Source of the DNA: Geobacter sp. SVR
Lineage (GTDB): Bacteria; Desulfobacterota; Desulfuromonadia; Geobacterales; Pseudopelobacteraceae
Length of the DNA: 64,000 bases
Direction: 5' to 3'
Assembly: GCF_016865365.1 (NCBI RefSeq)
Contig: NZ_AP024469.1
Location: 1,727,001 to 1,791,000 of the forward strand
Shown here one piece after another: positions 1 to 64,000 of this stretch (its first letter is position 1; every line of letters begins with the position of its first letter). Made by a program: the position numbers and the translations under genes. The notes beneath the pieces were generated by a model that saw only the letters and a program-made list of their open reading frames with translations, searched no databases and was not told the DNA's origin.

Positions 1-136
1 GTCCGCTGCATTAGAAATACCTACGAGAAAAAGTGTACTACAGAAGTTGCTGTTGTCTAATTTTGTGAAATGTATGGTGGGAAAAAATGGAGAAGTAGAG
101 TGAGGTTCTGTCTGAAAGGCTGCTTTCGGGAGGTGT
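1..136. other. left-edge intergenic sequence
   Basis: I see no gene, RNA or clear hairpin in these bases. They lie downstream of the thioesterase stop codon and are AT-richer than the gene. Confidence 0.5.
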
Positions 137-583
137 CTAAACGGCGCGCTTGACTCTGAAAACCGCCTGAAAGGAGGCGGCTTTGACACCATCTTCGGTT
201 ATGATGTCGACCTTTCCGCTGATGTCCCTGTCTTTTCTTTCCAGAACGCGGGCGTGGGCCGAAACGGTACCCCATTGCACCGGCGAATGAAAGGTGAGTT
301 TCATCTCGATGGTGGCGAAGTGGGTTCCTTCGGGCAGCAGGGTTTTGATGGCGATTGCCAGTGCCGTATCGGCCAGCGAAGTGACGGCGCCGCCGTGCAT
401 CAGGCCGGCCCCCTGGCAGTGGAGGACACGAAACGGCATGATGAGCAGGGCTCGACCATCACAGGCCTCCCTGATTTCCATGCCGAGGTATTCCTCGAAC
501 GGGGCCAGTGCAATCCAGGCGGGGAGAGAGAAGGGCAGGCGGCTGTTTTGGGTCATATGCTGCTGGAGCGGGATAGTAGACAT
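137..583 (-). CDS. PaaI-type hotdog-fold thioesterase
   Basis: The 148-residue product looks like a PaaI/YdiI-type acyl-CoA thioesterase of the hotdog fold. The central segment LMHGGAVTSLADTA matches the family helix motif (HGG followed by an acidic residue), which in relatives positions the thioester for hydrolysis. A beta-rich C-terminal half (TIEMKLTFHSPV, then VSAHARVLER) follows, as expected. I chose the ATG at 583 because GGAGAG lies just upstream. A longer reading frame begins at 661 but would run into a terminator hairpin. The substrate cannot be read from sequence. It stands alone downstream of a tRNA cluster and is probably cytosolic. Confidence 0.8.
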   Translation of the reverse strand: MSTIPLQQHMTQNSRLPFSLPAWIALAPFEEYLGMEIREACDGRALLIMPFRVLHCQGAGLMHGGAVTSLADTALAIAIKTLLPEGTHFATIEMKLTFHSPVQWGTVSAHARVLERKDRDISGKVDIITEDGVKAASFQAVFRVKRAV

Positions 584-650
584 GTGATGCTCTCCGTCAT
601 CGGTTTCTGTCGAGAAGGTGCTGAAGTGGGCCGGTGAGATGACCAAATGG

Positions 651-686
651 AAAAAGGGCATCCGCTGTGAAGCAGATGCCCTTTTT
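651..686 (-). terminator. intrinsic terminator of the tRNA cluster
   Basis: An inverted repeat (AAAAAGGGCATC / GATGCCCTTTTT, small central mismatch) lies between the tRNA-Asp 3' end and the thioesterase gene. Read leftward it gives a GC stem followed by a T-run, so it should end the tRNA transcript. Its symmetry could allow termination in both directions. Confidence 0.75.
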
Positions 687-691
687 CATGA

Positions 692-768
692 TGGCGGGGT
701 TGACGGGGCTCGAACCCGCGACTTCCAGCGTGACAGGCTGGCACTCTAACCGACTGAGCTACAACCCC
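692..768 (-). tRNA. tRNA-Asp(GUC)
   Basis: The minus strand folds as a standard cloverleaf: acceptor GGGGTTG pairs with CAACCCC, the anticodon loop is CTGTCAC with anticodon GTC, the T-loop is GTTCGAG and CCA is encoded. The tRNA at 919-995 is identical, so this is a recent or homogenised duplication. Confidence 0.97.
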
Positions 769-833
769 TTATTCAGAGTTTACCTCTGATTTCGGAAAAA
801 ACAGGGAAAGAGTTTTTCTTTCCCTGTGGTGTA

Positions 834-909
834 TGGTGGGCGAAACAGGGATCGAACCTGTGACATCCAGCTTGTAAGGCTGGCGCTCTCCCAGCTGAGC
901 TATTCGCCC
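834..909 (-). tRNA. tRNA-Val(UAC)
   Basis: Cloverleaf on the minus strand: acceptor GGGCGAA pairs with TTCGCCC, the anticodon loop CTTACAA carries TAC, the T-loop is GTTCGAT and CCA is encoded. It sits between two identical tRNA-Asp genes and is probably co-transcribed with them. Confidence 0.97.
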
Positions 910-918
910 TTAAATTTA

Positions 919-995
919 TGGCGGGGTTGACGGGGCTCGAACCCGCGACTTCCAGCGTGACAGGCTGGCACTCTAACCGACTGAGCTACAACCCC
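919..995 (-). tRNA. tRNA-Asp(GUC), second copy
   Basis: Same sequence as the gene at 692-768, with anticodon GTC and encoded CCA. It begins 24 bases after the hup stop codon with no terminator visible between, so the tRNAs may be read from the hup transcript. Confidence 0.97.
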
Positions 996-1018
996 GCAAT
1001 CACAAAATTAACGTTTTA

Positions 1019-1300
1019 CTACTTTTTGCTATTTACAGCTTCCTTCAGAGTTTTGCCCGGCTTGAACTTGGGTACAGTGGCAGCAGGGATGCTGATTTTT
1101 TTGCCGGTCTGCGGATTCTGACCTTTCCTGGCAGCACGCTTGGCGGTGGTGAAGGTGCCGAAGCCAACCAGGCTCAATTTGTCGCCTTTTTTGAGAGCTG
1201 CAGTTACAGAGGAGATAAAGGCACTAACTGCTTTTTCAGCTTCAACCTTTTTCAGCCCAGACTGCTCTGCTACTGCGCTAATCAGTTCAGCTTTTGTCAC
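1019..1300 (-). CDS. hup: HU-family DNA-binding protein
   Basis: A 93-residue HU/IHF-family protein, which binds and bends DNA as a dimer in the nucleoid. The N-terminal helices (MTKAELISAVAEQSGLKK), the GFGTF turn and the arm segment with RKGQNPQTG and the intercalating Pro are all present. Length is normal for HU. The start codon is GTG, placed after CAGGAGGTGTATT. A sigma-70-like promoter lies upstream. It follows clpX in the same direction, and three tRNA genes follow it closely. Confidence 0.95.
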   Translation of the reverse strand: MTKAELISAVAEQSGLKKVEAEKAVSAFISSVTAALKKGDKLSLVGFGTFTTAKRAARKGQNPQTGKKISIPAATVPKFKPGKTLKEAVNSKK

Positions 1301-1345
1301 AATACACCTCCTGAAGCTTTAGTGTGATAACAAGGCGACACACTG

Positions 1346-1373
1346 TTTATCAAATTCACGCAGAAGGTGTCAA
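1346..1373 (-). promoter_or_regulatory. sigma-70-like promoter of hup
   Basis: On the minus strand TTGACA (1368-1373) is followed after 16 bases by GATAAA (1346-1351), about 45 bases before the GTG start of hup. The -35 element is a perfect consensus match. The rest of the clpX-hup gap shows no gene. Confidence 0.6.
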
Positions 1374-1510
1374 GAAAAAATATCTCGCAAACGTACAGTC
1401 TATGGGCAGTTGAAGGTTTTTTTGCTAGATTGCCAAGTATTACAACAGGAGATGCACAAGTTTTACTTTACTATCATACTGTTTTTACTGAACTTGTTCT
1501 TTTGGGTCGA

Positions 1511-2767
1511 TCAGGCCGCATCACTTACTTGTTGCTCGTAGACAACAATTGGTTTTTCCTTGTGATAGATCACATCTTCGCTGATTACAACTTCTTTGAC
1601 ATTCGGCTGTGATGGCACTTCGTACATAATGTCGAGCATCGAGTTTTCGAGGATCGAACGGAGGCCGCGGGCGCCGGTGTTGCGTTTGAGAGCCTCTTTG
1701 GCAATGGCGATCAGTGAGCCGTCTGTAAAGCGCAGACGCACGTTTTCGAGGTCGAACAGTTTCTGGTACTGTTTTACCAGAGAGTTCTTCGGTTCCTTCA
1801 AGATCTGCACCATGGCATCTTCATCCAGTTCGGTCAGCGTGGCGAGCATGGGCAATCTGCCGACGAACTCGGGAATGTAGCCGTATTTCAGCAGATCGTC
1901 AGGCGTCACGTTATTGAGTAGTTCGCCGAGCTTCTTTTCCGAGCGTTTCTTGACGTCAGCGCCGAATCCGAGGCTCTTCATACCGATTCGCTGCTGGATC
2001 ACGTTGTCCAGTCCAGCGAAAGCCCCCCCGCAGATAAAGAGGATATTGGTGGTATCCACCTTCATGAATTCCTGCTGGGGATGTTTCCGTCCCCCTTTGG
2101 GAGGGATGCTGGCAATGGTACCCTCGATGATTTTGAGCAGCGCCTGCTGAACCCCCTCGCCGGAAACGTCGCGGGTGAGGGAAGGGGACTCGCTTTTGCG
2201 GGCGATCTTGTCGATCTCGTCGATGTAGATGATGCCCTTCTGGGCGCGTTCCACATCGTAGTCGGCAGCCTGCAGGAGGCTCAGAATGATATTTTCGACA
2301 TCCTCGCCGACGTATCCGGCTTCCGTCAGGTTGGTCGCGTCCGCCATGGCAAAGGGAACCTTGAGGATACGTGCCAGTGTTTGTGCCAGCAATGTCTTGC
2401 CGGAGCCGGTCGGTCCCAGCAGCAGAATATTGCTCTTCTGCATCTCGACGTCGCCCGGCTTCGAAGCGGACTCGATACGTTTGTAGTGATTATAGACCGC
2501 GACCGAAAGAACCTTCTTGGCCCTGTCCTGGCCGATAACATACTCGTCCAGCACACTTTTGATCTCCCGGGGTTTCGGGAGCTTTTTCATGTCCGGCCCG
2601 AGGGTCTCCTCCATCTTCATCTCTTCCGCAATGATGTCATTGCAGAGCTCGATGCATTCATCGCAGATATAGACCGCCGGTCCGGCGATGAGTTTCTTGA
2701 CCTCTTCCTGGCTCTTGCCACAGAAGGAGCAGGTCAGATTTTCCTGGGTAGTGTCTCGTCGACTCAT
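1511..2767 (-). CDS. clpX: ClpX, ATP-dependent unfoldase of ClpXP
   Basis: A 418-residue AAA+ unfoldase that recognises tagged substrates and feeds them to ClpP. The N-terminal zinc-binding domain has CSFCGKS and CDECIELC. Walker A is GPTGSGKT, Walker B is [10 protein letters not shown], the pore loop is YVGEDVE and the ClpP-contact loop contains the IGF-like LGFGAD. Length is normal. Its ATG overlaps the clpP stop by four bases, so the two are translationally coupled. Confidence 0.98.
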
Positions 2768-3363
2768 GGTGTACCTCCGGCTCCAGGCTTCCTGGTCACG
2801 ATGGTATCGATCAATCCGTACTCCTTGGCTTCGCTGGCGGAGAGGAAGTAATCGCGCTCCGTGTCTGCCGCGACCTTCTCAACGGCCTGACCGGTCAGCG
2901 AGGCCAGAATCGAATTCAGCTCGTCCTTCATGCGGAGAATTTCTTTGGCATGGATGTGAATGTCGGTAGCCTGTCCTTGAAATCCACCCAGCGGCTGATG
3001 AATCATGATTCTGGAATGATCGAGGCTGAAGCGCTTGCCTTTTTCTCCGGCTGCCAGCAAAAAGGCCCCCATGGAAGCGGCCTGGCCAACACAGATCGTG
3101 GATACCGGCGCCTTGATGTATCGCATGGTATCAAAAATGGCCATCCCGGAGGTAACCACTCCACCGGGGGAGTTGATGTACAGGTGAATATCCTTGTCGG
3201 GATCTTCGGCCTCAAGAAACAGCAACTGGGCGATGACAAGGTTGGCAACCTGGTCGTCGATGCCGCCACCCAGGAATATGATGCGTTCCTTGAGCAGGCG
3301 CGAATAGATATCGTACGCCCGTTCACCGCGACCGCTCTGCTCGACTACCATCGGGATATACAT
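2764..3363 (-). CDS. clpP: ClpP, protease subunit of ClpXP
   Basis: A 199-residue serine peptidase that forms the degradation chamber of ClpXP. The nucleophile Ser lies in [11 protein letters not shown], the His in RIMIHQP and the Asp downstream in the ERDYFLSA segment. The N-terminal [24 protein letters not shown] is typical of the family. It lies between tig and clpX, the usual bacterial order, with clpX overlapping its end. Confidence 0.98.
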
Positions 3364-3481
3364 GATGCCCTTTCCTCTAACTACTTTCTTTGTCAGGCTC
3401 TGGTTTACTGCAAGGGGGCGTCCGCCACGAGGAAATGTAACGATGTCGCCCTGGCTGTTTTTCTCACTCGCCGTTTCCGGC

Positions 3482-4792
3482 TTAGGCAGCTTTCTGCTCG
3501 GCAGGCTCAGTTTCGGTAATTACGGCACTGTCGAGCAGGAAACGGATGGCCTTATCCTCTTTAATCTCTGCAACGAGCGCGTTTTTCGCATTCTTGTTGG
3601 AATGGTAATATTCCTTGACGCGATTCAGCATGTCGGGATTCCCGGCCGCGATCTGCTCGTAGCGCTGCTCGAAGTCCTCGTCGTTTGCGCTGATATTTTC
3701 CTTTTCCACCAGCGCCATCAGGAGCAGGCCCCCTTTGACCTTGTTCTCGGCTGAATCACGGAAGCGCTGCCGGAATCCTTCTTCGTCCAGCCCCATCATT
3801 TCCAGGGACATGCCCTGGCCCTTCAGGCGATTTCTGAAATTTTCCAGCATGTGGTCGAGTTGGCGCTTGACCATCGATTTGGGCACTTCCAGCGGATTCT
3901 TTTCGATCAGCGCCTGGATGACATTCTCCTTCAGGTCGTTCTCGATCCGCTCGAGTTCATGTTTTTCATGGTATTCGGCCAGTTTGGCGCGCAGTTGTTC
4001 CATGCTTTCGTTTTCGCCGAACTGCTGGGCGAACTCGTCATCGAGTTCAGGCAGTTCCTTGCGCTTGATCTCTTTGATGGTCACCTGGAATACGCCGGGC
4101 TTGCCAGCAGCTTCAGGGGTGCGATAGCCTTCGGGCAGCGTGATGGTTATCTCCCGGGTTTCTCCGCGCTTCAGGCCGATCAGCTGCTCTTCGAAGCCGG
4201 GCACCAGTTTGTTCTCACCGACCTCGACTTCGGCATCTTCGGCGTTGGAGGTCTCCTCCGGAAAGCCATCTACCGAAAAGGTGTAATCGAGAGTGACCTT
4301 GTGGCCGTTCTCCACAGCTGCATCGTCATCAACCGGCACGAGCTGGGCCATGTTCTCTTGCATGCGCTTGAGCTCTCCCTCGATGCTTTCCGGTTTCTGC
4401 ACGTACTTTTCCTTGGTAACGGCAAGGCCGCTGTAATCGCGGAGTTCGATTTCCGGCATGACCTCCACCAGGGCGCTGTACTTGAAAGATGTACCCTGCT
4501 CCAGGATTTCACTTTCGATAGTGGGGGCTTCCACCGGTTCGATCTTGTGCTCATCCAATGCCTTGAAAAGGGTCTGATCGTAGAAACGCCGCATGACCTC
4601 ATCCCGCATGGAATCACTGTAGGTGCGTTTGACGAGATGCATGGGGGCTTTGCCCTGACGGAATCCCTGAATCCTGGCCTGCTTCTGGATGCGGCTGTAA
4701 ACCTTTTCGATTTCGGCATCTACCTGGTCGGAGGGAATTTCAATGGAAACCTTTTTGGTGACCGGGTTCAATGCTTCGACAGTAACCTGCAT
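3482..4792 (-). CDS. tig: trigger factor, ribosome-associated chaperone
   Basis: A 436-residue trigger factor: ribosome-binding N-terminus with the signature [12 protein letters not shown], a central FKBP-type peptidyl-prolyl isomerase domain, and a long helical C-terminal chaperone domain. I start it at the ATG at 4792 ([10 protein letters not shown]), which has AAAGG at a good distance. An upstream ATG pair at 4805-4810 would add six residues. It is the first gene of tig-clpP-clpX and the last host protein gene before the prophage. Confidence 0.97.
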
Positions 4793-4820
4793 GGGAACGC
4801 CTTTCATCATGAAAATGGAA

Positions 4821-6029
4821 TTAAAAGCTTTCTGAGGAGCCGGAAAAGTAAATGGTGCGAGAGAGGAGACTTGAACTCCTATACCTTGCGGTGCCAGATC
4901 CTAAGTCTGGTGCGTCTGCCAATTCCGCCACTCTCGCTCTATTAAAATCAAATACATTCAGGGACTTAATGGATACAGCAGTTCCCGTTGGTGGCACCTT
5001 AAGAACCACATTTGTTACAGATTCGGTCACACCTTCCAGGCACTTTGCCATCTGTGAGAAGGCATGAGGAGCCGTGTGGAGATACCTCTGTGTGGTCTTG
5101 ATGTCTGTATGCCCAAGCCACTCCTGGACCTCCTTTAGGGTCCTGCCTGCTTCCAACAACCTTGAGGCACACGTATGCCTACACGCATGGCGGTCACTAT
5201 CTTCATCTAGGCCCAAGGCTGCTCTCATTGGCAACCACTTGTCCTTCGCCTGTCCTTTGGTGAGGTGGAACGGCTGATCACCCCTTCTTGACAGTATGGA
5301 GTGGACCCTGGAGGTCATAGGGATTGTCCTCGGGAGTGCTGTCTTGTTCTCCCACGATGATAGTGTCCTGAGGTTGAGCCTCATTTCACTGATCAGCTTA
5401 CCTTCCTCATTGCGCTTACCAATGCCAAGAGCCTCAGAGAGTCTGAAGCCGGTGTCAAGGAGGACGGCTGTGAGGTCTGCCATGTCATAGGCCTTATGCT
5501 GAGTGAACCAGCCTAATATTGCAGCCTCTTCCTCTAAAGAGTACACCCTTATGCGGCCCTCAGGTTCCTTTGAGAGAGTGAACTTTGGAGCCTTGAAGTT
5601 GTAGGACTCAGAGGCATGGAGCATGACGGTTCTGAATGCTGCCATGTAGCGGTTCACAGTGCTCTCAGCACATTCCAGTTCCTTACGGAGTTCGGCCTGG
5701 ATCTCACGTACCTTCTTGGTGTCAATGGTGTGAACAGGTGTGCTACCATCTAAGATCTCAGCTACCACATAGGCCTGATTATATGATTGTAGGCCACTCC
5801 GGTTCTTTTGCCAACGTTCAGACCATACATCCTCTATGGCCTTATTTAGTGTGACTACAGGCACCTCAGGTACAACCTGCATCACCTTCTCGTATATCTC
5901 TTTCTGAGCCTTCTTGATGGCGAGAGCAGCCAGCTTAGGATCATCAGTCCCTGTGGACCTGTGAACGTATTGTCCCATGAAGGTAAACTTCATGTAAAGG
6001 ACCTTGCCCCTGAAATAGAGGTTATCCAT
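4821..6029 (-). CDS. int: tyrosine-recombinase integrase that reads through attL into host DNA
   Basis: A 402-residue site-specific recombinase. Numbered from the ATG at 6029 the catalytic set is visible: Arg196 (FRLSEALG), a beta-hairpin Lys near 229, His281 and Arg284 (RHACRHTCASR), His307 (LGHTD) and the nucleophile Tyr316 (QRYLHTA). The start follows AGGGG, 8 nt after the stop of the upstream winged-helix gene. The frame stays open through the attachment core, where it translates as RVAELADAPDLGSG, and then through 23 host-encoded codons to 4821. In the unintegrated phage the frame would instead end 13 codons past the core. Only the extreme C-terminus, beyond the catalytic domain, is changed. 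Confidence 0.93.
   Translation of the reverse strand: MDNLYFRGKVLYMKFTFMGQYVHRSTGTDDPKLAALAIKKAQKEIYEKVMQVVPEVPVVTLNKAIEDVWSERWQKNRSGLQSYNQAYVVAEILDGSTPVHTIDTKKVREIQAELRKELECAESTVNRYMAAFRTVMLHASESYNFKAPKFTLSKEPEGRIRVYSLEEEAAILGWFTQHKAYDMADLTAVLLDTGFRLSEALGIGKRNEEGKLISEMRLNLRTLSSWENKTALPRTIPMTSRVHSILSRRGDQPFHLTKGQAKDKWLPMRAALGLDEDSDRHACRHTCASRLLEAGRTLKEVQEWLGHTDIKTTQRYLHTAPHAFSQMAKCLEGVTESVTNVVLKVPPTGTAVSIKSLNVFDFNRARVAELADAPDLGSGTARYRSSSLLSRTIYFSGSSESF
4853..4937 (-). tRNA. tRNA-Leu(UAG), prophage target
   Basis: A complete 85-nt class II tRNA: acceptor GCGAGAG pairs with CTCTCGC, anticodon TAG lies in CTTAGGA, there is a long variable arm, the T-loop is GTTCAAG and CCA is encoded. Its 5' half (4893-4937) is the phage attachment core. 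The 3' half is host DNA, but everything upstream of its 5' end is now prophage, so the host promoter has been displaced. Confidence 0.95.
4893..4937. repeat. attL core (45-nt direct repeat)
   Basis: These 45 bases recur exactly at 45203-45247 in the same orientation. They cover tRNA-Leu from its 5' end through the anticodon stem-loop. The sequences on either side differ between the two copies, as expected for prophage boundaries. Confidence 0.95.
5015..5031 (+). repeat. candidate integrase arm site, left
   Basis: TTACAGATTCGGTCACA lies 77 bases inside attL and matches, with one mismatch and in the same orientation, a sequence at 45153-45169 lying 33 bases inside attR. A paired flank motif of this kind would suit integrase arm binding, but this copy lies inside the int reading frame, so coincidence is possible. 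Confidence 0.3.
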
Positions 6030-6036
6030 CTTACCC

Positions 6037-6480
6037 CTAGACACTGAGGATCTCGTCCAGGTGCTTGACTATACGTTCTCCCTTAGGAGTCAGCTTAATC
6101 TTTACTAAAGTTTGATACTCAGGGTCTCTCTCTTTATCTAAGAGACCAAGGCCCTTCATTTCCAAGTTCCCTGTTTTAGTGTTTCTTTCGGGGAATTGAG
6201 AGAGTCTCTTAACCGCTACAGATACAGCAGACTTGGGAAGGTTTAAATCTTTGGCTAGGTGTCCCACGGAGACTTCAGACTTGTTGTGAACATACACAAG
6301 GATCTCTAAGTGCCGAATAGGTAGCTCCTCAGAGGCCTCTTTACGTAAATAAGCCAATGCCTCGCTTAGACCTTTCAGTCCAGCCATAAGACCCTCCATA
6401 TGATGCATAGCAATCTTACTTTTATGCCTAAGAGGGTTTATTTTGTCAACTGAAAATTGACTCAATCCACCTGAAGCCAT
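6037..6480 (-). CDS. MarR-like winged-helix DNA-binding protein, candidate lysogeny regulator
   Basis: A 147-residue protein. After a basic N-terminal segment, residues ~55-145 read as a winged helix-turn-helix: LPIRHLEILVYVHNKSEVSV, a recognition helix LPKSAVSVAVKRL, then a wing and LTPKGERIVKHLDEIL as in MarR-type regulators. The ATG at 6480 has GGAGG nine bases upstream. An ATG two codons earlier is too close. int follows 8 nt after its stop. Its position in the early/lysogeny cluster makes it a candidate repressor or excision/integration control factor. That role is inference. Confidence 0.65.
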   Translation of the reverse strand: MASGGLSQFSVDKINPLRHKSKIAMHHMEGLMAGLKGLSEALAYLRKEASEELPIRHLEILVYVHNKSEVSVGHLAKDLNLPKSAVSVAVKRLSQFPERNTKTGNLEMKGLGLLDKERDPEYQTLVKIKLTPKGERIVKHLDEILSV

Positions 6481-6498
6481 GATCATTGACCTCCATTA

Positions 6499-6726
6499 TT
6501 ATCTGAAGCGAGATGGACCAGCAGGCCAAAACTTCTGAGCACGTTCAAAGAGTTCCCTAAGCTGTTCAGTCCGGTTTCCTCTTGGAAGCCACAGGGAGAG
6601 CCAGTTCCATTGATCCTCAGTGAGCCCTATGGTTTTAAAGTCCAAGGGCTGAGGAGAGCGCGGTCTGCCTCTTCTCTTTACCTCATTTAATTTCACTGTA
6701 GCAATATTGTTTGTATGGCTATTCAT
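6499..6726 (-). CDS. small AT-hook plus ribbon-helix-helix-like protein
   Basis: A 75-residue protein. Residues ~12-20 contain the AT-hook core RRGRPRSP. The rest (FKTIGLTEDQWNWLSLW, then RGNRTEQLRELFERAQKF) has the strand-helix-turn-helix spacing of Arc/CopG-type ribbon-helix-helix proteins. The ATG at 6726 follows AGGTGA. A TTG at 6744 would extend it by six residues. Just upstream of the winged-helix gene, it is a second candidate for the factor that binds the prophage operators. The RHH reading is by pattern only. Confidence 0.55.
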   Translation of the reverse strand: MNSHTNNIATVKLNEVKRRGRPRSPQPLDFKTIGLTEDQWNWLSLWLPRGNRTEQLRELFERAQKFWPAGPSRFR

Positions 6727-6763
6727 AATTATATCACCTGACAAACGATTTGACTACCCAATG

Positions 6764-6792
6764 GGATACCCTAAGAGGGACCTAAGGTATCC
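6764..6792. repeat. inverted repeat upstream of the RHH-like gene
   Basis: GGATACC (6764-6770) and GGTATCC (6786-6792) form a perfect 7-bp stem. The loop holds two CCTAAG motifs of the kind seen in other leaders of this prophage. It could be an RNA hairpin or an operator. Nothing distinguishes these. Confidence 0.4.
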
Positions 6793-6830
6793 GGTTCGGC
6801 AGTGAAACGATGGGCAATACTCCGTATTTG

Positions 6831-7052
6831 TCAAAGTTCTCTTAATCTTCTGTTGAGTTCCTCTTTGATCTCCTTATGTCCCTCGTCACTCCAGTTCGTT
6901 AGGTGAACCAGGAGAAAGACAAAGGAGGTGACGGATGGTGATACCTCTAGTTCCTTAAGGTAGGGCAGGCAGGAGCGTGGGAGGGTGAGGCTGTAGGTGG
7001 TACGGATGTGGGACATAAGGTCCGGCAGTGAGAGGGGCTTTAGATCAATCAT
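6831..7052 (-). CDS. small phage protein, unknown
   Basis: 73 residues, no family recognised. It starts with MIDLKPLSLPDLMSHIRTTY and ends in a charged helix (EEIKEELNRRLREL-like). Its ATG overlaps the stop of the preceding gene by four bases, which supports it as a real, coupled gene of the early cluster. No membrane segment or cysteine pattern. Confidence 0.55.
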   Translation of the reverse strand: MIDLKPLSLPDLMSHIRTTYSLTLPRSCLPYLKELEVSPSVTSFVFLLVHLTNWSDEGHKEIKEELNRRLREL

Positions 7053-7276
7053 ACTGTTCCCATAGGTACAATTCCTGAGTTTTGGAGCCGATCCAGGACA
7101 CCAAACAATCCATTACCCTTGATGTAGTGGATTCCCTTGTCTCGCAAAAGTGTGATGTCTGCTTGTGAAGCTGTGGGGAGCGCCAATGTTCCTGCTACAG
7201 TTTTATTAATACTCTTGCCTTGTTGCATTGCCTGTATCTCTTCCCAGGTCCTACCAAAAATCAATCCATCCATCAT
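7049..7276 (-). CDS. small phage protein, unknown
   Basis: 75 residues with a good ribosome site (AAAGGAGG, five bases before ATG). I do not recognise the family. The sequence is mixed polar and hydrophobic without a membrane helix. The ATG at 7276 is followed directly by a second ATG, so the start could be one codon later. Coupled by overlap to the next gene. Confidence 0.6.
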   Translation of the reverse strand: MMDGLIFGRTWEEIQAMQQGKSINKTVAGTLALPTASQADITLLRDKGIHYIKGNGLFGVLDRLQNSGIVPMGTV

Positions 7277-7371
7277 TCTTACCTCCTTTGATGTAAAGGC
7301 CTACCGGCCCTGACGGGACTAACGCCCCTGTGACATTTCATAGAGTGAGTAGAGGAGACACATTAGGCTCC

Positions 7372-7587
7372 CTAGTGTGATGAGCTCCATTTTGGTGGCT
7401 CCTTAGCTGCAAATTCACACATTTCCTGGTTGTGATGTTTAATACATTTAGTTGCAAACAGTTTAGCGGCGTGAAGTGATTTGAATGTCTTACCCTTGAC
7501 AGTGAAAATCTCAATGCCTTGAATTCTGTCTGTTTTGGCGTGAATGTAAATGCCTCTGTAATTCACTGTGTAGAATGTATCGTGCAT
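7372..7587 (-). CDS. small phage protein, unknown
   Basis: 71 residues, preceded by GGAGGTAGGAGT. Beta-rich N-terminus (TFYTVNYRGIYIHA), then a helical region (SLHAAKLFATKCIKHH). No family recognised. It is the first gene after the operator at 7675-7690, so it would head a leftward transcript containing the RHH-like, winged-helix and int genes. Confidence 0.6.
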   Translation of the reverse strand: MHDTFYTVNYRGIYIHAKTDRIQGIEIFTVKGKTFKSLHAAKLFATKCIKHHNQEMCEFAAKEPPKWSSSH

Positions 7588-7629
7588 ACTCCTACCTCCT
7601 CTGTTGTGGGTGTTTGTACCACCTCATGG

Positions 7630-7662
7630 ACTCCTAAAGCTTGGGACTTTAGGAGCCCTAAA
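7630..7662. repeat. CTTTAGG/CCTAAAG inverted repeat
   Basis: CTCCTAAAG and CTTTAGGAG form a perfect 9-bp stem, and a further CCTAAAG follows, giving three copies of the heptamer on alternating strands. There is no T-run after it, so it is not a simple terminator. It sits between the operator at 7675 and the gene it precedes. In T7 the heptamer CCTAAAG is known from arrays near the genome ends. Confidence 0.5.
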
Positions 7663-7674
7663 GGGAGTCAAACC

Positions 7675-7690
7675 TTTTGAGAAGTCAAAC
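7675..7690 (-). promoter_or_regulatory. operator-like palindrome, lysogeny-gene promoter region
   Basis: TTTTGA-GAAG-TCAAAC on the plus strand, a near-palindrome matching the sites at 8865-8880 and 45099-45114, including the asymmetric GAWG spacer and orientation. On the minus strand it overlaps a TTGACT that could serve as a -35 element. A further TCAAAC half-site lies at about 7667-7672. Confidence 0.6.
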
Positions 7691-7692
7691 TC

Positions 7693-8463
7693 TTAATCCA
7701 AAGGTTCCCACAAGAAACCAATTCGCTCCATGTCAGTCTTGAACTCTGCCAGAAGCGCCGACAACCTCGCCTCAAGTATTTTCTTAAGGTCCTCAGGTTC
7801 CATGCGGAGCTGTTCATTGGTTGCCTCAGGCCAGCAAGCAGATTCCCGAGCAGCTTCTAAGTTGCGCTCTTTCCCCTCACCAATTCGGCACCACGGCATC
7901 CACTTATATCCCCCCTTAGGTGCTTCTGGCTCAGTATCGCTGTCTACATATTGTGGTGGCTTCTCACCAGTAAACACCAGTTGCCAGCACAATTGCCCTG
8001 TCTTGCCGTTTCTGATTTGCTGTGATTCCCCTTTACGCAATCCATGACAATCCCTATCGCCTGCGTGATAGAGTGTGTTGGCTATGTAGTGCATGGGACC
8101 ATCAGTGCTCACAAGATGCCATTTGACCAATGGTTCCAGCTCGGGGAACACTCTAGCAATCTCCTCATGCAAACAGCCACCCGCCGCTATATCTTTTTGT
8201 CTTCTGGACTCTGCGGTATAAACATCAGCGGTGATACTAAAGCTTTGGTGTCCGTTCTTACACTCATCATCAAACCTGATATTAACGTGCATAACACCAT
8301 TGGTGCCGTACCCCTTTATAGGTCTCCCCTCGCTGATCCACCTTTGATTCCTGTGAACCAAATTTCCTCTTACCTCTTGAGGTGCATGGACGGTATGCAT
8401 GCGCCCGGATACTCCATTGATAGTGTGAACATGCTCTTGGATTGGATACGTTTTTGTGCTCAT
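7693..8463 (-). CDS. conserved phage-type protein of unknown function
   Basis: 256 residues, GGAGG-type ribosome site, ATG at 8463. I do not recognise a named domain. It contains HYIANTLYHAGDRDCHGLRKGE, a segment I associate with hypothetical proteins of tailed phages, and a C-terminal helical stretch (LKKILEARLSALLAEFKTDME). Several Cys and His residues are scattered without a clear zinc motif. It lies in the early cluster and starts two bases after the stop of the preceding 52-codon gene. Confidence 0.6.
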   Translation of the reverse strand: MSTKTYPIQEHVHTINGVSGRMHTVHAPQEVRGNLVHRNQRWISEGRPIKGYGTNGVMHVNIRFDDECKNGHQSFSITADVYTAESRRQKDIAAGGCLHEEIARVFPELEPLVKWHLVSTDGPMHYIANTLYHAGDRDCHGLRKGESQQIRNGKTGQLCWQLVFTGEKPPQYVDSDTEPEAPKGGYKWMPWCRIGEGKERNLEAARESACWPEATNEQLRMEPEDLKKILEARLSALLAEFKTDMERIGFLWEPLD

Positions 8464-8465
8464 GG

Positions 8466-8624
8466 TTACACCTCCTGTGGGTTGTCTTGATGAATATGGT
8501 TAATGTTGAACAGCTCCATGCGGTCCCTTTGGTATGCCTGGAATTGACCTTTGGTCATGATCCCAAGTCCATCTGAGTGGTGATAGATGAGTTGCACCTG
8601 TCTCTTGATCGTTGGCCGGTTCAT
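8466..8624 (-). CDS. small phage protein, unknown (52 aa)
   Basis: I start this gene at the ATG at 8624 (MNRPTIKRQVQ), which overlaps the stop of the preceding 58-codon gene as ATGA and has AGAGGTG upstream. An open frame extends further upstream but inside that gene. Basic, polar, no recognisable domain. Confidence 0.55.
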   Translation of the reverse strand: MNRPTIKRQVQLIYHHSDGLGIMTKGQFQAYQRDRMELFNINHIHQDNPQEV

Positions 8625-8797
8625 CGTGACACCTCTACTACCGCCCCCACTCTGTTGTCTCTGCCAAGAATCAACCAATTTTCATGCTGAAACCAAAAGC
8701 CCCAGCCGTCCGCATTGGCTTCTTTTTCGTTGTCATAGATAGTGTGAATATTGAATGTTCCCCTTGGGCTCACAATCTTCATCTCACAGCTTTTCAT
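8621..8797 (-). CDS. small phage protein, unknown (58 aa), first early gene
   Basis: A 58-codon gene with a strong ribosome site (GGAGGACACC, then ATG at 8797). Aromatic-rich middle (DGWGFWFQHENWLIL). No family recognised. It is the first gene after the operator cluster at 8819-8880, so it should be the first protein of the early transcript. Its stop overlaps the next start. Confidence 0.65.
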   Translation of the reverse strand: MKSCEMKIVSPRGTFNIHTIYDNEKEANADGWGFWFQHENWLILGRDNRVGAVVEVSR

Positions 8798-8818
8798 GAT
8801 GGTGTCCTCCGTTGTGGT

Positions 8819-8880
8819 GTTTGACGTATTAAACCGTATCAGTAATCAAACGGTATCAAGGATTGTTTGAGATGTCAAAC
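8819..8880 (-). promoter_or_regulatory. early-promoter operator cluster
   Basis: A perfect palindrome GTTTGA-GATG-TCAAAC (8865-8880) is followed toward the gene by two degenerate 16-bp units, at 8836-8851 and at 8819-8834 (GTTTGA-CGTA-TTAAAC). On the minus strand the region also reads as two direct repeats of TGATACSGTTTRAT with a 16-base step, and the outer site contains TTGACA. The array looks like a repressor-controlled leftward promoter for the early genes. Confidence 0.65.
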
Positions 8881-9094
8881 AAAATAATTACATCTGATGA
8901 AAATAATTTTAAAGATGTGGAGTGGTCTAGGGTAGACGGTAGGTGGAGACTGATGGTGCGGCTTGAGGGTGGACCTAGTGTGTTACTCAGGTGAGTAAAT
9001 AAACTACACAAGAAAAAAGACAGATGATCATAGATGAAGACAGGCATCCACTAGATATAGTGTTATTGTCCTATGTGAATCACAACATATAGTG
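8881..9094. other. AT-rich non-coding region, possible virion-end region
   Basis: No convincing gene. It includes a short palindrome TTACTCAGGTGAGTAA (8983-8998). It lies between the late terminator and the early promoter, where a T7-like virion would have its terminal repeat. A repeat present once in a prophage cannot be recognised as such here. Confidence 0.35.
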
Positions 9095-9161
9095 AAAAAA
9101 AAAGGACCATGAGCCCCTGTATATGGAGACTCACAGCCCTTTAGGTTGTGCTTTATGGTCC
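9095..9161 (-). terminator. intrinsic terminator ending the late transcript
   Basis: Read leftward, GGACCAT (9155-9161) pairs with ATGGTCC (9104-9110), an inner GAG/CTC stem extends it, and nine T residues follow. It lies beyond the last late gene and before the early operator cluster, so it insulates late transcription from the lysogeny genes. Confidence 0.8.
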
Positions 9162-9446
9162 TGCTCATGATCTCTAGTCTGGTGTGCTTATAGTAAAATC
9201 AATAAGTTATCCAAGACTGTGACCGCTTTTGCAGTGGGGATGCCATGTCTCCCTTGCCTGGGAGTGCATCAGGATCATATGTGGTAGGCCTGGAGTGTCC
9301 CCGCTGTCACCACCTGGGAGAGACCCCACGGGGGTAAATTCGGGAAAGCCTTATTGCGTATCCATCTTCACATTTTTGCAGCATTTTGATCAGCGGATCT
9401 TAGGGCATCCACCAGTAAACTTCAAGTCTGGACATAAGGGTATCCC
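9162..9446. other. non-coding stretch after the last late gene
   Basis: Only very short frames are present; the best has 15 codons after AAGGGAGAC. I support no gene. GC content is similar to neighbouring phage genes. It may be part of the packaging or terminal-repeat region. Confidence 0.35.
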
Positions 9447-9761
9447 TCAGTTCACCACCACTCCTACCGCTCGGTCATCCCAAAGTTCTACCATCAGCCA
9501 ATCCTTAATGTTGGTGATCTCCAAGGCGGGGAGACCATTGTTCTGAAGCCATGACGTGATCAAAGGTATCTGCTCAGGGTTGGTGGCCCTGGCAGTGAAT
9601 ATCTTTACACGCTTACCTTCTTTGATCCAGGCCAGTACACGGTTCTTCATGTTCAATATGGGAGCCCCGATGTGCTCAGGACCTCTCCACTTATCGTAAA
9701 ACGCTAGGGTTCCATCAAGGTCTACACCTATCCAGCTCCTTGTGTCTTCAGCAATGCTCAT
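9447..9761 (-). CDS. HAD-like phosphatase, phage type
   Basis: 104 residues. The N-terminal GVDLDGTLAFYD is the HAD nucleophile motif (first Asp nucleophile, second Asp general acid), and KIFTARATN is motif II. The C-terminal VELWDDRAVGV supplies the acidic metal ligands. Family members are small phosphohydrolases, possibly acting on nucleotides or polynucleotide ends. The substrate is not readable. I use the second ATG (9761), with AAGG seven bases upstream. It is the only gene between phage promoter P1 and the late terminator. Confidence 0.75.
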   Translation of the reverse strand: MSIAEDTRSWIGVDLDGTLAFYDKWRGPEHIGAPILNMKNRVLAWIKEGKRVKIFTARATNPEQIPLITSWLQNNGLPALEITNIKDWLMVELWDDRAVGVVVN

Positions 9762-9821
9762 TTGCATCCTTATCAGTTATGGGTATCTTCCCTGTGGAAG
9801 TGATCAGCTTGAAGGGAGACA

Positions 9822-9892
9822 CCTAAGTACAACCTTAGGGAACACTTTAAGTCATACCTTAGGTATATACTTAGGTATCTCTTTAGTAATTA
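9822..9892. repeat. 12-bp-period CTTAGG tandem array in the P1 leader
   Basis: Six degenerate units begin at 9822, 9834, 9846, 9858, 9870 and 9882, exactly 12 bases apart, each around YTTAGG (CCTAAR on the minus strand). The array lies between promoter P1 and the HAD-like gene. Part of it (9833-9849) is shared with the leaders of the other two phage promoters. It resembles, in position and sequence, the CCTAAAG arrays of T7. Confidence 0.55.
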
Positions 9893-9921
9893 TACCTTTG
9901 CCCCTTTTGGATTCTATCTAG

Positions 9922-9935
9922 GGTGGTGAGGTGAA
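9922..9935 (-). promoter_or_regulatory. putative phage RNAP promoter P1
   Basis: The minus strand reads TTCACCTCACCACC, identical to P2 and P3. It contains CTCAC, the core shared by T7 and T3 promoters at -9 to -5. It follows the terL stop codon and points at the HAD-like gene. P1 and P2 also share CTCATTTT about 10 bases upstream of the 14-mer. Confidence 0.6.
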
Positions 9936-9948
9936 CGTCCAAAATGAG

Positions 9949-11643
9949 CTAAATACCTTGTGTCTTCAGCCAGTTGGGACCGTTTTTCACCCCTCCAATT
10001 GCGTGCTCCATGAACTGCTGAAGGGCAGCCTCAAGTTGAGCATCCTTATAGGCCTCCTGAGACTCCTTCTCGTCCTTTGCCATGCTGTCCACCCAATAGG
10101 CAACAGCACCAGCCAAGGCATCAAGGCGGTCATCGTGCTTGAGAGCCCCTCGTTCCTTGGTGATATGGGTGAGCTGGTAGAGGAGTGAATACCTTACCTC
10201 ACTCTCTACAACCTTCAGGTCTTCCTCAATGACGGACCTACACATGATCAGCCTGTGTCTGTTCATCACCGGCTCAAGGGTGTCAATGATCCTCTTCTCT
10301 TTCTGAGCAACAGCCCTCTTTGCATCCTCACAGGTGCATGGGTGGACTGCCTTCAGGACCGGAGTGAAGATCTTTAGGAACATACCGTCCCCAAAGTTGG
10401 GTTCGATCTGTATGTAATTGACCTTGTGCTCTCTTGCTACAAGAGCCAGTTGCATCAGAGTGGTGTCATCATAACCACCTTTGAAGCCGCCTGCCGCAGT
10501 AATGAATAGGTAGCCATGCAATTGCTTCACGATGGCATATCCTGTCTCATCTTTGCCCCTACCGCTTGGGTCAATGAACATCATGGTCCCTTCATACGGA
10601 GACCACTCTTTATCCACAAACATTGGCCGGTAGTATCTGTCACCTGAGAAGCCAACATTAGGGAGATCCTTAAGTTGCAACTCAGGGGAGCTACCATAGG
10701 AGACAGCAATAGGCCCCTTGTCCGGCAACAGGTTCATGATGATCAGGTCAGAGGTCTTTAAGGGGTAGCGTTCGGCATCGGCCAAGGAGGTATCAAGCAT
10801 GAACTGGAGCAGGAAGCCTGCCCTGCCGTAGGACATCTCGCGCTCAATCAGGTCCTCATCGGTGAAGCGGGTAGGGTCGGTGGGCAGTCCTGATTTGCCT
10901 TGTTCAACAAGGGCCAGAATGGATGGTGCAATCTGCCCGTTGTACTTTCCAACAGCCGCAGGCTTAGGGACCCGAGCAGGCCATATCCTGATGGCATACC
11001 CTTTGGAGGGTAGCTTATTGTAGACTGACTCTTCTGACTGAGGTGTCCCGAGGTAGGTGATCTTTCCACCAGGGACAATGATAGCCTCAAACTCTTGGGT
11101 AGCCTTCTCAAGCTTCTCCCTGGAGTCTTGGGTAGCTGAGTTCTGAGCCACCTCAATGTCGTCAGCAATCAGTTCATCAGCACGAGACCCTGTGAGCTGC
11201 CCAAAGATACCAACGGACTTGACTGAGGGGGCATGTGCTGGTTTACAGCCGTTGACATCAAAGGACACCATTGAGTCCCGTTGGTCATTCTTGGGTTTGA
11301 GGCACTTCAGCTCAGGCATGTCCGCAATGAGACGCTTGGTGAACGTGGTGAAGTCATCAGCCCTGCTCTTGGAGGCTGAGACGATCTCAAACTTATGGTT
11401 TCTGTCTTTGTACCTTAAGACCCACAGCACGTATGCTGAGGTGATCCAGCTCTTGCCTTCCCCCCTGAAGGCTCCGATCATCTTTCTCTTGGGTCCGAAC
11501 TGGAGCCAATCGGCAATCTCGTACTGGATTGGGGTGGGGGAAGGAAGACCAAGGAACTTCCAGACTGCATACAAGAAATTCTTGAAGTCGGCAGCCAGGA
11601 GTTCATCCCTGGTCTTCCTCTTCTTTTGGGGAATTACAGCCAT
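9949..11643 (-). CDS. terminase large subunit (T7 gp19-like)
   Basis: 564 residues. The packaging motor ATPase has a Walker A of the terminase type (GAFRGEGKSW, residues ~57-66) and a Walker B-like run ADELIADDIEV near 155. The C-terminal half has acidic residues consistent with a nuclease (MFIDPSGRGKDETGYAIV). Its length and motifs match gp19 of T7, which cuts concatemers and pumps DNA through the portal. Last large gene of the late operon, starting after a 91-base gap. Confidence 0.93.
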   Translation of the reverse strand: MAVIPQKKRKTRDELLAADFKNFLYAVWKFLGLPSPTPIQYEIADWLQFGPKRKMIGAFRGEGKSWITSAYVLWVLRYKDRNHKFEIVSASKSRADDFTTFTKRLIADMPELKCLKPKNDQRDSMVSFDVNGCKPAHAPSVKSVGIFGQLTGSRADELIADDIEVAQNSATQDSREKLEKATQEFEAIIVPGGKITYLGTPQSEESVYNKLPSKGYAIRIWPARVPKPAAVGKYNGQIAPSILALVEQGKSGLPTDPTRFTDEDLIEREMSYGRAGFLLQFMLDTSLADAERYPLKTSDLIIMNLLPDKGPIAVSYGSSPELQLKDLPNVGFSGDRYYRPMFVDKEWSPYEGTMMFIDPSGRGKDETGYAIVKQLHGYLFITAAGGFKGGYDDTTLMQLALVAREHKVNYIQIEPNFGDGMFLKIFTPVLKAVHPCTCEDAKRAVAQKEKRIIDTLEPVMNRHRLIMCRSVIEEDLKVVESEVRYSLLYQLTHITKERGALKHDDRLDALAGAVAYWVDSMAKDEKESQEAYKDAQLEAALQQFMEHAIGGVKNGPNWLKTQGI

Positions 11644-11734
11644 ATTCTCCTTTGAGGAGGGTGGGTGAATAGGAGAGGGTGGGGGAGAGAACTTGAAGCG
11701 TTTATAGGTGCTAATTCCTAATGTCTTGTGCGGA

Positions 11735-12016
11735 TTAAGCCTTTCGTTTCTTCAGATTCTCCGAGAGCTTTTTCCGATGTTCTTCCGAGAGGGTCTTCCT
11801 CTTCACAGTTCCCCCTGTTCGGGCAGGATTGAGAGGGTAGAGGGGACAGGATTCAACCTTACAGTCAAACCGTCCTTGGTCGTGAAAACCACAGCACTCA
11901 TAACAGAAGGCAGCAATAGCCTGAGAAGGACTGAGTTTGCCACCTTTGATGTGCTTGATCAGCTCCATCCTCCCCTTGAAGTGTCCTCCCTGCTCTACTT
12001 CAACGAGGATTGCCAT
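11735..12016 (-). CDS. small Cys-containing phage protein, unknown
   Basis: 93 residues with four to five Cys in a central segment (CYECCGFHDQ ... CKVESCPLYP), spaced as in a possible metal-binding knuckle, followed by a basic tail (KRKTLSEEHRKKLSENLKKRK). No family name. It lies between the terS-like gene and terL, three bases after the former. Confidence 0.6.
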   Translation of the reverse strand: MAILVEVEQGGHFKGRMELIKHIKGGKLSPSQAIAAFCYECCGFHDQGRFDCKVESCPLYPLNPARTGGTVKRKTLSEEHRKKLSENLKKRKA

Positions 12017-12019
12017 AGA

Positions 12020-12277
12020 TTACTTTACGGCCCTCAGAGGTGCTCCAACAGACTCACCCTCGGTGAACGGGAGATCCTCCTCATCCGGCATGTCAGGGTC
12101 TTCTCCTTTGCGGCCAGCAGATTCCAACGTAACTTCATTGAGCTTAAGCATGGCAATGGAAGCCTGAACATCGGCAGCCGCACATTCTCCCTTAAGTTTC
12201 TCCGTGAGTTTGTCCACGGTTGTCTCCATGAGGTTGTGCAGTTTCTCCTCAAGGCGTTTGTGTCTACTCAATTCCAC
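12020..12277 (-). CDS. probable small terminase (DNA maturase A-like)
   Basis: 85 residues: helical N-terminus (ELSRHKRLEEKLHNLMETTVDKLTEKLKG) and then AADVQASIAMLKLNEVTLE, similar in pattern to small terminase subunits of T7-like phages, with an acidic tail. Position two genes before terL supports the role in recognising concatemer DNA. T7 gp18 has 89 residues. Sequence similarity is weak, so this is a moderate call. Confidence 0.45.
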   Translation of the reverse strand: MELSRHKRLEEKLHNLMETTVDKLTEKLKGECAAADVQASIAMLKLNEVTLESAGRKGEDPDMPDEEDLPFTEGESVGAPLRAVK

Positions 12278-12279
12278 GC

Positions 12280-12471
12280 TTATTTCTCCTTGTGGCGTTC
12301 TTCACAACGGGCTTCAACAGCAGCAAGGCGTTCCTCAATCTCGCCACGAGCATCACGTTCTTCCTTCAGGTCTGATCTGAGACCCTTGATGTCAGACCTC
12401 ATGCCATTGACGCTCCAGGCTACCAAGCCACTGATGGCGCTGCCTATAAGCTGTATGATCAATGCTTCCAC
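12280..12471 (-). CDS. membrane-anchored coiled-coil protein, i-spanin- or holin-like
   Basis: 63 residues with one N-terminal membrane helix (EALIIQLIGSAISGLVAW), then a charged coiled coil (DIKGLRSDLKEERDARGEIEERLAAVEAR). It has a GTG start after GGAGGAGC. In T7 the spanin gene 18.5 lies between 18 and 19, and this gene lies in the equivalent lysis/packaging cluster. The topology suits an inner-membrane spanin or a small holin-like protein. Confidence 0.55.
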   Translation of the reverse strand: MEALIIQLIGSAISGLVAWSVNGMRSDIKGLRSDLKEERDARGEIEERLAAVEARCEERHKEK

Positions 12472-12737
12472 TAAAGTTGCTCCTCCTTACGTGCTTCAAT
12501 TTCAAATGGATTTTTCTGGTAGCCTTTCGTGAAGTGATACCAGAGGTACAGCACCAGAAAGCCAATGTACCAAAGTCTCTTCCACTGCCGCTTGTGGCAC
12601 TCCTCATGTTTACGCCAACTCACGGATACTTGTTCCTGAGGCACTGAGTAGAGGGTGGTAGGACCAAGGGTGATTGCCCACCTCTCTGTGCCTTTAGGTT
12701 TGAACAGCAGGGCAAACTTGGAGTTATAAATATCCAT
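12471..12737 (-). CDS. small membrane protein with an HExxH-like motif
   Basis: 88 residues. The middle contains RKHEECHKRQWKR, an HExxH zinc-peptidase-like motif, followed by a membrane-like helix (LWYIGFLVLYLWYHF) and then GYQKNPFEIEAR. The NPxExEA segment after the helix is found in small HExxH proteins, where the second Glu can be the third zinc ligand. Its ATG overlaps the previous stop as TAATG, and its end overlaps the next GTG. Catalytic activity is unproven. Confidence 0.55.
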   Translation of the reverse strand: MDIYNSKFALLFKPKGTERWAITLGPTTLYSVPQEQVSVSWRKHEECHKRQWKRLWYIGFLVLYLWYHFTKGYQKNPFEIEARKEEQL

Positions 12738-13309
12738 TACCATTCCACCGATAGGTCAAGCATGGCCTTACCTTCCTTGAGTTTTACTACGGGCTGGATC
12801 TGACCGTTCAATTCACCATAGACCCCAAGCTTGGCGGGGCCAATACCAGCAAACTGGAAGCGTGCATGAACGTCCCCCACAGTCTGCATGGAGGTGTTGA
12901 TACCACCACGTATGCCAACCTCTCTGACGTTCTCAAACCTCAGGAACGGATGGGGTATCTCCTGAGCAATGATGGAGGTTCGGCCTGTGGACATGTTCAT
13001 GTAGGCAACAGCAGCCACCCTAGAGTTCTTGGTTTTGATGTCTGCTGAGGTGAGAACTTCGGTGGAAGCTTTGGTTGCCTCAGGTGGCAGATTCAGTTTT
13101 ATTGAGGCTTCCTCTTTGTTCAGAGTCACAATCTTTTTGGGTCCTGGTTTTACTTCTTCAGAAATGGAGGCTACAGGCTTCGGCGCACTCCAATTACCTT
13201 GAGTTACATTAGGTGTTGCCTTGAAATGGTTCCAGATAAACCACGAGAAAACAAAGAGGGCGACTAATGCCGCCCCCCAGGTTTTCCAACTTATGTCTTT
13301 GATGGTCAT
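12737..13309 (-). CDS. single-pass membrane protein, unknown
   Basis: 190 residues starting at the ATG at 13309, which overlaps the stop of the holin-like gene. One membrane helix (WGAALVALFVFSWFIW, residues ~10-25) is followed by a polar linker rich in Pro and Lys and a beta-rich C-terminal domain ending LDLSVEW. The topology implies a periplasmic domain. I do not recognise the family. It lies in the lysis cluster. Confidence 0.6.
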   Translation of the reverse strand: MTIKDISWKTWGAALVALFVFSWFIWNHFKATPNVTQGNWSAPKPVASISEEVKPGPKKIVTLNKEEASIKLNLPPEATKASTEVLTSADIKTKNSRVAAVAYMNMSTGRTSIIAQEIPHPFLRFENVREVGIRGGINTSMQTVGDVHARFQFAGIGPAKLGVYGELNGQIQPVVKLKEGKAMLDLSVEW

Positions 13310-13554
13310 GTGTCTTCCTGATTTGATACTTTCGGCTCGGTCTTGGATTTCAGAGCCACCCCCGCTCCGCCTCCAGCAAGAATAGCGCCTAAACCTATGC
13401 CAAAGTCCTGAGCGCTCCAGGTTTGCTTGAGATGGACTACAGCCCAAATTGATAGGAAGAGGAAGACACCAACGGCGGCCAGGAGGCACGCTCGGGATGG
13501 GTCAAAGGTTTTACCATCTATACCTGTTAGCCAATCGTTCAAAAGCTGATTCAT
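13306..13554 (-). CDS. holin-like two-helix membrane protein
   Basis: 82 residues with two membrane segments, ACLLAAVGVFLFLSIWAVV (~22-41) and FGIGLGAILAGGGAGVAL (~51-68), and a charged C-terminus, the class II holin layout. Downstream of the tailspike it occupies the place of T7 holin gene 17.5. A holin would permeabilise the inner membrane for the endolysin encoded two genes upstream. Confidence 0.65.
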   Translation of the reverse strand: MNQLLNDWLTGIDGKTFDPSRACLLAAVGVFLFLSIWAVVHLKQTWSAQDFGIGLGAILAGGGAGVALKSKTEPKVSNQEDT

Positions 13555-13602
13555 TTATAAAGCCCTACCTGTTTGTATTCAATTATTTGTGTAAAAGATT
13601 TA

Positions 13603-15843
13603 TTATGTCCAAGCTGTCCAAGTGCCTCCAATGCTCCCCATTCTAGTCTTACTAGATAAATTGTCCTGTCTAATGGCGGTTTGAACGATAAAGTCAGAGC
13701 CGTTACCAATTACAGTTAAAGCAATCCAGCCTCCAAAACCACTAGGAGCATTTGTAACGCTAAATCCACAATAGGTTCCTACATCCTTTATATCGTTAGC
13801 GTCCTTACCAGTTATGTTAGCTGAAGATATTAAATCCGTTGTTGAACGGTTGCCGGACTTGAAAGAATTTACTAGGATGTTTATAGTGGCGTTGATTGCA
13901 ACGTTGTTGGTTATAAAGTTGCTTCCTGACGCATCTTCAATACCATTGCCACTATAAACATGATCTCGCTCAATTCTGTTACCGGTAATCATATTACCAG
14001 TGCCCACAACAAGTAATTCGTGCCATACAGCAGGGGTAGCTAATAACAAGCCATTATTTTCTAAATAATTACCTTCTATCAAGGAATTATTAACACTAAA
14101 AAACGCCATTCCAAACGTACCATTGTGTTTAGAGTAATTACCATTGTAACAGCAATGTTCTCCTGAAGTACAGAACCCGGTTCTAGCGTTGTACATGGAT
14201 TTGTTGTTGGTGATCATATTACGGTACTCTTGTACGGTTGTAGTTCCATAATCGGAGTTCATATCAAAGCCATCGAACCACGAGAATTGAACTCTGTTAT
14301 TGGATATAAGCATATTGTAACAGAATACTGAGTGTCCAGACAAAGTACCGTTGTGTGAAAACGACCACAGCTTAATCCCACTTTCGCCTGCATTATTGAC
14401 CAGATTCCCCTGAGCAAGCCCATCAAAGTTTCGCAAAAATCCGATTCCGTTGAAAGATGGGTAACGTACAACGTTATTGATTACTCGGTTGTGGTTTCCC
14501 TGAATACTGTCTGCATTCCAAAAAACAATCCCCCCGGCCCAATTTTTACCTGCCCTGAAATTACAATTTTTGACAGTGGAGTTGGTCGCGGATTCCAAAA
14601 TCACAGAAACAAATCTCCCTGTTATTTGCTCCACTTCAATATTTGAAGCGTCACCATGAAAACTAATTACGGGACCAATATTTTGATTTTGCTGTTCTGT
14701 GGTTAAACTGTCCCATATATCATAGTCATTCACTGTTGGTTGCCAACCAATCTCATCGTTAGTTGTTTGAAACGTAGGGGGAGCCGCCCAATTGTTTGGG
14801 TCTCTTACAATTAAGAAAGGTGCAGTTTTGTTTTCCATCCAAATGTTTCCAATGTAGGAATTAGTACCAGATTCTATCCTAAACACTGTCGTATCAGAAA
14901 TTATTTTAGACTGTTCCCCCATACCTATAATAGTAACGGTCCCTGTATATGTAGCTGGACCACTAAGGTAATAAGTGGACTTAGGTATCCTAAGCACCGC
15001 ACCAGAAGCCAGTGCTTTGGTGAAAGCTAATGTCATATCTGTTACGCCTGGAATACTATTTACGTCCCACCAATCTGGATATACTTCGGTAACACTTCCA
15101 TTACCAAATACCACTTTTCCTGTGCCAATACAGTTAAAGCATCTATTTAGGCCAGAGGAGAATGGCCCATTTATTGTAAGAGTCATTCCATTTGGTATTG
15201 TAATAAGACCGCCAATCCCAACCTTCAGTTCGATATTAGCAGGAACAGTCAAACTAGATGTAAGTGTTTGAACTCCATGCACAAGTAGTTGAATTTCAGT
15301 TCCACCCAAGGCCATAATGGCCAAATTAATATTGGAATAACCACGGATGTCTGCCCAAGGATTACCAAAAGCGCCAGTTGAAGTAACAAAATTTGTAGCC
15401 ATACAAATCAATTTACCGAAAGAATTAAACCCTAATACCTTTCCGGCTCTATTTGCATATTCTGTCACATCCATATCATCACTCTGTTCCCCTATTGGAA
15501 CCTTGATGGAGCGTTCCTCAAGCGTTTCAGTAACATAGAGTCTCTCTTGGAGAGAGTTCAGAAGCTGGTCGGTATTCTTGTCAAAGTCAGCCGGATCTAT
15601 TGCTGGAACACTAGCAAAAGAAGCAGCTCTCTGTTCTATAGGGGTTTCCCGTTTGATGGCAATAGCTACACCAGAATTAGGAGCAACAAGCAATTGAATC
15701 TGAGTGTCATTCAGCCACACAAAGTCATTGGTGGGTATCCCATCCAGGTAGACCTTTACGTATGATCTGGAGATGTAACTGAAGGGGACGGTAAAGGTTC
15801 TTGTAGTTCCATCCCCCCTGTGGTTAGCCGCTGCGTAAGCCAT
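13603..15843 (-). CDS. tailspike/tail fibre with T7 gp17-like N-terminus and beta-helix body
   Basis: 746 residues. Residues ~1-150 (RTFTVPFSYISRSYVKVYLDG ... DQLLNSLQERLYV) match the virion-binding N-terminus of T7-type tail fibres. Residues ~240-640 show parallel beta-helix character with many Asn turns (NNVVRYPSFNGIGFL, NNAGESGIKLW, MITNNKSMYNARTGF), as in pectate-lyase-like tailspikes. A distinct C-terminal domain follows. The gene is visibly more AT-rich than its neighbours, consistent with exchange of the receptor-binding part. Which polysaccharide it binds or cuts is unknown. Confidence 0.85.
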   Translation of the reverse strand: MAYAAANHRGDGTTRTFTVPFSYISRSYVKVYLDGIPTNDFVWLNDTQIQLLVAPNSGVAIAIKRETPIEQRAASFASVPAIDPADFDKNTDQLLNSLQERLYVTETLEERSIKVPIGEQSDDMDVTEYANRAGKVLGFNSFGKLICMATNFVTSTGAFGNPWADIRGYSNINLAIMALGGTEIQLLVHGVQTLTSSLTVPANIELKVGIGGLITIPNGMTLTINGPFSSGLNRCFNCIGTGKVVFGNGSVTEVYPDWWDVNSIPGVTDMTLAFTKALASGAVLRIPKSTYYLSGPATYTGTVTIIGMGEQSKIISDTTVFRIESGTNSYIGNIWMENKTAPFLIVRDPNNWAAPPTFQTTNDEIGWQPTVNDYDIWDSLTTEQQNQNIGPVISFHGDASNIEVEQITGRFVSVILESATNSTVKNCNFRAGKNWAGGIVFWNADSIQGNHNRVINNVVRYPSFNGIGFLRNFDGLAQGNLVNNAGESGIKLWSFSHNGTLSGHSVFCYNMLISNNRVQFSWFDGFDMNSDYGTTTVQEYRNMITNNKSMYNARTGFCTSGEHCCYNGNYSKHNGTFGMAFFSVNNSLIEGNYLENNGLLLATPAVWHELLVVGTGNMITGNRIERDHVYSGNGIEDASGSNFITNNVAINATINILVNSFKSGNRSTTDLISSANITGKDANDIKDVGTYCGFSVTNAPSGFGGWIALTVIGNGSDFIVQTAIRQDNLSSKTRMGSIGGTWTAWT

Positions 15844-15845
15844 TG

Positions 15846-16280
15846 TTACCGGCCTCCATTGCGTATAGTGCTGATGAATTTATCCCACGGAAATAACTTT
15901 CCAGGGCAGGACTTGGGGGCATACTCGGAGTGCCTGTGGATGTCATCAGGAGTTAGGTAAGGGAACTGCCCGAGGAGTGCCAAGGTAAGCTGCACTAGGG
16001 TGTTCATGTGGGCCTCATCAGGCGGGGCAAGATCAAAGTTACCTACCACACAGACACCTATACAGTCGTTGTGTCCTACGGTGTGCGCTCCGGTCTTGTT
16101 GATTGGACGGCCAGTACAGATGTTAATTGTGCCATTCATGTTCTCGATCAAGAAGTGGTAGCCAATGTCATCCCACCCCTTCTCCTCCATGTGATAACGC
16201 TTGATGCCCTCAAAGTCAGAGACAGTGCCATCCTTGGTCAATGAGTGGTGAATGATTATACCTTTTGGTTTTGTCAGCAT
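15846..16280 (-). CDS. N-acetylmuramoyl-L-alanine amidase endolysin (T7 gp3.5-like)
   Basis: 144 residues, Amidase_2 fold. Visible zinc-site and catalytic residues correspond to T7 lysozyme: the IIIHHS histidine, Tyr41 in GYHFLIE, a histidine of IHRHSEYAP, and Lys123/Cys125 in PKSC. It cleaves the sugar-peptide bond of peptidoglycan. T7 gp3.5 also restrains the phage RNAP. Here the gene sits between the ejection proteins and the tailspike rather than among the replication genes, so timing may differ. No signal peptide, so export would depend on a holin. Confidence 0.9.
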   Translation of the reverse strand: MLTKPKGIIIHHSLTKDGTVSDFEGIKRYHMEEKGWDDIGYHFLIENMNGTINICTGRPINKTGAHTVGHNDCIGVCVVGNFDLAPPDEAHMNTLVQLTLALLGQFPYLTPDDIHRHSEYAPKSCPGKLFPWDKFISTIRNGGR

Positions 16281-16294
16281 GTGTTCTCCTACAA

Positions 16295-16336
16295 GAAAAG
16301 GGGAAGCCGTATGAGCCTCCCCCTTCTCCTTTTGGT
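16295..16336 (-). terminator. possible terminator before the endolysin gene
   Basis: Leftward it reads GGGGAGGC, a short loop, then GCTTCCCC with one mismatch, followed by TTTTCTTG. It lies in the 74-base gap between the gp16-like gene and the endolysin. The stem is imperfect, so it may only reduce read-through. Confidence 0.45.
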
Positions 16337-16354
16337 TGTATGTGAAGTTGAGAA

Positions 16355-19300
16355 CTACTGTTCTGCTAAAGAGTCCTGTAGTTCCTGAGCGAATTCCTTA
16401 TGCTTATCCTGAATAGCTTTCCCTATCTCAGGAAACTCCTGGAGCAGTTTACCGGTGGCAGCGGTCTTGGTTTTACCCATAATGCTCTGAATTAAAGCCT
16501 GCTTAGACTTAGGGTTCTCCTTATCTTCCGGCAGGTTGCTAAACTGTGGATTGCCGATGATCTTATCCAGAGCTTCCTTCAGGAGTTTACCTCTCACCTC
16601 CACAAATCGGGAGTGTTGCTCCACAGTCAGTGGCACCCTATCTACCTTCTGCATTGCCTTCAGGTCAGACTTGGTGTCAATCCCAAGGTCAGAGAACATC
16701 TGCCTCACAGGATCTTTGGAAGCTGAGGAGACTGCCACTGGTGATATGAAGTCAGGCCCGAGGTTCCCCTCAGGTGTGATTGGTTCCCCAAAGATGTCCC
16801 TCTTTTGAGGCAGCGTCCTGGAGAGACCAGGAGTCTTGGCCTTTACCTGATCCATGAAGGATATGGTGTCTCTCAGGATGGGGTCCATCTCCCTCTCAAG
16901 GGCTCCAGCACCGGCAGGTATCCAGGACAAAGCAAAGTTCTGGACAAAGGCAGGCATCTTCTTGTCACCCTGAGCTACAGCATCAAGCATCTCCGTGAAG
17001 CCCTTCAGCATGGTCTTGGAGGTAAGGTTGCGGGTAATTGCTATCAGGGCTGCTGTTGATGCCTTGGCTGCATCTCCTTCATCAGTGGCATATTGCATGA
17101 TCTCATGAGTGTCGGCAGCAAGGCCAAGAAGCGAGGATATAGGGTCCAGCCTGTTGTAGGAGTAATACTTGTCTCCCACTTTGATTGAATAAGGCTGCCA
17201 TCCATCAACACGCTTGGCTGCTTGGTTTTCCCCACCTCCACCTGTGATCATACCCGCTGCCGCCATGCCCAAGGCAGAGGACATTAGGAGACCACCAGTA
17301 GACCATCGTGCAAGATACTCAGCCTTTTGTTCCCGAGTTCCACTTCTCATGATGTCTCTGACTTCCTGTTGAAAGAGTGACAATCCAGGGAGCCGGTCAA
17401 AGACGTATTGGATCAGGTTGGTTGGGGTTCTGGTGAAGGGAATGAAAAGTTGCAGGGTAGGGTGTTTTGCCACAAGGTTGTTGGCAGACCCCAGGATTCC
17501 CTTAGGGTTGGCCGTGAAGGTGTTGATCCTGGTGGTATTCAAGGCCTTCTCCATCAGTGATTCTGTAGGAGAGTCAACCAGCTCTGCCTTGAGTGTGCCA
17601 ATGCGTTTTGCTAATGCGGAACCTTCAAGACCTTCAGAGACACCCACACGGTATGCTTCCAGGTATGCCTCACGGTGCAGCGCCCCTCTGTAGTTGATGA
17701 CCTTGAAGAACTCATCCTCTGCACCAAGGGCATCAAAGGTGGTCCTCAGGAACTTACCGGAAGCATCCACCCCTCTCCCGAGAGCACCATCCATGCCCAA
17801 CGCTGTAGCAAGGTAATCTACCCCTTGTCCTACCGGAGTGACCTTGAAGTTCTCTGATGAGATCCCATGAGCCAGCTCGGTTCCATCCACCTTGGAGATA
17901 AGAGGATCAATGGTGGATTGTGATGTAGTCCAGGCCCTCTTTGCCAGCCTGAGGGCATCCATCCAGGTATCCTTCTGAGCAACACCTTCCAGGAGTGCCT
18001 TGGCATCCCCCAAGCCCCTGCCTGAGAAAATACCGGCCAGGGTGTCCTCACCAAGATTCATGATACCGGCCAGGAAGTTGCCGGACATGTTGGCGGCATG
18101 GGTGATCGGATTTGAGAGCATGACCGTTCGGTGCAACTCATTGAGGAACCGCAAGGAAGGGCTTGAGTTCAAACCCCTCAGGTAACGGTTGACCTGAATC
18201 TGATCACCTTCCCGCATGATCTCCTTAAGCTTCTGGACAGCAGCAACCATTTGGCGCTTACCACCCTGTTGGGCCATCATCTGATCAACAGACTTGAAGT
18301 CCATGCTCACGGTATCTGCTGCAATCTTCATGGAGTTGAGTGCTCGGGCTACCTCAGTCTGACTGCCTTTTACCTCAGCCTGAACAGCAGCGGCCAATGA
18401 TGTCATTTCCCGAAACTTCATGAGGAGTTCTGCCGGTGGATCAGCATGGGTGAGAATCTGATCCATGACTTCCAACAGAGGCGTCTTGATGCTGTTCATT
18501 GCTACTCTGGCAGCCAGGAGCCTTTCAGAAAGCTTCCTGGTATCCCTGGAGAGCATGTTAACATTGTGCAGGTTTACACCAAGCTCATCAGCACCCTGAA
18601 TGGTAGCCTCATGGGATACCACACCTCGGGTCATCTTGGCTGTCTCCTCGGGGATATGCTCTGAGATCAGGTTAGTAAGACCATCAATGGCCTCCTTGAG
18701 ATCATCAGGTGCCTTGATACCATTCAGGTTGAAGTCCTTCCCTATGGCTGTGGATACACCCTGGAGGTCCCCATCACGGAGAGCCTGCACGATAGCTTCA
18801 GATTTACCTTCAGGGATCTTCACGAGTGGTTTGTACTTCTCCCTGACCCATGAACGGTTCAGAACCTTCTCCCATCCGGCCTTACTGTTCTCACGTTTGA
18901 CCAAGGCATCACGTACCTGTCGCACTGTGGTGAGGGAGTGTTCCACTTGGGTCTTGGCTTCTGGTGTAAGGTCCCCTTTTAGCCGTTCAGCATAGGCAGC
19001 CTCGATGGTGTTGAAGTCCTCGATCTGCTTTTGTGTGTTGGCCTGAATATCAGTGAGGGCAGTAGCCTTTTCCTCAGGAGTTCCATGCAGAAACTTCCTT
19101 AAGGTTTTAGCCGCGATATACCCACCTGTGCCTATGGCAAGACCAATGCTTATGTCTTCCCACCCGCCCACTTTACCGTCCCCATTGTAGTCAATGAAGA
19201 AGCCGGAGCTTGCACCCGCTGTTGGAGCCAAAATAGCTCCTGGAGAAGATACAGCGCCACTCTCATTACCCACCAGACTCCCCATTGAATCCAGGAAGCC

Positions 19301-20947
19301 TGTCACCGAGCGCCTGTCAGAAGCGGCAATCTCCTGTATCTTCTTTGGAAGCAAGGATTCATCCAAAGGGGGCAACTTGCGTATATCGTAAGGCTGCCCT
19401 TGAGCATCCAGGATGGAGGTCTGGTATTCCTCAGGTGTCCCATTTACCCCCCACTTAGGAAGGATCTGAGGTGTATCCAAGGAACCTGACGGCAGGGTAT
19501 CACTTGCTGTTCGGGCTATATCAGGAACACCATTCAGGTGGGTATCTTCAGGGTAAGCCCTCAGGTCTCCCTCAGGTGTTGAACCAGAGAGAGGCACCTG
19601 TTCTCCTTGGATCTCGGGGATGATTTCAATGTCTCTGCCTTCTGCTTTGGCCGCAGAGATGGCGGTTAGCTGATCTTCCACTTCCTTGGAGATCTCTTCC
19701 ACAGGGCGCTCAGGCTCCAGCTTAGTCAGGGCGTTGACCCGTCCTTCCTTGGTAGCAGCCAAGAGCCTTGCTTCTATTTCATCAGGACTCAAAGGAGCTT
19801 CACCAGCGGGAAGAACCTCAGGATTGGCTACAGGTTCAGTGGCTTTAGGCTGTACCTCAAGGTTAGCTTCCGTTCCTGGCGGTGGAGGCTCTGCCGGTTT
19901 TGCTGGTGCTGGCCCAAATTCAGGATCAGCAACAGGTCCTTTGGCGGGAGTACCTGGAGGAGTCACCTCAGGATTGACAACCTCAGGAGCATCCTTAGGC
20001 TGCACCACAGCGGTTGCCTCAGTGTCATTTAGGTGGTTCTCTTTGGCATTCGGATCAAGGATAGGCTCCTTACGTACAGGCTGGACTTCATCTCCAAGTT
20101 GGCCTGCTTCCTTGGCCTTAAGTTTTCTGATGCTTTCGGACTCTCGGGCTAGAACCTCTTGGGCAGCCTTCAGCGCCTCCTCACCTTCCTTGCCTGAAGC
20201 CTTCAGGGTCTTTGCTGCTCGGTAAGCCTTCAAAGCGTTGAAGAGACCCTTAGCACCTTCTATTCCCAGGTCCAGACCAGCACCGAGCAGGGCATTCTCC
20301 ACCCCGTTCTTCATACGAGCGGTGGCCTTACTGTCACCAGGGGAGGCCTGGAGATATTCCGTTATGGGATTCTGGAGGGCTGGAAGTGATTGCACCAAGT
20401 TGGACAGTCGGTGTTCATAAGGATCAAAGGCAACAGCGGAAGTGACACCACCGGCTGCTGCACCTTGGGCAACCTTAGCTGCCACTGAAGCTGCCTTCCC
20501 TAGCTTCATGCCTTTGGTCAGAGCACCTGCCGCCCTGTTGATAGGGATGAAAGCGGTTACAAACTGCGTGATTCCTGAAGCCAGATTGTAGGCCAGCCCT
20601 GTTCCCTGTTCCTCAGCCTTGAGCTTGTCCTTTGAGAGACCTGTAACGTTCTCCAGGAGATTGCTGAAGTTGTGGCGTTCGGGAGCATTTGAATCAGGGA
20701 TCCGAGCTACGAAGGTGGACAACTCATCCAGGGAGTTGAACAGCTCATGGGTGGCTTTCTTTACCCCATGTACTGAACCTTTAAGAATGCTTGCGGCCAC
20801 CCCAGGCTTCTCAGTGGGTTGAGGAGCTGAAGGAGTTGCCTGGGGCGCCGCATCCGCTTGTGAGTAAAGGGCATTGAACTCGTCCATCTGTTGACGGTTG
20901 TAGTCGGCTGCCGATTTACGCTGGTAGCGCGATGTTATGTTACCCAA
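16355..20947 (-). CDS. large internal virion protein (T7 gp16-like ejection protein)
   Basis: 1530 residues, the largest gene of the prophage, at the position of T7 gene 16. Layout: helical N-terminus, hydrophobic segments near 110-170, a Pro/Ala/Glu-rich linker at about 310-480, an EF-hand-like loop DYNGDGKVGGWE near 590, then a long helical region. I see no lytic transglycosylase motif, which T7 gp16 carries at its N-terminus. By family role it would be ejected to extend a DNA channel across the envelope. The assignment rests on length, position and composition. Confidence 0.8.
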   Translation of the reverse strand: MGNITSRYQRKSAADYNRQQMDEFNALYSQADAAPQATPSAPQPTEKPGVAASILKGSVHGVKKATHELFNSLDELSTFVARIPDSNAPERHNFSNLLENVTGLSKDKLKAEEQGTGLAYNLASGITQFVTAFIPINRAAGALTKGMKLGKAASVAAKVAQGAAAGGVTSAVAFDPYEHRLSNLVQSLPALQNPITEYLQASPGDSKATARMKNGVENALLGAGLDLGIEGAKGLFNALKAYRAAKTLKASGKEGEEALKAAQEVLARESESIRKLKAKEAGQLGDEVQPVRKEPILDPNAKENHLNDTEATAVVQPKDAPEVVNPEVTPPGTPAKGPVADPEFGPAPAKPAEPPPPGTEANLEVQPKATEPVANPEVLPAGEAPLSPDEIEARLLAATKEGRVNALTKLEPERPVEEISKEVEDQLTAISAAKAEGRDIEIIPEIQGEQVPLSGSTPEGDLRAYPEDTHLNGVPDIARTASDTLPSGSLDTPQILPKWGVNGTPEEYQTSILDAQGQPYDIRKLPPLDESLLPKKIQEIAASDRRSVTGFLDSMGSLVGNESGAVSSPGAILAPTAGASSGFFIDYNGDGKVGGWEDISIGLAIGTGGYIAAKTLRKFLHGTPEEKATALTDIQANTQKQIEDFNTIEAAYAERLKGDLTPEAKTQVEHSLTTVRQVRDALVKRENSKAGWEKVLNRSWVREKYKPLVKIPEGKSEAIVQALRDGDLQGVSTAIGKDFNLNGIKAPDDLKEAIDGLTNLISEHIPEETAKMTRGVVSHEATIQGADELGVNLHNVNMLSRDTRKLSERLLAARVAMNSIKTPLLEVMDQILTHADPPAELLMKFREMTSLAAAVQAEVKGSQTEVARALNSMKIAADTVSMDFKSVDQMMAQQGGKRQMVAAVQKLKEIMREGDQIQVNRYLRGLNSSPSLRFLNELHRTVMLSNPITHAANMSGNFLAGIMNLGEDTLAGIFSGRGLGDAKALLEGVAQKDTWMDALRLAKRAWTTSQSTIDPLISKVDGTELAHGISSENFKVTPVGQGVDYLATALGMDGALGRGVDASGKFLRTTFDALGAEDEFFKVINYRGALHREAYLEAYRVGVSEGLEGSALAKRIGTLKAELVDSPTESLMEKALNTTRINTFTANPKGILGSANNLVAKHPTLQLFIPFTRTPTNLIQYVFDRLPGLSLFQQEVRDIMRSGTREQKAEYLARWSTGGLLMSSALGMAAAGMITGGGGENQAAKRVDGWQPYSIKVGDKYYSYNRLDPISSLLGLAADTHEIMQYATDEGDAAKASTAALIAITRNLTSKTMLKGFTEMLDAVAQGDKKMPAFVQNFALSWIPAGAGALEREMDPILRDTISFMDQVKAKTPGLSRTLPQKRDIFGEPITPEGNLGPDFISPVAVSSASKDPVRQMFSDLGIDTKSDLKAMQKVDRVPLTVEQHSRFVEVRGKLLKEALDKIIGNPQFSNLPEDKENPKSKQALIQSIMGKTKTAATGKLLQEFPEIGKAIQDKHKEFAQELQDSLAEQ

Positions 20948-20957
20948 TCTGTTCTCC

Positions 20958-22664
20958 TTATTTTATCTGCTTGCCGGAAAGGAAGCGTCTCAGTTCCAGG
21001 ACACCCTCATCCGGCCTGAGCTTGCCGGACTCAACGTCTGCCTTGATAGCTTCTGCTGATGTATATTTGGAGGGACCAAAGATCTCGGCAGCCGTCCTCC
21101 CTGTGTCCTTGCCATATTTGCTGATGAGGTCTGAGGCTACCTGCTGTGGTGTCTCCCCGGCGTTCACCCTGCCAAAGAACATGCGGCCATAGGTGTCCAT
21201 ACGCATGGCTGCCTGAGTGCCATCCAGGTCATACATGCTCTTCTCACCTACAACCTGTTTCAGCATGTCCCACCCAAGCTTTCGTTCCTCGACAGTAAGG
21301 GTCCGGTTTGCCCTTGCTTCAGATTGAATGTGGTTGATCCGAGAGGTGATCCTCTCCTGGAGATCCTTAGCAGTCTCATGGTTCATCCTGGAGCCATAAC
21401 CTGTAATGACTTCCTTACGGAGTGCATCTAGGTTGGAGACTGAAGTGGACATCTCAACACGTTCCCTGATGTTAGTGATATGGGGCCAATCCTGGATGAT
21501 GTTCTTCTCTCCATTCCGGTACTCATAAAGCTTTGCCACGAGGGACTGAGTGTTGTTGGCATCCAGGTACTTGGCTCCGGTAATGGCAGCCTGAGCCTGG
21601 GAGTAGAGGAGATCAGGATTGAGCACCACATTTACAAACAGGTCCTTCTCTTCATTGTCCTGCTTCTGCTTTAACCACTTGGCATCTGCCTTCTCACGTT
21701 CAGTCTGAATATGAGTGATCCTGCTTTGGATGTGCTCAATATCAGGCCTGAACTTCAGCTTCCCCTCAGCGTCCACCATCGTACTCCAGGACTGCTTGGT
21801 GTCAGGGTCAGGAGCATCATAGAGGGACAGCAGTTTGTGGGCCTGAGTCAAGGCTTCAGATGCCGGTATGGTCTGGTCCTGAGCTATCTTCATAGCTGTG
21901 GCACCAATGTTGGCTACCACCATCCTGGAATATTCATCCCGAGTGACAAAGTTGGTGGGCTTCACCTTGAGAGCCCAATCGTCACCCATGAGTCTCCTGA
22001 GGTTGGCTATGTCCTCCTCGGTCTTGGCACCCTTGGCATAGGTGTAAAGGTGGTCCTGCTGCATTTGGCTGATGGAGTTGGTGAAAGAGGTTTTGGCTGT
22101 GTCGTAGGAAGCCTTCTGGAACTCCATTGAGCCTTCAACCTGTGCCTGCTTCAGTTGTTCTGAGGCACCAAACATGATGGTGGGATTATTACCCACAGCG
22201 GAGAAGTGATGGGTGTAAAGATCCTGAAAGAACTTATCATGGGCTCCTTGTGGATCGGGCTGGTTCTGAAAGTAATTGTTCTCCTTCAGCTTCAGCAGAT
22301 ACTCTTTTCTGAACTCAAGACCTTTGGCTTCCCCTTGGGTGACATCATAAGCCTCACGATAGCCATAACCATTGTTCAAAAACCCTTCAGGTTCTTGGTA
22401 AGGTTTACCTGCGATAGCATCAGCCTTACCCTGGAGAGCATTCTCATCCTTGTACGCTTTCTGAATCTGAATGAAGCCGTTTGTGATCTTGTCTACATTT
22501 TTCAGGGCATCCACAAAAGAAGCCACATCGGGAGATACCTCAGGTCTTTTGTAAGGATCGGTAGGACGTGCCTGAATTTTGAGATTGGGGGTGGTAAAGC
22601 TGAAGAAATCCCTTGGGTCCGCCTGCTTACGGGAGGACGGTTGTGGTTTTACAAATTCGGCCAT
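20958..22664 (-). CDS. internal virion protein (T7 gp15-like)
   Basis: 568 residues, mostly helical and polar, with no membrane segment or catalytic motif. It sits between the gp14-like and gp16-like genes, as gene 15 does in T7, where it forms part of the inner core and the ejected channel. The N-terminus (RDFFSFTTPNLKIQARP) and the repeated heptad-like helices fit. T7 gp15 is longer (747 residues), so this is a compact version. Confidence 0.75.
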   Translation of the reverse strand: MAEFVKPQPSSRKQADPRDFFSFTTPNLKIQARPTDPYKRPEVSPDVASFVDALKNVDKITNGFIQIQKAYKDENALQGKADAIAGKPYQEPEGFLNNGYGYREAYDVTQGEAKGLEFRKEYLLKLKENNYFQNQPDPQGAHDKFFQDLYTHHFSAVGNNPTIMFGASEQLKQAQVEGSMEFQKASYDTAKTSFTNSISQMQQDHLYTYAKGAKTEEDIANLRRLMGDDWALKVKPTNFVTRDEYSRMVVANIGATAMKIAQDQTIPASEALTQAHKLLSLYDAPDPDTKQSWSTMVDAEGKLKFRPDIEHIQSRITHIQTEREKADAKWLKQKQDNEEKDLFVNVVLNPDLLYSQAQAAITGAKYLDANNTQSLVAKLYEYRNGEKNIIQDWPHITNIRERVEMSTSVSNLDALRKEVITGYGSRMNHETAKDLQERITSRINHIQSEARANRTLTVEERKLGWDMLKQVVGEKSMYDLDGTQAAMRMDTYGRMFFGRVNAGETPQQVASDLISKYGKDTGRTAAEIFGPSKYTSAEAIKADVESGKLRPDEGVLELRRFLSGKQIK

Positions 22665-22673
22665 TACGCCTCC

Positions 22674-23201
22674 TTATGTTTTGGGTGCCGGACCTGCGAT
22701 TGATCTACCAGCGGCGTATCCTTGTGCTCCTGCGGCTGCTGTTGAGGTAGCTATCTGGAGTCCTGCCATGAATGGAGATGGAACACGGGAAGCAGCAGCC
22801 CTAATTCTGCCTTGAGCGTTGGCGAAGATAGCATCCTTCTCAGCCTGGGATTGTTCAATACCGGCAGACCTGTTGGCTTCCATGATGGAAATATCCTTGG
22901 ATGCTGCTTGGTGGGCTGCAAGTTCCTCTCTGCCTGTGGTAAGCCCTGCTTCGGCTGCTGAGAGCCTGATGGCTGCCCGTTCCTTTAAGGACTGCCTGAG
23001 TCTCTCCGTCATATCCAGACCGGCAGAGGCATTGATTTGTTCTTGCTGAAGGGTAGCCCTTTGGTAGTCAGACGCAGCGGCAGACTCGGCGGACTTGGTT
23101 TCCGCTTCGGCTTGGTTTTGGGCCTGCACTATGCTGATAGCTGATGCAGTTGCTGAGGCAATCACGGAAACAGCCGCCACAGCCAGCATGGGGTTACACA
23201 T
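22674..23201 (-). CDS. internal virion protein (T7 gp14-like)
   Basis: 175 residues: a hydrophobic N-terminus (LAVAAVSVIASATASAISIVQ) followed by an Ala/Gln/Glu-rich helix, the typical look of gp14-type core proteins, and a Gly/Ala-rich end. In T7 gp14 is ejected first and inserts in the outer membrane. The start overlaps the end of the GNAT-like gene by 8 bases. Confidence 0.8.
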   Translation of the reverse strand: MCNPMLAVAAVSVIASATASAISIVQAQNQAEAETKSAESAAASDYQRATLQQEQINASAGLDMTERLRQSLKERAAIRLSAAEAGLTTGREELAAHQAASKDISIMEANRSAGIEQSQAEKDAIFANAQGRIRAAASRVPSPFMAGLQIATSTAAAGAQGYAAGRSIAGPAPKT

Positions 23202-23658
23202 GTTTGTACCTCACGAATTGTAAGAAAGTAACGGCAGGGTCATGGAACCTGAGGGGTGTTGGTAAGATCGTAAACCCGAGCCACTTGAGCCACCGTATTG
23301 CTACCTCGTGCCTGGAATCCACCGTGTTTGACAGAACATCATACTTTTCGTGGAACCTCAGGATAACCTCACGAGAGCCTTTGAGGAAGGTCTTGGAGAA
23401 TGCACTTACTTCCCCTGTAGAGAGGAACCAAGGCACCCCGAATGTGCCTCCATGAGAGACACCATAAACGGCAACTATTCGTCCACCCAAAAGGACAACC
23501 CACGGCTCCTCACAGAGATCCAAGGAGGCTGCCAAAGCCTCACGAGGGGTAAGACCCGTAGCAGCTCTCAATTCAGCCACATCAGCAGCACAAAGGTTCA
23601 TGCTAAGGATGGCAGAGTGGTCCTCCAGGGTGGCTGGCTGGTGTGTAGCTACACTCAT
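23194..23658 (-). CDS. GNAT-like internal protein (T7 gp13-like)
   Basis: 154 residues with an acetyltransferase-like layout: N-terminal strand-helix, GGRIVAVYGVS, and a late VDSRHEVAIRWLKWLGFTI corresponding to the last helix-strand of the GNAT fold. T7 gp13 has the same architecture and position after gene 12 and is needed for assembly of the inner core. The acetyl-CoA loop is degenerate, so a structural role is more likely than catalysis. Confidence 0.75.
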   Translation of the reverse strand: MSVATHQPATLEDHSAILSMNLCAADVAELRAATGLTPREALAASLDLCEEPWVVLLGGRIVAVYGVSHGGTFGVPWFLSTGEVSAFSKTFLKGSREVILRFHEKYDVLSNTVDSRHEVAIRWLKWLGFTILPTPLRFHDPAVTFLQFVRYKHV

Positions 23659-26243
23659 ACCTTTCGAGCCCTGGAGTAGAACGTCCCCTCGTAGGTGGCA
23701 CTGGTTACAATAGAGGGGAGGAAGGTGTTGTTCTGAATGGATATCTGAATGTCCTGGGGATCTCCCTGAACAAGAGTGTCACTGAAGATGCCGGAAGGTG
23801 TCACCAAGGCACCCAACGGAGAACCGGCATAGAAGGGAGTGAAGGTATAGATGTCAGTCTCCCTGCCAGTTGCCGTAACGTGAACCTCAAAGTACCCTGT
23901 GTTGGCATAGGCCAGAGACAAAGTCCGCAGGATGGTATGGCCGTGGAGGTAGGGTTTGTTGTTGGCATCCTTCAGGATGAAGCGTGTGAGATCCAGTTTC
24001 CACAGGTACTCAGACCCGATGTAATACGCCACGCCACTGAAGTCTCCCACAGCGGAAAGAGAGGTTCCATCCTCACTTTTGGTGAGTGCGGCCTTGGGAT
24101 ACCCCTTTACTGATTGAACTGCAATATATGTAGCATCTGAAGTATCTGTGAACGGTATACTCCAGGTGGTAGTATTGGTCACTGAGCTGTAGGTTCCAGC
24201 AGCCATGAAGCGTCTGTCCAGGCAAATCAAAGGGAGGGAGCCGGTCTTGATGGCATTCAAGTTGATCTTCTGGAGACACACCTGGCCTGAACCTTTTGTA
24301 AGGAGGTACAGGTATTCATCCAAGAGGGATATTGAGAGAACATTTACAGGAAGTACCCACTTGCCCCAAGCTGATTGAACCTTCTCGTCACCCTGCCAGT
24401 AATACTTGTAAACGTAGAGAACGTTTGGGGTGTCTGCTGAGAGGCCTATCATCAAATCAAAAGTGGAGGAGCCTACCATCTTGATCATGTTCTTCGGGAT
24501 GTACGTTGGGCAATGAGCCGTGATGTCAGCGGCATCAAAGGAGGCACTGTCACCTTGGACAAAGTATTCCCTGATCTGTGTTGAATCGCCAGACTTGACG
24601 GCCATAAACGCATTGGAGCCCACCAAGGCGGGCTTGCAGTTGGTAGCCAAAGTGAAGCGGGTAGCCGGATCTGATACCAGCGTCCTCGGGGTCAACGTGG
24701 AAGCATTGCCAGTGTGGAAGTTAAGCTGAACCTGCTCCCCCATCCCAAGCAGGGTATTGGCATAAGGTACGGCATGTTTGAGGGTGACAACTTCATTGGT
24801 ACTTCCAGCAACATCTATTGGGTCATCATCAAGAGAATCAGTGGCGGTTGTAGGCCAGAAGGTGAAGAAGAAGGCGGCTTTGGAGAGGATGATGTTTTCC
24901 CCCGCGAAGAAACCTAATCGGTTCCTCCAGTAGAAGATGTCACTGATGGACTTGCCAATGAATGAGGGGTTTGAACAGGAGACTTCATCCCCAACTTTCC
25001 TTGAGTTCCACTCAATGTCACAGAAGGTAAACTCATTGGTATTGGTTCTGACGAGACGGTGTGGCATGGTGGAGGCTAAAAAGTCATTGTCCAATCCAGG
25101 CTTTCTTGTCTCGCTCCAGGTGTTTGACTTGCCGTCATAAACCACCCAATAATTGTCAAAGGTATTGGAGATATCCCCCACGATCTCAATAATGACACCA
25201 TCAAAGAACCTTGCCGGTAACTTTTCAAATGATTGGGTGCGTTTGTAGATACCCTCCAGAGCCTCATTTGAGTAAGTGTCCTCCACCCTCAAGGTGAACT
25301 CTGCCCCATCAATGCGTTTTATCTTGATGATGCTATCCTGAAGGTAGACACTGTAGCCTCCAATAGCTCCCCCTTGGATCTGGATAGTATAGCCTGTCCA
25401 TCCACCTTCCTCGAAAAAACCAAGTGCAACACTTGTATCTACAACCAGTTTCCATTGGCCGGAATAATCCGCCACAGTCCACAGATCGTTAGAGAGCAGT
25501 ACCCCATTTACCAACACTGAAATGGGTGATCCAGAAGGAGGATGCGGGAGGAGGTAGGTGTGAATATCCATCTCGCCCCTTAAAGTAAGAGAGCTACCCC
25601 CAAGGATGGAATCGAGCAGCGCCTGAGCTACGTTTCTTGAGTTGTATGACTCATAATCAGTGGTCTCCCCACTAGTGTACGAACCAGCCAGGATTTCATT
25701 CAGGTAGATCCTGTAGTTGGTCTTGGCTACACCCTTCTTCACATAGACATACCCTGTGTTATCCTGGGTGGTTGTGTCAATGGTTCCAGACATGGCACAT
25801 ACTTTTGTTGAGTTGGCAATCAAGGAGTGGTCTGCAATGGTGACAGCTTGGAAAGCTTCCCGAGGTAGCTTCCCCGAGGTGGACGTGAGGTAATTCTTTA
25901 TTGTTGCATCCGAGGTGAACACAAGGTCTTCGCTCAAATGCCCGTACCTGATGGTACACTTGGTCCCATCAAACTTGTAGACCTCCAGCGGTTCTGTAGG
26001 ATCTCCGGTGATGATCATATTGTACTTCTCATTGGCATCCCGATTGATCGTGTGCATGAAGGCACCCTCAGTAGCCTGAGATGCCAATACATCAACGTGC
26101 TCCATCGGGGGTCTCTGCATGTTGCCGTAGACCAGGGAGGGAAGCGCATTGAGCATCTCATCACATTGGGTATCACTCCGCAGGAAGGGAGGCTGCTGGC
26201 TTACCCCCCCCGTGAAGCCTGTTATGTCTCTTTGGAATTGCAT
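23655..26243 (-). CDS. tail tubular protein B (T7 gp12-like nozzle)
   Basis: 862 residues. The N-terminus QRDITGFTGGVSQQPPFLR carries the GGVSQQP signature of T7 gp12-type tail proteins. The rest is beta-rich, with many Tyr/Thr strands. It forms the tail nozzle below the gp11 ring. Its start lies 3 bases after the stop of the gp11-like gene and its end overlaps the gp13-like gene. Confidence 0.93.
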   Translation of the reverse strand: MQFQRDITGFTGGVSQQPPFLRSDTQCDEMLNALPSLVYGNMQRPPMEHVDVLASQATEGAFMHTINRDANEKYNMIITGDPTEPLEVYKFDGTKCTIRYGHLSEDLVFTSDATIKNYLTSTSGKLPREAFQAVTIADHSLIANSTKVCAMSGTIDTTTQDNTGYVYVKKGVAKTNYRIYLNEILAGSYTSGETTDYESYNSRNVAQALLDSILGGSSLTLRGEMDIHTYLLPHPPSGSPISVLVNGVLLSNDLWTVADYSGQWKLVVDTSVALGFFEEGGWTGYTIQIQGGAIGGYSVYLQDSIIKIKRIDGAEFTLRVEDTYSNEALEGIYKRTQSFEKLPARFFDGVIIEIVGDISNTFDNYWVVYDGKSNTWSETRKPGLDNDFLASTMPHRLVRTNTNEFTFCDIEWNSRKVGDEVSCSNPSFIGKSISDIFYWRNRLGFFAGENIILSKAAFFFTFWPTTATDSLDDDPIDVAGSTNEVVTLKHAVPYANTLLGMGEQVQLNFHTGNASTLTPRTLVSDPATRFTLATNCKPALVGSNAFMAVKSGDSTQIREYFVQGDSASFDAADITAHCPTYIPKNMIKMVGSSTFDLMIGLSADTPNVLYVYKYYWQGDEKVQSAWGKWVLPVNVLSISLLDEYLYLLTKGSGQVCLQKINLNAIKTGSLPLICLDRRFMAAGTYSSVTNTTTWSIPFTDTSDATYIAVQSVKGYPKAALTKSEDGTSLSAVGDFSGVAYYIGSEYLWKLDLTRFILKDANNKPYLHGHTILRTLSLAYANTGYFEVHVTATGRETDIYTFTPFYAGSPLGALVTPSGIFSDTLVQGDPQDIQISIQNNTFLPSIVTSATYEGTFYSRARKV

Positions 26244-26246
26244 AAG

Positions 26247-26831
26247 TTACTTCACCGGATTGACCCTGCGATTCAAAGCAGGAATGTTGTTGAGGAAGTT
26301 AGGAGCATCAGCACAGGACTCCGAATCAAGGAAGTCCCTGAAGGCCAACTTCTCATCCTCCTCAGTGAGACTGGCCTGATCAGGTGCGCCGATTGCCTGC
26401 TTCTGGAAGACCCTTGCTGCCTTGATCTTGATGTACTTTCGGGCAGACTCGGGGATCTCATCCCAAGTCAGATAGAACACGATGTTCACGGACACTACGG
26501 CATCAAAACTATAAGAGTGGGTGGTTCTGTTGTAGAGCTTGGGGCCTCTATTGACGCAATCAAGGCTCTGATCGGTGGGGTCACATCTCAAGGCATTGGG
26601 CGGAATGGAGATTTCATTGGTGGAAACATCAGGTGATAACGGGTACTGCTCCTCTGAGTTGAAGGACCACCCTCTCTCCTGGACCTCCCTTGAGGTGTCT
26701 CTGAGGGTGTCCCTTGCCATGATAGCTTTGGTGATGCTTGGGATACTATCAAGGTTGGAAACGGGCCTCTCCCCAATGGCCCTCAACATATAATTCACCG
26801 CCTCAAGTTCGGTGGTGAGAGTTTGAGGCAT
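26247..26831 (-). CDS. tail tubular protein A (T7 gp11-like adaptor)
   Basis: 194 residues from the ATG at 26831 (AAAGGAG upstream; an ATG five codons earlier lacks a site). It begins TLTTELEAVNYMLRAIGERPVSNL, the conserved opening of gp11-type adaptors, and contains QERGWSFNSE, also typical. It joins the portal to the nozzle. It follows the capsid terminator, as in T7. Confidence 0.93.
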   Translation of the reverse strand: MPQTLTTELEAVNYMLRAIGERPVSNLDSIPSITKAIMARDTLRDTSREVQERGWSFNSEEQYPLSPDVSTNEISIPPNALRCDPTDQSLDCVNRGPKLYNRTTHSYSFDAVVSVNIVFYLTWDEIPESARKYIKIKAARVFQKQAIGAPDQASLTEEDEKLAFRDFLDSESCADAPNFLNNIPALNRRVNPVK

Positions 26832-26852
26832 AGGTGCTCCTTTCAAAGAAAT

Positions 26853-26892
26853 GAAAAAAAAGGAGGAAGACTTGGTTAGAGTCCTCCCCCTT
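26853..26892 (-). terminator. terminator downstream of the capsid gene (T-phi equivalent)
   Basis: Leftward: GGAGGACT, loop CTAACCA, AGTCTTCC with a one-base asymmetry, then a run of eight T. The position right after the capsid gene equals that of T-phi in T7, where partial termination makes capsid message most abundant. Confidence 0.85.
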
Positions 26893-26929
26893 TAGGATTT
26901 GTACTACAGTAGAATTACTTCAACCGCTA

Positions 26930-27910
26930 TTAGGCGGTGGCGTTGGTAACGGTGTCCAGACACAGCTCAATGAGTGCATCAGGGCGCAGGTACTTGTGAC
27001 CCATGGCGTAGGTGGCCGTGGTCAGGTGGCCCTGGTAACGGTTGTCGAAGTCGCCCACCTGAATGGACAGGTCCATCAGCTTAACCGTACCGATTGCGGA
27101 TTCAACAAACACCAGACCAATGGTCTTGGTGAAGTCACCACCATGGAAGGTATTGCCGGTCAGGTCGGTAGACGGAACGTTGTTGGACATCAGGATAACA
27201 ATACCGGCAACCTTCAGGACATTACCTTCAGCAATGGAACCCTGACCGCCATACAGGTTGTTGATGACGTTGAGGTTCTGTGCTAGTGCGTAGTATTCAG
27301 CCGGACGGAGAACACAGTAGGCCTGCTCGGTGACGTTGTTGGAAGCCAGATACTGAGCAGCCAGGAAGAGGGACTCGGCAATAGCGGTGTACTTCTCGGT
27401 CATGTTGGCAGCACCACCGGTACAAATACGCAGCTTGTTGTTCTTGATCTGCGTACCACCAGGGAGGCCGGTAATCTTGTTGGAAGCACGAGCACCCAGG
27501 ATACCTTCCTGGAGAACGTTCTTGTCAAAGGCAACCTTCAGGGCATTGCCGAGTTCTTTGGCGTAAGGACCCCGCACATCGTAGTGGTTCATTGCCTCAT
27601 CCAGGTTGGACAGGAAGACATCAGCAACCAGCAGGCCATCAATGGTGATGATCTCCTCGTTGTGCTTGATGGACTGACCGGAAAGAGCTGCACCGGGGGT
27701 GTGGTAGTTAGCCACCGCACGTCCCATAACCGGAAACTGAGCGGACTTGCCGGACTGAATGGTACGGATATGGTGACGGTTAAGCATGATGTTGGCGATC
27801 TCAAAGGCGGTCAGAATCTCGCCTGCAAAGACCTTGAGAAAATTAGCCAGGGCATCGCCAGTGGCGTTCTGCTGCCCAAGGCGGGAAGGGGTGAAATCAC
27901 CTGCTGCCAT
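26930..27910 (-). CDS. major capsid protein (T7 gp10-like)
   Basis: 326 residues from the ATG at 27910 (AGDFTPSRLGQQNATGDALA). It shows the HK97-fold features of gp10-type capsids: an N-terminal helix (FLKVFAGEILTAFEIANIML), an SGKSAQFPVMG extended loop and a C-terminal GHKYLRPDALIEL. An upstream GTG-type start would add 18 residues without a ribosome site. Codon use is visibly more uniform than in neighbouring genes, as in highly expressed genes. It lies between scaffold and a strong terminator. Confidence 0.95.
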   Translation of the reverse strand: MAAGDFTPSRLGQQNATGDALANFLKVFAGEILTAFEIANIMLNRHHIRTIQSGKSAQFPVMGRAVANYHTPGAALSGQSIKHNEEIITIDGLLVADVFLSNLDEAMNHYDVRGPYAKELGNALKVAFDKNVLQEGILGARASNKITGLPGGTQIKNNKLRICTGGAANMTEKYTAIAESLFLAAQYLASNNVTEQAYCVLRPAEYYALAQNLNVINNLYGGQGSIAEGNVLKVAGIVILMSNNVPSTDLTGNTFHGGDFTKTIGLVFVESAIGTVKLMDLSIQVGDFDNRYQGHLTTATYAMGHKYLRPDALIELCLDTVTNATA

Positions 27911-28091
27911 GTAGTTGGGTACTCCTTTGGTGGGATGTGTGGTCCGCACCTCGGGGACTCCCAAAGGTCATCCAATAGGGTCAAAGAGAAGTTAGGCAAA
28001 ACCGCAGCATTGCCTTATGTCTTTCAACGGGGAGGGATTACTTTGGAGGGGAACCTAAGGTGGGCTCTAGGGTGGGTACTGCGGGGATTGG

Positions 28092-28922
28092 TTAGAACAG
28101 CTTGGAGTTCTGGATCTTCTTCTCAACCTCGGCACGATACACAGGGTCTCTGTGGTATTTCGGATCTGCGATTGCCGCAGTCATCTCAGCCCGAGAAGAA
28201 AATGCGCTGGTGGTGCCCCCATTGGGATTGCCCTTCAGGAGACCTTGCGGCGGTTCACCTACGTTATTGGTGAACTGAGCATATAAGCCTTTCACCGCAA
28301 GTTCAGCTTTGGTCATATCACCTGAGGTAACTGCTGAGTTGAAAGCCTGGATCTCCTCAGGTTTGAGGGAACCTTTGGCCCACTCCAGCATCTCCGTGTA
28401 CCGTTCAGTACCACCGGCTGCCCCATGCAGACTGTTGGTCAGAGCCTCGGCTATGGCCTTCTGTCCGGCAATGTAGGAGTCAACGGTGGCCTTATCAATA
28501 CCGGCCTTCTCAAGCTTCTGATATGACTCGGGGGAAAGTTCCCCCTTCTCATCAAACTCCTTCTGGAAGTCACTCAGGTTCAGCCCCTGGTTCTTCAGGG
28601 CCTCCTCAGCAGCTTTCTCTTCAGGAGTCTTACCATCCCCACCATCGGCAGGTTTATGTTCCTCTTCCTTCTTGGGGGGAGGGGCCTGCTTGGCAAGGAG
28701 TTCTTCATACAGTTTCTTGTAATCCTGTCTACCCTCCTCAGGTTTGACCTCAGGGGTAGGTTTGCTGTCAGGCTTCTTTTCTTCCTGCTTTGCCGGTTCT
28801 GCTGACACAGGCGGAACATAAGTCCTGCCCTCAGCTTTTGCGATCATCCGGTCATTGTAGGTGGGATCAGCAGCAGGAGAATTAGGGGTGACAGGTACGG
28901 TAAAATTACTGGATGCGCTCAA
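28092..28922 (-). CDS. capsid scaffolding protein (T7 gp9-like)
   Basis: 276 residues, very charged, with Pro/Lys/Glu-rich disorder at ~40-110, then helical segments and a C-terminal helix (PVYRAEVEKKIQNSKLF) that fits a capsid-binding end. No Cys. The position between portal and capsid is that of gene 9. It directs procapsid assembly and leaves before packaging. The 181-base gap to the capsid gene holds no gene and no copy of the phage promoter. Confidence 0.88.
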   Translation of the reverse strand: MSASSNFTVPVTPNSPAADPTYNDRMIAKAEGRTYVPPVSAEPAKQEEKKPDSKPTPEVKPEEGRQDYKKLYEELLAKQAPPPKKEEEHKPADGGDGKTPEEKAAEEALKNQGLNLSDFQKEFDEKGELSPESYQKLEKAGIDKATVDSYIAGQKAIAEALTNSLHGAAGGTERYTEMLEWAKGSLKPEEIQAFNSAVTSGDMTKAELAVKGLYAQFTNNVGEPPQGLLKGNPNGGTTSAFSSRAEMTAAIADPKYHRDPVYRAEVEKKIQNSKLF

Positions 28923-28933
28923 TGTTTCACCCC

Positions 28934-29071
28934 TTAGTGCTGGACTACGGTGAAGCCGTTAGGGAGTTGAGAGGGCGCAATCTCTTTGGATATGGAGGGA
29001 GCTGCTTCAGTTGCAGTCTCTTCGGGTGTTTCCTCAGGCGTGGGTGCCTGGGTCTGTTTCTTGGGGGGCAT
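28934..29071 (-). CDS. small acidic phage protein (45 aa)
   Basis: A 45-codon gene starting inside the portal 3' end (38-base overlap) with AAAGGAG before its ATG, ending 11 bases before the scaffold start. Lys-rich start (MPPKKQTQAP), then a Glu/Thr-rich disordered body. No family known to me. Confidence 0.55.
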   Translation of the reverse strand: MPPKKQTQAPTPEETPEETATEAAPSISKEIAPSQLPNGFTVVQH

Positions 29072-30608
29072 TCTGTACTGCTCCTTTGGTGATCTCTTGG
29101 GCTACCTTGGGTCCTGCCTGAGCTGCCATGTTAGCCAGCATGGTTTGTTGAGTCTCCTGGGCCACCTCTTCATCTGACTTGATCATGTCCTTCACGTCTA
29201 CGTTGAGGGCGGTTGCACGTCTGAGGAGGTACTTCTCCCACTTGATACGTGCCAGAGCATCGGGAGGTAGGCCAGCAAGGAACTGCTCAATCTTGGTGAG
29301 TTCATAGGAACGGCTCAGGGCATCAACTCCAGTGGTAATCACCGGCTTCACCAGCTTCTTGGGCAAGGGTGGGAGTTTGCTCTGTCGGCGCATACGGGCC
29401 ATATGCCGTTTCAGGAAGGGGAGCTGAAGTTCCAGGGAGAGGAGTGAGTACACGCCCCCCAAGGTATTCTCCAGCTCAGTTGCCATAGCTCTGATCTCCT
29501 CTGCCGTTACCCTCTCAGCGTTGCGCTGGATGGAAGACATAAGGAGGAACGCTTGGGAGATGGCAGTTTCAATCCGAGTGAGTGCCTCCAGAGCCACCTT
29601 GAAGTCATTGAACTTATCAAGTTGCATGGCTGCTATGTCTGCCTTGTTGCCGGTCACGATGTCACCACTCTTGGCACTCGCAACCTTCTTGGCATTGGTG
29701 GTCCCATTCGGGTTGTTCAGGAAGACCACCTTTGCAGCAGCAGCAGAACCTTCAACAATGGATTGGGTGAGGGACTCGGAGGATCTGATGTCTCCGATGT
29801 ACTCTTCCACATGGCCGCGACCATAGTTCTCACCGGCAAGAGCACTCCACCTGGGAGCAATCCACGGGCATTCATCTACTGGGTAGGTCCCTCGGGAAGA
29901 CTCTATGGTTTGACCGCAGGCCTCCTGAACGACATACATCAGGTTCTTCCTGCGTTTGACTTGGGTGTAGAGTTCTACGGTGTCATCACATGCCTTCGAT
30001 TTGGCAGCTATGGATTGAACTTCAGGGGGAAGGAGGGAGATATGGATACGCTCCTGGATGACTACCTCCAGCAGATTACCCATGGGGTCACGGACCACCA
30101 CGAATTGATCAGGCCGGTAGGTAATTGCTCCACCATCATCAGGGAGGTACATGAGGGTGTAACCAACTACAACTAAGTACTTCAGGGCGAGGGCAAAAGG
30201 AACTCTCATTCCTTGGTCCTCGATCTCCTTTAGAGTTGCCCGTTCCATCTCGGCAAAAGCAGATGCCACCAGAGAGACGGTATCAGGGTCATCCTTGAGC
30301 TGAAGCAATGCTTGGTTGTCAAGGTCCAGTTTGAAGAAGGGAGTGTTGGGTGCAAGCATGGCGAGGAGAAGTTTGGAGGACAGGTTATTGATGGCTCTAG
30401 CGCCTAACCCTTGGTAGGGAGTAACCAGCTCCTGATTCTCTGTGAAGCCTGCGGGGGGAAGTAAAGCGGGGATAGTGAGTTCCGCACATTGACGGCCTCG
30501 GTTGAGGATCTGAGACCGAGCAGAATCCAAAGTGTTCCATCGGGCTCTGACTGTTCCCTTACCCTCAGGATTCTCTACCCCCATCTTCACCCCTGCTACG
30601 AGGGACAT
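29034..30608 (-). CDS. portal protein (T7 gp8-like head-tail connector)
   Basis: 524 residues, normal for gp8-type connectors. The N-terminus has RARWNTLDSARSQILNRGRQCAELTIPALLP and YQGLGARAINNLSSKLLLAMLAPNTPFF, both characteristic of the podoviral connector. The dodecameric ring forms the DNA channel and docks the terminase. First large gene downstream of promoter P2, preceded by two short genes. Confidence 0.95.
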   Translation of the reverse strand: MSLVAGVKMGVENPEGKGTVRARWNTLDSARSQILNRGRQCAELTIPALLPPAGFTENQELVTPYQGLGARAINNLSSKLLLAMLAPNTPFFKLDLDNQALLQLKDDPDTVSLVASAFAEMERATLKEIEDQGMRVPFALALKYLVVVGYTLMYLPDDGGAITYRPDQFVVVRDPMGNLLEVVIQERIHISLLPPEVQSIAAKSKACDDTVELYTQVKRRKNLMYVVQEACGQTIESSRGTYPVDECPWIAPRWSALAGENYGRGHVEEYIGDIRSSESLTQSIVEGSAAAAKVVFLNNPNGTTNAKKVASAKSGDIVTGNKADIAAMQLDKFNDFKVALEALTRIETAISQAFLLMSSIQRNAERVTAEEIRAMATELENTLGGVYSLLSLELQLPFLKRHMARMRRQSKLPPLPKKLVKPVITTGVDALSRSYELTKIEQFLAGLPPDALARIKWEKYLLRRATALNVDVKDMIKSDEEVAQETQQTMLANMAAQAGPKVAQEITKGAVQNAPQETDPGTHA

Positions 30609-30619
30609 GGGGTTCTCCT

Positions 30620-30814
30620 TTAGGTAGGAATAGTGAGGGGAGCTGAGGCGGCAGCAGGATCAAGCGGAATGGTTAGCTTGGCCTTACCTGTCTTCTTTCG
30701 TACGGTGGCTGCTGTGGTGTCATCGACATTCTGGCCTCCAATCTTGAGGGGCGCTGCGGGGGCGGGTGGGGCCGGGGGTGGTGGTGCGGCTGGTGCCGAT
30801 CCTCCTCCACACAT
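30620..30814 (-). CDS. small Ala/Pro-rich virion-type protein
   Basis: 64 residues: MCGGG start, Pro/Ala linker, then KKTGKAKLTIPLDP. Short proteins with a Cys-Gly start and an ending like KxxLxIPL occur just before the portal gene in T7-like phages (compare T7 6.7/7.3 virion proteins). AAAGGAG precedes the ATG. A virion or tail-assembly role is inferred from this pattern. Confidence 0.6.
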   Translation of the reverse strand: MCGGGSAPAAPPPPAPPAPAAPLKIGGQNVDDTTAATVRKKTGKAKLTIPLDPAAASAPLTIPT

Positions 30815-30837
30815 AGGCGGTACTCCTTTGAGGTGGG

Positions 30838-31005
30838 TTATGTACGTTCCTCCCGAGCCTTGATGTGCAGGACCACAGAATGTTGACCACCTTGGAACAT
30901 CAAGTCATCATGAGGTTTCTCAGGGGTGACAATCGGGGAGGGGAACATTCTGAGTAGGTAGGCAATCTGCTCAGGAGCGAAACCGGGATACTTCAGTTCT
31001 TCCAA
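30838..31005 (-). CDS. small phage protein with TTG start (55 aa)
   Basis: A 55-codon frame beginning with TTG four bases after AAGGAGGTACT: MEELKYPGFAPEQIAYLLRM ... The ribosome site is strong and no in-frame ATG lies near it. The pattern 'PGFxPEQIAYLL' recalls short pre-portal ORFs of autographiviruses. First gene behind promoter P2. Confidence 0.55.
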   Translation of the reverse strand: MEELKYPGFAPEQIAYLLRMFPSPIVTPEKPHDDLMFQGGQHSVVLHIKAREERT

Positions 31006-31012
31006 AGTACCT

Positions 31013-31046
31013 CCTTAGGTAACACTTGAGTGGTTTAAGTTAAGGG
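31013..31046 (-). promoter_or_regulatory. P2 leader with shared GTAACACTT/CCTTAGG element
   Basis: The plus strand reads CCTTAGGTAACACTTGAG, matching CCTTAGGGAACACTTTAAG in the P1 leader and GTAACACTTTAGG at the RNAP start, downstream of the three phage promoters. It overlaps the ribosome site of the 55-codon gene, so a role in translation or RNA processing is possible. Confidence 0.45.
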
Positions 31047-31061
31047 ATTTGTTTCATCAAA

Positions 31062-31075
31062 GGTGGTGAGGTGAA
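31062..31075 (-). promoter_or_regulatory. putative phage RNAP promoter P2 (structural genes)
   Basis: TTCACCTCACCACC on the minus strand, followed by TTTGATGAAAC as in P3. It lies between a strong terminator and the structural block, where T7 has class III promoters. Upstream bases CTCATTTT are shared with P1. Confidence 0.65.
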
Positions 31076-31107
31076 GGTGAGAAAATGAGGCTAAGTTTAT
31101 GAAAGGA

Positions 31108-31190
31108 CAAAAGAAAAGGGAAGTCAAGCTTGCCTGTACCTAATGGTACTCACACTTTGTTGAGCAACCGGAACAGGGCTTGACTTCCCT
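31108..31190 (-). terminator. long-stem terminator between replication and structural blocks
   Basis: AGGGAAGTCAAGC (31117-31129) pairs perfectly with GCTTGACTTCCCT (31178-31190), and TTTTCTTTTG follows leftward. A 48-base loop separates the arms. It is followed within 35 bases by P2, a terminator-then-promoter arrangement. Confidence 0.7.
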
Positions 31191-31287
31191 CAACTTCTTT
31201 ATACTACAGGAGAAGCTTACACTACAACTTTCTTCATGTCAACCACCCCCTTTCGTTATGTGTAATTTTTTTACACAGTGAGGTAGC

Positions 31288-31386
31288 TCAGTAGTCGCAA
31301 GGGCAATCTTCACACGGTGGTACTTGACCACAGTTGATTCCCTCACAGAAAACTCCTCTACCTCGGGGGCATTTGACACAGGCCAT
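31288..31386 (-). CDS. Cys-rich mini-protein (32 aa)
   Basis: MACVKCPRGRGVFCEGINCG... with seven Cys in 32 residues (positions 3, 6, 14, 19, 25, 28, 30). CxxC and CxxCxC spacing suggests one or two metal sites. The start lies 3 bases after the previous stop, with AGGAGG about 13 bases upstream. There is no known family I can name. Size makes it uncertain, but the Cys density and coupling argue against chance. Confidence 0.45.
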   Translation of the reverse strand: MACVKCPRGRGVFCEGINCGQVPPCEDCPCDY

Positions 31387-31389
31387 ACT

Positions 31390-31710
31390 TCAGTTGAACC
31401 TCCTGAAACTCATGGATTTGATGGTCGTGTGGTGTTTGAAGGGATCATCTAAATCCGCTACGTCCTCGGTCACGACATCAAGGACGTAATGATAGGGCAT
31501 CCGCCCCATAGGTACGGGTTCAAAGTTGACACCGTATGCAGTGTACTCAACAGCATCACAATGGAACAGACACTCAGCCCTCACCGGGATGATCTGCTGC
31601 TCACCAAAGAAGGTAGCCAGCTCAGGGCCAAACTGCTCTATGAGTTTTCTGCTCACATGGAAGGTGCCTATATGTCGGCCGATTATGGTTTCATTTGCAG
31701 GGTGAGCCAA
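31390..31710 (-). CDS. phage protein, unknown (TTG start)
   Basis: 106 residues. The TTG at 31710 follows GGAGGATCTCC, and no in-frame ATG is close. Mixed alpha/beta composition with C47 and C51-type residues and a His pair near the end (FKHHTTIKSM). I do not recognise it. It follows the ligase gene by 22 bases and precedes the Cys-rich mini-protein. Confidence 0.6.
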   Translation of the reverse strand: MAHPANETIIGRHIGTFHVSRKLIEQFGPELATFFGEQQIIPVRAECLFHCDAVEYTAYGVNFEPVPMGRMPYHYVLDVVTEDVADLDDPFKHHTTIKSMSFRRFN

Positions 31711-31732
31711 GGAGATCCTCCAGGGATGAAGT

Positions 31733-32659
31733 TTAGTAGTCCGTCATGTCCCACTTGTCACGAAACCCTTTGATGATGGGGAGCCGTGGTGCTTCAATGC
31801 TGCCATATGGTTGGTACTTGAACGTTACGATCTTACCGATGAGTGACTCCCTGGTGTCCCAAAGCTTCTGCCTTGCTTCAGCAGTGAGGCCCTTCCAGGT
31901 GCCACAGGCGAAGGACTTCTCCCACTTGTCACACCTGAGGATCAGCTTACCGAGTGTTCCCTTGGGCCTCTTGTTCTCCTTGTGAGAGGATCTCTTGGAG
32001 GTGCCAAGCTCGGATGTCACCTTCTCGTTCAGGTTCTCTTCCTGCTCCTCGAAACCAATGATCTCTGCTTCACAGTCAGCAAAAGGTTTCCTCTTGAAGA
32101 TGTAGGCTTCCTTGGCTGTGCATCTGCCGAACTTGTAGGGAGCATTAGGGGACCTGAGAATGATGCCCTCGTAGCCTTGCTCCAGCATCGTAGACTCATA
32201 GGTGAGAACATCAGATGGAGTATGGAGCAAAACCTGGGGCAGTGCTTTCAGGACTCCATTCTGTTTCAATACGTGGGCTTGTGGGTTCCGGTCCCGATAC
32301 GGCCACTCAGGTTTGTAGAACGTGTCAAACACATAGAACGTGAAGTCAGGTTCCCCATGAGATCTCCTCAGGGGACCACTCGTCCGGTTGAACACGTCAT
32401 CCTCAGGACCGGTTGAGTAGGGTGAACCCACGATGAGTTCACCATCAAGTCCTTCCAGCTCAGGGATGCCTAGTGTGGTTTGGACAAATTCGTTTGGTAA
32501 AGGCTTCAAAGAGGAGGTGAGCACCGTACCACCTTGGATCACTGCCCGAAAGCCATCCAGCTTGGGAGAGCCATAGACCGGATAGGAGAGGGACTCAAGT
32601 TGCTCATCGGTGATGGCCTCGGTGGGTGCCTTCATGGGTCTTAGAAGTCTAACGTTCAT
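31733..32659 (-). CDS. ATP-dependent DNA ligase (T7 gp1.3-like)
   Basis: 308 residues. The adenylation motif SPKLDGFRAV has the nucleophile Lys33. Downstream nucleotidyltransferase motifs include LEGLDGELIVG, FYVFDTF and YEGIILRSP, then KRKPFADCEAEIIG. The C-terminal part fits the OB domain. It seals nicks during phage replication. In T7 ligase is an early gene next to the RNAP gene. Here it lies at the end of the replication block. The ATG overlaps the stop of a 26-codon frame. Confidence 0.93.
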   Translation of the reverse strand: MNVRLLRPMKAPTEAITDEQLESLSYPVYGSPKLDGFRAVIQGGTVLTSSLKPLPNEFVQTTLGIPELEGLDGELIVGSPYSTGPEDDVFNRTSGPLRRSHGEPDFTFYVFDTFYKPEWPYRDRNPQAHVLKQNGVLKALPQVLLHTPSDVLTYESTMLEQGYEGIILRSPNAPYKFGRCTAKEAYIFKRKPFADCEAEIIGFEEQEENLNEKVTSELGTSKRSSHKENKRPKGTLGKLILRCDKWEKSFACGTWKGLTAEARQKLWDTRESLIGKIVTFKYQPYGSIEAPRLPIIKGFRDKWDMTDY

Positions 32660-32736
32660 CGGTGTATGTACCTCCAGATTCCATCAGCCAACACACAGCC
32701 ACCAAAGAAGATGGCTCCAATCAGCAAGGTGTCCAA
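32656..32736 (-). CDS. candidate 26-aa membrane mini-protein
   Basis: A TTG-initiated frame (MDTLLIGAIFFGGCVLADGI...) beginning inside the exonuclease 3' end after AGAGGTG and ending in ATGA overlap with the ligase start. One hydrophobic helix. The overlap on both sides suggests translational coupling, but at 26 codons it remains tentative. Confidence 0.35.
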   Translation of the reverse strand: MDTLLIGAIFFGGCVLADGIWRYIHR

Positions 32737-33524
32737 AGTTTCACCTCTTCTTTCTTGAAGTCCCACTCCTTGTTGGTAAGGATCTTGGCTACTCTCGCTT
32801 GCTGGAGTGCTTCCGCCTCAGTAAGACCTTTGGCCTCGTATTGTGAGACGATTGCTGCCCACAAGTCATCCGTGGGCTCCTCCTTGTAGCGCACCTCAGT
32901 TTGTCCCTTCCTCGGTCCTGCCTTGAACGTGTGCTCATATGGAACCAAAAGGTAAGGGCTTTCGATTAAACGACCAGCCCCCTGCTTACCCACTCCGGGA
33001 CAACCACCATAACCATCAGTGGCATCTCCTGTAAGAACCTGAGTAAAGAAGAAAGCGTTTCCTTCATCTTCAGAAACATAAAAGAACTCCTCATTGGTCA
33101 TGTGGAAGTGTGTACCTGGGATCTGCCTCAGGTCCTTGTCAATGGTGCAACACACGTACTTGTCAGGTTCATTGGTCATCATGATCCCCATGACATCATC
33201 ACCCTCAAGGCAATCCTTTTCCTTGAATGGATAGAACTCCCTGATGTGTTGCTTCAAAACATCCACAAGTTCTGGCTTCTCGCCCCTGTGGTGTTTGTAA
33301 GTTGGCAGGACTGAGTACCTGAAGTTGTTGGACCCTGAGAGAACCAGGATAGCTTCCTTACAGTTGGAAACCTTAAGGAGATGCTCCACGTAGGACGCAA
33401 GGTCAGCTAAGGCCTTACGCCTGTTGGTCTGCTTGCTGGCTATGCCTTCACCCCAATCAATGTCATACTCATTGATGAAGGCAAACTTGTGGCAGAGAAC
33501 ATCTGCATCTATGAGGAGGATCAC
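32721..33524 (-). CDS. 5'-3' exonuclease (T7 gp6-like)
   Basis: 267 residues from the GTG at 33524, which overlaps the dNMP-kinase stop (GTGA). FEN-type metal ligands are visible: ILLIDADVL, LEGDDVMGI, CTIDKD and TGDATDGYGG. In T7 this enzyme removes RNA primers and degrades host DNA. The frame runs upstream to 33617, but that part is inside the kinase gene and does not look like the family. Confidence 0.9.
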   Translation of the reverse strand: MILLIDADVLCHKFAFINEYDIDWGEGIASKQTNRRKALADLASYVEHLLKVSNCKEAILVLSGSNNFRYSVLPTYKHHRGEKPELVDVLKQHIREFYPFKEKDCLEGDDVMGIMMTNEPDKYVCCTIDKDLRQIPGTHFHMTNEEFFYVSEDEGNAFFFTQVLTGDATDGYGGCPGVGKQGAGRLIESPYLLVPYEHTFKAGPRKGQTEVRYKEEPTDDLWAAIVSQYEAKGLTEAEALQQARVAKILTNKEWDFKKEEVKLWTPC

Positions 33525-34168
33525 TGGTTCACAAACCCGTTGATAACTCGTTGGCACCGATCCTGAAAGATCCACAGAGGGTCCACGTTTTGAATCACCA
33601 TGTCCCAAGCAGTCCACCCATCAAGGGCCACCTCAGAGGGGTGTTCAGGGTTGGAACCTATAGGCCTGACAGGACGTTCAATCCTCACCAGCTTTCCACC
33701 GGCTTCCTTGATGGCCTGAGCCTCATTGGGGAACCGGCAGTCATCCACCACGTAGAGCTGCTTAGGGTTGTCACATGCCTCAAGGAACCGCGAGATCCAG
33801 TAGTTCTCCCCAAAGTAGTTTCGCCTGAACTCAGTACCCCACCACTGCATCAGGGCGCGAGGAGTGAAGCTCCAGGTGGTCCCTACACAAGACCCGTAGT
33901 GCAACAGGAATTTGAGAAAGTAGGGATAATAAGGGTGCTGGATCAGTAAGACATTATGGTGGTCTGTCTTCAGGATCTCCTCTTTGTCTGCCGTGTCTCC
34001 TGTCAGGTTCTCCAATCTGAAACCAATGCCACTGTCCAGAAGGAACTCCGTAACCTCCAGCTTGAGTGGTCCTGCAAAGCTCACCTTCTGAGCCCCAAAC
34101 GCCTTCACTGCAATGTCTGAGAAGACACCCTTACCGCTTCGGGCCTTACCGGAAACACCAATGATCAT
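33521..34168 (-). CDS. deoxynucleoside monophosphate kinase (P-loop)
   Basis: 215 residues. The P-loop is GVSGKARSGKG, near the start. VVDDCRFPNEAQAIKEAGG and later VRIERP match phage dNMP kinases of the T4 gp1/T5 type, which convert dNMPs from degraded host DNA to dNDPs. The location next to the 5'-3' exonuclease fits nucleotide recycling. T7 itself lacks a gene of this type at this place. Confidence 0.85.
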   Translation of the reverse strand: MIIGVSGKARSGKGVFSDIAVKAFGAQKVSFAGPLKLEVTEFLLDSGIGFRLENLTGDTADKEEILKTDHHNVLLIQHPYYPYFLKFLLHYGSCVGTTWSFTPRALMQWWGTEFRRNYFGENYWISRFLEACDNPKQLYVVDDCRFPNEAQAIKEAGGKLVRIERPVRPIGSNPEHPSEVALDGWTAWDMVIQNVDPLWIFQDRCQRVINGFVNQ

Positions 34169-34386
34169 GCGGAGGCCACCAACGTACCTCGTTCAATCTG
34201 AGCCTTCCGTCTTGCAATTTCACCAGCACCCGAGTAGCGCCGGACCTGTGCTACATTGGTGCGCCTGGACTTACGGTTGCCAGGAAGGGAGGCCTGAGGT
34301 AGATCAACTCTTTCCTGCTTCTTGAAAAATGATGAGGCACCTGAGGCAATGGCCGCAACAGCACACATGAGAGATTTGAAGTTCAT
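34165..34386 (-). CDS. small basic phage protein, unknown
   Basis: 73 residues with a weakly hydrophobic N-terminus (LMCAVAAIASGASSFF), then a basic segment (PGNRKSRRTNVAQVRRY) and a helix. GGAGACCGGAAG precedes the ATG. Its stop overlaps the kinase start. It could be a small membrane or virion protein. No family is known to me. Confidence 0.5.
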   Translation of the reverse strand: MNFKSLMCAVAAIASGASSFFKKQERVDLPQASLPGNRKSRRTNVAQVRRYSGAGEIARRKAQIERGTLVASA

Positions 34387-34447
34387 CTTCCGGTCTCCTT
34401 ATGGTATTTGAATGAAGTTGTTATGATTACAAAGCTGGAGGTTGCTG

Positions 34448-34645
34448 ATGGGATCTATTGAGTTTCTGAAAGTTGTCGGGATACTGATGGTAGGTGCGTT
34501 CCTGCTGATGTTCGTGCTAAATGATCTTCCTGGGCGCTACCAGATGGAAGGTGGTTTGGTGATAGACACTAGGACTGGCATTGTTAAACAACTCAGAGGC
34601 ATCTACAACCTTGGGAAACCCTTTGGTGAATACACACAGCCCTAG
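34448..34645 (+). CDS. rightward single-pass membrane protein, candidate moron
   Basis: 65 residues, on the strand opposite to nearly all phage genes. The ATG at 34448 has GGAGG seven bases upstream. One membrane helix (FLKVVGILMVGAFLLMFVL) is followed by a short polar domain (GGLVIDTRTGIVKQLRG). Its stop overlaps the DNA polymerase 3' end by 4 bases. Opposite orientation within a replication operon is typical of cargo expressed from the lysogen. Superinfection exclusion is one possibility. A weak TATGAT lies upstream. Confidence 0.6.
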   Translation: MGSIEFLKVVGILMVGAFLLMFVLNDLPGRYQMEGGLVIDTRTGIVKQLRGIYNLGKPFGEYTQP

Positions 34646-36579
34646 TGCGTCTCCTTCCAGTTGTTCCCAATCTTGAACTCACCGTCCAGCGGACAGCGGA
34701 ACTTGAAGTGGACTCCGGTTTCCCGGATGCTCTCTACTATGGCCTTCCCTACAAACTCAGCATGTTGCTCCTTCACCTCAACCTGGAACTCATCGTGGAT
34801 GTTGCCTACAAATTCGTAGTCATCCCCACCTTCCCCAAAGGGAACCAGACCGGCAGCCTGGAGTTTCTCATCAAGGAGCACCAGGGCCTTCTTCATGATG
34901 ATGGCACCCGCAGACTGAAGGAGCGTGTTGAGTGCAGCATGGGCGTGGCGAATAGGGATCTTTCCACCGTCAAGACCTATGATGAAACCTTGCTTCACTT
35001 TTGATTGAACCGCTGAGATCAGGGCTCCCAAAGCTGGAAGGTTGGTGGTGAATCTCTTCCTGAGATCGGCTCCTATCTTTCTGAGCTGCTGCGAGGTATA
35101 TACCTTTCCGTCACCTTCAGTTGCATTGGCACCCAAGAGTTCATCTCCAGCCCCATAGAGGAAGGAGTAGATCCACGTCTTAGCGAGAGCCCGTGTCCTG
35201 AGTCCAATTGCCAATTGATTTACGGTGTGGATGTCACCCTCAAGGATGACCTTTATGTATTCCCCGTTGTCCCACCTTGCCATGTAATGCCCGAGGTTCC
35301 TGAGTTCGATACCTGAGGCATCACCACCTACCAGCTTGTATCCAGGCCTCACTTCAAAGAGGGACCGACACTCAGCACCGTAGCCACCCTCCAGGCCATA
35401 CAGAATGTTGCCTTCCTTATCTACCGAGACAGCCGGAACCTGAGCCACATTTGGTTTACTGTGAGTCATCCTTCTGGTGACAGCCCCCATGGTGTTGACT
35501 TCACCGTAGATCCTGCCGTCCTCCTTGACGCACTTCAGCCAAGCCGACTCAGGCTTGCCGTCAGCCAATTGTCCAAGGACCTTGGCAACAACAAAGTATT
35601 CAGACAGGGCTTTTGCTTCAGGGTAGGGTAGGGCAGAGAGAACGGCTTCATCCATCTTGGGCTTACCATCATTGGTGAACTCAAGAGGCTTCCACTTGTA
35701 TTTGTGCTGCAACCGATTGATGATGTGGTCACGGCTGCCTGGGTTGAACTCCACCAGCTTGATCTTGGTGTATGGGCATCCGGCTAGTGCTCGGGCCTTC
35801 AGGAGTTGTCCATCGACAGAGAGCCACTCACCAATGGTCTTGGAGTTCTTGGCCTTGGGTGGCCCAATGTCCTTCTTAGGCGTTATGTCCTTGCCGTCCC
35901 GCATGTAGAACGGTGGGAACATCTTCTGAAGTGGACCCTTGAGTTCCTCCCTCTTGTTGACCAGAGTGGAGTAAAGCTCCCAGGCCTTCTGAACATTGAA
36001 TTGCCAACCGTGTTGAACCTGCCTCTGGATGATACGGGCTACAGCCAGCTCCAGGTCCAAGGCTTCCTGTGATACAGGGATTGCCTCCAGCTTCTCAAAG
36101 AGAGCTTTCGTTACCATGACATCCTGTTCACAGTAGTCAGACATCTCGGGAGTCCACTGAGCCCACGCCTCATCCGAGGATTTACCTTTTGAGTATTCCC
36201 CTTTGAGGACACCCAGGCGATACCCATAGGACTCCAGGGAGTGTCTCCCCATGAGTTGACCTGGGAGTTTCCCTGCTTTCCAGAGGCCTATGTCCTTGGT
36301 CTTGATGTCACCGTAGACCAGCTTTGCCCACACAAGGGTATCCAGAGCCTTGCCCGTGGTGATGAGCTTGAAGAGTTTCCTTAGGGCAGGAAGGTCATAC
36401 CCTATGATGTTGTGTCCAATCAGTACGTCTGCATTACGCAGAGGCTCCAGGCACTCCTCCAGGGTTTCCTTCTCGTAACGAGTACACGCCCCTGTCACCG
36501 TGTCATAGGTAACAAGGACGTGCATTTTCGTTACTCCCCTGAGGAGATCATTGGCCTCAAGGTCAAAGATCAGGGCCAA
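34642..36579 (-). CDS. DNA polymerase, family A with 3'-5' exonuclease (T7 gp5-like)
   Basis: 645 residues. Exonuclease motif I is FDLEAND (Asp6, Glu8), with GHNIIGYDLPAL as motif II and YCEQDVMVT as motif III. The polymerase motifs are A, VGGDASGIELR (Asp420); B, RALAKTWIYSFLYGAG; and C, NIHDEFQ (Asp596). It is about 60 residues shorter than T7 gp5. Whether it uses thioredoxin is not evident. The frame starts with TTG at 36579, with only a weak ribosome site. Confidence 0.95.
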   Translation of the reverse strand: MALIFDLEANDLLRGVTKMHVLVTYDTVTGACTRYEKETLEECLEPLRNADVLIGHNIIGYDLPALRKLFKLITTGKALDTLVWAKLVYGDIKTKDIGLWKAGKLPGQLMGRHSLESYGYRLGVLKGEYSKGKSSDEAWAQWTPEMSDYCEQDVMVTKALFEKLEAIPVSQEALDLELAVARIIQRQVQHGWQFNVQKAWELYSTLVNKREELKGPLQKMFPPFYMRDGKDITPKKDIGPPKAKNSKTIGEWLSVDGQLLKARALAGCPYTKIKLVEFNPGSRDHIINRLQHKYKWKPLEFTNDGKPKMDEAVLSALPYPEAKALSEYFVVAKVLGQLADGKPESAWLKCVKEDGRIYGEVNTMGAVTRRMTHSKPNVAQVPAVSVDKEGNILYGLEGGYGAECRSLFEVRPGYKLVGGDASGIELRNLGHYMARWDNGEYIKVILEGDIHTVNQLAIGLRTRALAKTWIYSFLYGAGDELLGANATEGDGKVYTSQQLRKIGADLRKRFTTNLPALGALISAVQSKVKQGFIIGLDGGKIPIRHAHAALNTLLQSAGAIIMKKALVLLDEKLQAAGLVPFGEGGDDYEFVGNIHDEFQVEVKEQHAEFVGKAIVESIRETGVHFKFRCPLDGEFKIGNNWKETH

Positions 36580-36582
36580 GGA

Positions 36583-36783
36583 CTACTTGAGGGTCCTATA
36601 CCTTTTGGTGAGCTTCTCCTTCATGGCAATGCAAAGGCAGGCGGCAGCCAGCACCAGGAGGACTGCTACGGTAATGGCAATGAGTGAGGGAGCAAAGCAG
36701 ATCAGCCAGGGTGTCATTATGACACCCGCCAACTTCAGGGCCACCAGGACGGCTGTGATGATATGTGCAATCAGAAAGATCAA
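36583..36783 (-). CDS. small two-helix membrane protein
   Basis: 66 residues, TTG start overlapping the primase stop, GGAGAAAG ten bases upstream. Two hydrophobic helices (FLIAHIITAVLVALKLAG and IAITVAVLLVLAAACLCIA) and a basic tail (KEKLTKRYRTLK). Unknown role. It sits between the primase-helicase and polymerase genes. Confidence 0.55.
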   Translation of the reverse strand: MIFLIAHIITAVLVALKLAGVIMTPWLICFAPSLIAITVAVLLVLAAACLCIAMKEKLTKRYRTLK

Positions 36784-38420
36784 AAGTCACTTTCTCCTTT
36801 CTTGGTTTCATCCCCAAACATGGGGTTGACCTCAGCTACCGACAGCAGGCCAGCCTCTTGGTCATACTTCAGTGGAATCGTCCTGCCGGTACTCTGCCCG
36901 GTGTAGCGATCCTTGAGGATACGGAAGGTGGTTGCCTGCCGCTCAACCTCATCTTCTGCCTGTTGGTTTCGCTCTAGGCCAAACATGAAGTAGCTCCAGA
37001 AGCCGATAGCCCTGGAGCCTTTGAAGTGGCGGATGGTGACACGTCCCCCCTCTTCATGGGGTTTACCATCGGGGGTGGTGAGGTGGGAAACAAAGTGGAT
37101 GATACAGCCTAGCTCATTGGCTAGACCGGCCATCTCCTTCATGATCTGCTCAAGACTTCCTTTCTCATCTGAGGTATCAGCGAGAGCGGTCAGGTGATCC
37201 AGGTAGATAAGCTCAACACCTTGAGCCACCACCATGTACCTGATCTTAGCCTTCACGGTTTCCCACTCGGTTTGACCAAAGTTGTCATAGAAGGTGATCT
37301 TCCCTTCCAAGGCACTTGCGGCTTTCTCAAGTTCCTCCAGGGTCCAGCCACCATCCGGCACATGAAACTTCTTGCCTACAACCTTACCAGCCACCCTCTT
37401 GGCAGTCTCCACAGGTTTCTGCTCCAGGAATAGTAGGCCCACGTTCTTACCCAGAATTGTAACGTCATGGGCAATCTGCTGTGTGAGAAGGTCAGTCTTA
37501 CCCACACCAGTTCCTGCACCAAAGGCATAGAGTTCACCCTTGCGTCTCCCATAGGTGAGCTTGGTGAGTTCCTCAAAGCACCACGGAAGTCCCCACTCAA
37601 CGGGCTTCTTGACTTCCTCCAGGATATCCTTGATGGATACCAGACCATCAGGCCTGTACCTCTTAGCCTCGTAGATCAGGGCAGGTATCTCGGCAATACG
37701 TCCAGCCCCATCCCGAACGAGATCATTGGCATCCTTAATGCCTGTGGGCCACTGGACGATCTTTACCTTGTTGGGGCTGAACAGGGGAGCACACTCTTGT
37801 ATGGCATCCCGCCCTGGATCATCGTTGTCAAAAGCGAGGACCACCTCCTCAAAGGAGTTCAGGAAGTCCAGCTCCTGAAGGATCTGCTTCTTGGCACGAT
37901 CAGCTCCAGCCACGGCAACCACAGGCCACTTCAGGCCAAAGGCTTGTGCCACTGTCATGGCATCAATCTCACCCTCGGTAATGACTATGCGTTTGCCCCC
38001 TGTGTTCCTCCAGAGGTGCTGCCCAAACAGCTCCACGGACTTACCATCACCAAGCCAGGGGAACCCTTTGTCCTTGTCAGGGAACCTGAGGTGTTGCGCC
38101 ACAATGCTGCCCTTCTTGTAGTAGTTGGCAATGTGGACAGACTCACCTTTGTAGAGCCCCACCTGATAGTTGAACTTCTTGCAGGTCTCATCGGAGATGC
38201 CTCGGGCCTTCAGAGGTCTGAACTCACCGCCTGCAATCAGGGCTGCCGGACGTTTCCCCTTGGGTGGAGCCTGGGGTGCCTCCCCCTCACCACCGAACCA
38301 ATTCTTGCAGACAAAGCAATACTTGGTGTTGTTTGAATACACAGCCCTGCCATCTGAGGAACCGCAGTCGCACTGTTCGTGGTAGAGGAAGACACTCTCT
38401 TCAGACCCCTTAGAGGCCAT
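36780..38420 (-). CDS. primase-helicase (T7 gp4-like)
   Basis: 546 residues. The N-terminal zinc site has Cys17, Cys19, Cys35 and Cys38, close to T7 gp4. TOPRIM motifs are VITEGEIDAM (~146-155) and LAFDNDDPGRD. The DnaB-type helicase has Walker A GAGTGVGKTD at 301-310, Walker B LIYLDHLTAL and an H4/arginine region (HFKGSRAIGFWSYFMFGLERN). It unwinds DNA and makes primers for the polymerase. The acidic C-terminus (ESDF) fits contact with the polymerase. Confidence 0.96.
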   Translation of the reverse strand: MASKGSEESVFLYHEQCDCGSSDGRAVYSNNTKYCFVCKNWFGGEGEAPQAPPKGKRPAALIAGGEFRPLKARGISDETCKKFNYQVGLYKGESVHIANYYKKGSIVAQHLRFPDKDKGFPWLGDGKSVELFGQHLWRNTGGKRIVITEGEIDAMTVAQAFGLKWPVVAVAGADRAKKQILQELDFLNSFEEVVLAFDNDDPGRDAIQECAPLFSPNKVKIVQWPTGIKDANDLVRDGAGRIAEIPALIYEAKRYRPDGLVSIKDILEEVKKPVEWGLPWCFEELTKLTYGRRKGELYAFGAGTGVGKTDLLTQQIAHDVTILGKNVGLLFLEQKPVETAKRVAGKVVGKKFHVPDGGWTLEELEKAASALEGKITFYDNFGQTEWETVKAKIRYMVVAQGVELIYLDHLTALADTSDEKGSLEQIMKEMAGLANELGCIIHFVSHLTTPDGKPHEEGGRVTIRHFKGSRAIGFWSYFMFGLERNQQAEDEVERQATTFRILKDRYTGQSTGRTIPLKYDQEAGLLSVAEVNPMFGDETKKGESDF

Positions 38421-38724
38421 TCAGGAGGGACTGATAGGCCTTGCCGGTCCTGATGGTTTTGTCCCGCAGCTCCTCCAGCTTGCGAACGTGCAGGGTCCGA
38501 GCATAGCGTTTACGGACGCTCCACTGACAGAAGCGTGAGGCAAGGGTCAACATCAGGTTGTGAACCCTGTGACAGTGAACCAGGAATGTAGTGATGGAGG
38601 ACTCTTCCTTCTGGATCTGACCCTGAACACGGGAGGCTGCCTGAAAGAATCGTTGGGCCTGCTTCTCAGCATTACCGATCAGGGCCAGGGCTTCCTTCTC
38701 CGGTGAACGGAAAACCCTCAGCAT
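38410..38724 (-). CDS. helical phage protein, unknown
   Basis: 104 residues, largely helical and basic (EKEALALIGNAEKQAQRFF ... VRKRYARTLHVRKLEELRDK). It overlaps the primase start by 11 bases and the preceding gene by 7. No known family. Position suggests a replication accessory role. Confidence 0.5.
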   Translation of the reverse strand: MLRVFRSPEKEALALIGNAEKQAQRFFQAASRVQGQIQKEESSITTFLVHCHRVHNLMLTLASRFCQWSVRKRYARTLHVRKLEELRDKTIRTGKAYQSLLNGL

Positions 38725-39002
38725 ACGCAGCTCCTTTTGATGGCCGGACAGGTGCCGATCATCAATGTGTACTTTGCGTACCGCTCATTCTTGAGAGGGG
38801 ATTTGTGGAACGTAGTCTTGATCCACCGTTTCTCACTTGGCTGCTTGGTAGCACCTTCAACGGCAAGGCGCTTCCGCAGGAAATAAATCTGGTCCCTCAG
38901 ATCGTTGGTGCCATATTCCTTGGCAGCAATCAGTTGGGTGATGTCACCTACCGCTTCCAGGTGCTTCAGGATCTGGTCTTGGAGGTTCTGTTCTTTGGAC
39001 AC
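38718..39002 (-). CDS. phage protein, unknown, possible winged-helix
   Basis: 94 residues. The N-terminal half (LQDQILKHLEAVGDITQLIAA ... TNDLRDQIYFLRKRLAVEG) could form a helix-turn-helix, and the C-terminal half is basic with several aromatic residues. It starts inside the endonuclease 3' end. I cannot assign a function. Confidence 0.5.
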   Translation of the reverse strand: MSKEQNLQDQILKHLEAVGDITQLIAAKEYGTNDLRDQIYFLRKRLAVEGATKQPSEKRWIKTTFHKSPLKNERYAKYTLMIGTCPAIKRSCVC

Positions 39003-39424
39003 GGGGTCTCCTTCTGAGGCTCAAAGATCCAATCCATAGGGATGTGCTTATCGGCAAAGAGGAAGCCGTTCTTGTTGCACCAATCCGCATAAGTGGTCTT
39101 GGAACCTTTAGTGATGGGTGATTTGGAATTGCTGAAGACAAATCTGATGTCGATGTGAGGATGTTGTTCTTGGATCAGGAGGTGTTTCATCCTGTCCTCA
39201 GCGAGAAAGCGCCCCTTTGTCTCCACATAGATACCGTTGGGGAGCTTAAAGTCTGGGGTGTATTTGCGGACCTTGGCAGGCTGTGTGTAGGTGATCTTGT
39301 CAACCTCATAAAGAACCGGGACTTGGGCATCTTCAAGCTCTTTGGCTATCCGTTCCTCAAGTCCCGATCTGTAACCTTTTGCCAATGCCCGAGCTTTCCC
39401 GTTAGCGTAACGGGGCCATGCCAA
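38966..39424 (-). CDS. endonuclease I, Holliday-junction resolvase (T7 gp3-like)
   Basis: 152 residues. Active-site residues matching T7 gp3 are visible: Glu23 in SGLEERI, Asp58 in YTPDFKLPNG and Glu68/Lys70 in YVETKG. Further family segments are KHLLIQEQHPHIDIRFVFSNS and FADKHIPMDWI. It resolves branched replication DNA and degrades host DNA. The TTG start lies 2 bases after the SSB stop. Confidence 0.94.
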   Translation of the reverse strand: MAWPRYANGKARALAKGYRSGLEERIAKELEDAQVPVLYEVDKITYTQPAKVRKYTPDFKLPNGIYVETKGRFLAEDRMKHLLIQEQHPHIDIRFVFSNSKSPITKGSKTTYADWCNKNGFLFADKHIPMDWIFEPQKETPCPKNRTSKTRS

Positions 39425-39426
39425 CC

Positions 39427-40122
39427 TTAGAAATCTTCCGGGCCAGCAGGAGCATCATCGGTTTCATCTCTGAAGCCCTGCTCATTCTCAGGGTTAGCTT
39501 CGTAACCTTCCTCAGCACCAAAACCATAGGAGCCAGCATTACCACCCCCACCGAACTCCACCAGCTCAATGATCTGAACAGCGTTGAGCCTGAGGGTAAT
39601 ACCTGCCTGATGGGAGGCATCGGTGTAGTAGCCGGTGGGAGAGAAGTTCACCTTGATCTGAGAGCCACCACCAATGTTGGGGATGGACTTCAGCTTGGTC
39701 CCCTTGGCATCGAACACCTGAGGGGACATCTTGACCACCTCTTCAGAGTCCTTCTTCTTGTACTGAGCGGCCATCTTGAACCGGAAGATCAGGTTGCCGG
39801 TCTCATCCCCATTGTCGTCATACTCAGGGGTGTAGAAATCACCGCGCTTGATCTCACCTTTGGCCTTCATCTTGGCCTTCTGAGGTCCCTTGGCATCATC
39901 CATCTTCTTGTTGAAGCCTTCGCACTGAGCAGCATAAGCTTCCTCAAAGATAGGCTCAAGGATGGCAATCAGGGGGGCAGCTTCAGCAGCCGGAATACTC
40001 AGGCACACCGAGTATTCGCCATCAGGTTTGAACTTGGTGTCCGGCTTCTTCAGCCAGCAGAATGAAGCGGTCCCTTTCGGGGTGGTGAAGCGCGGGACCT
40101 TAGGTTTCTTACTTTCAGACAT
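39427..40122 (-). CDS. single-stranded DNA-binding protein (T7 gp2.5-like)
   Basis: 231 residues with the OB-fold pattern of gp2.5 (GTASFCWLKKPDTKFKPDGEY ... FRFKMAAQYKKKD) and an acidic C-terminal tail ending PAGPEDF. In T7 the acidic tail with a terminal Phe contacts the polymerase and helicase. The ATG overlaps the preceding stop as TAATG. Confidence 0.92.
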   Translation of the reverse strand: MSESKKPKVPRFTTPKGTASFCWLKKPDTKFKPDGEYSVCLSIPAAEAAPLIAILEPIFEEAYAAQCEGFNKKMDDAKGPQKAKMKAKGEIKRGDFYTPEYDDNGDETGNLIFRFKMAAQYKKKDSEEVVKMSPQVFDAKGTKLKSIPNIGGGSQIKVNFSPTGYYTDASHQAGITLRLNAVQIIELVEFGGGGNAGSYGFGAEEGYEANPENEQGFRDETDDAPAGPEDF

Positions 40123-40262
40123 TACGTTGTTGTTTCTCCTTCCGTTTCGGGGTTAAGGTCTTCCTCGTTTGGTTGAGGATCTTCATAGAAATCAGGAGGT
40201 TCAAAGATCCCTGCGGACAAATGAGTCACCCTGAGTTTCCTCATGCGTTTACTGATGGTCAT
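40122..40262 (-). CDS. small phage protein (46 aa)
   Basis: A 46-codon frame overlapping the stop of the preceding gene (ATGA) and the SSB start (TAATG). Basic N-terminus (MTISKRMRKLRVTH), then an acidic, probably disordered tail (NEEDLNPETEGE). No family recognised. The double overlap supports it. Confidence 0.55.
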   Translation of the reverse strand: MTISKRMRKLRVTHLSAGIFEPPDFYEDPQPNEEDLNPETEGETTT

Positions 40263-40681
40263 GCCAAATCTACGGCAACGTTCAAGGCCTTCTTGAGGTT
40301 CTGCTTCTTGGTAGACATCGCCGCCTCAGCGTATTGATCACCGTAGGCAGCCAGCAGGTTCTCCACAAAGGAATCAAACTCCTTCTCGGAGAAAACAAAG
40401 GCTTTCAGCCGGTACTCGGTGGCACCGGGAGCACCTGGGAAGAACAGACCACCGTACGTGACGTTGTCCTTACGTTGGACCACAAGGTCCCTGGCTTCCT
40501 TTGCAATAGCATTCCCGAGGTGAGAGGCTAGTTGTCTCCTGACGTGACACATGAGGTCTGAGTGATCACGTTGGTCATACAACATCTGATCATCAACATA
40601 GGCTGCTGCATGGTATTCCTTAGCACCGCATTTGGTTGCCAGCTCCTTTGAACTCAGGAGATTCTTAGAGTTACTCGCCAT
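40259..40681 (-). CDS. early phage protein, unknown
   Basis: 140 residues, AAAGGATC ribosome site. Alpha/beta composition with an aromatic strand (YGGLFFPGAPGATEYRLKAFVFSEKEFD). No known domain. Just before SSB in the early replication block. Confidence 0.6.
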   Translation of the reverse strand: MASNSKNLLSSKELATKCGAKEYHAAAYVDDQMLYDQRDHSDLMCHVRRQLASHLGNAIAKEARDLVVQRKDNVTYGGLFFPGAPGATEYRLKAFVFSEKEFDSFVENLLAAYGDQYAEAAMSTKKQNLKKALNVAVDLA

Positions 40682-40808
40682 CTTTGATCCTTTCGATAAG
40701 AGCTTCAGGGTTAATGCCTGCGTTCTGGAGATCCATGTAGAGCATACAGTCTACTGTGCCGGTCTCCCTGATCTGTCTGGTTGCCTGAAGGAGGAGTCTC
40801 TGTTTCAT
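40671..40808 (-). CDS. small phage protein (45 aa)
   Basis: 45 codons: MKQRLLLQATRQIRETG... followed by DLQNAGINPEALIERI. GGGGGAGA precedes the ATG, which overlaps the preceding stop. Helical, no family. Overlaps the next start by 11 bases. Confidence 0.55.
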   Translation of the reverse strand: MKQRLLLQATRQIRETGTVDCMLYMDLQNAGINPEALIERIKDGE

Positions 40809-40972
40809 TCTCCCCCCAAGAAAGCGAAAGGCCTGAACTTCAGAGGCAACTTACTGTTGATCGTAATGCCCTTCTTCCGTAGATCCGCCTGGACTTCTGC
40901 TGTGATCTCATTACGGACCCGCCAGTTCACGGGTTTCTTGTTGTGGGAACGTTTCTTTTGGGCAGGCTTCAC
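40805..40972 (-). CDS. small basic phage protein (55 aa, GTG start)
   Basis: A GTG-initiated frame with a strong site (ACAGGAGGTGAAGAA). Very basic N-terminus (MKPAQKKRSHNKKPVNW), a helical centre and a short hydrophobic end. The charge suggests nucleic-acid contact. Unknown family. Lies 14 bases after the repeat-protein stop. Confidence 0.55.
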   Translation of the reverse strand: MKPAQKKRSHNKKPVNWRVRNEITAEVQADLRKKGITINSKLPLKFRPFAFLGGE

Positions 40973-40986
40973 TTCTTCACCTCCTG

Positions 40987-41928
40987 TTAAAGTAGTTGTT
41001 TGAAGATCCCCAACAGGATATTCTTGGGAAGCTCTTTGGCAATCACCAGAGCATAGGCAGCCTTCTGTGAGATCCGTAGGGAGAGACCTGCGTAGATACC
41101 AAAGTCCTCACCGGCCTCGATACCCCAACCGGCCTTGATACCCGAACCGGCCTCGATACCCTCACCGGCCTCGATACCCCAACCGGCCTTGATACCCCAA
41201 CCGGCCTTGATACCCTCACCGGCCTCGATACCCGAACCGGCCTTGATACCCTCACCGGCCTTGATACCCTCACCGGCCTCGATACCCCAACCGGCCTTGA
41301 TACCCTCACCGGCCTTGATACCCGAACCGGCCTTGATACCCTCACCGGCCTTGATACCCGAACCGGCCTCGATACCCCAACCGGCCTCGATACCCCAACC
41401 GGCCTTGATACCCGAACCGGCCTCGATACCCCAACCGGCCTTGATACCCTCACCGGCCTCGATACCCCAACCGGCCTTGATACCCTCACCGGCCTTGATA
41501 CCCGAACCGGCCTTGATACCCTCACCGGCCTTGATACCCTCACCGGCCTCGATACCCCAACCGGCCTTGATACCCTCACCGGCCTTGATACCCGAACCGG
41601 CCTTGATACCCTCACCGGCCTTGATACCCGAACCGGCCTCGATACCCCAACCGGCCAACAGGTGAAATTCTACGCTCAGGTGTCCGGTGATGCGTATGTG
41701 ACCTCTGAAGAACAGGGAAGAACCTTTGAAGTCCCCCTGGATCTCAAGGACATCATTGGTGCGACCTGCGTGTTGGATGAGCCATTGTGCGTAACCAGCC
41801 CGATTCTCCGAGGCCAAGGCATCCAGAACAGTTTGATACTCCCCACCTTCAGGGAAGTGATCATTGAACCAACGTGTTCCACCACCACAGGCACCTTTCT
41901 GTTGCAACCATTCCTTTGTGATAAGCAT
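40987..41928 (-). CDS. hexapeptide-repeat beta-solenoid protein, unknown
   Basis: 313 residues. The N-terminal ~90 residues form a non-repetitive domain (ACGGGTRWFNDHFPEGGEYQ ... YAQWLIQHAG, then LFFRGHIRITGHLSVEFHL). Residues 92-271 are 30 perfect tandem hexapeptides AG[WSE]GI[EK], ending in a 40-residue cap. Ile every sixth residue with small residues between fits a left-handed or related beta-solenoid. Residues 3 and 6 of the unit are coupled: W is followed by E (9 of 10), S by K (7 of 8) and E by K (11 of 12). It is the second gene after the RNAP start. The role is unknown; DNA mimicry against a host enzyme is a guess. Confidence 0.8.
   Translation of the reverse strand: MLITKEWLQQKGACGGGTRWFNDHFPEGGEYQTVLDALASENRAGYAQWLIQHAGRTNDVLEIQGDFKGSSLFFRGHIRITGHLSVEFHLLAGWGIEAGSGIKAGEGIKAGSGIKAGEGIKAGWGIEAGEGIKAGEGIKAGSGIKAGEGIKAGWGIEAGEGIKAGWGIEAGSGIKAGWGIEAGWGIEAGSGIKAGEGIKAGSGIKAGEGIKAGWGIEAGEGIKAGEGIKAGSGIEAGEGIKAGWGIKAGWGIEAGEGIEAGSGIKAGWGIEAGEDFGIYAGLSLRISQKAAYALVIAKELPKNILLGIFKQLL
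41116..41655. repeat. 18-bp minisatellite, 30 units in two 15-unit blocks
   Basis: Thirty head-to-tail 18-bp units, in frame, of three main types, encoding AGWGIE, AGSGIK and AGEGIK. Units 1-15 and 16-30 (in protein order) share the same type at 11 of 15 positions, including the first eight in a row, so a 270-bp block has been duplicated and then diverged. Confidence 0.95.
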
Positions 41929-41978
41929 GGGTACATCCTCCTTTTATGGGTTGGGTTAAACGCAATAGGAAAACGCAG

Positions 41979-42026
41979 AAAGGGGAACCTCCGTCTCAGT
42001 CCAGTGACTCAGGAAGGTTCCCCTTT
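41979..42026. repeat. 12-bp perfect hairpin downstream of the RNAP gene
   Basis: AAAGGGGAACCT and AGGTTCCCCTTT pair perfectly around a 24-base loop. No T-run follows leftward, so a plain intrinsic terminator is unlikely. An RNase III-type processing site, as T7 has after gene 1, would fit the position between RNAP and the repeat-protein gene. Confidence 0.55.
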
Positions 42027-42089
42027 AAGGTGGTTTTGTTCTCAGCTCTAAGGACTGAGTATCCCGCAGTTGCACCTCTACGGTATGCC

Positions 42090-42118
42090 TTTACGTAGGC
42101 ATCAATCTTTGATATGCT
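42090..42118 (+). promoter_or_regulatory. host-type promoter for the rightward lipoprotein gene
   Basis: TTTACG (42090-42095), 17-base spacer, TATGCT (42113-42118), about 30 bases before the ATG at 42149. Four of six matches in each box. It would allow expression from the lysogen independent of the phage RNAP. Confidence 0.5.
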
Positions 42119-42148
42119 TAATTCTTTTGAAGATTAGGGGGGGGCTCT

Positions 42149-42349
42149 ATGAAAACGTTTTTGCTTGTGGTGGTGATGGTCAGTCTCACGGGCTGTGGTC
42201 CTGCCACCGTTTATCTGAAGCATCCAACAACCGGCGAGGTAAAGAGTTGTCAGGGTGATGTGACTCGGGATTGGGACATCTACGCAGCCGCTGAAGCCTG
42301 TGCAAAAGCACACGAGTCTGCGGGATACAGCAGGGTAGGAAATTACTAG
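42149..42349 (+). CDS. small lipoprotein, rightward cargo gene
   Basis: 66 residues. A lipoprotein signal peptide (KTFLLVVVMVSLTGC) has its lipobox Cys at residue 16, so the mature 51-residue protein is lipid-anchored. TVYLKHPTTGEVKSCQGDV and AAEACAKAHESAGYSRV resemble small lipoproteins found widely in proteobacteria and their prophages. GGGGGGG precedes the ATG. It faces the RNAP gene, with a 14-base gap between stops. Opposite orientation plus its own promoter suggests lysogenic expression, possibly envelope modification. Confidence 0.7.
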   Translation: MKTFLLVVVMVSLTGCGPATVYLKHPTTGEVKSCQGDVTRDWDIYAAAEACAKAHESAGYSRVGNY

Positions 42350-42363
42350 GCACCAGCCTGTAC

Positions 42364-44838
42364 TCAGGCAAAGAAGTACAGGGAGCCCTTCACAGTAGCA
42401 AGGTCCAGGTCCCCCATAGGTGGCACCTTGGGTATTTTCCAATGATGCTCCTCAGGTAACTGTCCCAGGATCTCTGACCTGAAGTTCTCCAGGACGTTCT
42501 CACTGTACTGCTCCACAAAGGTCTCCCTCAGGATAGCTGCCAGTGTATCCACGTTGCAGGCATGAGTGCCAAATGAGTCATGGATCATGGCAAAGTCAGT
42601 GATGCCCTGTTCCTTGCATCTCAACACCGTCCTCATGAGGTGAGAAGCATCCATTGAGTGAACAAAGTTGGGGGCAATTCCATTGGCCTGCTTCCTGTTG
42701 TCCATCTTGTTGGTGTCTGAGGCCAGGGTGAGGCGTACATAGGTTCCACCCCAAAAGGTGTCTATGCGTTTCTCAAGGGTCCTCAGGTACTCTTGGTGCG
42801 CCCTGAATCCCACCGGAGTAGTCCACCACACCGGTATCTCCACCTCAGCACACACCTTGGCAACCTCCTGGAGCCAATCCATAGCATCCCGAGCAGCAAT
42901 AACCACTTGGCCTATGGCTTCCCACAGCCTTTCTGCCAGATAGATGCAGGCCTGGAACACCTCCTTGGTTCCCAAGTATTCAGAGCCCCGCTTCCGCAGC
43001 TCCTGAAGGAGTTGATCCTTGAAGCCGTACTTCTTGGCTCCATAGGGTGAGGTCATGACGGCACGTTTAGCAATACCCCTATCAACCTTGCCCTGCCACA
43101 GCTTTGCCTCCTCACATCCCTCAGCAGCATCCCTGTTCACCATCTCGTTCACCAGAGCGGCTACCCGTTGGTAGATGTCCTGGGGGTGTTCAGCAGGGAG
43201 CAGGTTAACGGCGGCACCCCCTACAGAGTCCTTGAGCATGGCTGAGAAGTGTTGGAGGCCTGAGCAAGTTCCATCCTGGGCTATTGGGAGGTATGACACA
43301 AAGGCTTCAGGACAACCGGTTACATGGGCCTGTGCATATTCAAAGCAGGCAGCCAGGAAACAGAATGGTGAGTCTGCTATTGGCTTACCGTTCTCATCCA
43401 CAGCACACCAGAAGCGTTGTCCATCCAGAGGGTTTTCCGCTGAATCTGTGATTTCCCGCTCATGCTCATCCACCCACTTTATGCGGTCTTCAAACGACAC
43501 CTTGTCCACACCATAGGTATTAGCCAGATGGATCTTCAGCCACTTCAAACCGGTGGCACCTAAGGGTTTACCTTGGGCGAACTGCAAGAGGCCTTTCCCG
43601 AGGTCATCTGACTGAGGATTCACTTGGTTTGGGACCGGATACAGCCGCCCCCTCCAGTCCAGGACATGTGGGAAGTATATCTCCGGTTCATCTGCAAACC
43701 TGGAGGCCAGCCTCAGTTTGGTACACACCGCCGTCCGCTTTGATTTGTTCCTCAGGAACTCCTCATGGACTGTAGCCGCTTTGCGTTTCCATTCGGTGAC
43801 TACCTCGGGAGATACCTGCTTCAGCCGTTCAAATTCTTCATCAGAGGACCAGGGCTTAGGTGGGAGATCCTCTTTGTCCTGTGCGGGGAGATCGGCTAGG
43901 GTAGAGCCGCCCTCCCACAACACGGATGCCACCTCGAATAACCTTTTGTTGATCCTCCAGGGTGTCTCCTGAACGGTGTTCATGGCGTGGTAGACATCAT
44001 CCATCCGGTGAAGTCCAAGTTCAGACAGGGCCTTCTTGTTCCTGGTCTTGATTAGCTTGAACCTCAGAGATGCTGAGTTGCTCAGGTATCCACCACCCTC
44101 AACACCTTCCCATGGCTTAGGGGAGACCACCATGGGCATGAATGATGGTGACAGAAGTTCACACCGCTCATTCACCCTCTCCACCCATTTGACTGCCTTT
44201 TCAGTGCCGGTCAGGTAATACCTATCGTTCACCATAGTCCGTTCAATCAGACCCGTACTGAGGATGCACAGCTCTATCAGCTTGCATCCAATGATCAGCC
44301 TTTCCTCCTGCTCAATCCTGTCGTCATCAATACCCATCTTCCTCTTCTTGAGCATGACAACGGTACGTTTGTGGTGAAATGATGCCATCCTGAGGTCTTG
44401 TTCCATCTTGGAAACGTACCCCTTATGGCTGGATCTGAACTTGGCATACTCATGTTGGTCCATGACCATCCTGGTCAGGTTCAGGGCTGTGGTCTGGAGC
44501 TTCACCATATCCGTGAGAGCGTTCATGCACTCCTTCAGGGTCAGGTAAGCCAGCTCCTCAGGTGTCACCTTGAGCTTGGTCAGGAACTGCCGGACTTGAT
44601 GCATCTTCTGAGAGCCCCGTGTCGGTTTGAGAAAGTCCTCTATGGCTTCCGTCATAGGCTCCATGGACTTTTTCATAATGGCTACACCTGGGGGAAGATC
44701 AGTGACACCAGACTGAAGCTGCTTACGGTACTGGTTCACGCCTGCCTGGACTCCCTCAAACTCCAACTCAATTTGTTGCTGAAGTTTACTCTGCTGCACA
44801 CGGGCCTCCTCTTTCACTTTAGTAAACATGAGTAACAC
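42364..44838 (-). CDS. single-subunit phage RNA polymerase (T7 gp1-like)
   Basis: 824 residues. The T7 catalytic set is intact: motif A DGTCSGLQHFSAML (Asp522, T7 Asp537), motif B KRAVMTSPYGAKKYGF (Lys591 and Tyr599, T7 Lys631 and Tyr639) and motif C IHDSFGTHA (Asp753, T7 Asp812), with the C-terminal YFFA equivalent to T7 FAFA. The specificity-loop region (~680-710) differs from T7, as expected if it reads a different promoter. I keep the upstream start, but the ATG at 44829 is as likely. It would transcribe the three 14-mer promoters. Confidence 0.97.
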   Translation of the reverse strand: MLLMFTKVKEEARVQQSKLQQQIELEFEGVQAGVNQYRKQLQSGVTDLPPGVAIMKKSMEPMTEAIEDFLKPTRGSQKMHQVRQFLTKLKVTPEELAYLTLKECMNALTDMVKLQTTALNLTRMVMDQHEYAKFRSSHKGYVSKMEQDLRMASFHHKRTVVMLKKRKMGIDDDRIEQEERLIIGCKLIELCILSTGLIERTMVNDRYYLTGTEKAVKWVERVNERCELLSPSFMPMVVSPKPWEGVEGGGYLSNSASLRFKLIKTRNKKALSELGLHRMDDVYHAMNTVQETPWRINKRLFEVASVLWEGGSTLADLPAQDKEDLPPKPWSSDEEFERLKQVSPEVVTEWKRKAATVHEEFLRNKSKRTAVCTKLRLASRFADEPEIYFPHVLDWRGRLYPVPNQVNPQSDDLGKGLLQFAQGKPLGATGLKWLKIHLANTYGVDKVSFEDRIKWVDEHEREITDSAENPLDGQRFWCAVDENGKPIADSPFCFLAACFEYAQAHVTGCPEAFVSYLPIAQDGTCSGLQHFSAMLKDSVGGAAVNLLPAEHPQDIYQRVAALVNEMVNRDAAEGCEEAKLWQGKVDRGIAKRAVMTSPYGAKKYGFKDQLLQELRKRGSEYLGTKEVFQACIYLAERLWEAIGQVVIAARDAMDWLQEVAKVCAEVEIPVWWTTPVGFRAHQEYLRTLEKRIDTFWGGTYVRLTLASDTNKMDNRKQANGIAPNFVHSMDASHLMRTVLRCKEQGITDFAMIHDSFGTHACNVDTLAAILRETFVEQYSENVLENFRSEILGQLPEEHHWKIPKVPPMGDLDLATVKGSLYFFA

Positions 44839-44862
44839 TTTAGGCTCAAACTTTAAGTAAGG

Positions 44863-44899
44863 GACCGATAGAAGTCGATTTGGGTGACTCCTACCGATC
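44863..44899 (-). promoter_or_regulatory. hairpin in the RNAP leader
   Basis: GACCGATAGAAGTC and GACTCCTACCGATC pair over 14 positions if three G-U pairs are allowed, with a 9-base loop. It lies between P3 and the RNAP start on the leftward transcript and could be a leader structure or processing site. Confidence 0.4.
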
Positions 44900-44918
44900 C
44901 GAGTGTTGTTTCATCAAA

Positions 44919-44932
44919 GGTGGTGAGGTGAA
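44919..44932 (-). promoter_or_regulatory. putative phage RNAP promoter P3 (before RNAP)
   Basis: TTCACCTCACCACC on the minus strand, followed by TTTGATGAAAC exactly as at P2. It lies about 80 bases before the RNAP start, so the polymerase may activate its own gene. Confidence 0.6.
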
Positions 44933-45098
44933 CATCGAATGGGAGGCCTTTTCCCTTGAGTTGTCGTATGGTTAGCTTAGGTTGAAACATCGAATTATCT
45001 GGCGCTATCATAGCCCAAGTATGCGTCAAAATAAGTCGTATTTGCCTTAAGTGAATCTAATATTATCCCGCAGGTCAAACTAACTGAGTAATAAAACG

Positions 45099-45114
45099 GT
45101 TTGGGAAGTCAAAC
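45099..45114 (-). promoter_or_regulatory. operator-like palindrome upstream of the RNAP gene
   Basis: GTTTGG-GAAG-TCAAAC, one mismatch from a perfect GTTTGA-N4-TCAAAC palindrome and with the same orientation and spacer as the sites at 7675 and 8865. On the minus strand it contains TTGACT. A repressor bound here would silence the phage RNAP in the lysogen. Confidence 0.6.
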
Positions 45115-45152
45115 TTTATTAGCAAAATCAAGGCGTTACCTGAGTAACACCC

Positions 45153-45169
45153 TTACAGATTCAGTCACA
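45153..45169 (+). repeat. candidate integrase arm site, right
   Basis: TTACAGATTCAGTCACA, one mismatch from 5015-5031 and in the same orientation, 33 bases inside attR. Its complement also contains the TGA that ends the integrase frame in the reconstructed unintegrated phage. Confidence 0.3.
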
Positions 45170-45202
45170 GTTCTCTGTGAAGCCAGTATTCCCTTGCGTA
45201 GG

Positions 45203-45247
45203 GCCAGATCCTAAGTCTGGTGCGTCTGCCAATTCCGCCACTCTCGC
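45203..45247. repeat. attR core (45-nt direct repeat)
   Basis: Exact copy of 4893-4937. It is the 5' half of tRNA-Leu without the variable arm, T-arm or 3' acceptor strand, so it is a tRNA fragment left with the original host upstream sequence. Confidence 0.95.
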
Positions 45248-45491
45248 GCGAAGCCAGGTCGGCAATCATCAGCCCGGAGCTGCTGTTGATGTTATTCTAA
45301 CATGTTTCCTGTGCGACTTTAATCAGCCAGGCGCAGCAGTAAAGACTAACTCAATACCACGAATTTATAAGATACGTCAACAATTATAGCTCGCATGGCG
45401 GCAGGGTGAGTCGATGCAGTATAAATCTGCCCCTATTTTCTATAATTTGAGGGTAAATTAGATATATTTTGTTTAAATTAGTTAAAAATTA
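45248..45491. other. host intergenic DNA with the displaced tRNA-Leu upstream region
   Basis: No gene. On the minus strand TAGAAT (45294-45299) lies about 47 bases before the tRNA 5' end and could be the -10 box of the original tRNA-Leu promoter, now driving only the attR fragment. The rest is AT-rich up to the riboswitch promoter. Confidence 0.4.
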
Positions 45492-45519
45492 TTGACAAAA
45501 AAAATAAAATTGTTAATAA
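45492..45519 (+). promoter_or_regulatory. sigma-70 promoter of the riboswitch transcript
   Basis: TTGACA (45492-45497), 16-base A-rich spacer, TAATAA (45514-45519), with TG just before the -10 box. About 16 bases further the riboswitch fold begins. Confidence 0.7.
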
Positions 45520-45534
45520 CGTTGTTTGCATACT

Positions 45535-45611
45535 CTCTGAAAGGGCAAACCCAGGGGAACCTGGGGACGCAAAGCCACGGGTCCAGTTCCGGATAGCCGG
45601 GTTGCCGAAAA
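45535..45611 (+). ncRNA. GEMM-I cyclic-dinucleotide riboswitch aptamer
   Basis: The conserved GEMM-I blocks are present in order: AAAGGGCAAACC, a short P1b hairpin closed by CCAGG/CCTGG, GGGACGCAAAGCCACGGG with the GNRA-receptor region, a TCCAGTTCCGGA-type stem, and TAGCCGGGTTGCCGA. The base equivalent to G20 of the Vibrio Vc2 aptamer appears to be G, which favours c-di-GMP over cGAMP. That reading is by eye only. It controls the receiver gene downstream through the following terminator. Confidence 0.88.
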
Positions 45612-45657
45612 GAGGGCTAGCAGAAATAGCCCTCCGTTACGGGAAGGGTTTTTTTTT
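45612..45657 (+). terminator. riboswitch expression platform, terminator
   Basis: Two competing hairpins: AGGGCTAGC-AGAAATAGCCCT and, overlapping it, CCCTCCG-TTA-CGGGAAGGG followed by nine T. Ligand binding could choose between them. The direction (on or off) cannot be read from sequence. Confidence 0.6.
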
Positions 45658-45721
45658 GGGCGACTCCGCAGGTTGAATCTGTTTACCAGCACTTGTCTGC
45701 AGCGCTTGGGAATGGAGGTAC

Positions 45722-46216
45722 GTGTTGAGTTACAGTGCAGCCCCGATTTCTCTTTTGTATGTGGAGGACGACATAGTCACCGGGATGATCCTTCACCGGA
45801 TCCTTTCCAGCACCTTTTCCCACCTCGTGATTCACACCGCCCACAGCGGAGAGGATGGGATCAAAATGTATCGGGAGCACGGCCATGATATCGTTGTGAG
45901 CGACATCATGATGCCGGGCCTCGACGGGATGCAGATGGTACGTGAGATACAGCGCCTGGCCCCGGAAACGCTCTGTATCTTTACAACGGCCAAGACCGGG
46001 GACGCGAATTTCCTGGTTCAGGCGCAAAAGCTCAGCCGCATGCGTCTCTATTTCAAGCCCACCGACTGTTCCGAACTTATCCGTGGCATCAGGGAATGCA
46101 TCGACACCATCATGACCAGAAGAAGCAGAACCCTGCTTTTCAGCATGAACTTTCAGGGAGCCGTGGCGGACAACAGAGTAACGAGACGCGCCCGTCAATC
46201 CCGATTCTCCCTATAG
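45722..46216 (+). CDS. stand-alone response-regulator receiver protein under riboswitch control
   Basis: 164 residues, GTG start after GGAGG. CheY-like receiver: acidic pair in YVEDDIV, phospho-acceptor Asp in DIVVSDIMMPGLDG, Thr in CIFTTAKTG and Lys in LYFKPTD. After the domain comes only a short basic tail (RRARQSRFSL), so there is no output domain. It must act through a partner protein. Preceded by a GEMM riboswitch, which links its level to a cyclic dinucleotide. Confidence 0.88.
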   Translation: MLSYSAAPISLLYVEDDIVTGMILHRILSSTFSHLVIHTAHSGEDGIKMYREHGHDIVVSDIMMPGLDGMQMVREIQRLAPETLCIFTTAKTGDANFLVQAQKLSRMRLYFKPTDCSELIRGIRECIDTIMTRRSRTLLFSMNFQGAVADNRVTRRARQSRFSL

Positions 46217-46270
46217 TGAAAACGGAACGTTCCAGCCCTCGACCCGATCTCCTGGAGCAGGATACCCTTT

Positions 46271-46621
46271 CTATCCCCCCGCCAGCTTTACCTTGAAACC
46301 TCGTGCCTGCAGTTCCTGCAGCAGAGTGTCGCGATGATCTCCCTGGATCTCGATCACCCCTTGCTTGACCGTGCCGCCGCATCCGCAGCGTTTTTTCAAG
46401 GCCCCGGCCAGATCGGTCAGTTCCTTGCCGGGCAGAGGAATTCCCGTGATGACGATGACGGTTCCTCCTCCGCGTCCTTTGACCTCGCGGCGCAGGCGGA
46501 CGATCCCGTCGGCAGGCTTGGCCGCCGGCTGCTGACCGGTCCGGTCGCTTTTTCTTTTGTCCTGGCGAACTCTGCCCGCTTCACTGGAATAGACCAGCAC
46601 TGCATTTTTATCGTCTTTCAC
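46271..46621 (-). CDS. SUI1/YciH-family translation factor
   Basis: 116 residues from the GTG at 46621 (GGGGG upstream). SUI1 domain: RGGGTVIVITGIPLP, LAGALKKRCGCGGTVKQGVIEIQGDHRD, then LQELQARGFKVKLAGG. The eIF1-like fold contacts the 30S decoding region. In bacteria its role in initiation fidelity is poorly settled. Two longer TTG starts overlap nadE. Directly downstream of nadE. Confidence 0.9.
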   Translation of the reverse strand: MKDDKNAVLVYSSEAGRVRQDKRKSDRTGQQPAAKPADGIVRLRREVKGRGGGTVIVITGIPLPGKELTDLAGALKKRCGCGGTVKQGVIEIQGDHRDTLLQELQARGFKVKLAGG

Positions 46622-46623
46622 GC

Positions 46624-47448
46624 TCAACGCCCCCAATCCCGCGAGTACCTGAAGTCGCGATCGATGGTACGATGCGACACTTTGGCGATTACCGGCATAC
46701 GTCGCTTGAAGTGGGAGTTCTGTACCTTCTTGTAGATGGAGTCGACAAATCCGGCCTCAAAGCCCGATTCGAGCAGTTCGTCGCGGGTCAGGCGCTGGTC
46801 CACCATGCGGTAGAGCAGTTCATCCACCTGACGATAGGAAAAGCCCAGCTCCTCCTCGTCCGTCTGGCCGGCCCACAGGTCGGCCGAAGGTTGTTTGGCG
46901 ATTACCGCCCCGGGCACCCCCATTGCTTCCGACAGTTGCCAGATATGGGTTTTATAGAGGTCGCCGATCGGGTTCAGGGCACTGGCCATGTCCCCGTACA
47001 GGGTGCCGTACCCCAGCAGCAGTTCGGTTTTGTTGCTGGTGCCCAGCACCAGTGCACCCAGCAGGGCGGAGTGATCAAAAAGGATGGTCATGCGCTCGCG
47101 GGCCATTTTGTTGCCCCGCCTCATATTGTCGGCATCGGGAAACATTTCGAAGTACGCGTCCACCATGGGGGTGATCGGCACAACCGAAAAGTTGACGCCG
47201 CAGGCCTGCGCCACCAGCCGTGCGTGGGCTTCGCTCTCCGGATTGCTGCTCTTGTAGGGCATGCAGACCGCATGCACGTTCTCCGGGCCGAGCGCTTCGG
47301 CCGCGATGAATACGACCAGGGCAGAATCTATTCCTCCGGACAGTCCCAGCACCGCCTTGGTGATTCCGACCTTGTGCACCTCGTCGCGTACGAATCCGAC
47401 CAGCATCCGGCGCAACAGATCGGTGTTAACCGGCAATCCCGGCATCAT
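46624..47448 (-). CDS. nadE: NAD+ synthetase, ammonia-utilising domain
   Basis: 274 residues. The N-type ATP pyrophosphatase loop is [10 protein letters not shown], followed by [32 protein letters not shown], the NadE signature, and [18 protein letters not shown]. It amidates NaAD to NAD+. The glutaminase domain seen in long NadE proteins is missing here but is encoded by the overlapping gene at 47445-48293. Confidence 0.96.
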
Positions 47449-48293
47449 AGCCCCCTTTCACGTTCGATGCGTCTGAGTTCGCGCATGGTTACGAAGAGAT
47501 TCTCGTCCCGCAGCATGGGAGAAAAGATGCGCTCCCGCCGCAGGGCGCCTTCTTCGATCAGGGCGGTTACCGCCTCCTCTTCCCACAGTCTGGCCCGCAC
47601 CAGCGATTCGCCGGAGGGGGCGACATATTCCGACCCTCCCCAGAAGCTGATGCCATCCTCGTAACCGGTCCGGTTGCAGTATAGTACGCGGCAGTTCAGG
47701 AAAAGGGCAGTGGTGGAAGCAAGCTGCTGCCAGGCCCTGGCCGACCCGAGCGAGTCCCCTTCCACCCCCCGGCCGGGGCTGCTGGAAAGGCAGATCAGGG
47801 CGGTTGCACCGTCCATGGCGAGAATGTAGGAGGCGGAGAGATGCCACATGTCCTCGCAGATCAACATGCCGAAACGGCCGAAGCGGGTGTCGAAGGCCCT
47901 AAAATGCTCGCCGCGTGCCATATAGCGCTGTTCGTCGAACAGGCCGTAGGTGGGGAGGTATACCTTGCGGTGCAGATGCTTGATTGCACCCTGCTCCAGG
48001 TACAGGGCTGAATTGAAGAAACGGTAGTCGCTGGTGACTTCCACGAATCCGACCGCAATCGAAATGTGACGGGAAAGCTCGATCAGGCGACGGATCTCAG
48101 GAGCGTCGATGCCGCGTGCAACTTCGGGTACCAGATCCTTCAGGAAATAGCCGGTCAGGGCCAGCTCCGGAAAGACGATCAGGTCGGCCTTGTCACGCGT
48201 TGCCTGGCAGACGTACTCCTCGATGAGCGCCAGGTTGTCGGCAACGGTACCGAGCTTTGGTTTGATCTGGGCCAGAACGGCCTTGAAATTCAT
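47445..48293 (-). CDS. nitrilase-fold amidase, probable glutaminase partner of NadE
   Basis: 282 residues of the carbon-nitrogen hydrolase family. The catalytic triad is Glu in FPELALTGY, Lys in [14 protein letters not shown] and Cys in MLICEDMWH. Closest in pattern to the glutaminase domain of glutamine-dependent NAD synthetases. It overlaps nadE by four bases, so the two probably form a split two-subunit enzyme in which glutamine-derived ammonia feeds NadE. Confidence 0.88.
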
Positions 48294-48318
48294 GGTGCCT
48301 CCTCAATCCCTGTGTTCA

Positions 48319-48702
48319 TCAATAGGCAAGTTCAAAAGCATTCACAATGTGGTCGATCTCGTGCCGTCCGTCTGCGTCGAGCAGGATGGCGATCACGTCG
48401 AAGCGGGCCGGGGTGTTCTGCTGCCGGTTCTGCACAAGCCAGGTCAGGGCAGCTTTTGATATCTGGCGCTGCTTGAAAGGAGTAACCGCCAGTTGCGGAA
48501 CGCCATAAGCAAGATCCCGACGCGCCTTTACCTCAACGAACACCAGGCTTTTGTCTCCGGGGTCGCGGACGATGATATCAATCTCGCCCCCCTTGCAGCG
48601 GTAGTTCCGCTCCAGAATCCTGAATCCCCGCGCAGCCAGAAATGACGACGCGATTTCTTCGCCCAGGGCGCCGGCTGCTTTGTTGTCAGGGTCGTTTCTC
48701 AC
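48319..48702 (-). CDS. yraN: YraN/UPF0102 nuclease-like protein
   Basis: 127 residues from the GTG at 48702. ALGEEIASSFLAARGFRILERNYRCKGGEIDIIVRD and LVFVEVKARRDLAYG carry the PD-(D/E)XK-like residues of the UPF0102 family, whose role is little known (often near rnhB and RNA/DNA repair genes). The open frame goes up to 48909, into the end of the AOR gene, but those residues do not look like the family. Start uncertain. Confidence 0.85.
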   Translation of the reverse strand: MRNDPDNKAAGALGEEIASSFLAARGFRILERNYRCKGGEIDIIVRDPGDKSLVFVEVKARRDLAYGVPQLAVTPFKQRQISKAALTWLVQNRQQNTPARFDVIAILLDADGRHEIDHIVNAFELAY

Positions 48703-48865
48703 AGGCTCCGCCGTCTTGCAAGGCCCGGGTTCGTCTACCCCTGCCTGCGCTGGGGCCGGAAATGTCGCTGCTCTCGCGTCTGCGGCAGCCGGAAGACCGG
48801 CTTCCTGCAAAGACCGGCGGAGGCAGGCACTTTCGAATTCCGATAGCCCGGCGTTGGATAAAACG

Positions 48866-50620
48866 TTACGGCTGTTTTTCCAGGAAATCCCGGTCGCTGA
48901 AGCATCCATCAGCGTTCAGACCGCGGATGTGATAGTACTTGTCCAGTTCCTGCTCGAAGCGCTCCCGATCCAGTGGCGTGATCTCGATACCGTCTCCGCT
49001 TGTGCCCGGTTCGTTGAAAAAACGCTCGGGCAGACGATCGTCACGCCGCGAAAAACCGTTGGTGCAATTGTAGAAACGTTCGGTCAGGCAGATACGCCGG
49101 CCGATCTCCTTGAGGCGCTGGGGAGAATAGTCGATCCCGGTGGTGGCGGTCAGAAGCTCGGCGTACTCCTCCAGGCTGGCCCCGAAGAAGGAGAATTTGC
49201 AGGCCACCAGTGAATCCACCGCAGCATTGGTATCCTCGGCAATGGTTATGATGCGTGCCTTGCCGGAGAAGGAGAAACGATCGGTCGGCACCGGCTTACG
49301 CAGAATTTCGTGAGAAACCGGATAAGCCCGTAGGTGACAGCCTCCCCGTGAACTCGTGCAATATGCCAGGGCCATGCCGTAGGCGCCGCGTGGGTCGTAG
49401 GCAGGCAGTTCCAGGGATTTGACGCTCATGGACAGCTCCGGTCTGCCCAGGTGCTCGGCCAGCCGGCGGGAGCCCAGAGCCAGCAACTGGCCGTCGCCCC
49501 GCTGCAGGGCCATGTCGGTCAGCAGAAGGGGGATTTCGGCGGCGCTGGGGAATTTGCCCCGGATTTCGCCCCAGGCGGAGAGGGTAGCAGCCGCCGAGAT
49601 GGTATCGAGTCCCAGGTCGTTGCAGATGCGGTTCGACCTGACAATGGTGCGCAGATCGTCGATATCGTTCAATGCGCCGAAATGGGAAACCGTCTCATAC
49701 TCTGGCAGATGCTCCCCTTTTTCCGCTGATTTCTTGCATTGGATAGGGCAGCCGTAGCAGCCTTCTTTACGGGGGTGGCAGGACTCCTTGATGGCGGGTC
49801 CCGAATAGTTTCCGGAACGCTCGAAAAAGGTCTTGCGGAAATTTTCGGTGGGAGCCATGCGGCGCTGGGCCATCAGGTCCACCAATACCGGCGTGCCGAA
49901 TTCGGCGATCCCCAGGGGGCCGAAAATCACCGGAGAAGCCTTGAAGAGACGCATCACATCCTGGCGCGCCTTATCGAACAGGAGCGGGTCCGCGATCTGC
50001 GGTTTCCGGTCTCCGTTCACCACCACGGCCTTGAGATGCTTGGAACCCATCACAGCGCCCAGACCGCCGCGGCCCACGGAATTACCCTCTCCGGTCATGA
50101 TGTTGGCGAACAGAACGCCCCGTTCGCCGGCCGGGCCGATGGCGGCCACGCTGCCGCGCGATTCCAGGGCGGCTACCGTAGCGGGAATGTCGCTGCCCCA
50201 GAGGTGATCGGCAGGAAGAAACTCGACCTGTTCCGGACCGATTGCCAGGCAGACGGGCGAGGGGCTGCGGCCTGAAATGAACAGCGCATCCAGGTCGAGG
50301 CCCTTAAGTTGCCAGGCAAAGCGGCCGCCGGCGGAGCAATCCATGATCGTGCCGGTCAGGGGGGAGCGGGAAACCACTGTCATGCGCGCGGCTGTTGGGG
50401 CGCTGGTGCCGCACAGGGGGCCGACGGTAAAGATCAACGGCATGGCCGGGTCGAACGGATCGAGCCGGAAATGATCCCGCATCAGGCGTACACCCAGGCC
50501 GCGCCCCCCCAGATACTCCTGCAGCAGGTGGATGGGGAGCTTTTCCCGGCGGGAGGTACCCCGTTCGAGGTCTATGAAGAGTATGTTGCCGGTCCAGCCG
50601 TACATGCAGGCGTTCACCAT
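48866..50620 (-). CDS. aldehyde:ferredoxin oxidoreductase, tungsten-type
   Basis: 584 residues. AOR family: YGWTGNILFIDLERG at the N-terminus, VGRGGLGAVMGSKHLKAV for pterin binding, CHPRKEGCYGCPIQCKKS for the iron-sulfur cluster ligands, and SSRGGCHLRAYPVSHEIL near the C-terminus. It oxidises aldehydes to acids (or the reverse) with ferredoxin and contains tungsto-bispterin. Such enzymes are frequent in anaerobes including Geobacter. The ATG at 50605 is an alternative start. Confidence 0.93.
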   Translation of the reverse strand: MVNACMYGWTGNILFIDLERGTSRREKLPIHLLQEYLGGRGLGVRLMRDHFRLDPFDPAMPLIFTVGPLCGTSAPTAARMTVVSRSPLTGTIMDCSAGGRFAWQLKGLDLDALFISGRSPSPVCLAIGPEQVEFLPADHLWGSDIPATVAALESRGSVAAIGPAGERGVLFANIMTGEGNSVGRGGLGAVMGSKHLKAVVVNGDRKPQIADPLLFDKARQDVMRLFKASPVIFGPLGIAEFGTPVLVDLMAQRRMAPTENFRKTFFERSGNYSGPAIKESCHPRKEGCYGCPIQCKKSAEKGEHLPEYETVSHFGALNDIDDLRTIVRSNRICNDLGLDTISAAATLSAWGEIRGKFPSAAEIPLLLTDMALQRGDGQLLALGSRRLAEHLGRPELSMSVKSLELPAYDPRGAYGMALAYCTSSRGGCHLRAYPVSHEILRKPVPTDRFSFSGKARIITIAEDTNAAVDSLVACKFSFFGASLEEYAELLTATTGIDYSPQRLKEIGRRICLTERFYNCTNGFSRRDDRLPERFFNEPGTSGDGIEITPLDRERFEQELDKYYHIRGLNADGCFSDRDFLEKQP

Positions 50621-50663
50621 GAAAATGGCCTGCGTCGCAGGCCGGGGATGGATTGGAAAACTA

Positions 50664-51323
50664 TCAGGCCGGGAACAGGCACTCCATCAGGATGTCCGAA
50701 ACTTCCCGGCACGATCCGGCAAGGTGGTCGGCCTGTTCGAGTTCGTCCAGCCCGCCGTAGCCCCAGGTGCAGCCGATGGTTGCCATGCCGGCCAGTTTGC
50801 CCGCCTCGATGTCATTGATACTGTCCCCCACCATGACCGTGTTTTCAGGAAGGGTGCTCAATGCTCCGGAGGTCCGCAGCAGGGGCAGCGGCGAGGGTTT
50901 TCGTTCTGGATAAGTGTCGCCCCCGCAGATGGCCACGAAAAAGTGGTCGATGGACAAAACCTTCAGAATCAACCTGCTGAGTGCCTCGTTCTTGTTGGAA
51001 ACAACCGCCAGCAGTACCCCACGCCCTGTCAGTTCCTCCAGTGCCTGTCGGGCACCGGGATAAAGCCTGCTTTTGTCGGCGATATGGGCGGCATTGAACG
51101 TCTCGAACAGTGCGTGTCCACGCTCGATATCCTCGAAGTCATCCGTTGCCAGCGCCCGCTGGACCAGGTTGCGCGACCCTTTACCGACCAGTTTCCGCAC
51201 AGCGCTTTTGGCAAGCGGTGCCTTTCCGAAGCTGTTCAGGACATGATTTACGGCATCGGTCAGATCGTCCAGGGAGTCGATCAGCGTGCCATCCAGATCG
51301 AATAATACCGCACGTGCTGTCAT
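50664..51323 (-). CDS. gph: phosphoglycolate phosphatase-like HAD hydrolase
   Basis: 219 residues from the ATG at 51323, which overlaps the yhbY stop. HAD motifs: VLFDLDGTLIDSLDDL (nucleophile Asp), VVSNKNE (motif II), and KPSPLPLL with MVGDSINDIEAGKLAGM (motifs III/IV). The family hydrolyses 2-phosphoglycolate formed in DNA repair, though other phosphate esters are possible. A longer open frame upstream is the yhbY gene in another frame. Confidence 0.87.
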   Translation of the reverse strand: MTARAVLFDLDGTLIDSLDDLTDAVNHVLNSFGKAPLAKSAVRKLVGKGSRNLVQRALATDDFEDIERGHALFETFNAAHIADKSRLYPGARQALEELTGRGVLLAVVSNKNEALSRLILKVLSIDHFFVAICGGDTYPERKPSPLPLLRTSGALSTLPENTVMVGDSINDIEAGKLAGMATIGCTWGYGGLDELEQADHLAGSCREVSDILMECLFPA

Positions 51324-51631
51324 TGGCTTTTGGCCGGTGTGTCCTTGGGCAGAACAATGATGGGGTTTTTTGCCGGGCGGTAGAGCAGGAAGGTTTTGCC
51401 CAGAACCTGTGCGATCTCCGCATTGCAGGCCTTGGCCAGCATTTCGGATGCTTCGTGCTTGTCCAGCATGGCGCTTTCCAGCAGCTTGACCTTGATCAGC
51501 TCGTGGTGTTCGATGGCCGCATTGGCCTCGTCGATCAGCGCCGGTTCGATTTCTTTTTTGCCAATCTGAATCAGAGGCTTGAGGCTGTGCCCCAAGGCGC
51601 GCAGGTGGCGCTTCTGCTTTCCGGTCAACAT
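51320..51631 (-). CDS. yhbY: YhbY, CRM-domain RNA-binding protein
   Basis: 103 residues from the ATG at 51631 (AGGAGAAAG upstream). MLTGKQKRHLRALGHSLKP and IQIGKKEIEPALIDEANAAIEHHELIKVKLL are typical of the CRM domain, which binds RNA and associates with pre-50S ribosomes. First gene of a leftward yhbY-gph unit, divergent from shc. Confidence 0.93.
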   Translation of the reverse strand: MLTGKQKRHLRALGHSLKPLIQIGKKEIEPALIDEANAAIEHHELIKVKLLESAMLDKHEASEMLAKACNAEIAQVLGKTFLLYRPAKNPIIVLPKDTPAKSQ

Positions 51632-51849
51632 CGTTTGTCTTTCTCCTTGTGCACATGCGTGCTGAATGAATCCTGAATCAGGCGGCGAGGCATGGGAAGC
51701 CCCTCCGATCCGGGTAGCAATCGATCTGGTTTTATAACACAGCAGATGCGGGGCTGGCAAATCTCAATTCCCCCATCCGGTGTGTGAATGACAAACACGC
51801 GGTATACAGTTTGATCAAAAGGGATATACTTTTTGAGAATTTTGTGATA

Positions 51850-51877
51850 TTTACGCTCAGTTTGCCAGTCGTATAAT
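51850..51877 (+). promoter_or_regulatory. sigma-70 promoter of the hopanoid genes
   Basis: TTTACG (51850-51855), 16-base spacer, perfect TATAAT (51872-51877), 41 bases before the shc ATG. The remaining 286-base divergent gap to yhbY shows no gene. Confidence 0.65.
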
Positions 51878-51918
51878 CACGATACCGCAGCATCCGCAAC
51901 CCATCAGGAGCGTAGTGA

Positions 51919-53961
51919 ATGAACCCAGGTAAGTATCCGATATCTACCGCACTGACATCTTTCAATACCGAAACAGCCGCGCCGGTTGTCGAAGCACCCA
52001 AAAAAACCTCGGCCAAAGTCCATCACCTGCCCCCTTCGATCTGGAAAAAAATGGTCGGCGACTCCAAAAGTCCCGTGGACAAGGCCATCGAGCGCACACG
52101 CGACTTCTTTTTTCGCGAGCAGTTGCCGGACGGCTACTGGTGGGCCGAACTGGAATCCAACGTCACCATTACGGCCGAGTACATCATGCTGTTCCACTTT
52201 CTCGGCATGGTGGACAAGGTGCGCGAGCGCAAGCTGGCCAACTATATCCTCAGCAAGCAGACCTTCGAGGGGTATTGGACCCTGTGGTACAACGGCCCCG
52301 GCGATCTCTCCACCACCATCGAGGCCTATTTTGCCCTGAAGCTGGCAGGATATTCCGCAGAGCATCCCGCCATGGTCAAGGCGCGCGAGTTCATCCACGC
52401 CAACGGGGGCATCATCAAGGCCCGCGTCTTCACCAAGATCTTCCTGGCGCTGTTCGGTGAATTCGCCTGGTTCGGCGTCCCATCCATGCCGATCGAGCTG
52501 ATGCTGCTGCCGGATTGGGCATACTTCAACATGTACGAGCTTTCCAGCTGGTCCCGTGCCACCATCATCCCACTGTCGGTGGTGATGGCGGAGCGTCCGG
52601 TACGCAAGCTGCCCCCCTGGGCCAGGGTCCAGGAACTGTACGTCCGTCCCCCCCGGCCGACCGATTACACCTTCTCCAAGGAAGACGGCATCCTGACCTG
52701 GAAGAACTTCTTCGTCGGCGTCGATCACTTGCTGAAGGTCTACGAGTCCAGCCCGATCAGGCCTTTCCGGAAAAAGGCCACGGCCACCGCTGAACAGTGG
52801 ATTCTGGAACACCAGGAACCGACCGGCGACTGGGGCGGCATTCAGCCGGCTATGCTCAATTCCGTTCTGGCGCTGCACTGCCTGGGCTATGCCAACGACC
52901 ATCCCGCTGTTGTCAAGGGGCTGGAGGCGCTGGCCAATTTCAGCATCGAGGACGAGGAGAGCATCGTTCTGCAATCCTGTGTTTCACCGGTGTGGGATAC
53001 GGCCCTGGCGCTGGTTGCCATGCAGGAGGCAGGGGTTCCCGCCGATCATCCCGCCCTGGTCAAGGCGGCCCAGTGGTTGCTGGATCTTGAGGTGCGCCGC
53101 AAGGGTGACTGGCAGGTGAAATCACCCGAATTGGAGCCGGGTGGCTGGGCCTTCGAGTTCCTGAACGACTGGTACCCCGACGTGGATGATTCCGGCTTCG
53201 TCATGCTGGCCATCAAGGACGTCAAGGTACGCGACAGGAAACACAAGGAACAGGCCATCAAGCGCGGCATTGCCTGGTGCCTGGGCATGCAGAGCAAAAA
53301 TGGCGGCTGGGGCGCCTTTGACAAGGACAATACCAAGTACTTGCTCAACAAGATTCCGTTTGCCGATCTGGAGGCCTTGATCGATCCCCCCACGGCCGAT
53401 CTGACCGGCCGCATGCTGGAGTTGATGGGCAACTTCAACTATTCCTCCAGCCATCCGGCCGCTGCCCGGGCTCTCGAATTCCTCAAGCGCGAGCAGGAGC
53501 CGGAAGGACCCTGGTGGGGACGCTGGGGAGTCAACTACATCTACGGAACCTGGTCGGTCTTGTGCGGTCTTCAGGCCATCGGCGAAGACATGAACCAGCC
53601 CTATATCCGCAAGGCGGTCAACTGGTACAAGTCCAAGCAGAACATCGACGGCGGCTGGGGCGAAGTGTGCGAATCGTACTGCGACCGTTCACTGATGGGC
53701 AGCGGCCCCAGTACCGCTTCCCAGACGGCCTGGTCGCTGCTGGCCCTGTTCGCGGCCGGCGAGGCGCATTCGCAGGCCGCCGCCAGGGGGGTTGAATACC
53801 TGCTGACAACCCAGAAGCAGGACGGAACCTGGGATGAGGATGCTTTTACCGGCACCGGATTTCCCAAGTTTTTCATGATCAAGTACCATATCTATCGCAA
53901 CTGTTTCCCGCTGACCGCGCTGGGCAAATATCGCCGCCTGACCGCAGGCAGAGAGCGCTGA
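51919..53961 (+). CDS. shc: squalene-hopene cyclase
   Basis: 680 residues. It cyclises squalene to hopene or hopanol, the core of bacterial hopanoids, as a monotopic membrane enzyme. The catalytic DxDD motif is DVDD in WYPDVDDSGFVM near residue 420. QW repeats are seen as GDWGGIQPAML, KNGGWGAFDKDN, EPEGPWWGRWGVNYIYGTW, NIDGGWGEVCES and KQDGTWDEDAFTGTGFP. AGGAG precedes the ATG. First gene of shc-hpnA-dxs-hpnH. Confidence 0.97.
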   Translation: MNPGKYPISTALTSFNTETAAPVVEAPKKTSAKVHHLPPSIWKKMVGDSKSPVDKAIERTRDFFFREQLPDGYWWAELESNVTITAEYIMLFHFLGMVDKVRERKLANYILSKQTFEGYWTLWYNGPGDLSTTIEAYFALKLAGYSAEHPAMVKAREFIHANGGIIKARVFTKIFLALFGEFAWFGVPSMPIELMLLPDWAYFNMYELSSWSRATIIPLSVVMAERPVRKLPPWARVQELYVRPPRPTDYTFSKEDGILTWKNFFVGVDHLLKVYESSPIRPFRKKATATAEQWILEHQEPTGDWGGIQPAMLNSVLALHCLGYANDHPAVVKGLEALANFSIEDEESIVLQSCVSPVWDTALALVAMQEAGVPADHPALVKAAQWLLDLEVRRKGDWQVKSPELEPGGWAFEFLNDWYPDVDDSGFVMLAIKDVKVRDRKHKEQAIKRGIAWCLGMQSKNGGWGAFDKDNTKYLLNKIPFADLEALIDPPTADLTGRMLELMGNFNYSSSHPAAARALEFLKREQEPEGPWWGRWGVNYIYGTWSVLCGLQAIGEDMNQPYIRKAVNWYKSKQNIDGGWGEVCESYCDRSLMGSGPSTASQTAWSLLALFAAGEAHSQAAARGVEYLLTTQKQDGTWDEDAFTGTGFPKFFMIKYHIYRNCFPLTALGKYRRLTAGRER

Positions 53962-54000
53962 ACAAGAACTCTGCCAGCACTTCAGGTTTAGCCGACTGGG

Positions 54001-54037
54001 AGCCCCGGTTTTCAATCTCCGGGGCTTCCCCTTTTTC
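54001..54037 (+). terminator. terminator-like hairpin between shc and hpnA
   Basis: AGCCCCGG, 10-base loop, CCGGGGCT, then TTCCCCTTTTT. A GC-rich stem with a late T-run. Likely partial termination, since hpnA begins 52 bases on in the same direction. Confidence 0.6.
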
Positions 54038-54088
54038 AGCGGTCCCGATTTGATGCCAGGCATCATTACCGGGGCAAGGAAGAATCAG

Positions 54089-55078
54089 ATGGCCATGAAA
54101 ACCTTCATAACCGGGGCAACCGGTTTCATCGGTGCGAGTATCGCCCGCGAACTGCTGAGCGAGGGGCGCGAGGTGCGGGTTCTGGTGAGGGCGGGCTCCG
54201 ACACCTCCAATCTGACCGGGCTCGACCTGGAACTCCACACCGGCGATCTGCGCGACCGGGAAAGCCTCGTCAAAGGCCTGAAAGGCTGCGATGTGCTGTA
54301 CCACGCCGCTGCCGATTATCGTCTCTGGACACGCACGCCGCAGGAAATGTACCGCATCAACGTCGAGGGTACCGCTGCCATCCTGGATGCTGCCCTGGCC
54401 AACGGACTTACCAGGGTGGTCTATACCAGCAGTGTCGGTACGCTCGGCAACCCCGGCGACGGCACTCCTGGCAGCGAGACCACGCCGGTCACCATGGCGG
54501 ATATGGTCGGTCACTACAAGAAGAGCAAGTTTCTGGCGGAGCGCGAAGCGGAGAAGTATATCTCGAAGGGGCTGCCGCTTGTGATCGTCAATCCCTCCAC
54601 GCCGGTTGGCCCCCTGGATATCAAGCCGACGCCGACCGGAAAGATCATCGTGGACTTTCTCAATCGCCGCATGCCCGCCTATCTCGACACCGGTCTGAAC
54701 ATCATCGCCGTGGAAGATTGCGCCCGTGGCCACATACTGGCGGAGCGGAAGGGGCGCATCGGCGAGAAATACATCCTGGGCAACACCAACCTGACACTGA
54801 GGGAAATCTTCGTGTTGCTGGCGGAAATCACCGGTCTGCCGGCCCCCAAGGTCAGTCTGCCCTACACGCCGATCCTGCTGGCGGCCCATCTCAACGAGGC
54901 GCTCTCGAAGATTACCGGCAGGGAGCCTCTGATACCCCTGGCCGGGGTGCAGATGGCCGCCAAATTCATGTACTTCGATTCTTCTAAGGCCATCAGGGAG
55001 CTGGGCTTGCCACAGACGTCGGTCAGGACCGCCCTGGAGCGTGCGGTGGAATGGTTCAGGGGGCATGGCTACGCCTGA
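54089..55078 (+). CDS. hpnA: HpnA, hopanoid-associated sugar epimerase
   Basis: 329 residues. NAD-binding [22 protein letters not shown] gives the GxxGxxG loop, the Ser of YTSSVGTLG and the Tyr-Lys pair of [10 protein letters not shown] form the catalytic set. This dihydroflavonol-reductase-like family is named for its place in hopanoid clusters. Its exact reaction is not settled. The ATG at 54089 follows AAGGAAG; a second ATG lies two codons later. Confidence 0.9.
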
Positions 55079-55166
55079 CAGGGCGGAGGTGCCCCTTTTT
55101 CATAATTGCTGCGCTGCTGGCCCTTTTTGTGATAAACTGCCTCATTTTCGGATGGAGAAAAAAATA

Positions 55167-57044
55167 ATGTCCAATTATCTCGCGAGCATAGATTCGCCGG
55201 CCGACCTCAAAAAGCTGAAGCCGGAGCAACTGCCTGACCTGGCAGAAGAACTGCGCCGGTTTCTGCTGGAGACCGTTTCGGAAACGGGCGGACACCTGGG
55301 ATCGAATCTGGGCGCGGTCGAGTTGAGCATCGCCCTGCACTACTGTTTCAATTCGCCGGAGGATAAAATTATCTGGGATGTGGGGCATCAGGCCTACACC
55401 CACAAGATACTCACCGGCCGGCGCGACCGCTTCCACACCCAGCGCCAGTACAAGGGGCTGTCCGGTTTCCCCAAACGCTGCGAATCCCAGCACGATGCCT
55501 TCGGGGTCGGACATTCCTCGACCTCAATCTCCGCCGGACTCGGCATGGCAGCGGCGGCTGATCTGTCAGGGCGGAAGAATCATGCCATTGCCGTGATCGG
55601 TGATGGGTCACTGACCGGCGGCATGGCGTTCGAGGCGCTCAACCAGGCCGGCCACCTCAAGAAGAACCTGATCGTCATCCTCAATGACAACGAGATGTCG
55701 ATCTCCAAGAACGTAGGGGCCTTTTCCTCGTTCATCTCGCGCAAGATGACCGGCCGCTATTTCCGCGACCTGAAGAAGGAAATGCAGGGGCTGTTGCGGC
55801 ATATCCCGGCCATTGGCAGCGATATCCTGCACTTTGCCAAACGTGCCGAGAATTCCCTGAAAGGTTTCCTGACGCCGGGATCGCTGTTCGAGGCGCTCGG
55901 ATTCGACTATCTGGGGCCGCTGGACGGCCACGACCTGCGTCAGCTGGTGGAGGTCTTCAACAACATCAACGAACTGGACGGCCCGTTGCTGGTGCATGTC
56001 ATGACCACCAAGGGCAAGGGCTACAAGCCGGCCGAGGACACTCCCGACAAGTATCACGGCGTGGGGGCTTTCGACATCTCCACCGGCAAGGGGGCGGCCA
56101 AGGCGGCTGCCAAGTCCTATACCGAGGTGTTTGGCGATACCATGATGCAACTGGCCGAGCGCGATCCCAAGATCATCGCCATTACCGCGGCCATGCCCGA
56201 CGGCACCGGGCTGAACCGGTTTGCGGAGCGCTTTCCGCAGCGCTTTTTCGATGTGGGCATTGCCGAACAGCATGCCATGACGTTTGCAGCCGGCCTGGCT
56301 GCCGATGGTTACCGACCGGTGACCGCCATATACTCCACCTTTCTGCAGCGCGCCTACGATCAGGTCTTTCACGATGTCTGCCTGCAGAAGCTGCCGGTGA
56401 CGATCGCCATGGACCGCGCCGGGGTAGTGGGGGACGACGGCCCCACGCACCACGGCGTGTTCGACTTCTCCTTTCTGCGGCACCTGCCCGGGATCAGTAT
56501 CATGGCTCCCAAGGACGAGAACGAGCTGCGCCACATGCTGAATACGGCCGTCTATTCCGGGGTCCCGATGGCACTGCGCTACCCGCGCGGAGCCGGCTAT
56601 GGCGTGGAGATGGATGCCGAGCTGAAGACCCTGGTGCCGGGCAAAGGGGAACTTCTCGCGGAAGGTGGCGATATCTGTATAGCCGCCATCGGTTCCACTG
56701 TCCATCCTGCCTTGCTGGCTGCGGAGGCATTGCTGCATGAGGGAATCAAGGCAACGGTGATCAACGCCCGGTTCGTCAAGCCGCTGGATGCCGACCTGAT
56801 CCTGGCGGCTGCCCGGCAGACCGGCCGGGTTCTCACCGTCGAGGAGAACGCCCTGCAAGGAGGCTTCGGCAGTGCCGTAATGGAGGCGCTGTACGACAAC
56901 GGCTTGCAGAATATCCGGGTCAAGCGCCTCGGTATTCCAGACCGCTACATCGAGCACGGCTCCCAGGCCCAATTGCGCAGGGATCTCGGTATCGATGCCG
57001 ACGGCATCGCTGCTGCGGTGAAGGTATTTTTGACAGGTAACTGA
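55167..57044 (+). CDS. dxs: 1-deoxy-D-xylulose-5-phosphate synthase
   Basis: 625 residues. Thiamine diphosphate enzyme that condenses pyruvate and glyceraldehyde-3-phosphate, first step of the MEP isoprenoid pathway. [19 protein letters not shown] with the key His, [15 protein letters not shown] with the diphosphate-binding [11 protein letters not shown], and [19 protein letters not shown] are all present. The ATG at 55167 has GGAG upstream. Its place among hopanoid genes links precursor supply to cyclisation. Confidence 0.97.
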
Positions 57045-57061
57045 CAGGAACAGGTTTTTTT

Positions 57062-57122
57062 ACAGGGATGGACAGGATAAACGGGATCGAAGTAAATCCT
57101 TTTTTATCCTGTGAATCCCTGT
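57062..57122. repeat. imperfect inverted repeat between dxs and hpnH
   Basis: ACAGGGATGGACAGGATA (57062-57079) faces TATCCTGTGAATCCCTGT (57105-57122); 16 of 18 positions pair. The two ACAGG-ATnn words inside each arm make it look like a mobile or repetitive intergenic element rather than a terminator, since there is no T-run after it. Confidence 0.7.
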
Positions 57123-57194
57123 TGCATGTTGTAGGTAGCTCCCCCCGTTAAACCGAGGAAAGTTTGATGTCCAAAATATGAAAGGATGTACCCA

Positions 57195-58193
57195 ATGCGT
57201 TTCCCGATGCGCCTCAACTACGACCTGACCCGCTACATCGTCGGCAACAAGCTCAACAAGGTCGAAAAGTTTCCGCTGGTCCTGATGCTCGAACCGACTC
57301 ACCTCTGCAACCTGGCCTGCTCCGGCTGTGGCCGCATCCGCGAGTATGCCGACACGATCCAGGAGATGATGAGCCTGGAGGAGTGCCTCGCTTCCGTCGA
57401 CGAATGCCCGGCTCCGGTCGTCACCATCACCGGCGGCGAACCGTTTCTCTACCCCCATATTTTCGACTTGATCCAGGGCACCCTGGAGCGCGGCAAGCAC
57501 ATCTACCTCTGCACCAACGGCATTCTGCTGGAGAAGGCGCTGGACAGTATGAAGCCCCATCCGAACTTCACCCTCAACGTGCACATGGACGGCCTGGAAG
57601 AGACCCATGACCGCATCCTGGAGCGCAAAGGGGCTTTCAAGATCGCCATGCAGGGCATCATCAAGGCCAAGAAGCTCGGCTTCCGGGTCTGCACGAACAC
57701 GACCATCTTCAAGGAGACCAATCTGGTGGAGATCGAGATGCTCTTCACCCGCCTGGAGGAGCTCGGGGTGGACGGCCTGCTGGTGGCTCCCGGATTCGGT
57801 TACGAGGCGGTGGGAGAAAAGCTGTTCCTGGAGCGCCGCGAGATCGAGAAGAAATTCGCCGAAGTGTACGAAATGAGCAAGAAGCATCGCTTTTATTCCA
57901 CTCCCATGTACCTGCGTTTCCTGAAAGGGGAGAAGAAGCTCGAGTGTACCCCCTGGGGCAACCCCACCCGCAACCCGCGCGGCTGGAAGGCTCCCTGCTA
58001 TCTCATCACCGATGCGCATTACCCGAGTTTCAAAGAGATGATGGAGAAGACCGACTGGGAAAAATACGGCGTCGGCAAGGACGCACGCTGCGCCCAATGC
58101 ATGATGCACTGCGGCTTCGAGCCTACGGTGGTCAGCGAGATCGGCAAGAGTTTCAAGGATGTCTGGGAGATGTTTATCTGGAACCTGACCTGA
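57195..58193 (+). CDS. hpnH: HpnH, radical-SAM hopanoid C-C bond-forming enzyme
   Basis: 332 residues. The radical SAM motif CxxxCxxC is HLCNLACSGCGRIREY. GGEPFLYPHIFDL is the SAM-binding GGEP, and HMDGLEETHDRILERKGAF is typical of HpnH, which attaches an adenosyl group to diploptene, the first step to side-chain hopanoids. C-terminal Cys residues (CAQCMMHCGFEP) are also conserved in the family. The ATG at 57195 has AAAGG nine bases upstream. Confidence 0.95.
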   Translation: MRFPMRLNYDLTRYIVGNKLNKVEKFPLVLMLEPTHLCNLACSGCGRIREYADTIQEMMSLEECLASVDECPAPVVTITGGEPFLYPHIFDLIQGTLERGKHIYLCTNGILLEKALDSMKPHPNFTLNVHMDGLEETHDRILERKGAFKIAMQGIIKAKKLGFRVCTNTTIFKETNLVEIEMLFTRLEELGVDGLLVAPGFGYEAVGEKLFLERREIEKKFAEVYEMSKKHRFYSTPMYLRFLKGEKKLECTPWGNPTRNPRGWKAPCYLITDAHYPSFKEMMEKTDWEKYGVGKDARCAQCMMHCGFEPTVVSEIGKSFKDVWEMFIWNLT

Positions 58194-58258
58194 TATTTCG
58201 GCGGATTATGACTTTTATTGGAATATCTTAGATTTCTTTTTTAATACAGCATGCCTAT

Positions 58259-58297
58259 GGCCCGCTAATCTCTACAAATAGATTTAGCGGGCCTTTT
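58259..58297 (+). terminator. terminator of the hopanoid genes
   Basis: GGCCCGCTAA, 15-base loop, TTAGCGGGCC, then TTTTAATT. A perfect 10-bp stem. The opposite strand also ends in A/T-rich sequence, so it may also serve the convergent DUF3943 gene. Confidence 0.85.
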
Positions 58298-58371
58298 AAT
58301 TCTGTCCTACCCACTATCTAACATGAAGGAAAAGTTGTAACTCTCGAAATTCAAGCTTGGCGGGAGCCTAC

Positions 58372-59355
58372 CTAATCAAAAGGAAATTGCAGGAAAACAC
58401 CGGCAGTACGGTTGCTCTTCGATTGAATGGTGGATCTATCGGAAAGCCTCTGCAATGGGGAACCTGAATAATTGATCCTGACGCTGGACTTTATGCCGAA
58501 CAGTTTTTCAAATGCTGCACTGAGAACGCCTATGGGGTCGGTGATGACGAGTAACGCGCTATCGTACCAGCGCAATTCCTGCTTGCGCTTGATTGATTCC
58601 CGCAAAGGTTCGAAGAGGTACGCTCCCAGAAGTGAGCCACCGACGGGGGTAACAATCAGGTCCTGGATGGAGGGCTTCTCAAAAAAACACTCAAAGCCGA
58701 ACTCGAACATTGCGGACATCAGCGCAGAATAAAGGAACGAAGGAACTTTATCCAGACCGCGCTCCCTTGCCCGGATGTAGTAAGTGGCTCCCCAGTAAGG
58801 ATGAAGGATATAATTCATATAGAAGTCATCGCTATCCCAAGCTGGATGGCCGAAATTTTTGGAATAATTCTTAAAACAGTTCTCCTTTTGCTCTTCGCTC
58901 CATCCGGAAACATTCTCTGGCAAGAGATAGAGAATACCAGTGACCGCAACCTGAGAGCCGAGTAAGATGCCCGTATCGCGCCAGACCCCATTCCAGTCCG
59001 GGGCATGGTTCTCTTCAATGGCTGTGAGTGATGGTGGTTCGCCAGCAGGGCCTTCGGTGGAGGGCACCGAAAAAGTGCCGGCTTGACTGGACGTAGTGTT
59101 AGTAAAGGCAGTTTTTGTAATCAAGGATTCGCCGCTGCTGACGCCCGGATGGACATCATCAGGACGGTTTTCATCAGCGGCAGGAAAACTGGCGGGCGCT
59201 GATTTAGCGATAACGGTTCGAGGACTGGATTGTGGCAGCGCACTCGCGGATGTTTCGGTGTGGGTTGTCAGCACCAGGAACTGCGCAACCCAAGCCAAAC
59301 CTACAGCTCGTCCGAACCACTGACGGGTGATGGAACATAGTGCAGGGAGGAGCAC
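58372..59355 (-). CDS. DUF3943-type exported membrane-associated protein
   Basis: 327 residues with an N-terminal signal-like segment (AVGLAWVAQFLVLTTHTETSASA), a Ser/Thr/Pro-rich linker to ~120, and a C-terminal domain with the DUF3943 pattern: NYILHPYWGATYYIRARERG, FLYSALMSAMFEFGFECFFEKPSIQDLIVTPVGGSLLGAYLFEPLRE. GTG start after AGGAG. The function of the family is unknown. Location is probably the periplasm or outer membrane. Confidence 0.8.
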   Translation of the reverse strand: MLLPALCSITRQWFGRAVGLAWVAQFLVLTTHTETSASALPQSSPRTVIAKSAPASFPAADENRPDDVHPGVSSGESLITKTAFTNTTSSQAGTFSVPSTEGPAGEPPSLTAIEENHAPDWNGVWRDTGILLGSQVAVTGILYLLPENVSGWSEEQKENCFKNYSKNFGHPAWDSDDFYMNYILHPYWGATYYIRARERGLDKVPSFLYSALMSAMFEFGFECFFEKPSIQDLIVTPVGGSLLGAYLFEPLRESIKRKQELRWYDSALLVITDPIGVLSAAFEKLFGIKSSVRINYSGSPLQRLSDRSTIQSKSNRTAGVFLQFPFD

Positions 59356-59593
59356 GTAGATCTCCTGGTGTCGGCCATTTGGAAAGATGTCAAAAGCTGA
59401 AAACGTCAGATGTCTCAGAGATATCGTGCTTCCGACAGATGCCCTTCACCAGAATCTCGGCGTCGATTACACAGCCTCCTGGCGGCACAATGCCAGAGGC
59501 TCTACTTTTGGATGTTCTTTTTAAGGGAAGTTTACACCTTGGTGTGACTTAATCAATATAGAAGCCCATGAAGGATGGCCGACCTCTTCATGC
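59356..59593. other. intergenic sequence with a GC hairpin
   Basis: No gene. AGCCTCCTGGC (59473-59483) can pair with GCCAGAGGCT (59492-59501), with one bulge. A weak terminator for the acyltransferase operon or a regulatory hairpin is possible. Confidence 0.35.
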
Positions 59594-60388
59594 CTAATCC
59601 CGGCACCGTCTGTTGTGGCGGGTCGGCGGTATGAAGGTCTGTTCCTGCAGCCTGCGGCGCAGTTTGTGCGAGTCGAGATATGCGCGCGACAGTTCTTCCA
59701 CCTGTTGCCTCACCTCCATGGCGGTTGCATCAGAGGACAGCGGTTGAGCGAAGAGAACCGTGACCGGGGGAGGGGGTAGGACCGGCAGGCGCGACAGCAG
59801 GCGGCCGTGGGCATAGGAAAGGATGCTGCCCCAGGCACCGCCGATGTAGACCGGGATGATCGGATAGCCGGTCCCCTTGACGATGCGCTCAAAGCCGCCA
59901 CGGAACTCGCTCAGCATACCGTTGCGGGTCAATCGCCCTTCGGCGAAGATGCAGACAAGGTACCCGGCATCCAGCGCGGCCCGGGCCTGTTTCATAAACT
60001 CCAGCAACCCCTTTCTGCCATCTTCCGATGAAACGGGGATCACTCCCATCAGCCGGAACAGGCCGCGCAGAAGCGGCGTATTGTAAATGCGGCGTTCCAT
60101 GACAAAGCGAATGCGGCGTTGGCTGGTGGCACTCAGGAGCAGGGCATCGATCCAGGTAACATGATTGGGAATCAGTAGTGCGGCCCCCTCTGCGGGCAGA
60201 TATTCGCCGCCGATGACACGCAGGCGGTAGCAGAGGCGCATGGTCGCAAGAACAATAAAGCGCAACAGGTGGTCGGGCAATATCAGCAGCTTGAGGCTAT
60301 TACCGCGCATCGCCGCCAGAAACCGGGTAACAGTGAGGCGGCTGAATAATCGGTGCAGTTTATGTGCTGTCGGATCCGTGGTGGTCAT
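59594..60388 (-). CDS. PlsC-type acyltransferase
   Basis: 264 residues. The 1-acylglycerol-phosphate acyltransferase motifs are NHVTWID (HX4D) and FAEGRLTRNG, with a hydrophobic N-terminal region (LLRFIVLATMRLCYRL). It would transfer an acyl chain to a lysophospholipid or related acceptor at the inner membrane. Its ATG overlaps the stop of the amidohydrolase gene. Acceptor unknown. Confidence 0.87.
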   Translation of the reverse strand: MTTTDPTAHKLHRLFSRLTVTRFLAAMRGNSLKLLILPDHLLRFIVLATMRLCYRLRVIGGEYLPAEGAALLIPNHVTWIDALLLSATSQRRIRFVMERRIYNTPLLRGLFRLMGVIPVSSEDGRKGLLEFMKQARAALDAGYLVCIFAEGRLTRNGMLSEFRGGFERIVKGTGYPIIPVYIGGAWGSILSYAHGRLLSRLPVLPPPPVTVLFAQPLSSDATAMEVRQQVEELSRAYLDSHKLRRRLQEQTFIPPTRHNRRCRD

Positions 60389-61434
60389 GACACTATCTCT
60401 TCTCTTGTAATGCGATTCTTCACCATGAGGGCTGCTTTAAGCTTCCCTTTTTCTGCAAGCAGTTTCCCACTATTCCCCAGCATCTCCTCCGTCACCCCCA
60501 GCGCTCGCTTCAATTCCACATCCCGGTCCCAGGGGTTGCGGATGGCGACAATGCGCCGCGTTTCCGCCAGCGGAAGCCGGTAGGCGTGCCACCAGGGGGA
60601 GGTGACAAAGCTGTTGATGATCGGCATGTCGCTGCCGTACAGCAGGCGCTCGTAGATCTCCACGTGCTGCAGCACCCGGGGCAGATGCCCCAGCCGATTG
60701 GCCTGGGTCAGACTGGAAAGGTCGGCATACAGGTTCGGATAGGTTGTGAAGAGCGGCAGCAGGCGTTCCAGATTTGACTGACCGTCATTTCTGCCATTGC
60801 TGGCGCAATGAGCGGCAATCACGGTTACCCCCTCGTCCAGTGCACGACGCAGCCGCAGGGGATCGGCCAGGCTGTTGTCGCTGCGGGTGAAGGATTCCTC
60901 GTTGCCGGTATGGCTCAACAGCGGCAGCTCCAGTTCTCGCAGGCGACGGTAGAAGGGGGCCAGCCTCCGATCTGCGGGATCTATGCCCTGGATCGCGGGG
61001 AGCCACTTCAGCAGCACCGCTCCGTAGGCAGTAATGCGGTCGAGCCGTTCCAGGGCATCCGGCCGATAGGGATTGACGCTGGCGCCGAACAGCAGATTGC
61101 CGAGCCGACGGCACTCCCGTGCCAGGAATTCATTGGGGATGTAGATCTCCGTGGCCGCCTTGTCCAGCCGGCCCTGTCTATCCACCACGCCATCCATGGC
61201 CAGCACCACGGCGGCCGATACCCGGTGCGATTCTGCCAGACCCTGCGACAGCCGTTCCAGGACCAGTGTGTCACCCAGTTCGATCAGCTCCCGTTCGGTC
61301 ACGCCGAAGGCCTTCAGAAAGAAATGGAAGCGGACATTGCGGCGCATGGCGCGGGAGACGAAACAGCCGCTGGCGCCGGCGCCGATGCCGGCGGTGTGAC
61401 AGTGGATATCGATGATGGGAACAGGTGCTGGCAT
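60385..61434 (-). CDS. TIM-barrel metal-dependent amidohydrolase
   Basis: 349 residues from the ATG at 61434. IDIHCHTAG has the HxH metal motif, LLSHTGNEESF and VIAAHCASNG supply further His ligands, and LYGSDMPI has the late Asp, as in amidohydrolase-2/TatD-like enzymes. The substrate is unknown. It is coupled to a lipid acyltransferase. The frame upstream of the ATG overlaps the PPC-domain gene and is not used. Confidence 0.82.
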   Translation of the reverse strand: MPAPVPIIDIHCHTAGIGAGASGCFVSRAMRRNVRFHFFLKAFGVTERELIELGDTLVLERLSQGLAESHRVSAAVVLAMDGVVDRQGRLDKAATEIYIPNEFLARECRRLGNLLFGASVNPYRPDALERLDRITAYGAVLLKWLPAIQGIDPADRRLAPFYRRLRELELPLLSHTGNEESFTRSDNSLADPLRLRRALDEGVTVIAAHCASNGRNDGQSNLERLLPLFTTYPNLYADLSSLTQANRLGHLPRVLQHVEIYERLLYGSDMPIINSFVTSPWWHAYRLPLAETRRIVAIRNPWDRDVELKRALGVTEEMLGNSGKLLAEKGKLKAALMVKNRITREEIVS

Positions 61435-61448
61435 GATTTCTCGTCGAG

Positions 61449-61889
61449 CTATCCCCGCATCTTCAGCAGCACCATGCCCGAGGCCGGATCGTGCTCGCGC
61501 ACCGCATCCACATCCAGTATCTCGGTAATGACCGCCTCCAGCACCAGAAAGGCCTCGCTCCCCTCCCGCAGACAACCCGCCTTGACGCTGTCGCGCTTGC
61601 CGTAGGCGCCGTGGAAATGGACCCGGGGGCTCCCTTCGTGCCGGAAGATCGTCCCGAAGCCCACCGCCTCGTGGCTCTCTTGCAGGTCGCGCCAGACCGG
61701 TATCGGCGGCATCTCCTCCGTCTCCGGTCCCACCACGTAGCGGCCCCGTTTCATGCCCCCCACTACGCTGAAGCAGGCGGCCTGCACATCCTCATCGCGG
61801 CAGATGGTCTCCAGCCCCGCCAGCACGTCGTCGCCGTCGTTGAAACGCACCACGAATATCCTGCCCGGTCTTCCCGCCTGATACTGCAT
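61449..61889 (-). CDS. PPC-domain (DUF296) protein
   Basis: 146 residues. The Plants-and-Prokaryotes-Conserved domain: RIFVVRFNDGDDVLAGLETICRDEDV, PVWRDLQESHEAVGFGTIF, PRVHFHGAYGKR. The His residues of RVHFHG form a metal site in trimers of this family. In plants the domain accompanies AT-hooks, but here it stands alone and DNA binding is not implied. Confidence 0.87.
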   Translation of the reverse strand: MQYQAGRPGRIFVVRFNDGDDVLAGLETICRDEDVQAACFSVVGGMKRGRYVVGPETEEMPPIPVWRDLQESHEAVGFGTIFRHEGSPRVHFHGAYGKRDSVKAGCLREGSEAFLVLEAVITEILDVDAVREHDPASGMVLLKMRG

Positions 61890-61931
61890 GACTCCTCCTC
61901 TTGTTTCATCGTATTCGGATCTGTTGTCAGG

Positions 61932-62672
61932 TCACCCGGTAAAGGCCGTCAGTTCTTTCCTGATGCGCAGGTGGTCCGGCACAAAGCGCTCCACCAGCCG
62001 CCAGAAATCGGGACCATGGTGCCTGGCCCGGGCGTGGCACAGCTCGTGGATGATGACGTAATCGAGGCAGTGCAGCGGGGCGCGGATCAGGTGCAGATTC
62101 AGGCATATGCGCCGGGTACGGTAGGAATAGCTGCCCCAGCGGCTGCGCATGGGGCGGATCACCAGTCCGGCCGGCAGGGGGATGCCCGCCGGTTCGACGA
62201 GCTTCTGGCAGGCTGCCAGACGCTGCTGAAATACCGCTTCCGCCTGCCGGAGATACCAGCGGGAGAGCGTGGCGCGGACGTGGTCGTCGGCTGATACCGT
62301 TGCCCGGATCGTGACCACCAGTACGGCATCGTCGCCCAGGTCTACCCGGTTTTGCTCCCCCTGCCTGACCACCAGCCGGTAACGTTCCCCCAGATAGAGA
62401 TGTTCCGTCCCCTCTTCGAAGCGCTGCTCGGGCCGCTGTACCCGGCCGGCAATCTGCTGCCGCGCCCTGGCGATCCACTGCGCCTGGCGTGCGACAAAGT
62501 CGCGGATGGCCCGCAACGATACCCCGGCCGGAGAGCGGACGATTATGCTGCCGTCGGCCTTGACCGAAAGCCCCAGCGTCCGGCGTCGCCGGGAGAGATA
62601 GTAATGAAAGCGGATGGTATCGTCGTGAACGATGATACTGTCTTCCCGCAGTTTGTAGCGTGTCGTGCCCAC
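61932..62672 (-). CDS. YgjP-type (DUF45) metallopeptidase-like protein
   Basis: 246 residues from a GTG at 62672 with AGGAG six bases upstream. The zinc motif HELCHARARHHGPDFW (HExxH plus third His) and the preceding RSRWGSYSYRTRRICLNLHLIRAP are typical of the YgjP/WLM-like family. The N-terminal beta domain (FHYYLSRRRRTLGLSVKADGSIIVRSP) also fits. Substrate unknown. Confidence 0.9.
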   Translation of the reverse strand: MGTTRYKLREDSIIVHDDTIRFHYYLSRRRRTLGLSVKADGSIIVRSPAGVSLRAIRDFVARQAQWIARARQQIAGRVQRPEQRFEEGTEHLYLGERYRLVVRQGEQNRVDLGDDAVLVVTIRATVSADDHVRATLSRWYLRQAEAVFQQRLAACQKLVEPAGIPLPAGLVIRPMRSRWGSYSYRTRRICLNLHLIRAPLHCLDYVIIHELCHARARHHGPDFWRLVERFVPDHLRIRKELTAFTG

Positions 62673-62777
62673 CGTGGCTCCTGTCCGGCGATGATGTGGT
62701 CCGGATTGTACCACGGAACAGGTAAGGGGGAGACAGGCAAATCAATGGTGCAGGAATCGGCGGAGGGTGAGCCGATA

Positions 62778-63665
62778 TCACTCGGCCAGCTCGTTCAGGG
62801 GCAGGGGCTGCGGCTCCCGCTGCGGTTCGCCGTCCCCTGCCAGCCGCCAGCCGGGACGCTCGTCCTTGAACGGTAATGCCATGACCCTGCCGAGCGTCAA
62901 CTCTGCCGGGTCCTGGAAGGCGGGTACGCCGATGGTGATGGCCTGCTGCGGCACATTCAGGCGGAGCGTGCCGTGCAGACGGTCGGGCCAGCTGAAGATG
63001 GTGGACCAGTTGGAGTCGGTCTCTTGCCGGACGATGGAATGATGGATGCCGTGCATGCGGGGAGTGACGATCAGCCGGGACAGCCGGCGCTCCAGGGCGA
63101 TGGGAAGCTGCAGGTTGGAGTGGTGGAACATGATTTCCATCAGGGTCAGGGTCTGCCACACGGCCAGCCCCAGAGGGGAGATCCCCAGCAGCAGGACCTG
63201 GGTCCCCCGCCACGGCGCCGACAACAGCATCTCCCCGGCATGGAATCGGAGCGCCGTTGAGGCGTCCAGGTCGAGATCGACGTGATGTGCCTGATGGAAC
63301 CGCCACAGCGGCGGGACTTTGTGGGTCAGGTAGTGCCAGATGTACAGCGTGTAATCCAGCAGTATCACCGAGAACAGCAATTCCAGCCAGGCCGGCAGGC
63401 GGGCCAGTTTGAGCAGGCCCCAGCGATGGCGCTGGACCGCCAGTGTCAGATGAGCGGTGATCGGCTTTTCGGCGAGGGCGACCGTTGTGGCGGTCATGGC
63501 AGACATGCTCAGATTGCGGACGGTGCGCCAGAGCCGGTCCTGTCGCATCCTGCGCAGGGGACGCCTGCTTTCCAGCCAGACGATTGTCGCCAGCGTTCCG
63601 ACCACCAGCAGGGCGTTCAGCCAGCTGGGGGGCTCCCGCATGATCACGTCACGCTTGTCCGGCAT
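62778..63665 (-). CDS. sterol desaturase/fatty acid hydroxylase-family membrane protein
   Basis: 295 residues. Eight-His di-iron pattern: HYLTH, HQAHH, HHSNLQ and HGIHHS. Membrane helices at WLNALLVVGTLATIVWL and LELLFSVILLDYTLYIW. Family members hydroxylate or desaturate lipids in the membrane. In a hopanoid producer a hopanoid or fatty acid substrate is conceivable. I use the ATG at 63665; a GTG at 63677 is possible. Confidence 0.88.
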   Translation of the reverse strand: MPDKRDVIMREPPSWLNALLVVGTLATIVWLESRRPLRRMRQDRLWRTVRNLSMSAMTATTVALAEKPITAHLTLAVQRHRWGLLKLARLPAWLELLFSVILLDYTLYIWHYLTHKVPPLWRFHQAHHVDLDLDASTALRFHAGEMLLSAPWRGTQVLLLGISPLGLAVWQTLTLMEIMFHHSNLQLPIALERRLSRLIVTPRMHGIHHSIVRQETDSNWSTIFSWPDRLHGTLRLNVPQQAITIGVPAFQDPAELTLGRVMALPFKDERPGWRLAGDGEPQREPQPLPLNELAE

Positions 63666-63747
63666 GCCCTTCAACACCTTTCCGGTGCCCCGCGCCGGGT
63701 GGCGGGAGAGGGAGCGGATGAGTAACCGGAGACAGGATGCATCGGCA

Positions 63748-64000
63748 TCAGGCCTTGCGTGCAGCCAGACGGTGTGCGGCCCGGTGAACCGTTTCTGCCG
63801 CGGCGGTCCAGGCGATGTGATTGATCATCTCCTTGACATTGGGTTGCCAGGGGATGCGGTGCAGGTTGGGTGAAACCCCCAGCAGCGGGGCCATGAAGCC
63901 GTCGCAGAAAAAGAAAAAGGGCACGGCAAAGGGCAGGCCCCCCATCCGGGCCAGGCGCGGATAGCGCTTTCTCATGCCGGCATAAATCAGTCCCCAGCCA
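63748..64000 (-). CDS. C-terminal part of a membrane protein, possibly YagU-like
   Basis: The frame remains open to the window edge, where GWGLIYAGMRKRYPRL precedes an internal Met, so the gene begins outside. Visible part: a hydrophobic segment (LPFAVPFFFFCDGFMAPLLG) and a polar end (NVKEMINHIAWTAAAETVHR). The pattern resembles YagU/DUF1440-type inner-membrane proteins. Low-certainty family guess. Confidence 0.6.
   Translation of the reverse strand, partial: GWGLIYAGMRKRYPRLARMGGLPFAVPFFFFCDGFMAPLLGVSPNLHRIPWQPNVKEMINHIAWTAAAETVHRAAHRLAARKA

Follow-up and report, generated by a model that had tools for sequence, protein, structure and literature searches.

What kind of protein is built from thirty copies of one hexapeptide, and why is its variation confined to the same two positions of each copy? 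The question is raised by a gene of Geobacter sp. SVR located in a 64,000-nucleotide (64-kb) stretch of DNA, hereafter the window. A preliminary description had reported 30 perfect AG[WSE]GI[EK] hexapeptides at 40987-41928, a non-repetitive N-terminal domain, and a position just after an RNA polymerase gene. All three observations hold: the units occupy residues 92-271 and are encoded on the minus strand, the N-terminal domain is predicted to be helical, and the polymerase ORF lies upstream on the same strand. The relevant features are as follows.

40987-41928, minus strand: whole repeat gene, 313 aa, ATG start (open reading frame; Shine-Dalgarno box; N- and C-terminal parts conserved in relatives)
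41937-41942, minus strand: Shine-Dalgarno box AGGAGG, ending 8 nt 5' of the ATG (the sequence itself)
41758-41928, minus strand: N-terminal helical domain, residues 1-57, YdhT-like (NCBIfam NF007410; AF2 pLDDT ~97)
41656-41757, minus strand: solenoid entry coils, residues 58-91, degenerate repeats (AF2 strands; FFAG motif conserved in A1)
41116-41655, minus strand: array of 30 perfect 18-nt/hexapeptide units, residues 92-271 (unit parsing; Tandem Repeats Finder)
40987-41115, minus strand: C-terminal cap, residues 272-313 and stop codon (conserved in relatives)
42364-44838, minus strand: single-subunit (T7-type) RNA polymerase, 824 aa (PF00940, E 3.2e-130; PHROG 414, E 4.9e-257)

The hexapeptides are contiguous and 30/30 fit the pattern; its third and sixth positions are called x1 and x2 below. 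The array is written with six distinct 18-mers, with the x1-x2 combinations EK (11 units), WE (9), SK (7), SE, WK and EE (one each). The codons for A, G, G and I are invariant (GCC GGT .. GGT ATC). Tandem Repeats Finder, applied to the 64-kb window, assigns the repeat gene a period of 18, 30.6 copies and a score of 808; the remaining two arrays score 63 and 51. Because the unit is 18 nt long, the repeat region is also open in other frames (176 aa on the plus strand, 190 aa on the minus strand), and the AG frame is the one with both ends conserved among relatives. The protein has no match over the curated cut-off in Pfam or NCBIfam, and no match in PHROGs at E up to 1.

The gene resides in a T7-like prophage. 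A 45-bp direct repeat, whose first copy lies within a tRNA-Leu gene, delimits a 40-kb element.

4893-4937, no strand: attL, copy of the 45-bp direct repeat inside tRNA-Leu (4853-4937) (repeat search and tRNA call)
45203-45247, no strand: attR, second copy of the 45-bp repeat (repeat search)

The prophage encodes an integrase, terminase, major head protein, head-tail adaptor, tail proteins and a ligase. It also encodes a DNA polymerase, primase-helicase, endonuclease, T7-type ssDNA-binding protein and the single-subunit RNA polymerase. The region 4821-45247, with a T7-like layout and an integrase and inserted in tRNA-Leu, has the appearance of a lysogenic relative of T7-like phages. Downstream of the phage RNA polymerase, the first recognisable gene is the repeat gene, and this gene order supports the early-region location suggested previously. 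Between the two, on the opposite strand, there is a 66-aa ORF with a start that by eye resembles that of a lipoprotein (42149-42349, plus strand). Just beyond attR, at 45535-45610, we observed a c-di-GMP-I-GGC riboswitch (68.1 bits, gathering threshold 59); it lies upstream of a response regulator-like ORF (45722-46216, judged by eye). A paralogue with 57 units, L002, is present elsewhere in the same genome, separated from a gene for an AAA_24 ATPase by one small ORF; by eye it looks like part of a second prophage.

By sequence similarity the window gene is a member of a phage family. A scan with the window protein found relatives encoded in 178 IMG/VR stretches, of which 80, corresponding to 79 loci, were kept; these loci were collected with search patterns containing W. 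Another 27 matching stretches were found in GTDB contigs, with record titles naming Bacillota, several Pseudomonadota, Planctomycetota, Verrucomicrobia, Elusimicrobia, Omnitrophota, Acidimicrobiaceae, Dependentiae and others. The first 100 residues, compared with 57 genomes (the window's own and its relatives), matched in its own genome alone.

Two N-terminal types occur in the family. A profile search with the N-terminal domain, as proposed in the preliminary description, revealed a relationship with E. coli YdhT (NCBIfam model NF007410, residues 3-53, E 2e-5). This equivalog model gives the window protein 21.5 bits over residues 3-53 only, and its 300-bit whole-protein score is not reached. 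The same model matches 13/26 members scanned at E up to 1, with the best value of 8.4e-8. Past its N-terminal domain, YdhT itself contains a nine-residue SxGxxxRI-like repeat. A class of phage proteins with perfect SSGxxA[QKR]IG nonapeptide units carries either the YdhT-type domain or DUF7666, the latter in 4/7 nonapeptide members scanned. The phage proteins L099, L109, L114 and L117 have DUF7666 (PF24703) in place of the YdhT-type domain, joined to an array of variable nonapeptides. ORF-55 of Edwardsiella phage GF-2 (L084, 8001-9047) combines the YdhT-type N-terminal domain with variable nonapeptides; it is annotated as 'putative collagen-like protein' and matches Pfam Collagen. The ydhT gene is present in 5367/5426 E. 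coli genomes, and at least 80% of it is covered in 5362. No match in E. coli genomes was found for the DNA of L112 (near mode) or for the DNA of the GF-2 N-terminal domain (distant mode).

Several betaproteobacterial homologues have degenerate hexapeptides. L142, L143, L145, L146 and L148 (8001-8873 in each) are exactly 290 aa long and have the same ends; L086 and L087 are further betaproteobacterial homologues with degenerate repeats. These genes are apparently chromosomal or on megaplasmids, and are possibly domesticated. By eye they have no conserved neighbour, apart from one common to L145 and L146. In a Paraburkholderia copy (L154, 8001-8381) the array is broken: the hexapeptide pattern disappears after the first units and the frame stops at 126 aa. 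Among the literature matches listed, no function was found for the unit peptides, phage repeat solenoids, GF-2, DUF7666 or YdhT, and none of the six unit peptides was found in the literature searched.

The main observation concerns the distribution of variation within arrays. We considered 77 distinct arrays, each with six or more units (1624 units in total), with identical and shorter arrays dropped; this set differs from the one used for the analysis of charge spacing below. Averaged over arrays, the heterozygosity within an array is 0.483 at the first and 0.588 at the second base of the x1 codon, and 0.500 at the first base of the x2 codon. The third base of x1 has a value of 0.200, the three fourfold sites have 0.033-0.038 and the fixed nonsynonymous sites 0.023. 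Both x1 and x2 exceed the fourfold heterozygosity in 77/77 arrays, and fourfold variation is zero in 53/77, although the related arrays are not independent of one another. Between arrays the fourfold sites are free, since the consensus Ala codon differs (GCT in 32 arrays, GCC in 25, GCA in 15, GCG in 5). Within arrays, the same x1 residue is encoded by the same codon in 3988/4051 unit pairs (W and M excluded). Arrays contain two to five recurrent kinds of x1, often including W, and x2 is E or K. Thus the new feature is that variation is focused on three amino-acid-changing nucleotides per 18-nt unit, the silent sites being fixed.

As the search patterns contained W, the ubiquity of this residue is partly a result of ascertainment. 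We therefore analysed arrays retrieved by N-terminal queries only, a set that overlaps the first (18/33 loci had an array, 17 of them distinct). Here x1 and x2 exceed the fourfold sites in 17/17 arrays, and W occurs at x1 in 15/17, compared with 77/77 in the pattern-found set. L165 and L179 have no W at x1, which in L179 is limited to G and D. The nonapeptide class (33 arrays) has a weaker version of the signature: 0.634 and 0.511 at the variable codons versus 0.118 and 0.125 at the third bases of the conserved Gly and Ala.

Neutral drift with homogenisation treats all sites alike, and thus the pattern needs either selection for x1/x2 diversity or a targeted mutator. The concentration of variation in three nucleotides of each unit would be expected if a dedicated mutator, for example a diversity-generating retroelement, wrote variants into them. 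However, the adenines of fixed positions hardly vary (heterozygosity 0.010 in ATC and 0.053 in the x2 codon), unlike in adenine mutagenesis, and the window's genome, the only one searched for this purpose, yields 0 matches to reverse transcriptase (PF00078). We regard targeted hypermutation as the least probable of the explanations considered. Alternatively, x1 and x2 could be exposed and unconstrained positions of a passive structural rod or spacer, in which mixing of E and K keeps the rod soluble and in register. The nearly equal totals at x2 (E 799, K 761) fit such a need for stability. On the other hand, relaxed constraint predicts that x1 and x2 vary as much as the fourfold sites, whereas the observed variation is more than 10-fold higher.

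Arrays of close relatives were compared at loci with at least one 95% identical flank, which gave ten distinct contig pairs with complete arrays. Six pairs have identical arrays, one has the same residue order, and three differ, assembly error being the main doubt: short-read metagenome assembly can collapse or scramble perfect repeats, with unit types less affected than their order and number. Several of the seven pairs that agree are probably one phage sampled twice. L040 and L162, with flanks 100/100% identical over 1500 bp on each side, have 23 and 13 units, ten consecutive units being missing. L034 and L135 (flanks 95.6/98.7%) have 17 and 26 units, and L029 and L039 (100% over 308 bp/97.3%) have 18 and 15. 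Leaving aside the variable bases, the main unit template is the same in both members of each differing complete pair; import and local reshuffling are thus equally likely. Among arrays cut by contig ends, the visible part agrees in L014/L022, L014/L152, L015/L189 and L161/L162, and differs in L049/L072 (99.6%), L060/L170, L136/L156 and L048/L161. Turnover is not always fast, since L161 and L162 keep ten visible units alike despite an upstream flank of 96.5% identity. In the nonapeptide class, L094 and L107 (flanks 100/99.7%) have 18 and 14 units.

The differences in unit composition between close relatives also count against a passive rod, which we consider unlikely, though less so than any of the other alternatives. 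The loss of ten whole units from one array, together with the broken array of L154, is what would be expected of minisatellite DNA in a dispensable gene whose protein has no important function; arrays were collected as open frames, and thus the frequency of broken copies lies outside these counts. Such DNA does not account for the excess of amino-acid-changing variation at two positions, nor for the conservation of the end domains in relatives from several phyla. Hence we give the minisatellite explanation very little weight, nearly as little as hypermutation.

The preliminary description had proposed that the repeats build a long regular beta-solenoid, to be checked by structure prediction, and the AF2 models of the window protein and of L142 support this. 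In the model of the window protein, made with an alignment of 23 sequences, the helical domain has pLDDT ~97 and is followed by strands every six residues, whose pLDDT is ~98 at first and has dropped to 65 around residue 230; towards its end the model is unreliable. Since AF2 over-predicts solenoids for perfect repeats, according to a published study (PMC11795689), we also modelled L142, whose repeats are degenerate. The resulting model has mean pLDDT 95.0 and pTM 0.90. Neither model has a PDB match at Foldseek E 0.001. A second look at L142 yielded, in the top rows of the matches listed, left-handed acyltransferase-type chains with Z 18-21 and rmsd ~12 A, followed by the antifreeze beta-helix 3p4g (Z 16.4, rmsd 3.8 A over 204 residues) and tapirin 6n2c (Z 16.3, rmsd 3.8 A over 217 residues). 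Structure aligners of this type tolerate mirror topology. We take 3p4g and 6n2c to be right-handed and the acyltransferase-type chains to be left-handed; on this model, the family would differ from the left-handed hexapeptide transferases LpxA and GlmU. The fold is therefore predicted to be a right-handed three-sided beta-solenoid. The right-handed matches with low rmsd are those of the L142 model; the PDB matches listed for the window model have rmsd ~11-12 A. Among BFVD viral structures, nine matches reach E 0.001; the named ones are uncharacterised, except for a fragment of herpesvirus ORF71, which appears to be a chance match. The PDB chains 9e5c, 5vj4 and 8uut, found as profile matches, were rejected as compositional upon inspection of the alignments. 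A resemblance to the FapA-type right-handed beta-solenoid is suggested by the match of its Pfam model (PF03961) to L142 (E 1e-6), below the cut-off (29 of 31 bits). However, the same Pfam model has no match in the window protein, and the phage context and the perfect, variable units also set the family apart. Bactofilins presumably have a comparable right-handed beta-solenoid; they are not among the fold matches listed, and their absence there is no evidence.

The spacing of charges supports the solenoid independently of AF2. It was analysed in 77 non-redundant arrays of at least 10 units (1654 units; at least 70% perfect, near-duplicates dropped). At a distance of one 18-residue turn (lag 3), like charges at x2 are avoided: 0.482 versus 0.523 (z -3.26, p 0.001, uncorrected; twelve lags had been viewed earlier, lag 3 being the one predicted by the solenoid model). 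The avoidance is observed in 54/77 arrays (sign test p 0.0005), and in the same arrays it is absent at lags 1, 2, 4, 5, 6 and 9. Position x1 has no lag-3 signal (z 0.1), and shows weak unexplained signals at lag 5 (z 2.9) and lag 7 (z 2.3). Avoidance of stacked like charges is also what a passive rod would need, and the mixture of E and K may have to do with solubility or packing instead of recognition.

The two variable positions had also been described as strongly coupled, as if selected for a patterned charged surface. W and E are indeed coupled in the window array (Fisher p 3.5e-5), as they are in the L002 paralogue (p 3.4e-8). Coupling as the rule behind a patterned surface is not supported, since over 77 arrays its direction is inconsistent: the mean log-odds is 0.04, with values above +1 in 20 arrays and below -1 in 23, and universal W-E coupling was rejected on these grounds. 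Association of x1 and x2 within units is frequent (z above 2 in 33/70 arrays), as expected when whole units duplicate.

The charge of the arrays also bears on the earlier suggestion of a DNA mimic. Known mimics with pentapeptide repeats, Qnr and MfpA, are right-handed beta-helices with a strongly negative surface. The early-region position and the predicted solenoid would suit an inhibitor of one conserved host machine acting by surface mimicry, for instance of DNA, as a gyrase or restriction inhibitor resembling the pentapeptide proteins or Ocr. However, the net charge of the window array is only -4 over its 180 residues (30 units); in the family the mean is -0.30 per hexad, and 13/77 arrays are neutral or positive. 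Because of this charge we reject the DNA mimic. Further, the unit has six residues and not five, no Pfam pentapeptide match was found, and a conserved target leaves the diversification unexplained. Inhibition of a conserved host machine is thus improbable.

At 35 loci, the neighbours of the family genes were sampled from ORFs of 130-600 aa that lie within 3.5 kb in the same direction; the longest of these, no more than four per locus, gave 114 proteins. Among the best 25 of 174 PHROG and 25 of 69 Pfam families, none is matched by more than 4/114 proteins. These families include several anti-repressors; the annealing proteins Sak4, Erf, RecT and Gp2.5; exonucleases, HNH nucleases, a helicase, methyltransferases and one Sf6-type small terminase. 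The immediate neighbour is co-directional in 52/69 cases upstream and 58/74 downstream. The repeat gene is directly preceded by an antiterminator N (N-like) gene in GF-2 and by an antirepressor gene in phiKX1. Gene order and neighbours thus point to an early or regulatory setting.

As x1 and x2, which are predicted to be exposed, appear to be kept diverse while the units probably recombine, a re-assorting recognition surface is the most likely explanation. We favour, at somewhat better than even confidence, an early, non-virion phage recognition scaffold, whose re-assorting surface is under diversifying selection in an arms race against a partner that itself varies. The protein would begin with a small helical domain, continue as a right-handed beta-solenoid with three sides and end in a C-terminal cap. 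One hexapeptide would form each face of the solenoid, the fixed A, G, G and I building the coil, and x1 at the corner and x2 on the face would make up the exposed surface. Recombination between units would add, delete and reshuffle them, homogenising the silent sites, and selection would maintain the diversity at x1 and x2. Candidate partners include host factors, defence components and rival phages. That the gene acts early, that recombination causes the pattern, that the surface binds and that its partner is an antagonist are inferred. In a more specific version, the units could constitute a modular recognition code, each hexapeptide using x1 and x2 to read a single element of a target that is repetitive or a surface, with specificity retuned by recombining units, much like in TAL effectors or fungal allorecognition receptors. 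This version seems doubtful to us, about as improbable as the inhibition of a conserved host machine.

In TAL effectors, helical 34-residue repeats read DNA through repeat-variable diresidues. The likeness lies in two variable residues within otherwise fixed units and in the variable unit number; the phage models, by contrast, show beta strands every six residues rather than helical DNA-reading repeats. The nonapeptide proteins are comparable in that the YdhT-type N-terminal domain is found in both YdhT and GF-2, set positions hold the variation and the GF-2 gene is in an early region. They differ in the nine-residue unit and in the other C-terminal part, and ydhT is a stable gene of E. coli. 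An evolutionary parallel comes from the WD40 repeats of the fungal het-d/het-e (HNWD) genes, for which two reports (PMC1805685, PMC2873952) describe concerted repeat evolution, a few residues per repeat under diversifying selection, and unstable arrays. In the phage family the units are likewise near-identical and homogenised within arrays, and a few codons per repeat have an excess of amino-acid-changing variation. As for instability, unit number or order differs in 3/10 complete-array pairs with near-identical flanks and does not in 7/10, with assembly error possible. However, the WD40 repeats belong to a fungal STAND protein whose role in allorecognition has been tested, whereas the phage protein is a predicted beta-solenoid with no Pfam match over the cut-off. 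Thus, by analogy, the phage family may work like HNWD at the evolutionary level, without being a member of it.

If this explanation is true, phages use, on another fold, the kind of evolutionary process described for fungal allorecognition genes. The family would then lend itself to experiments on this process, since its units are very small and vary at three nucleotides, its alleles can be counted, and nature supplies a series of arrays that could be exchanged. A first hypothesis would also be at hand for proteins that are now labelled hypothetical or collagen-like, and the family would point to a variable target, possibly a defence component, in bacteria of several phyla.
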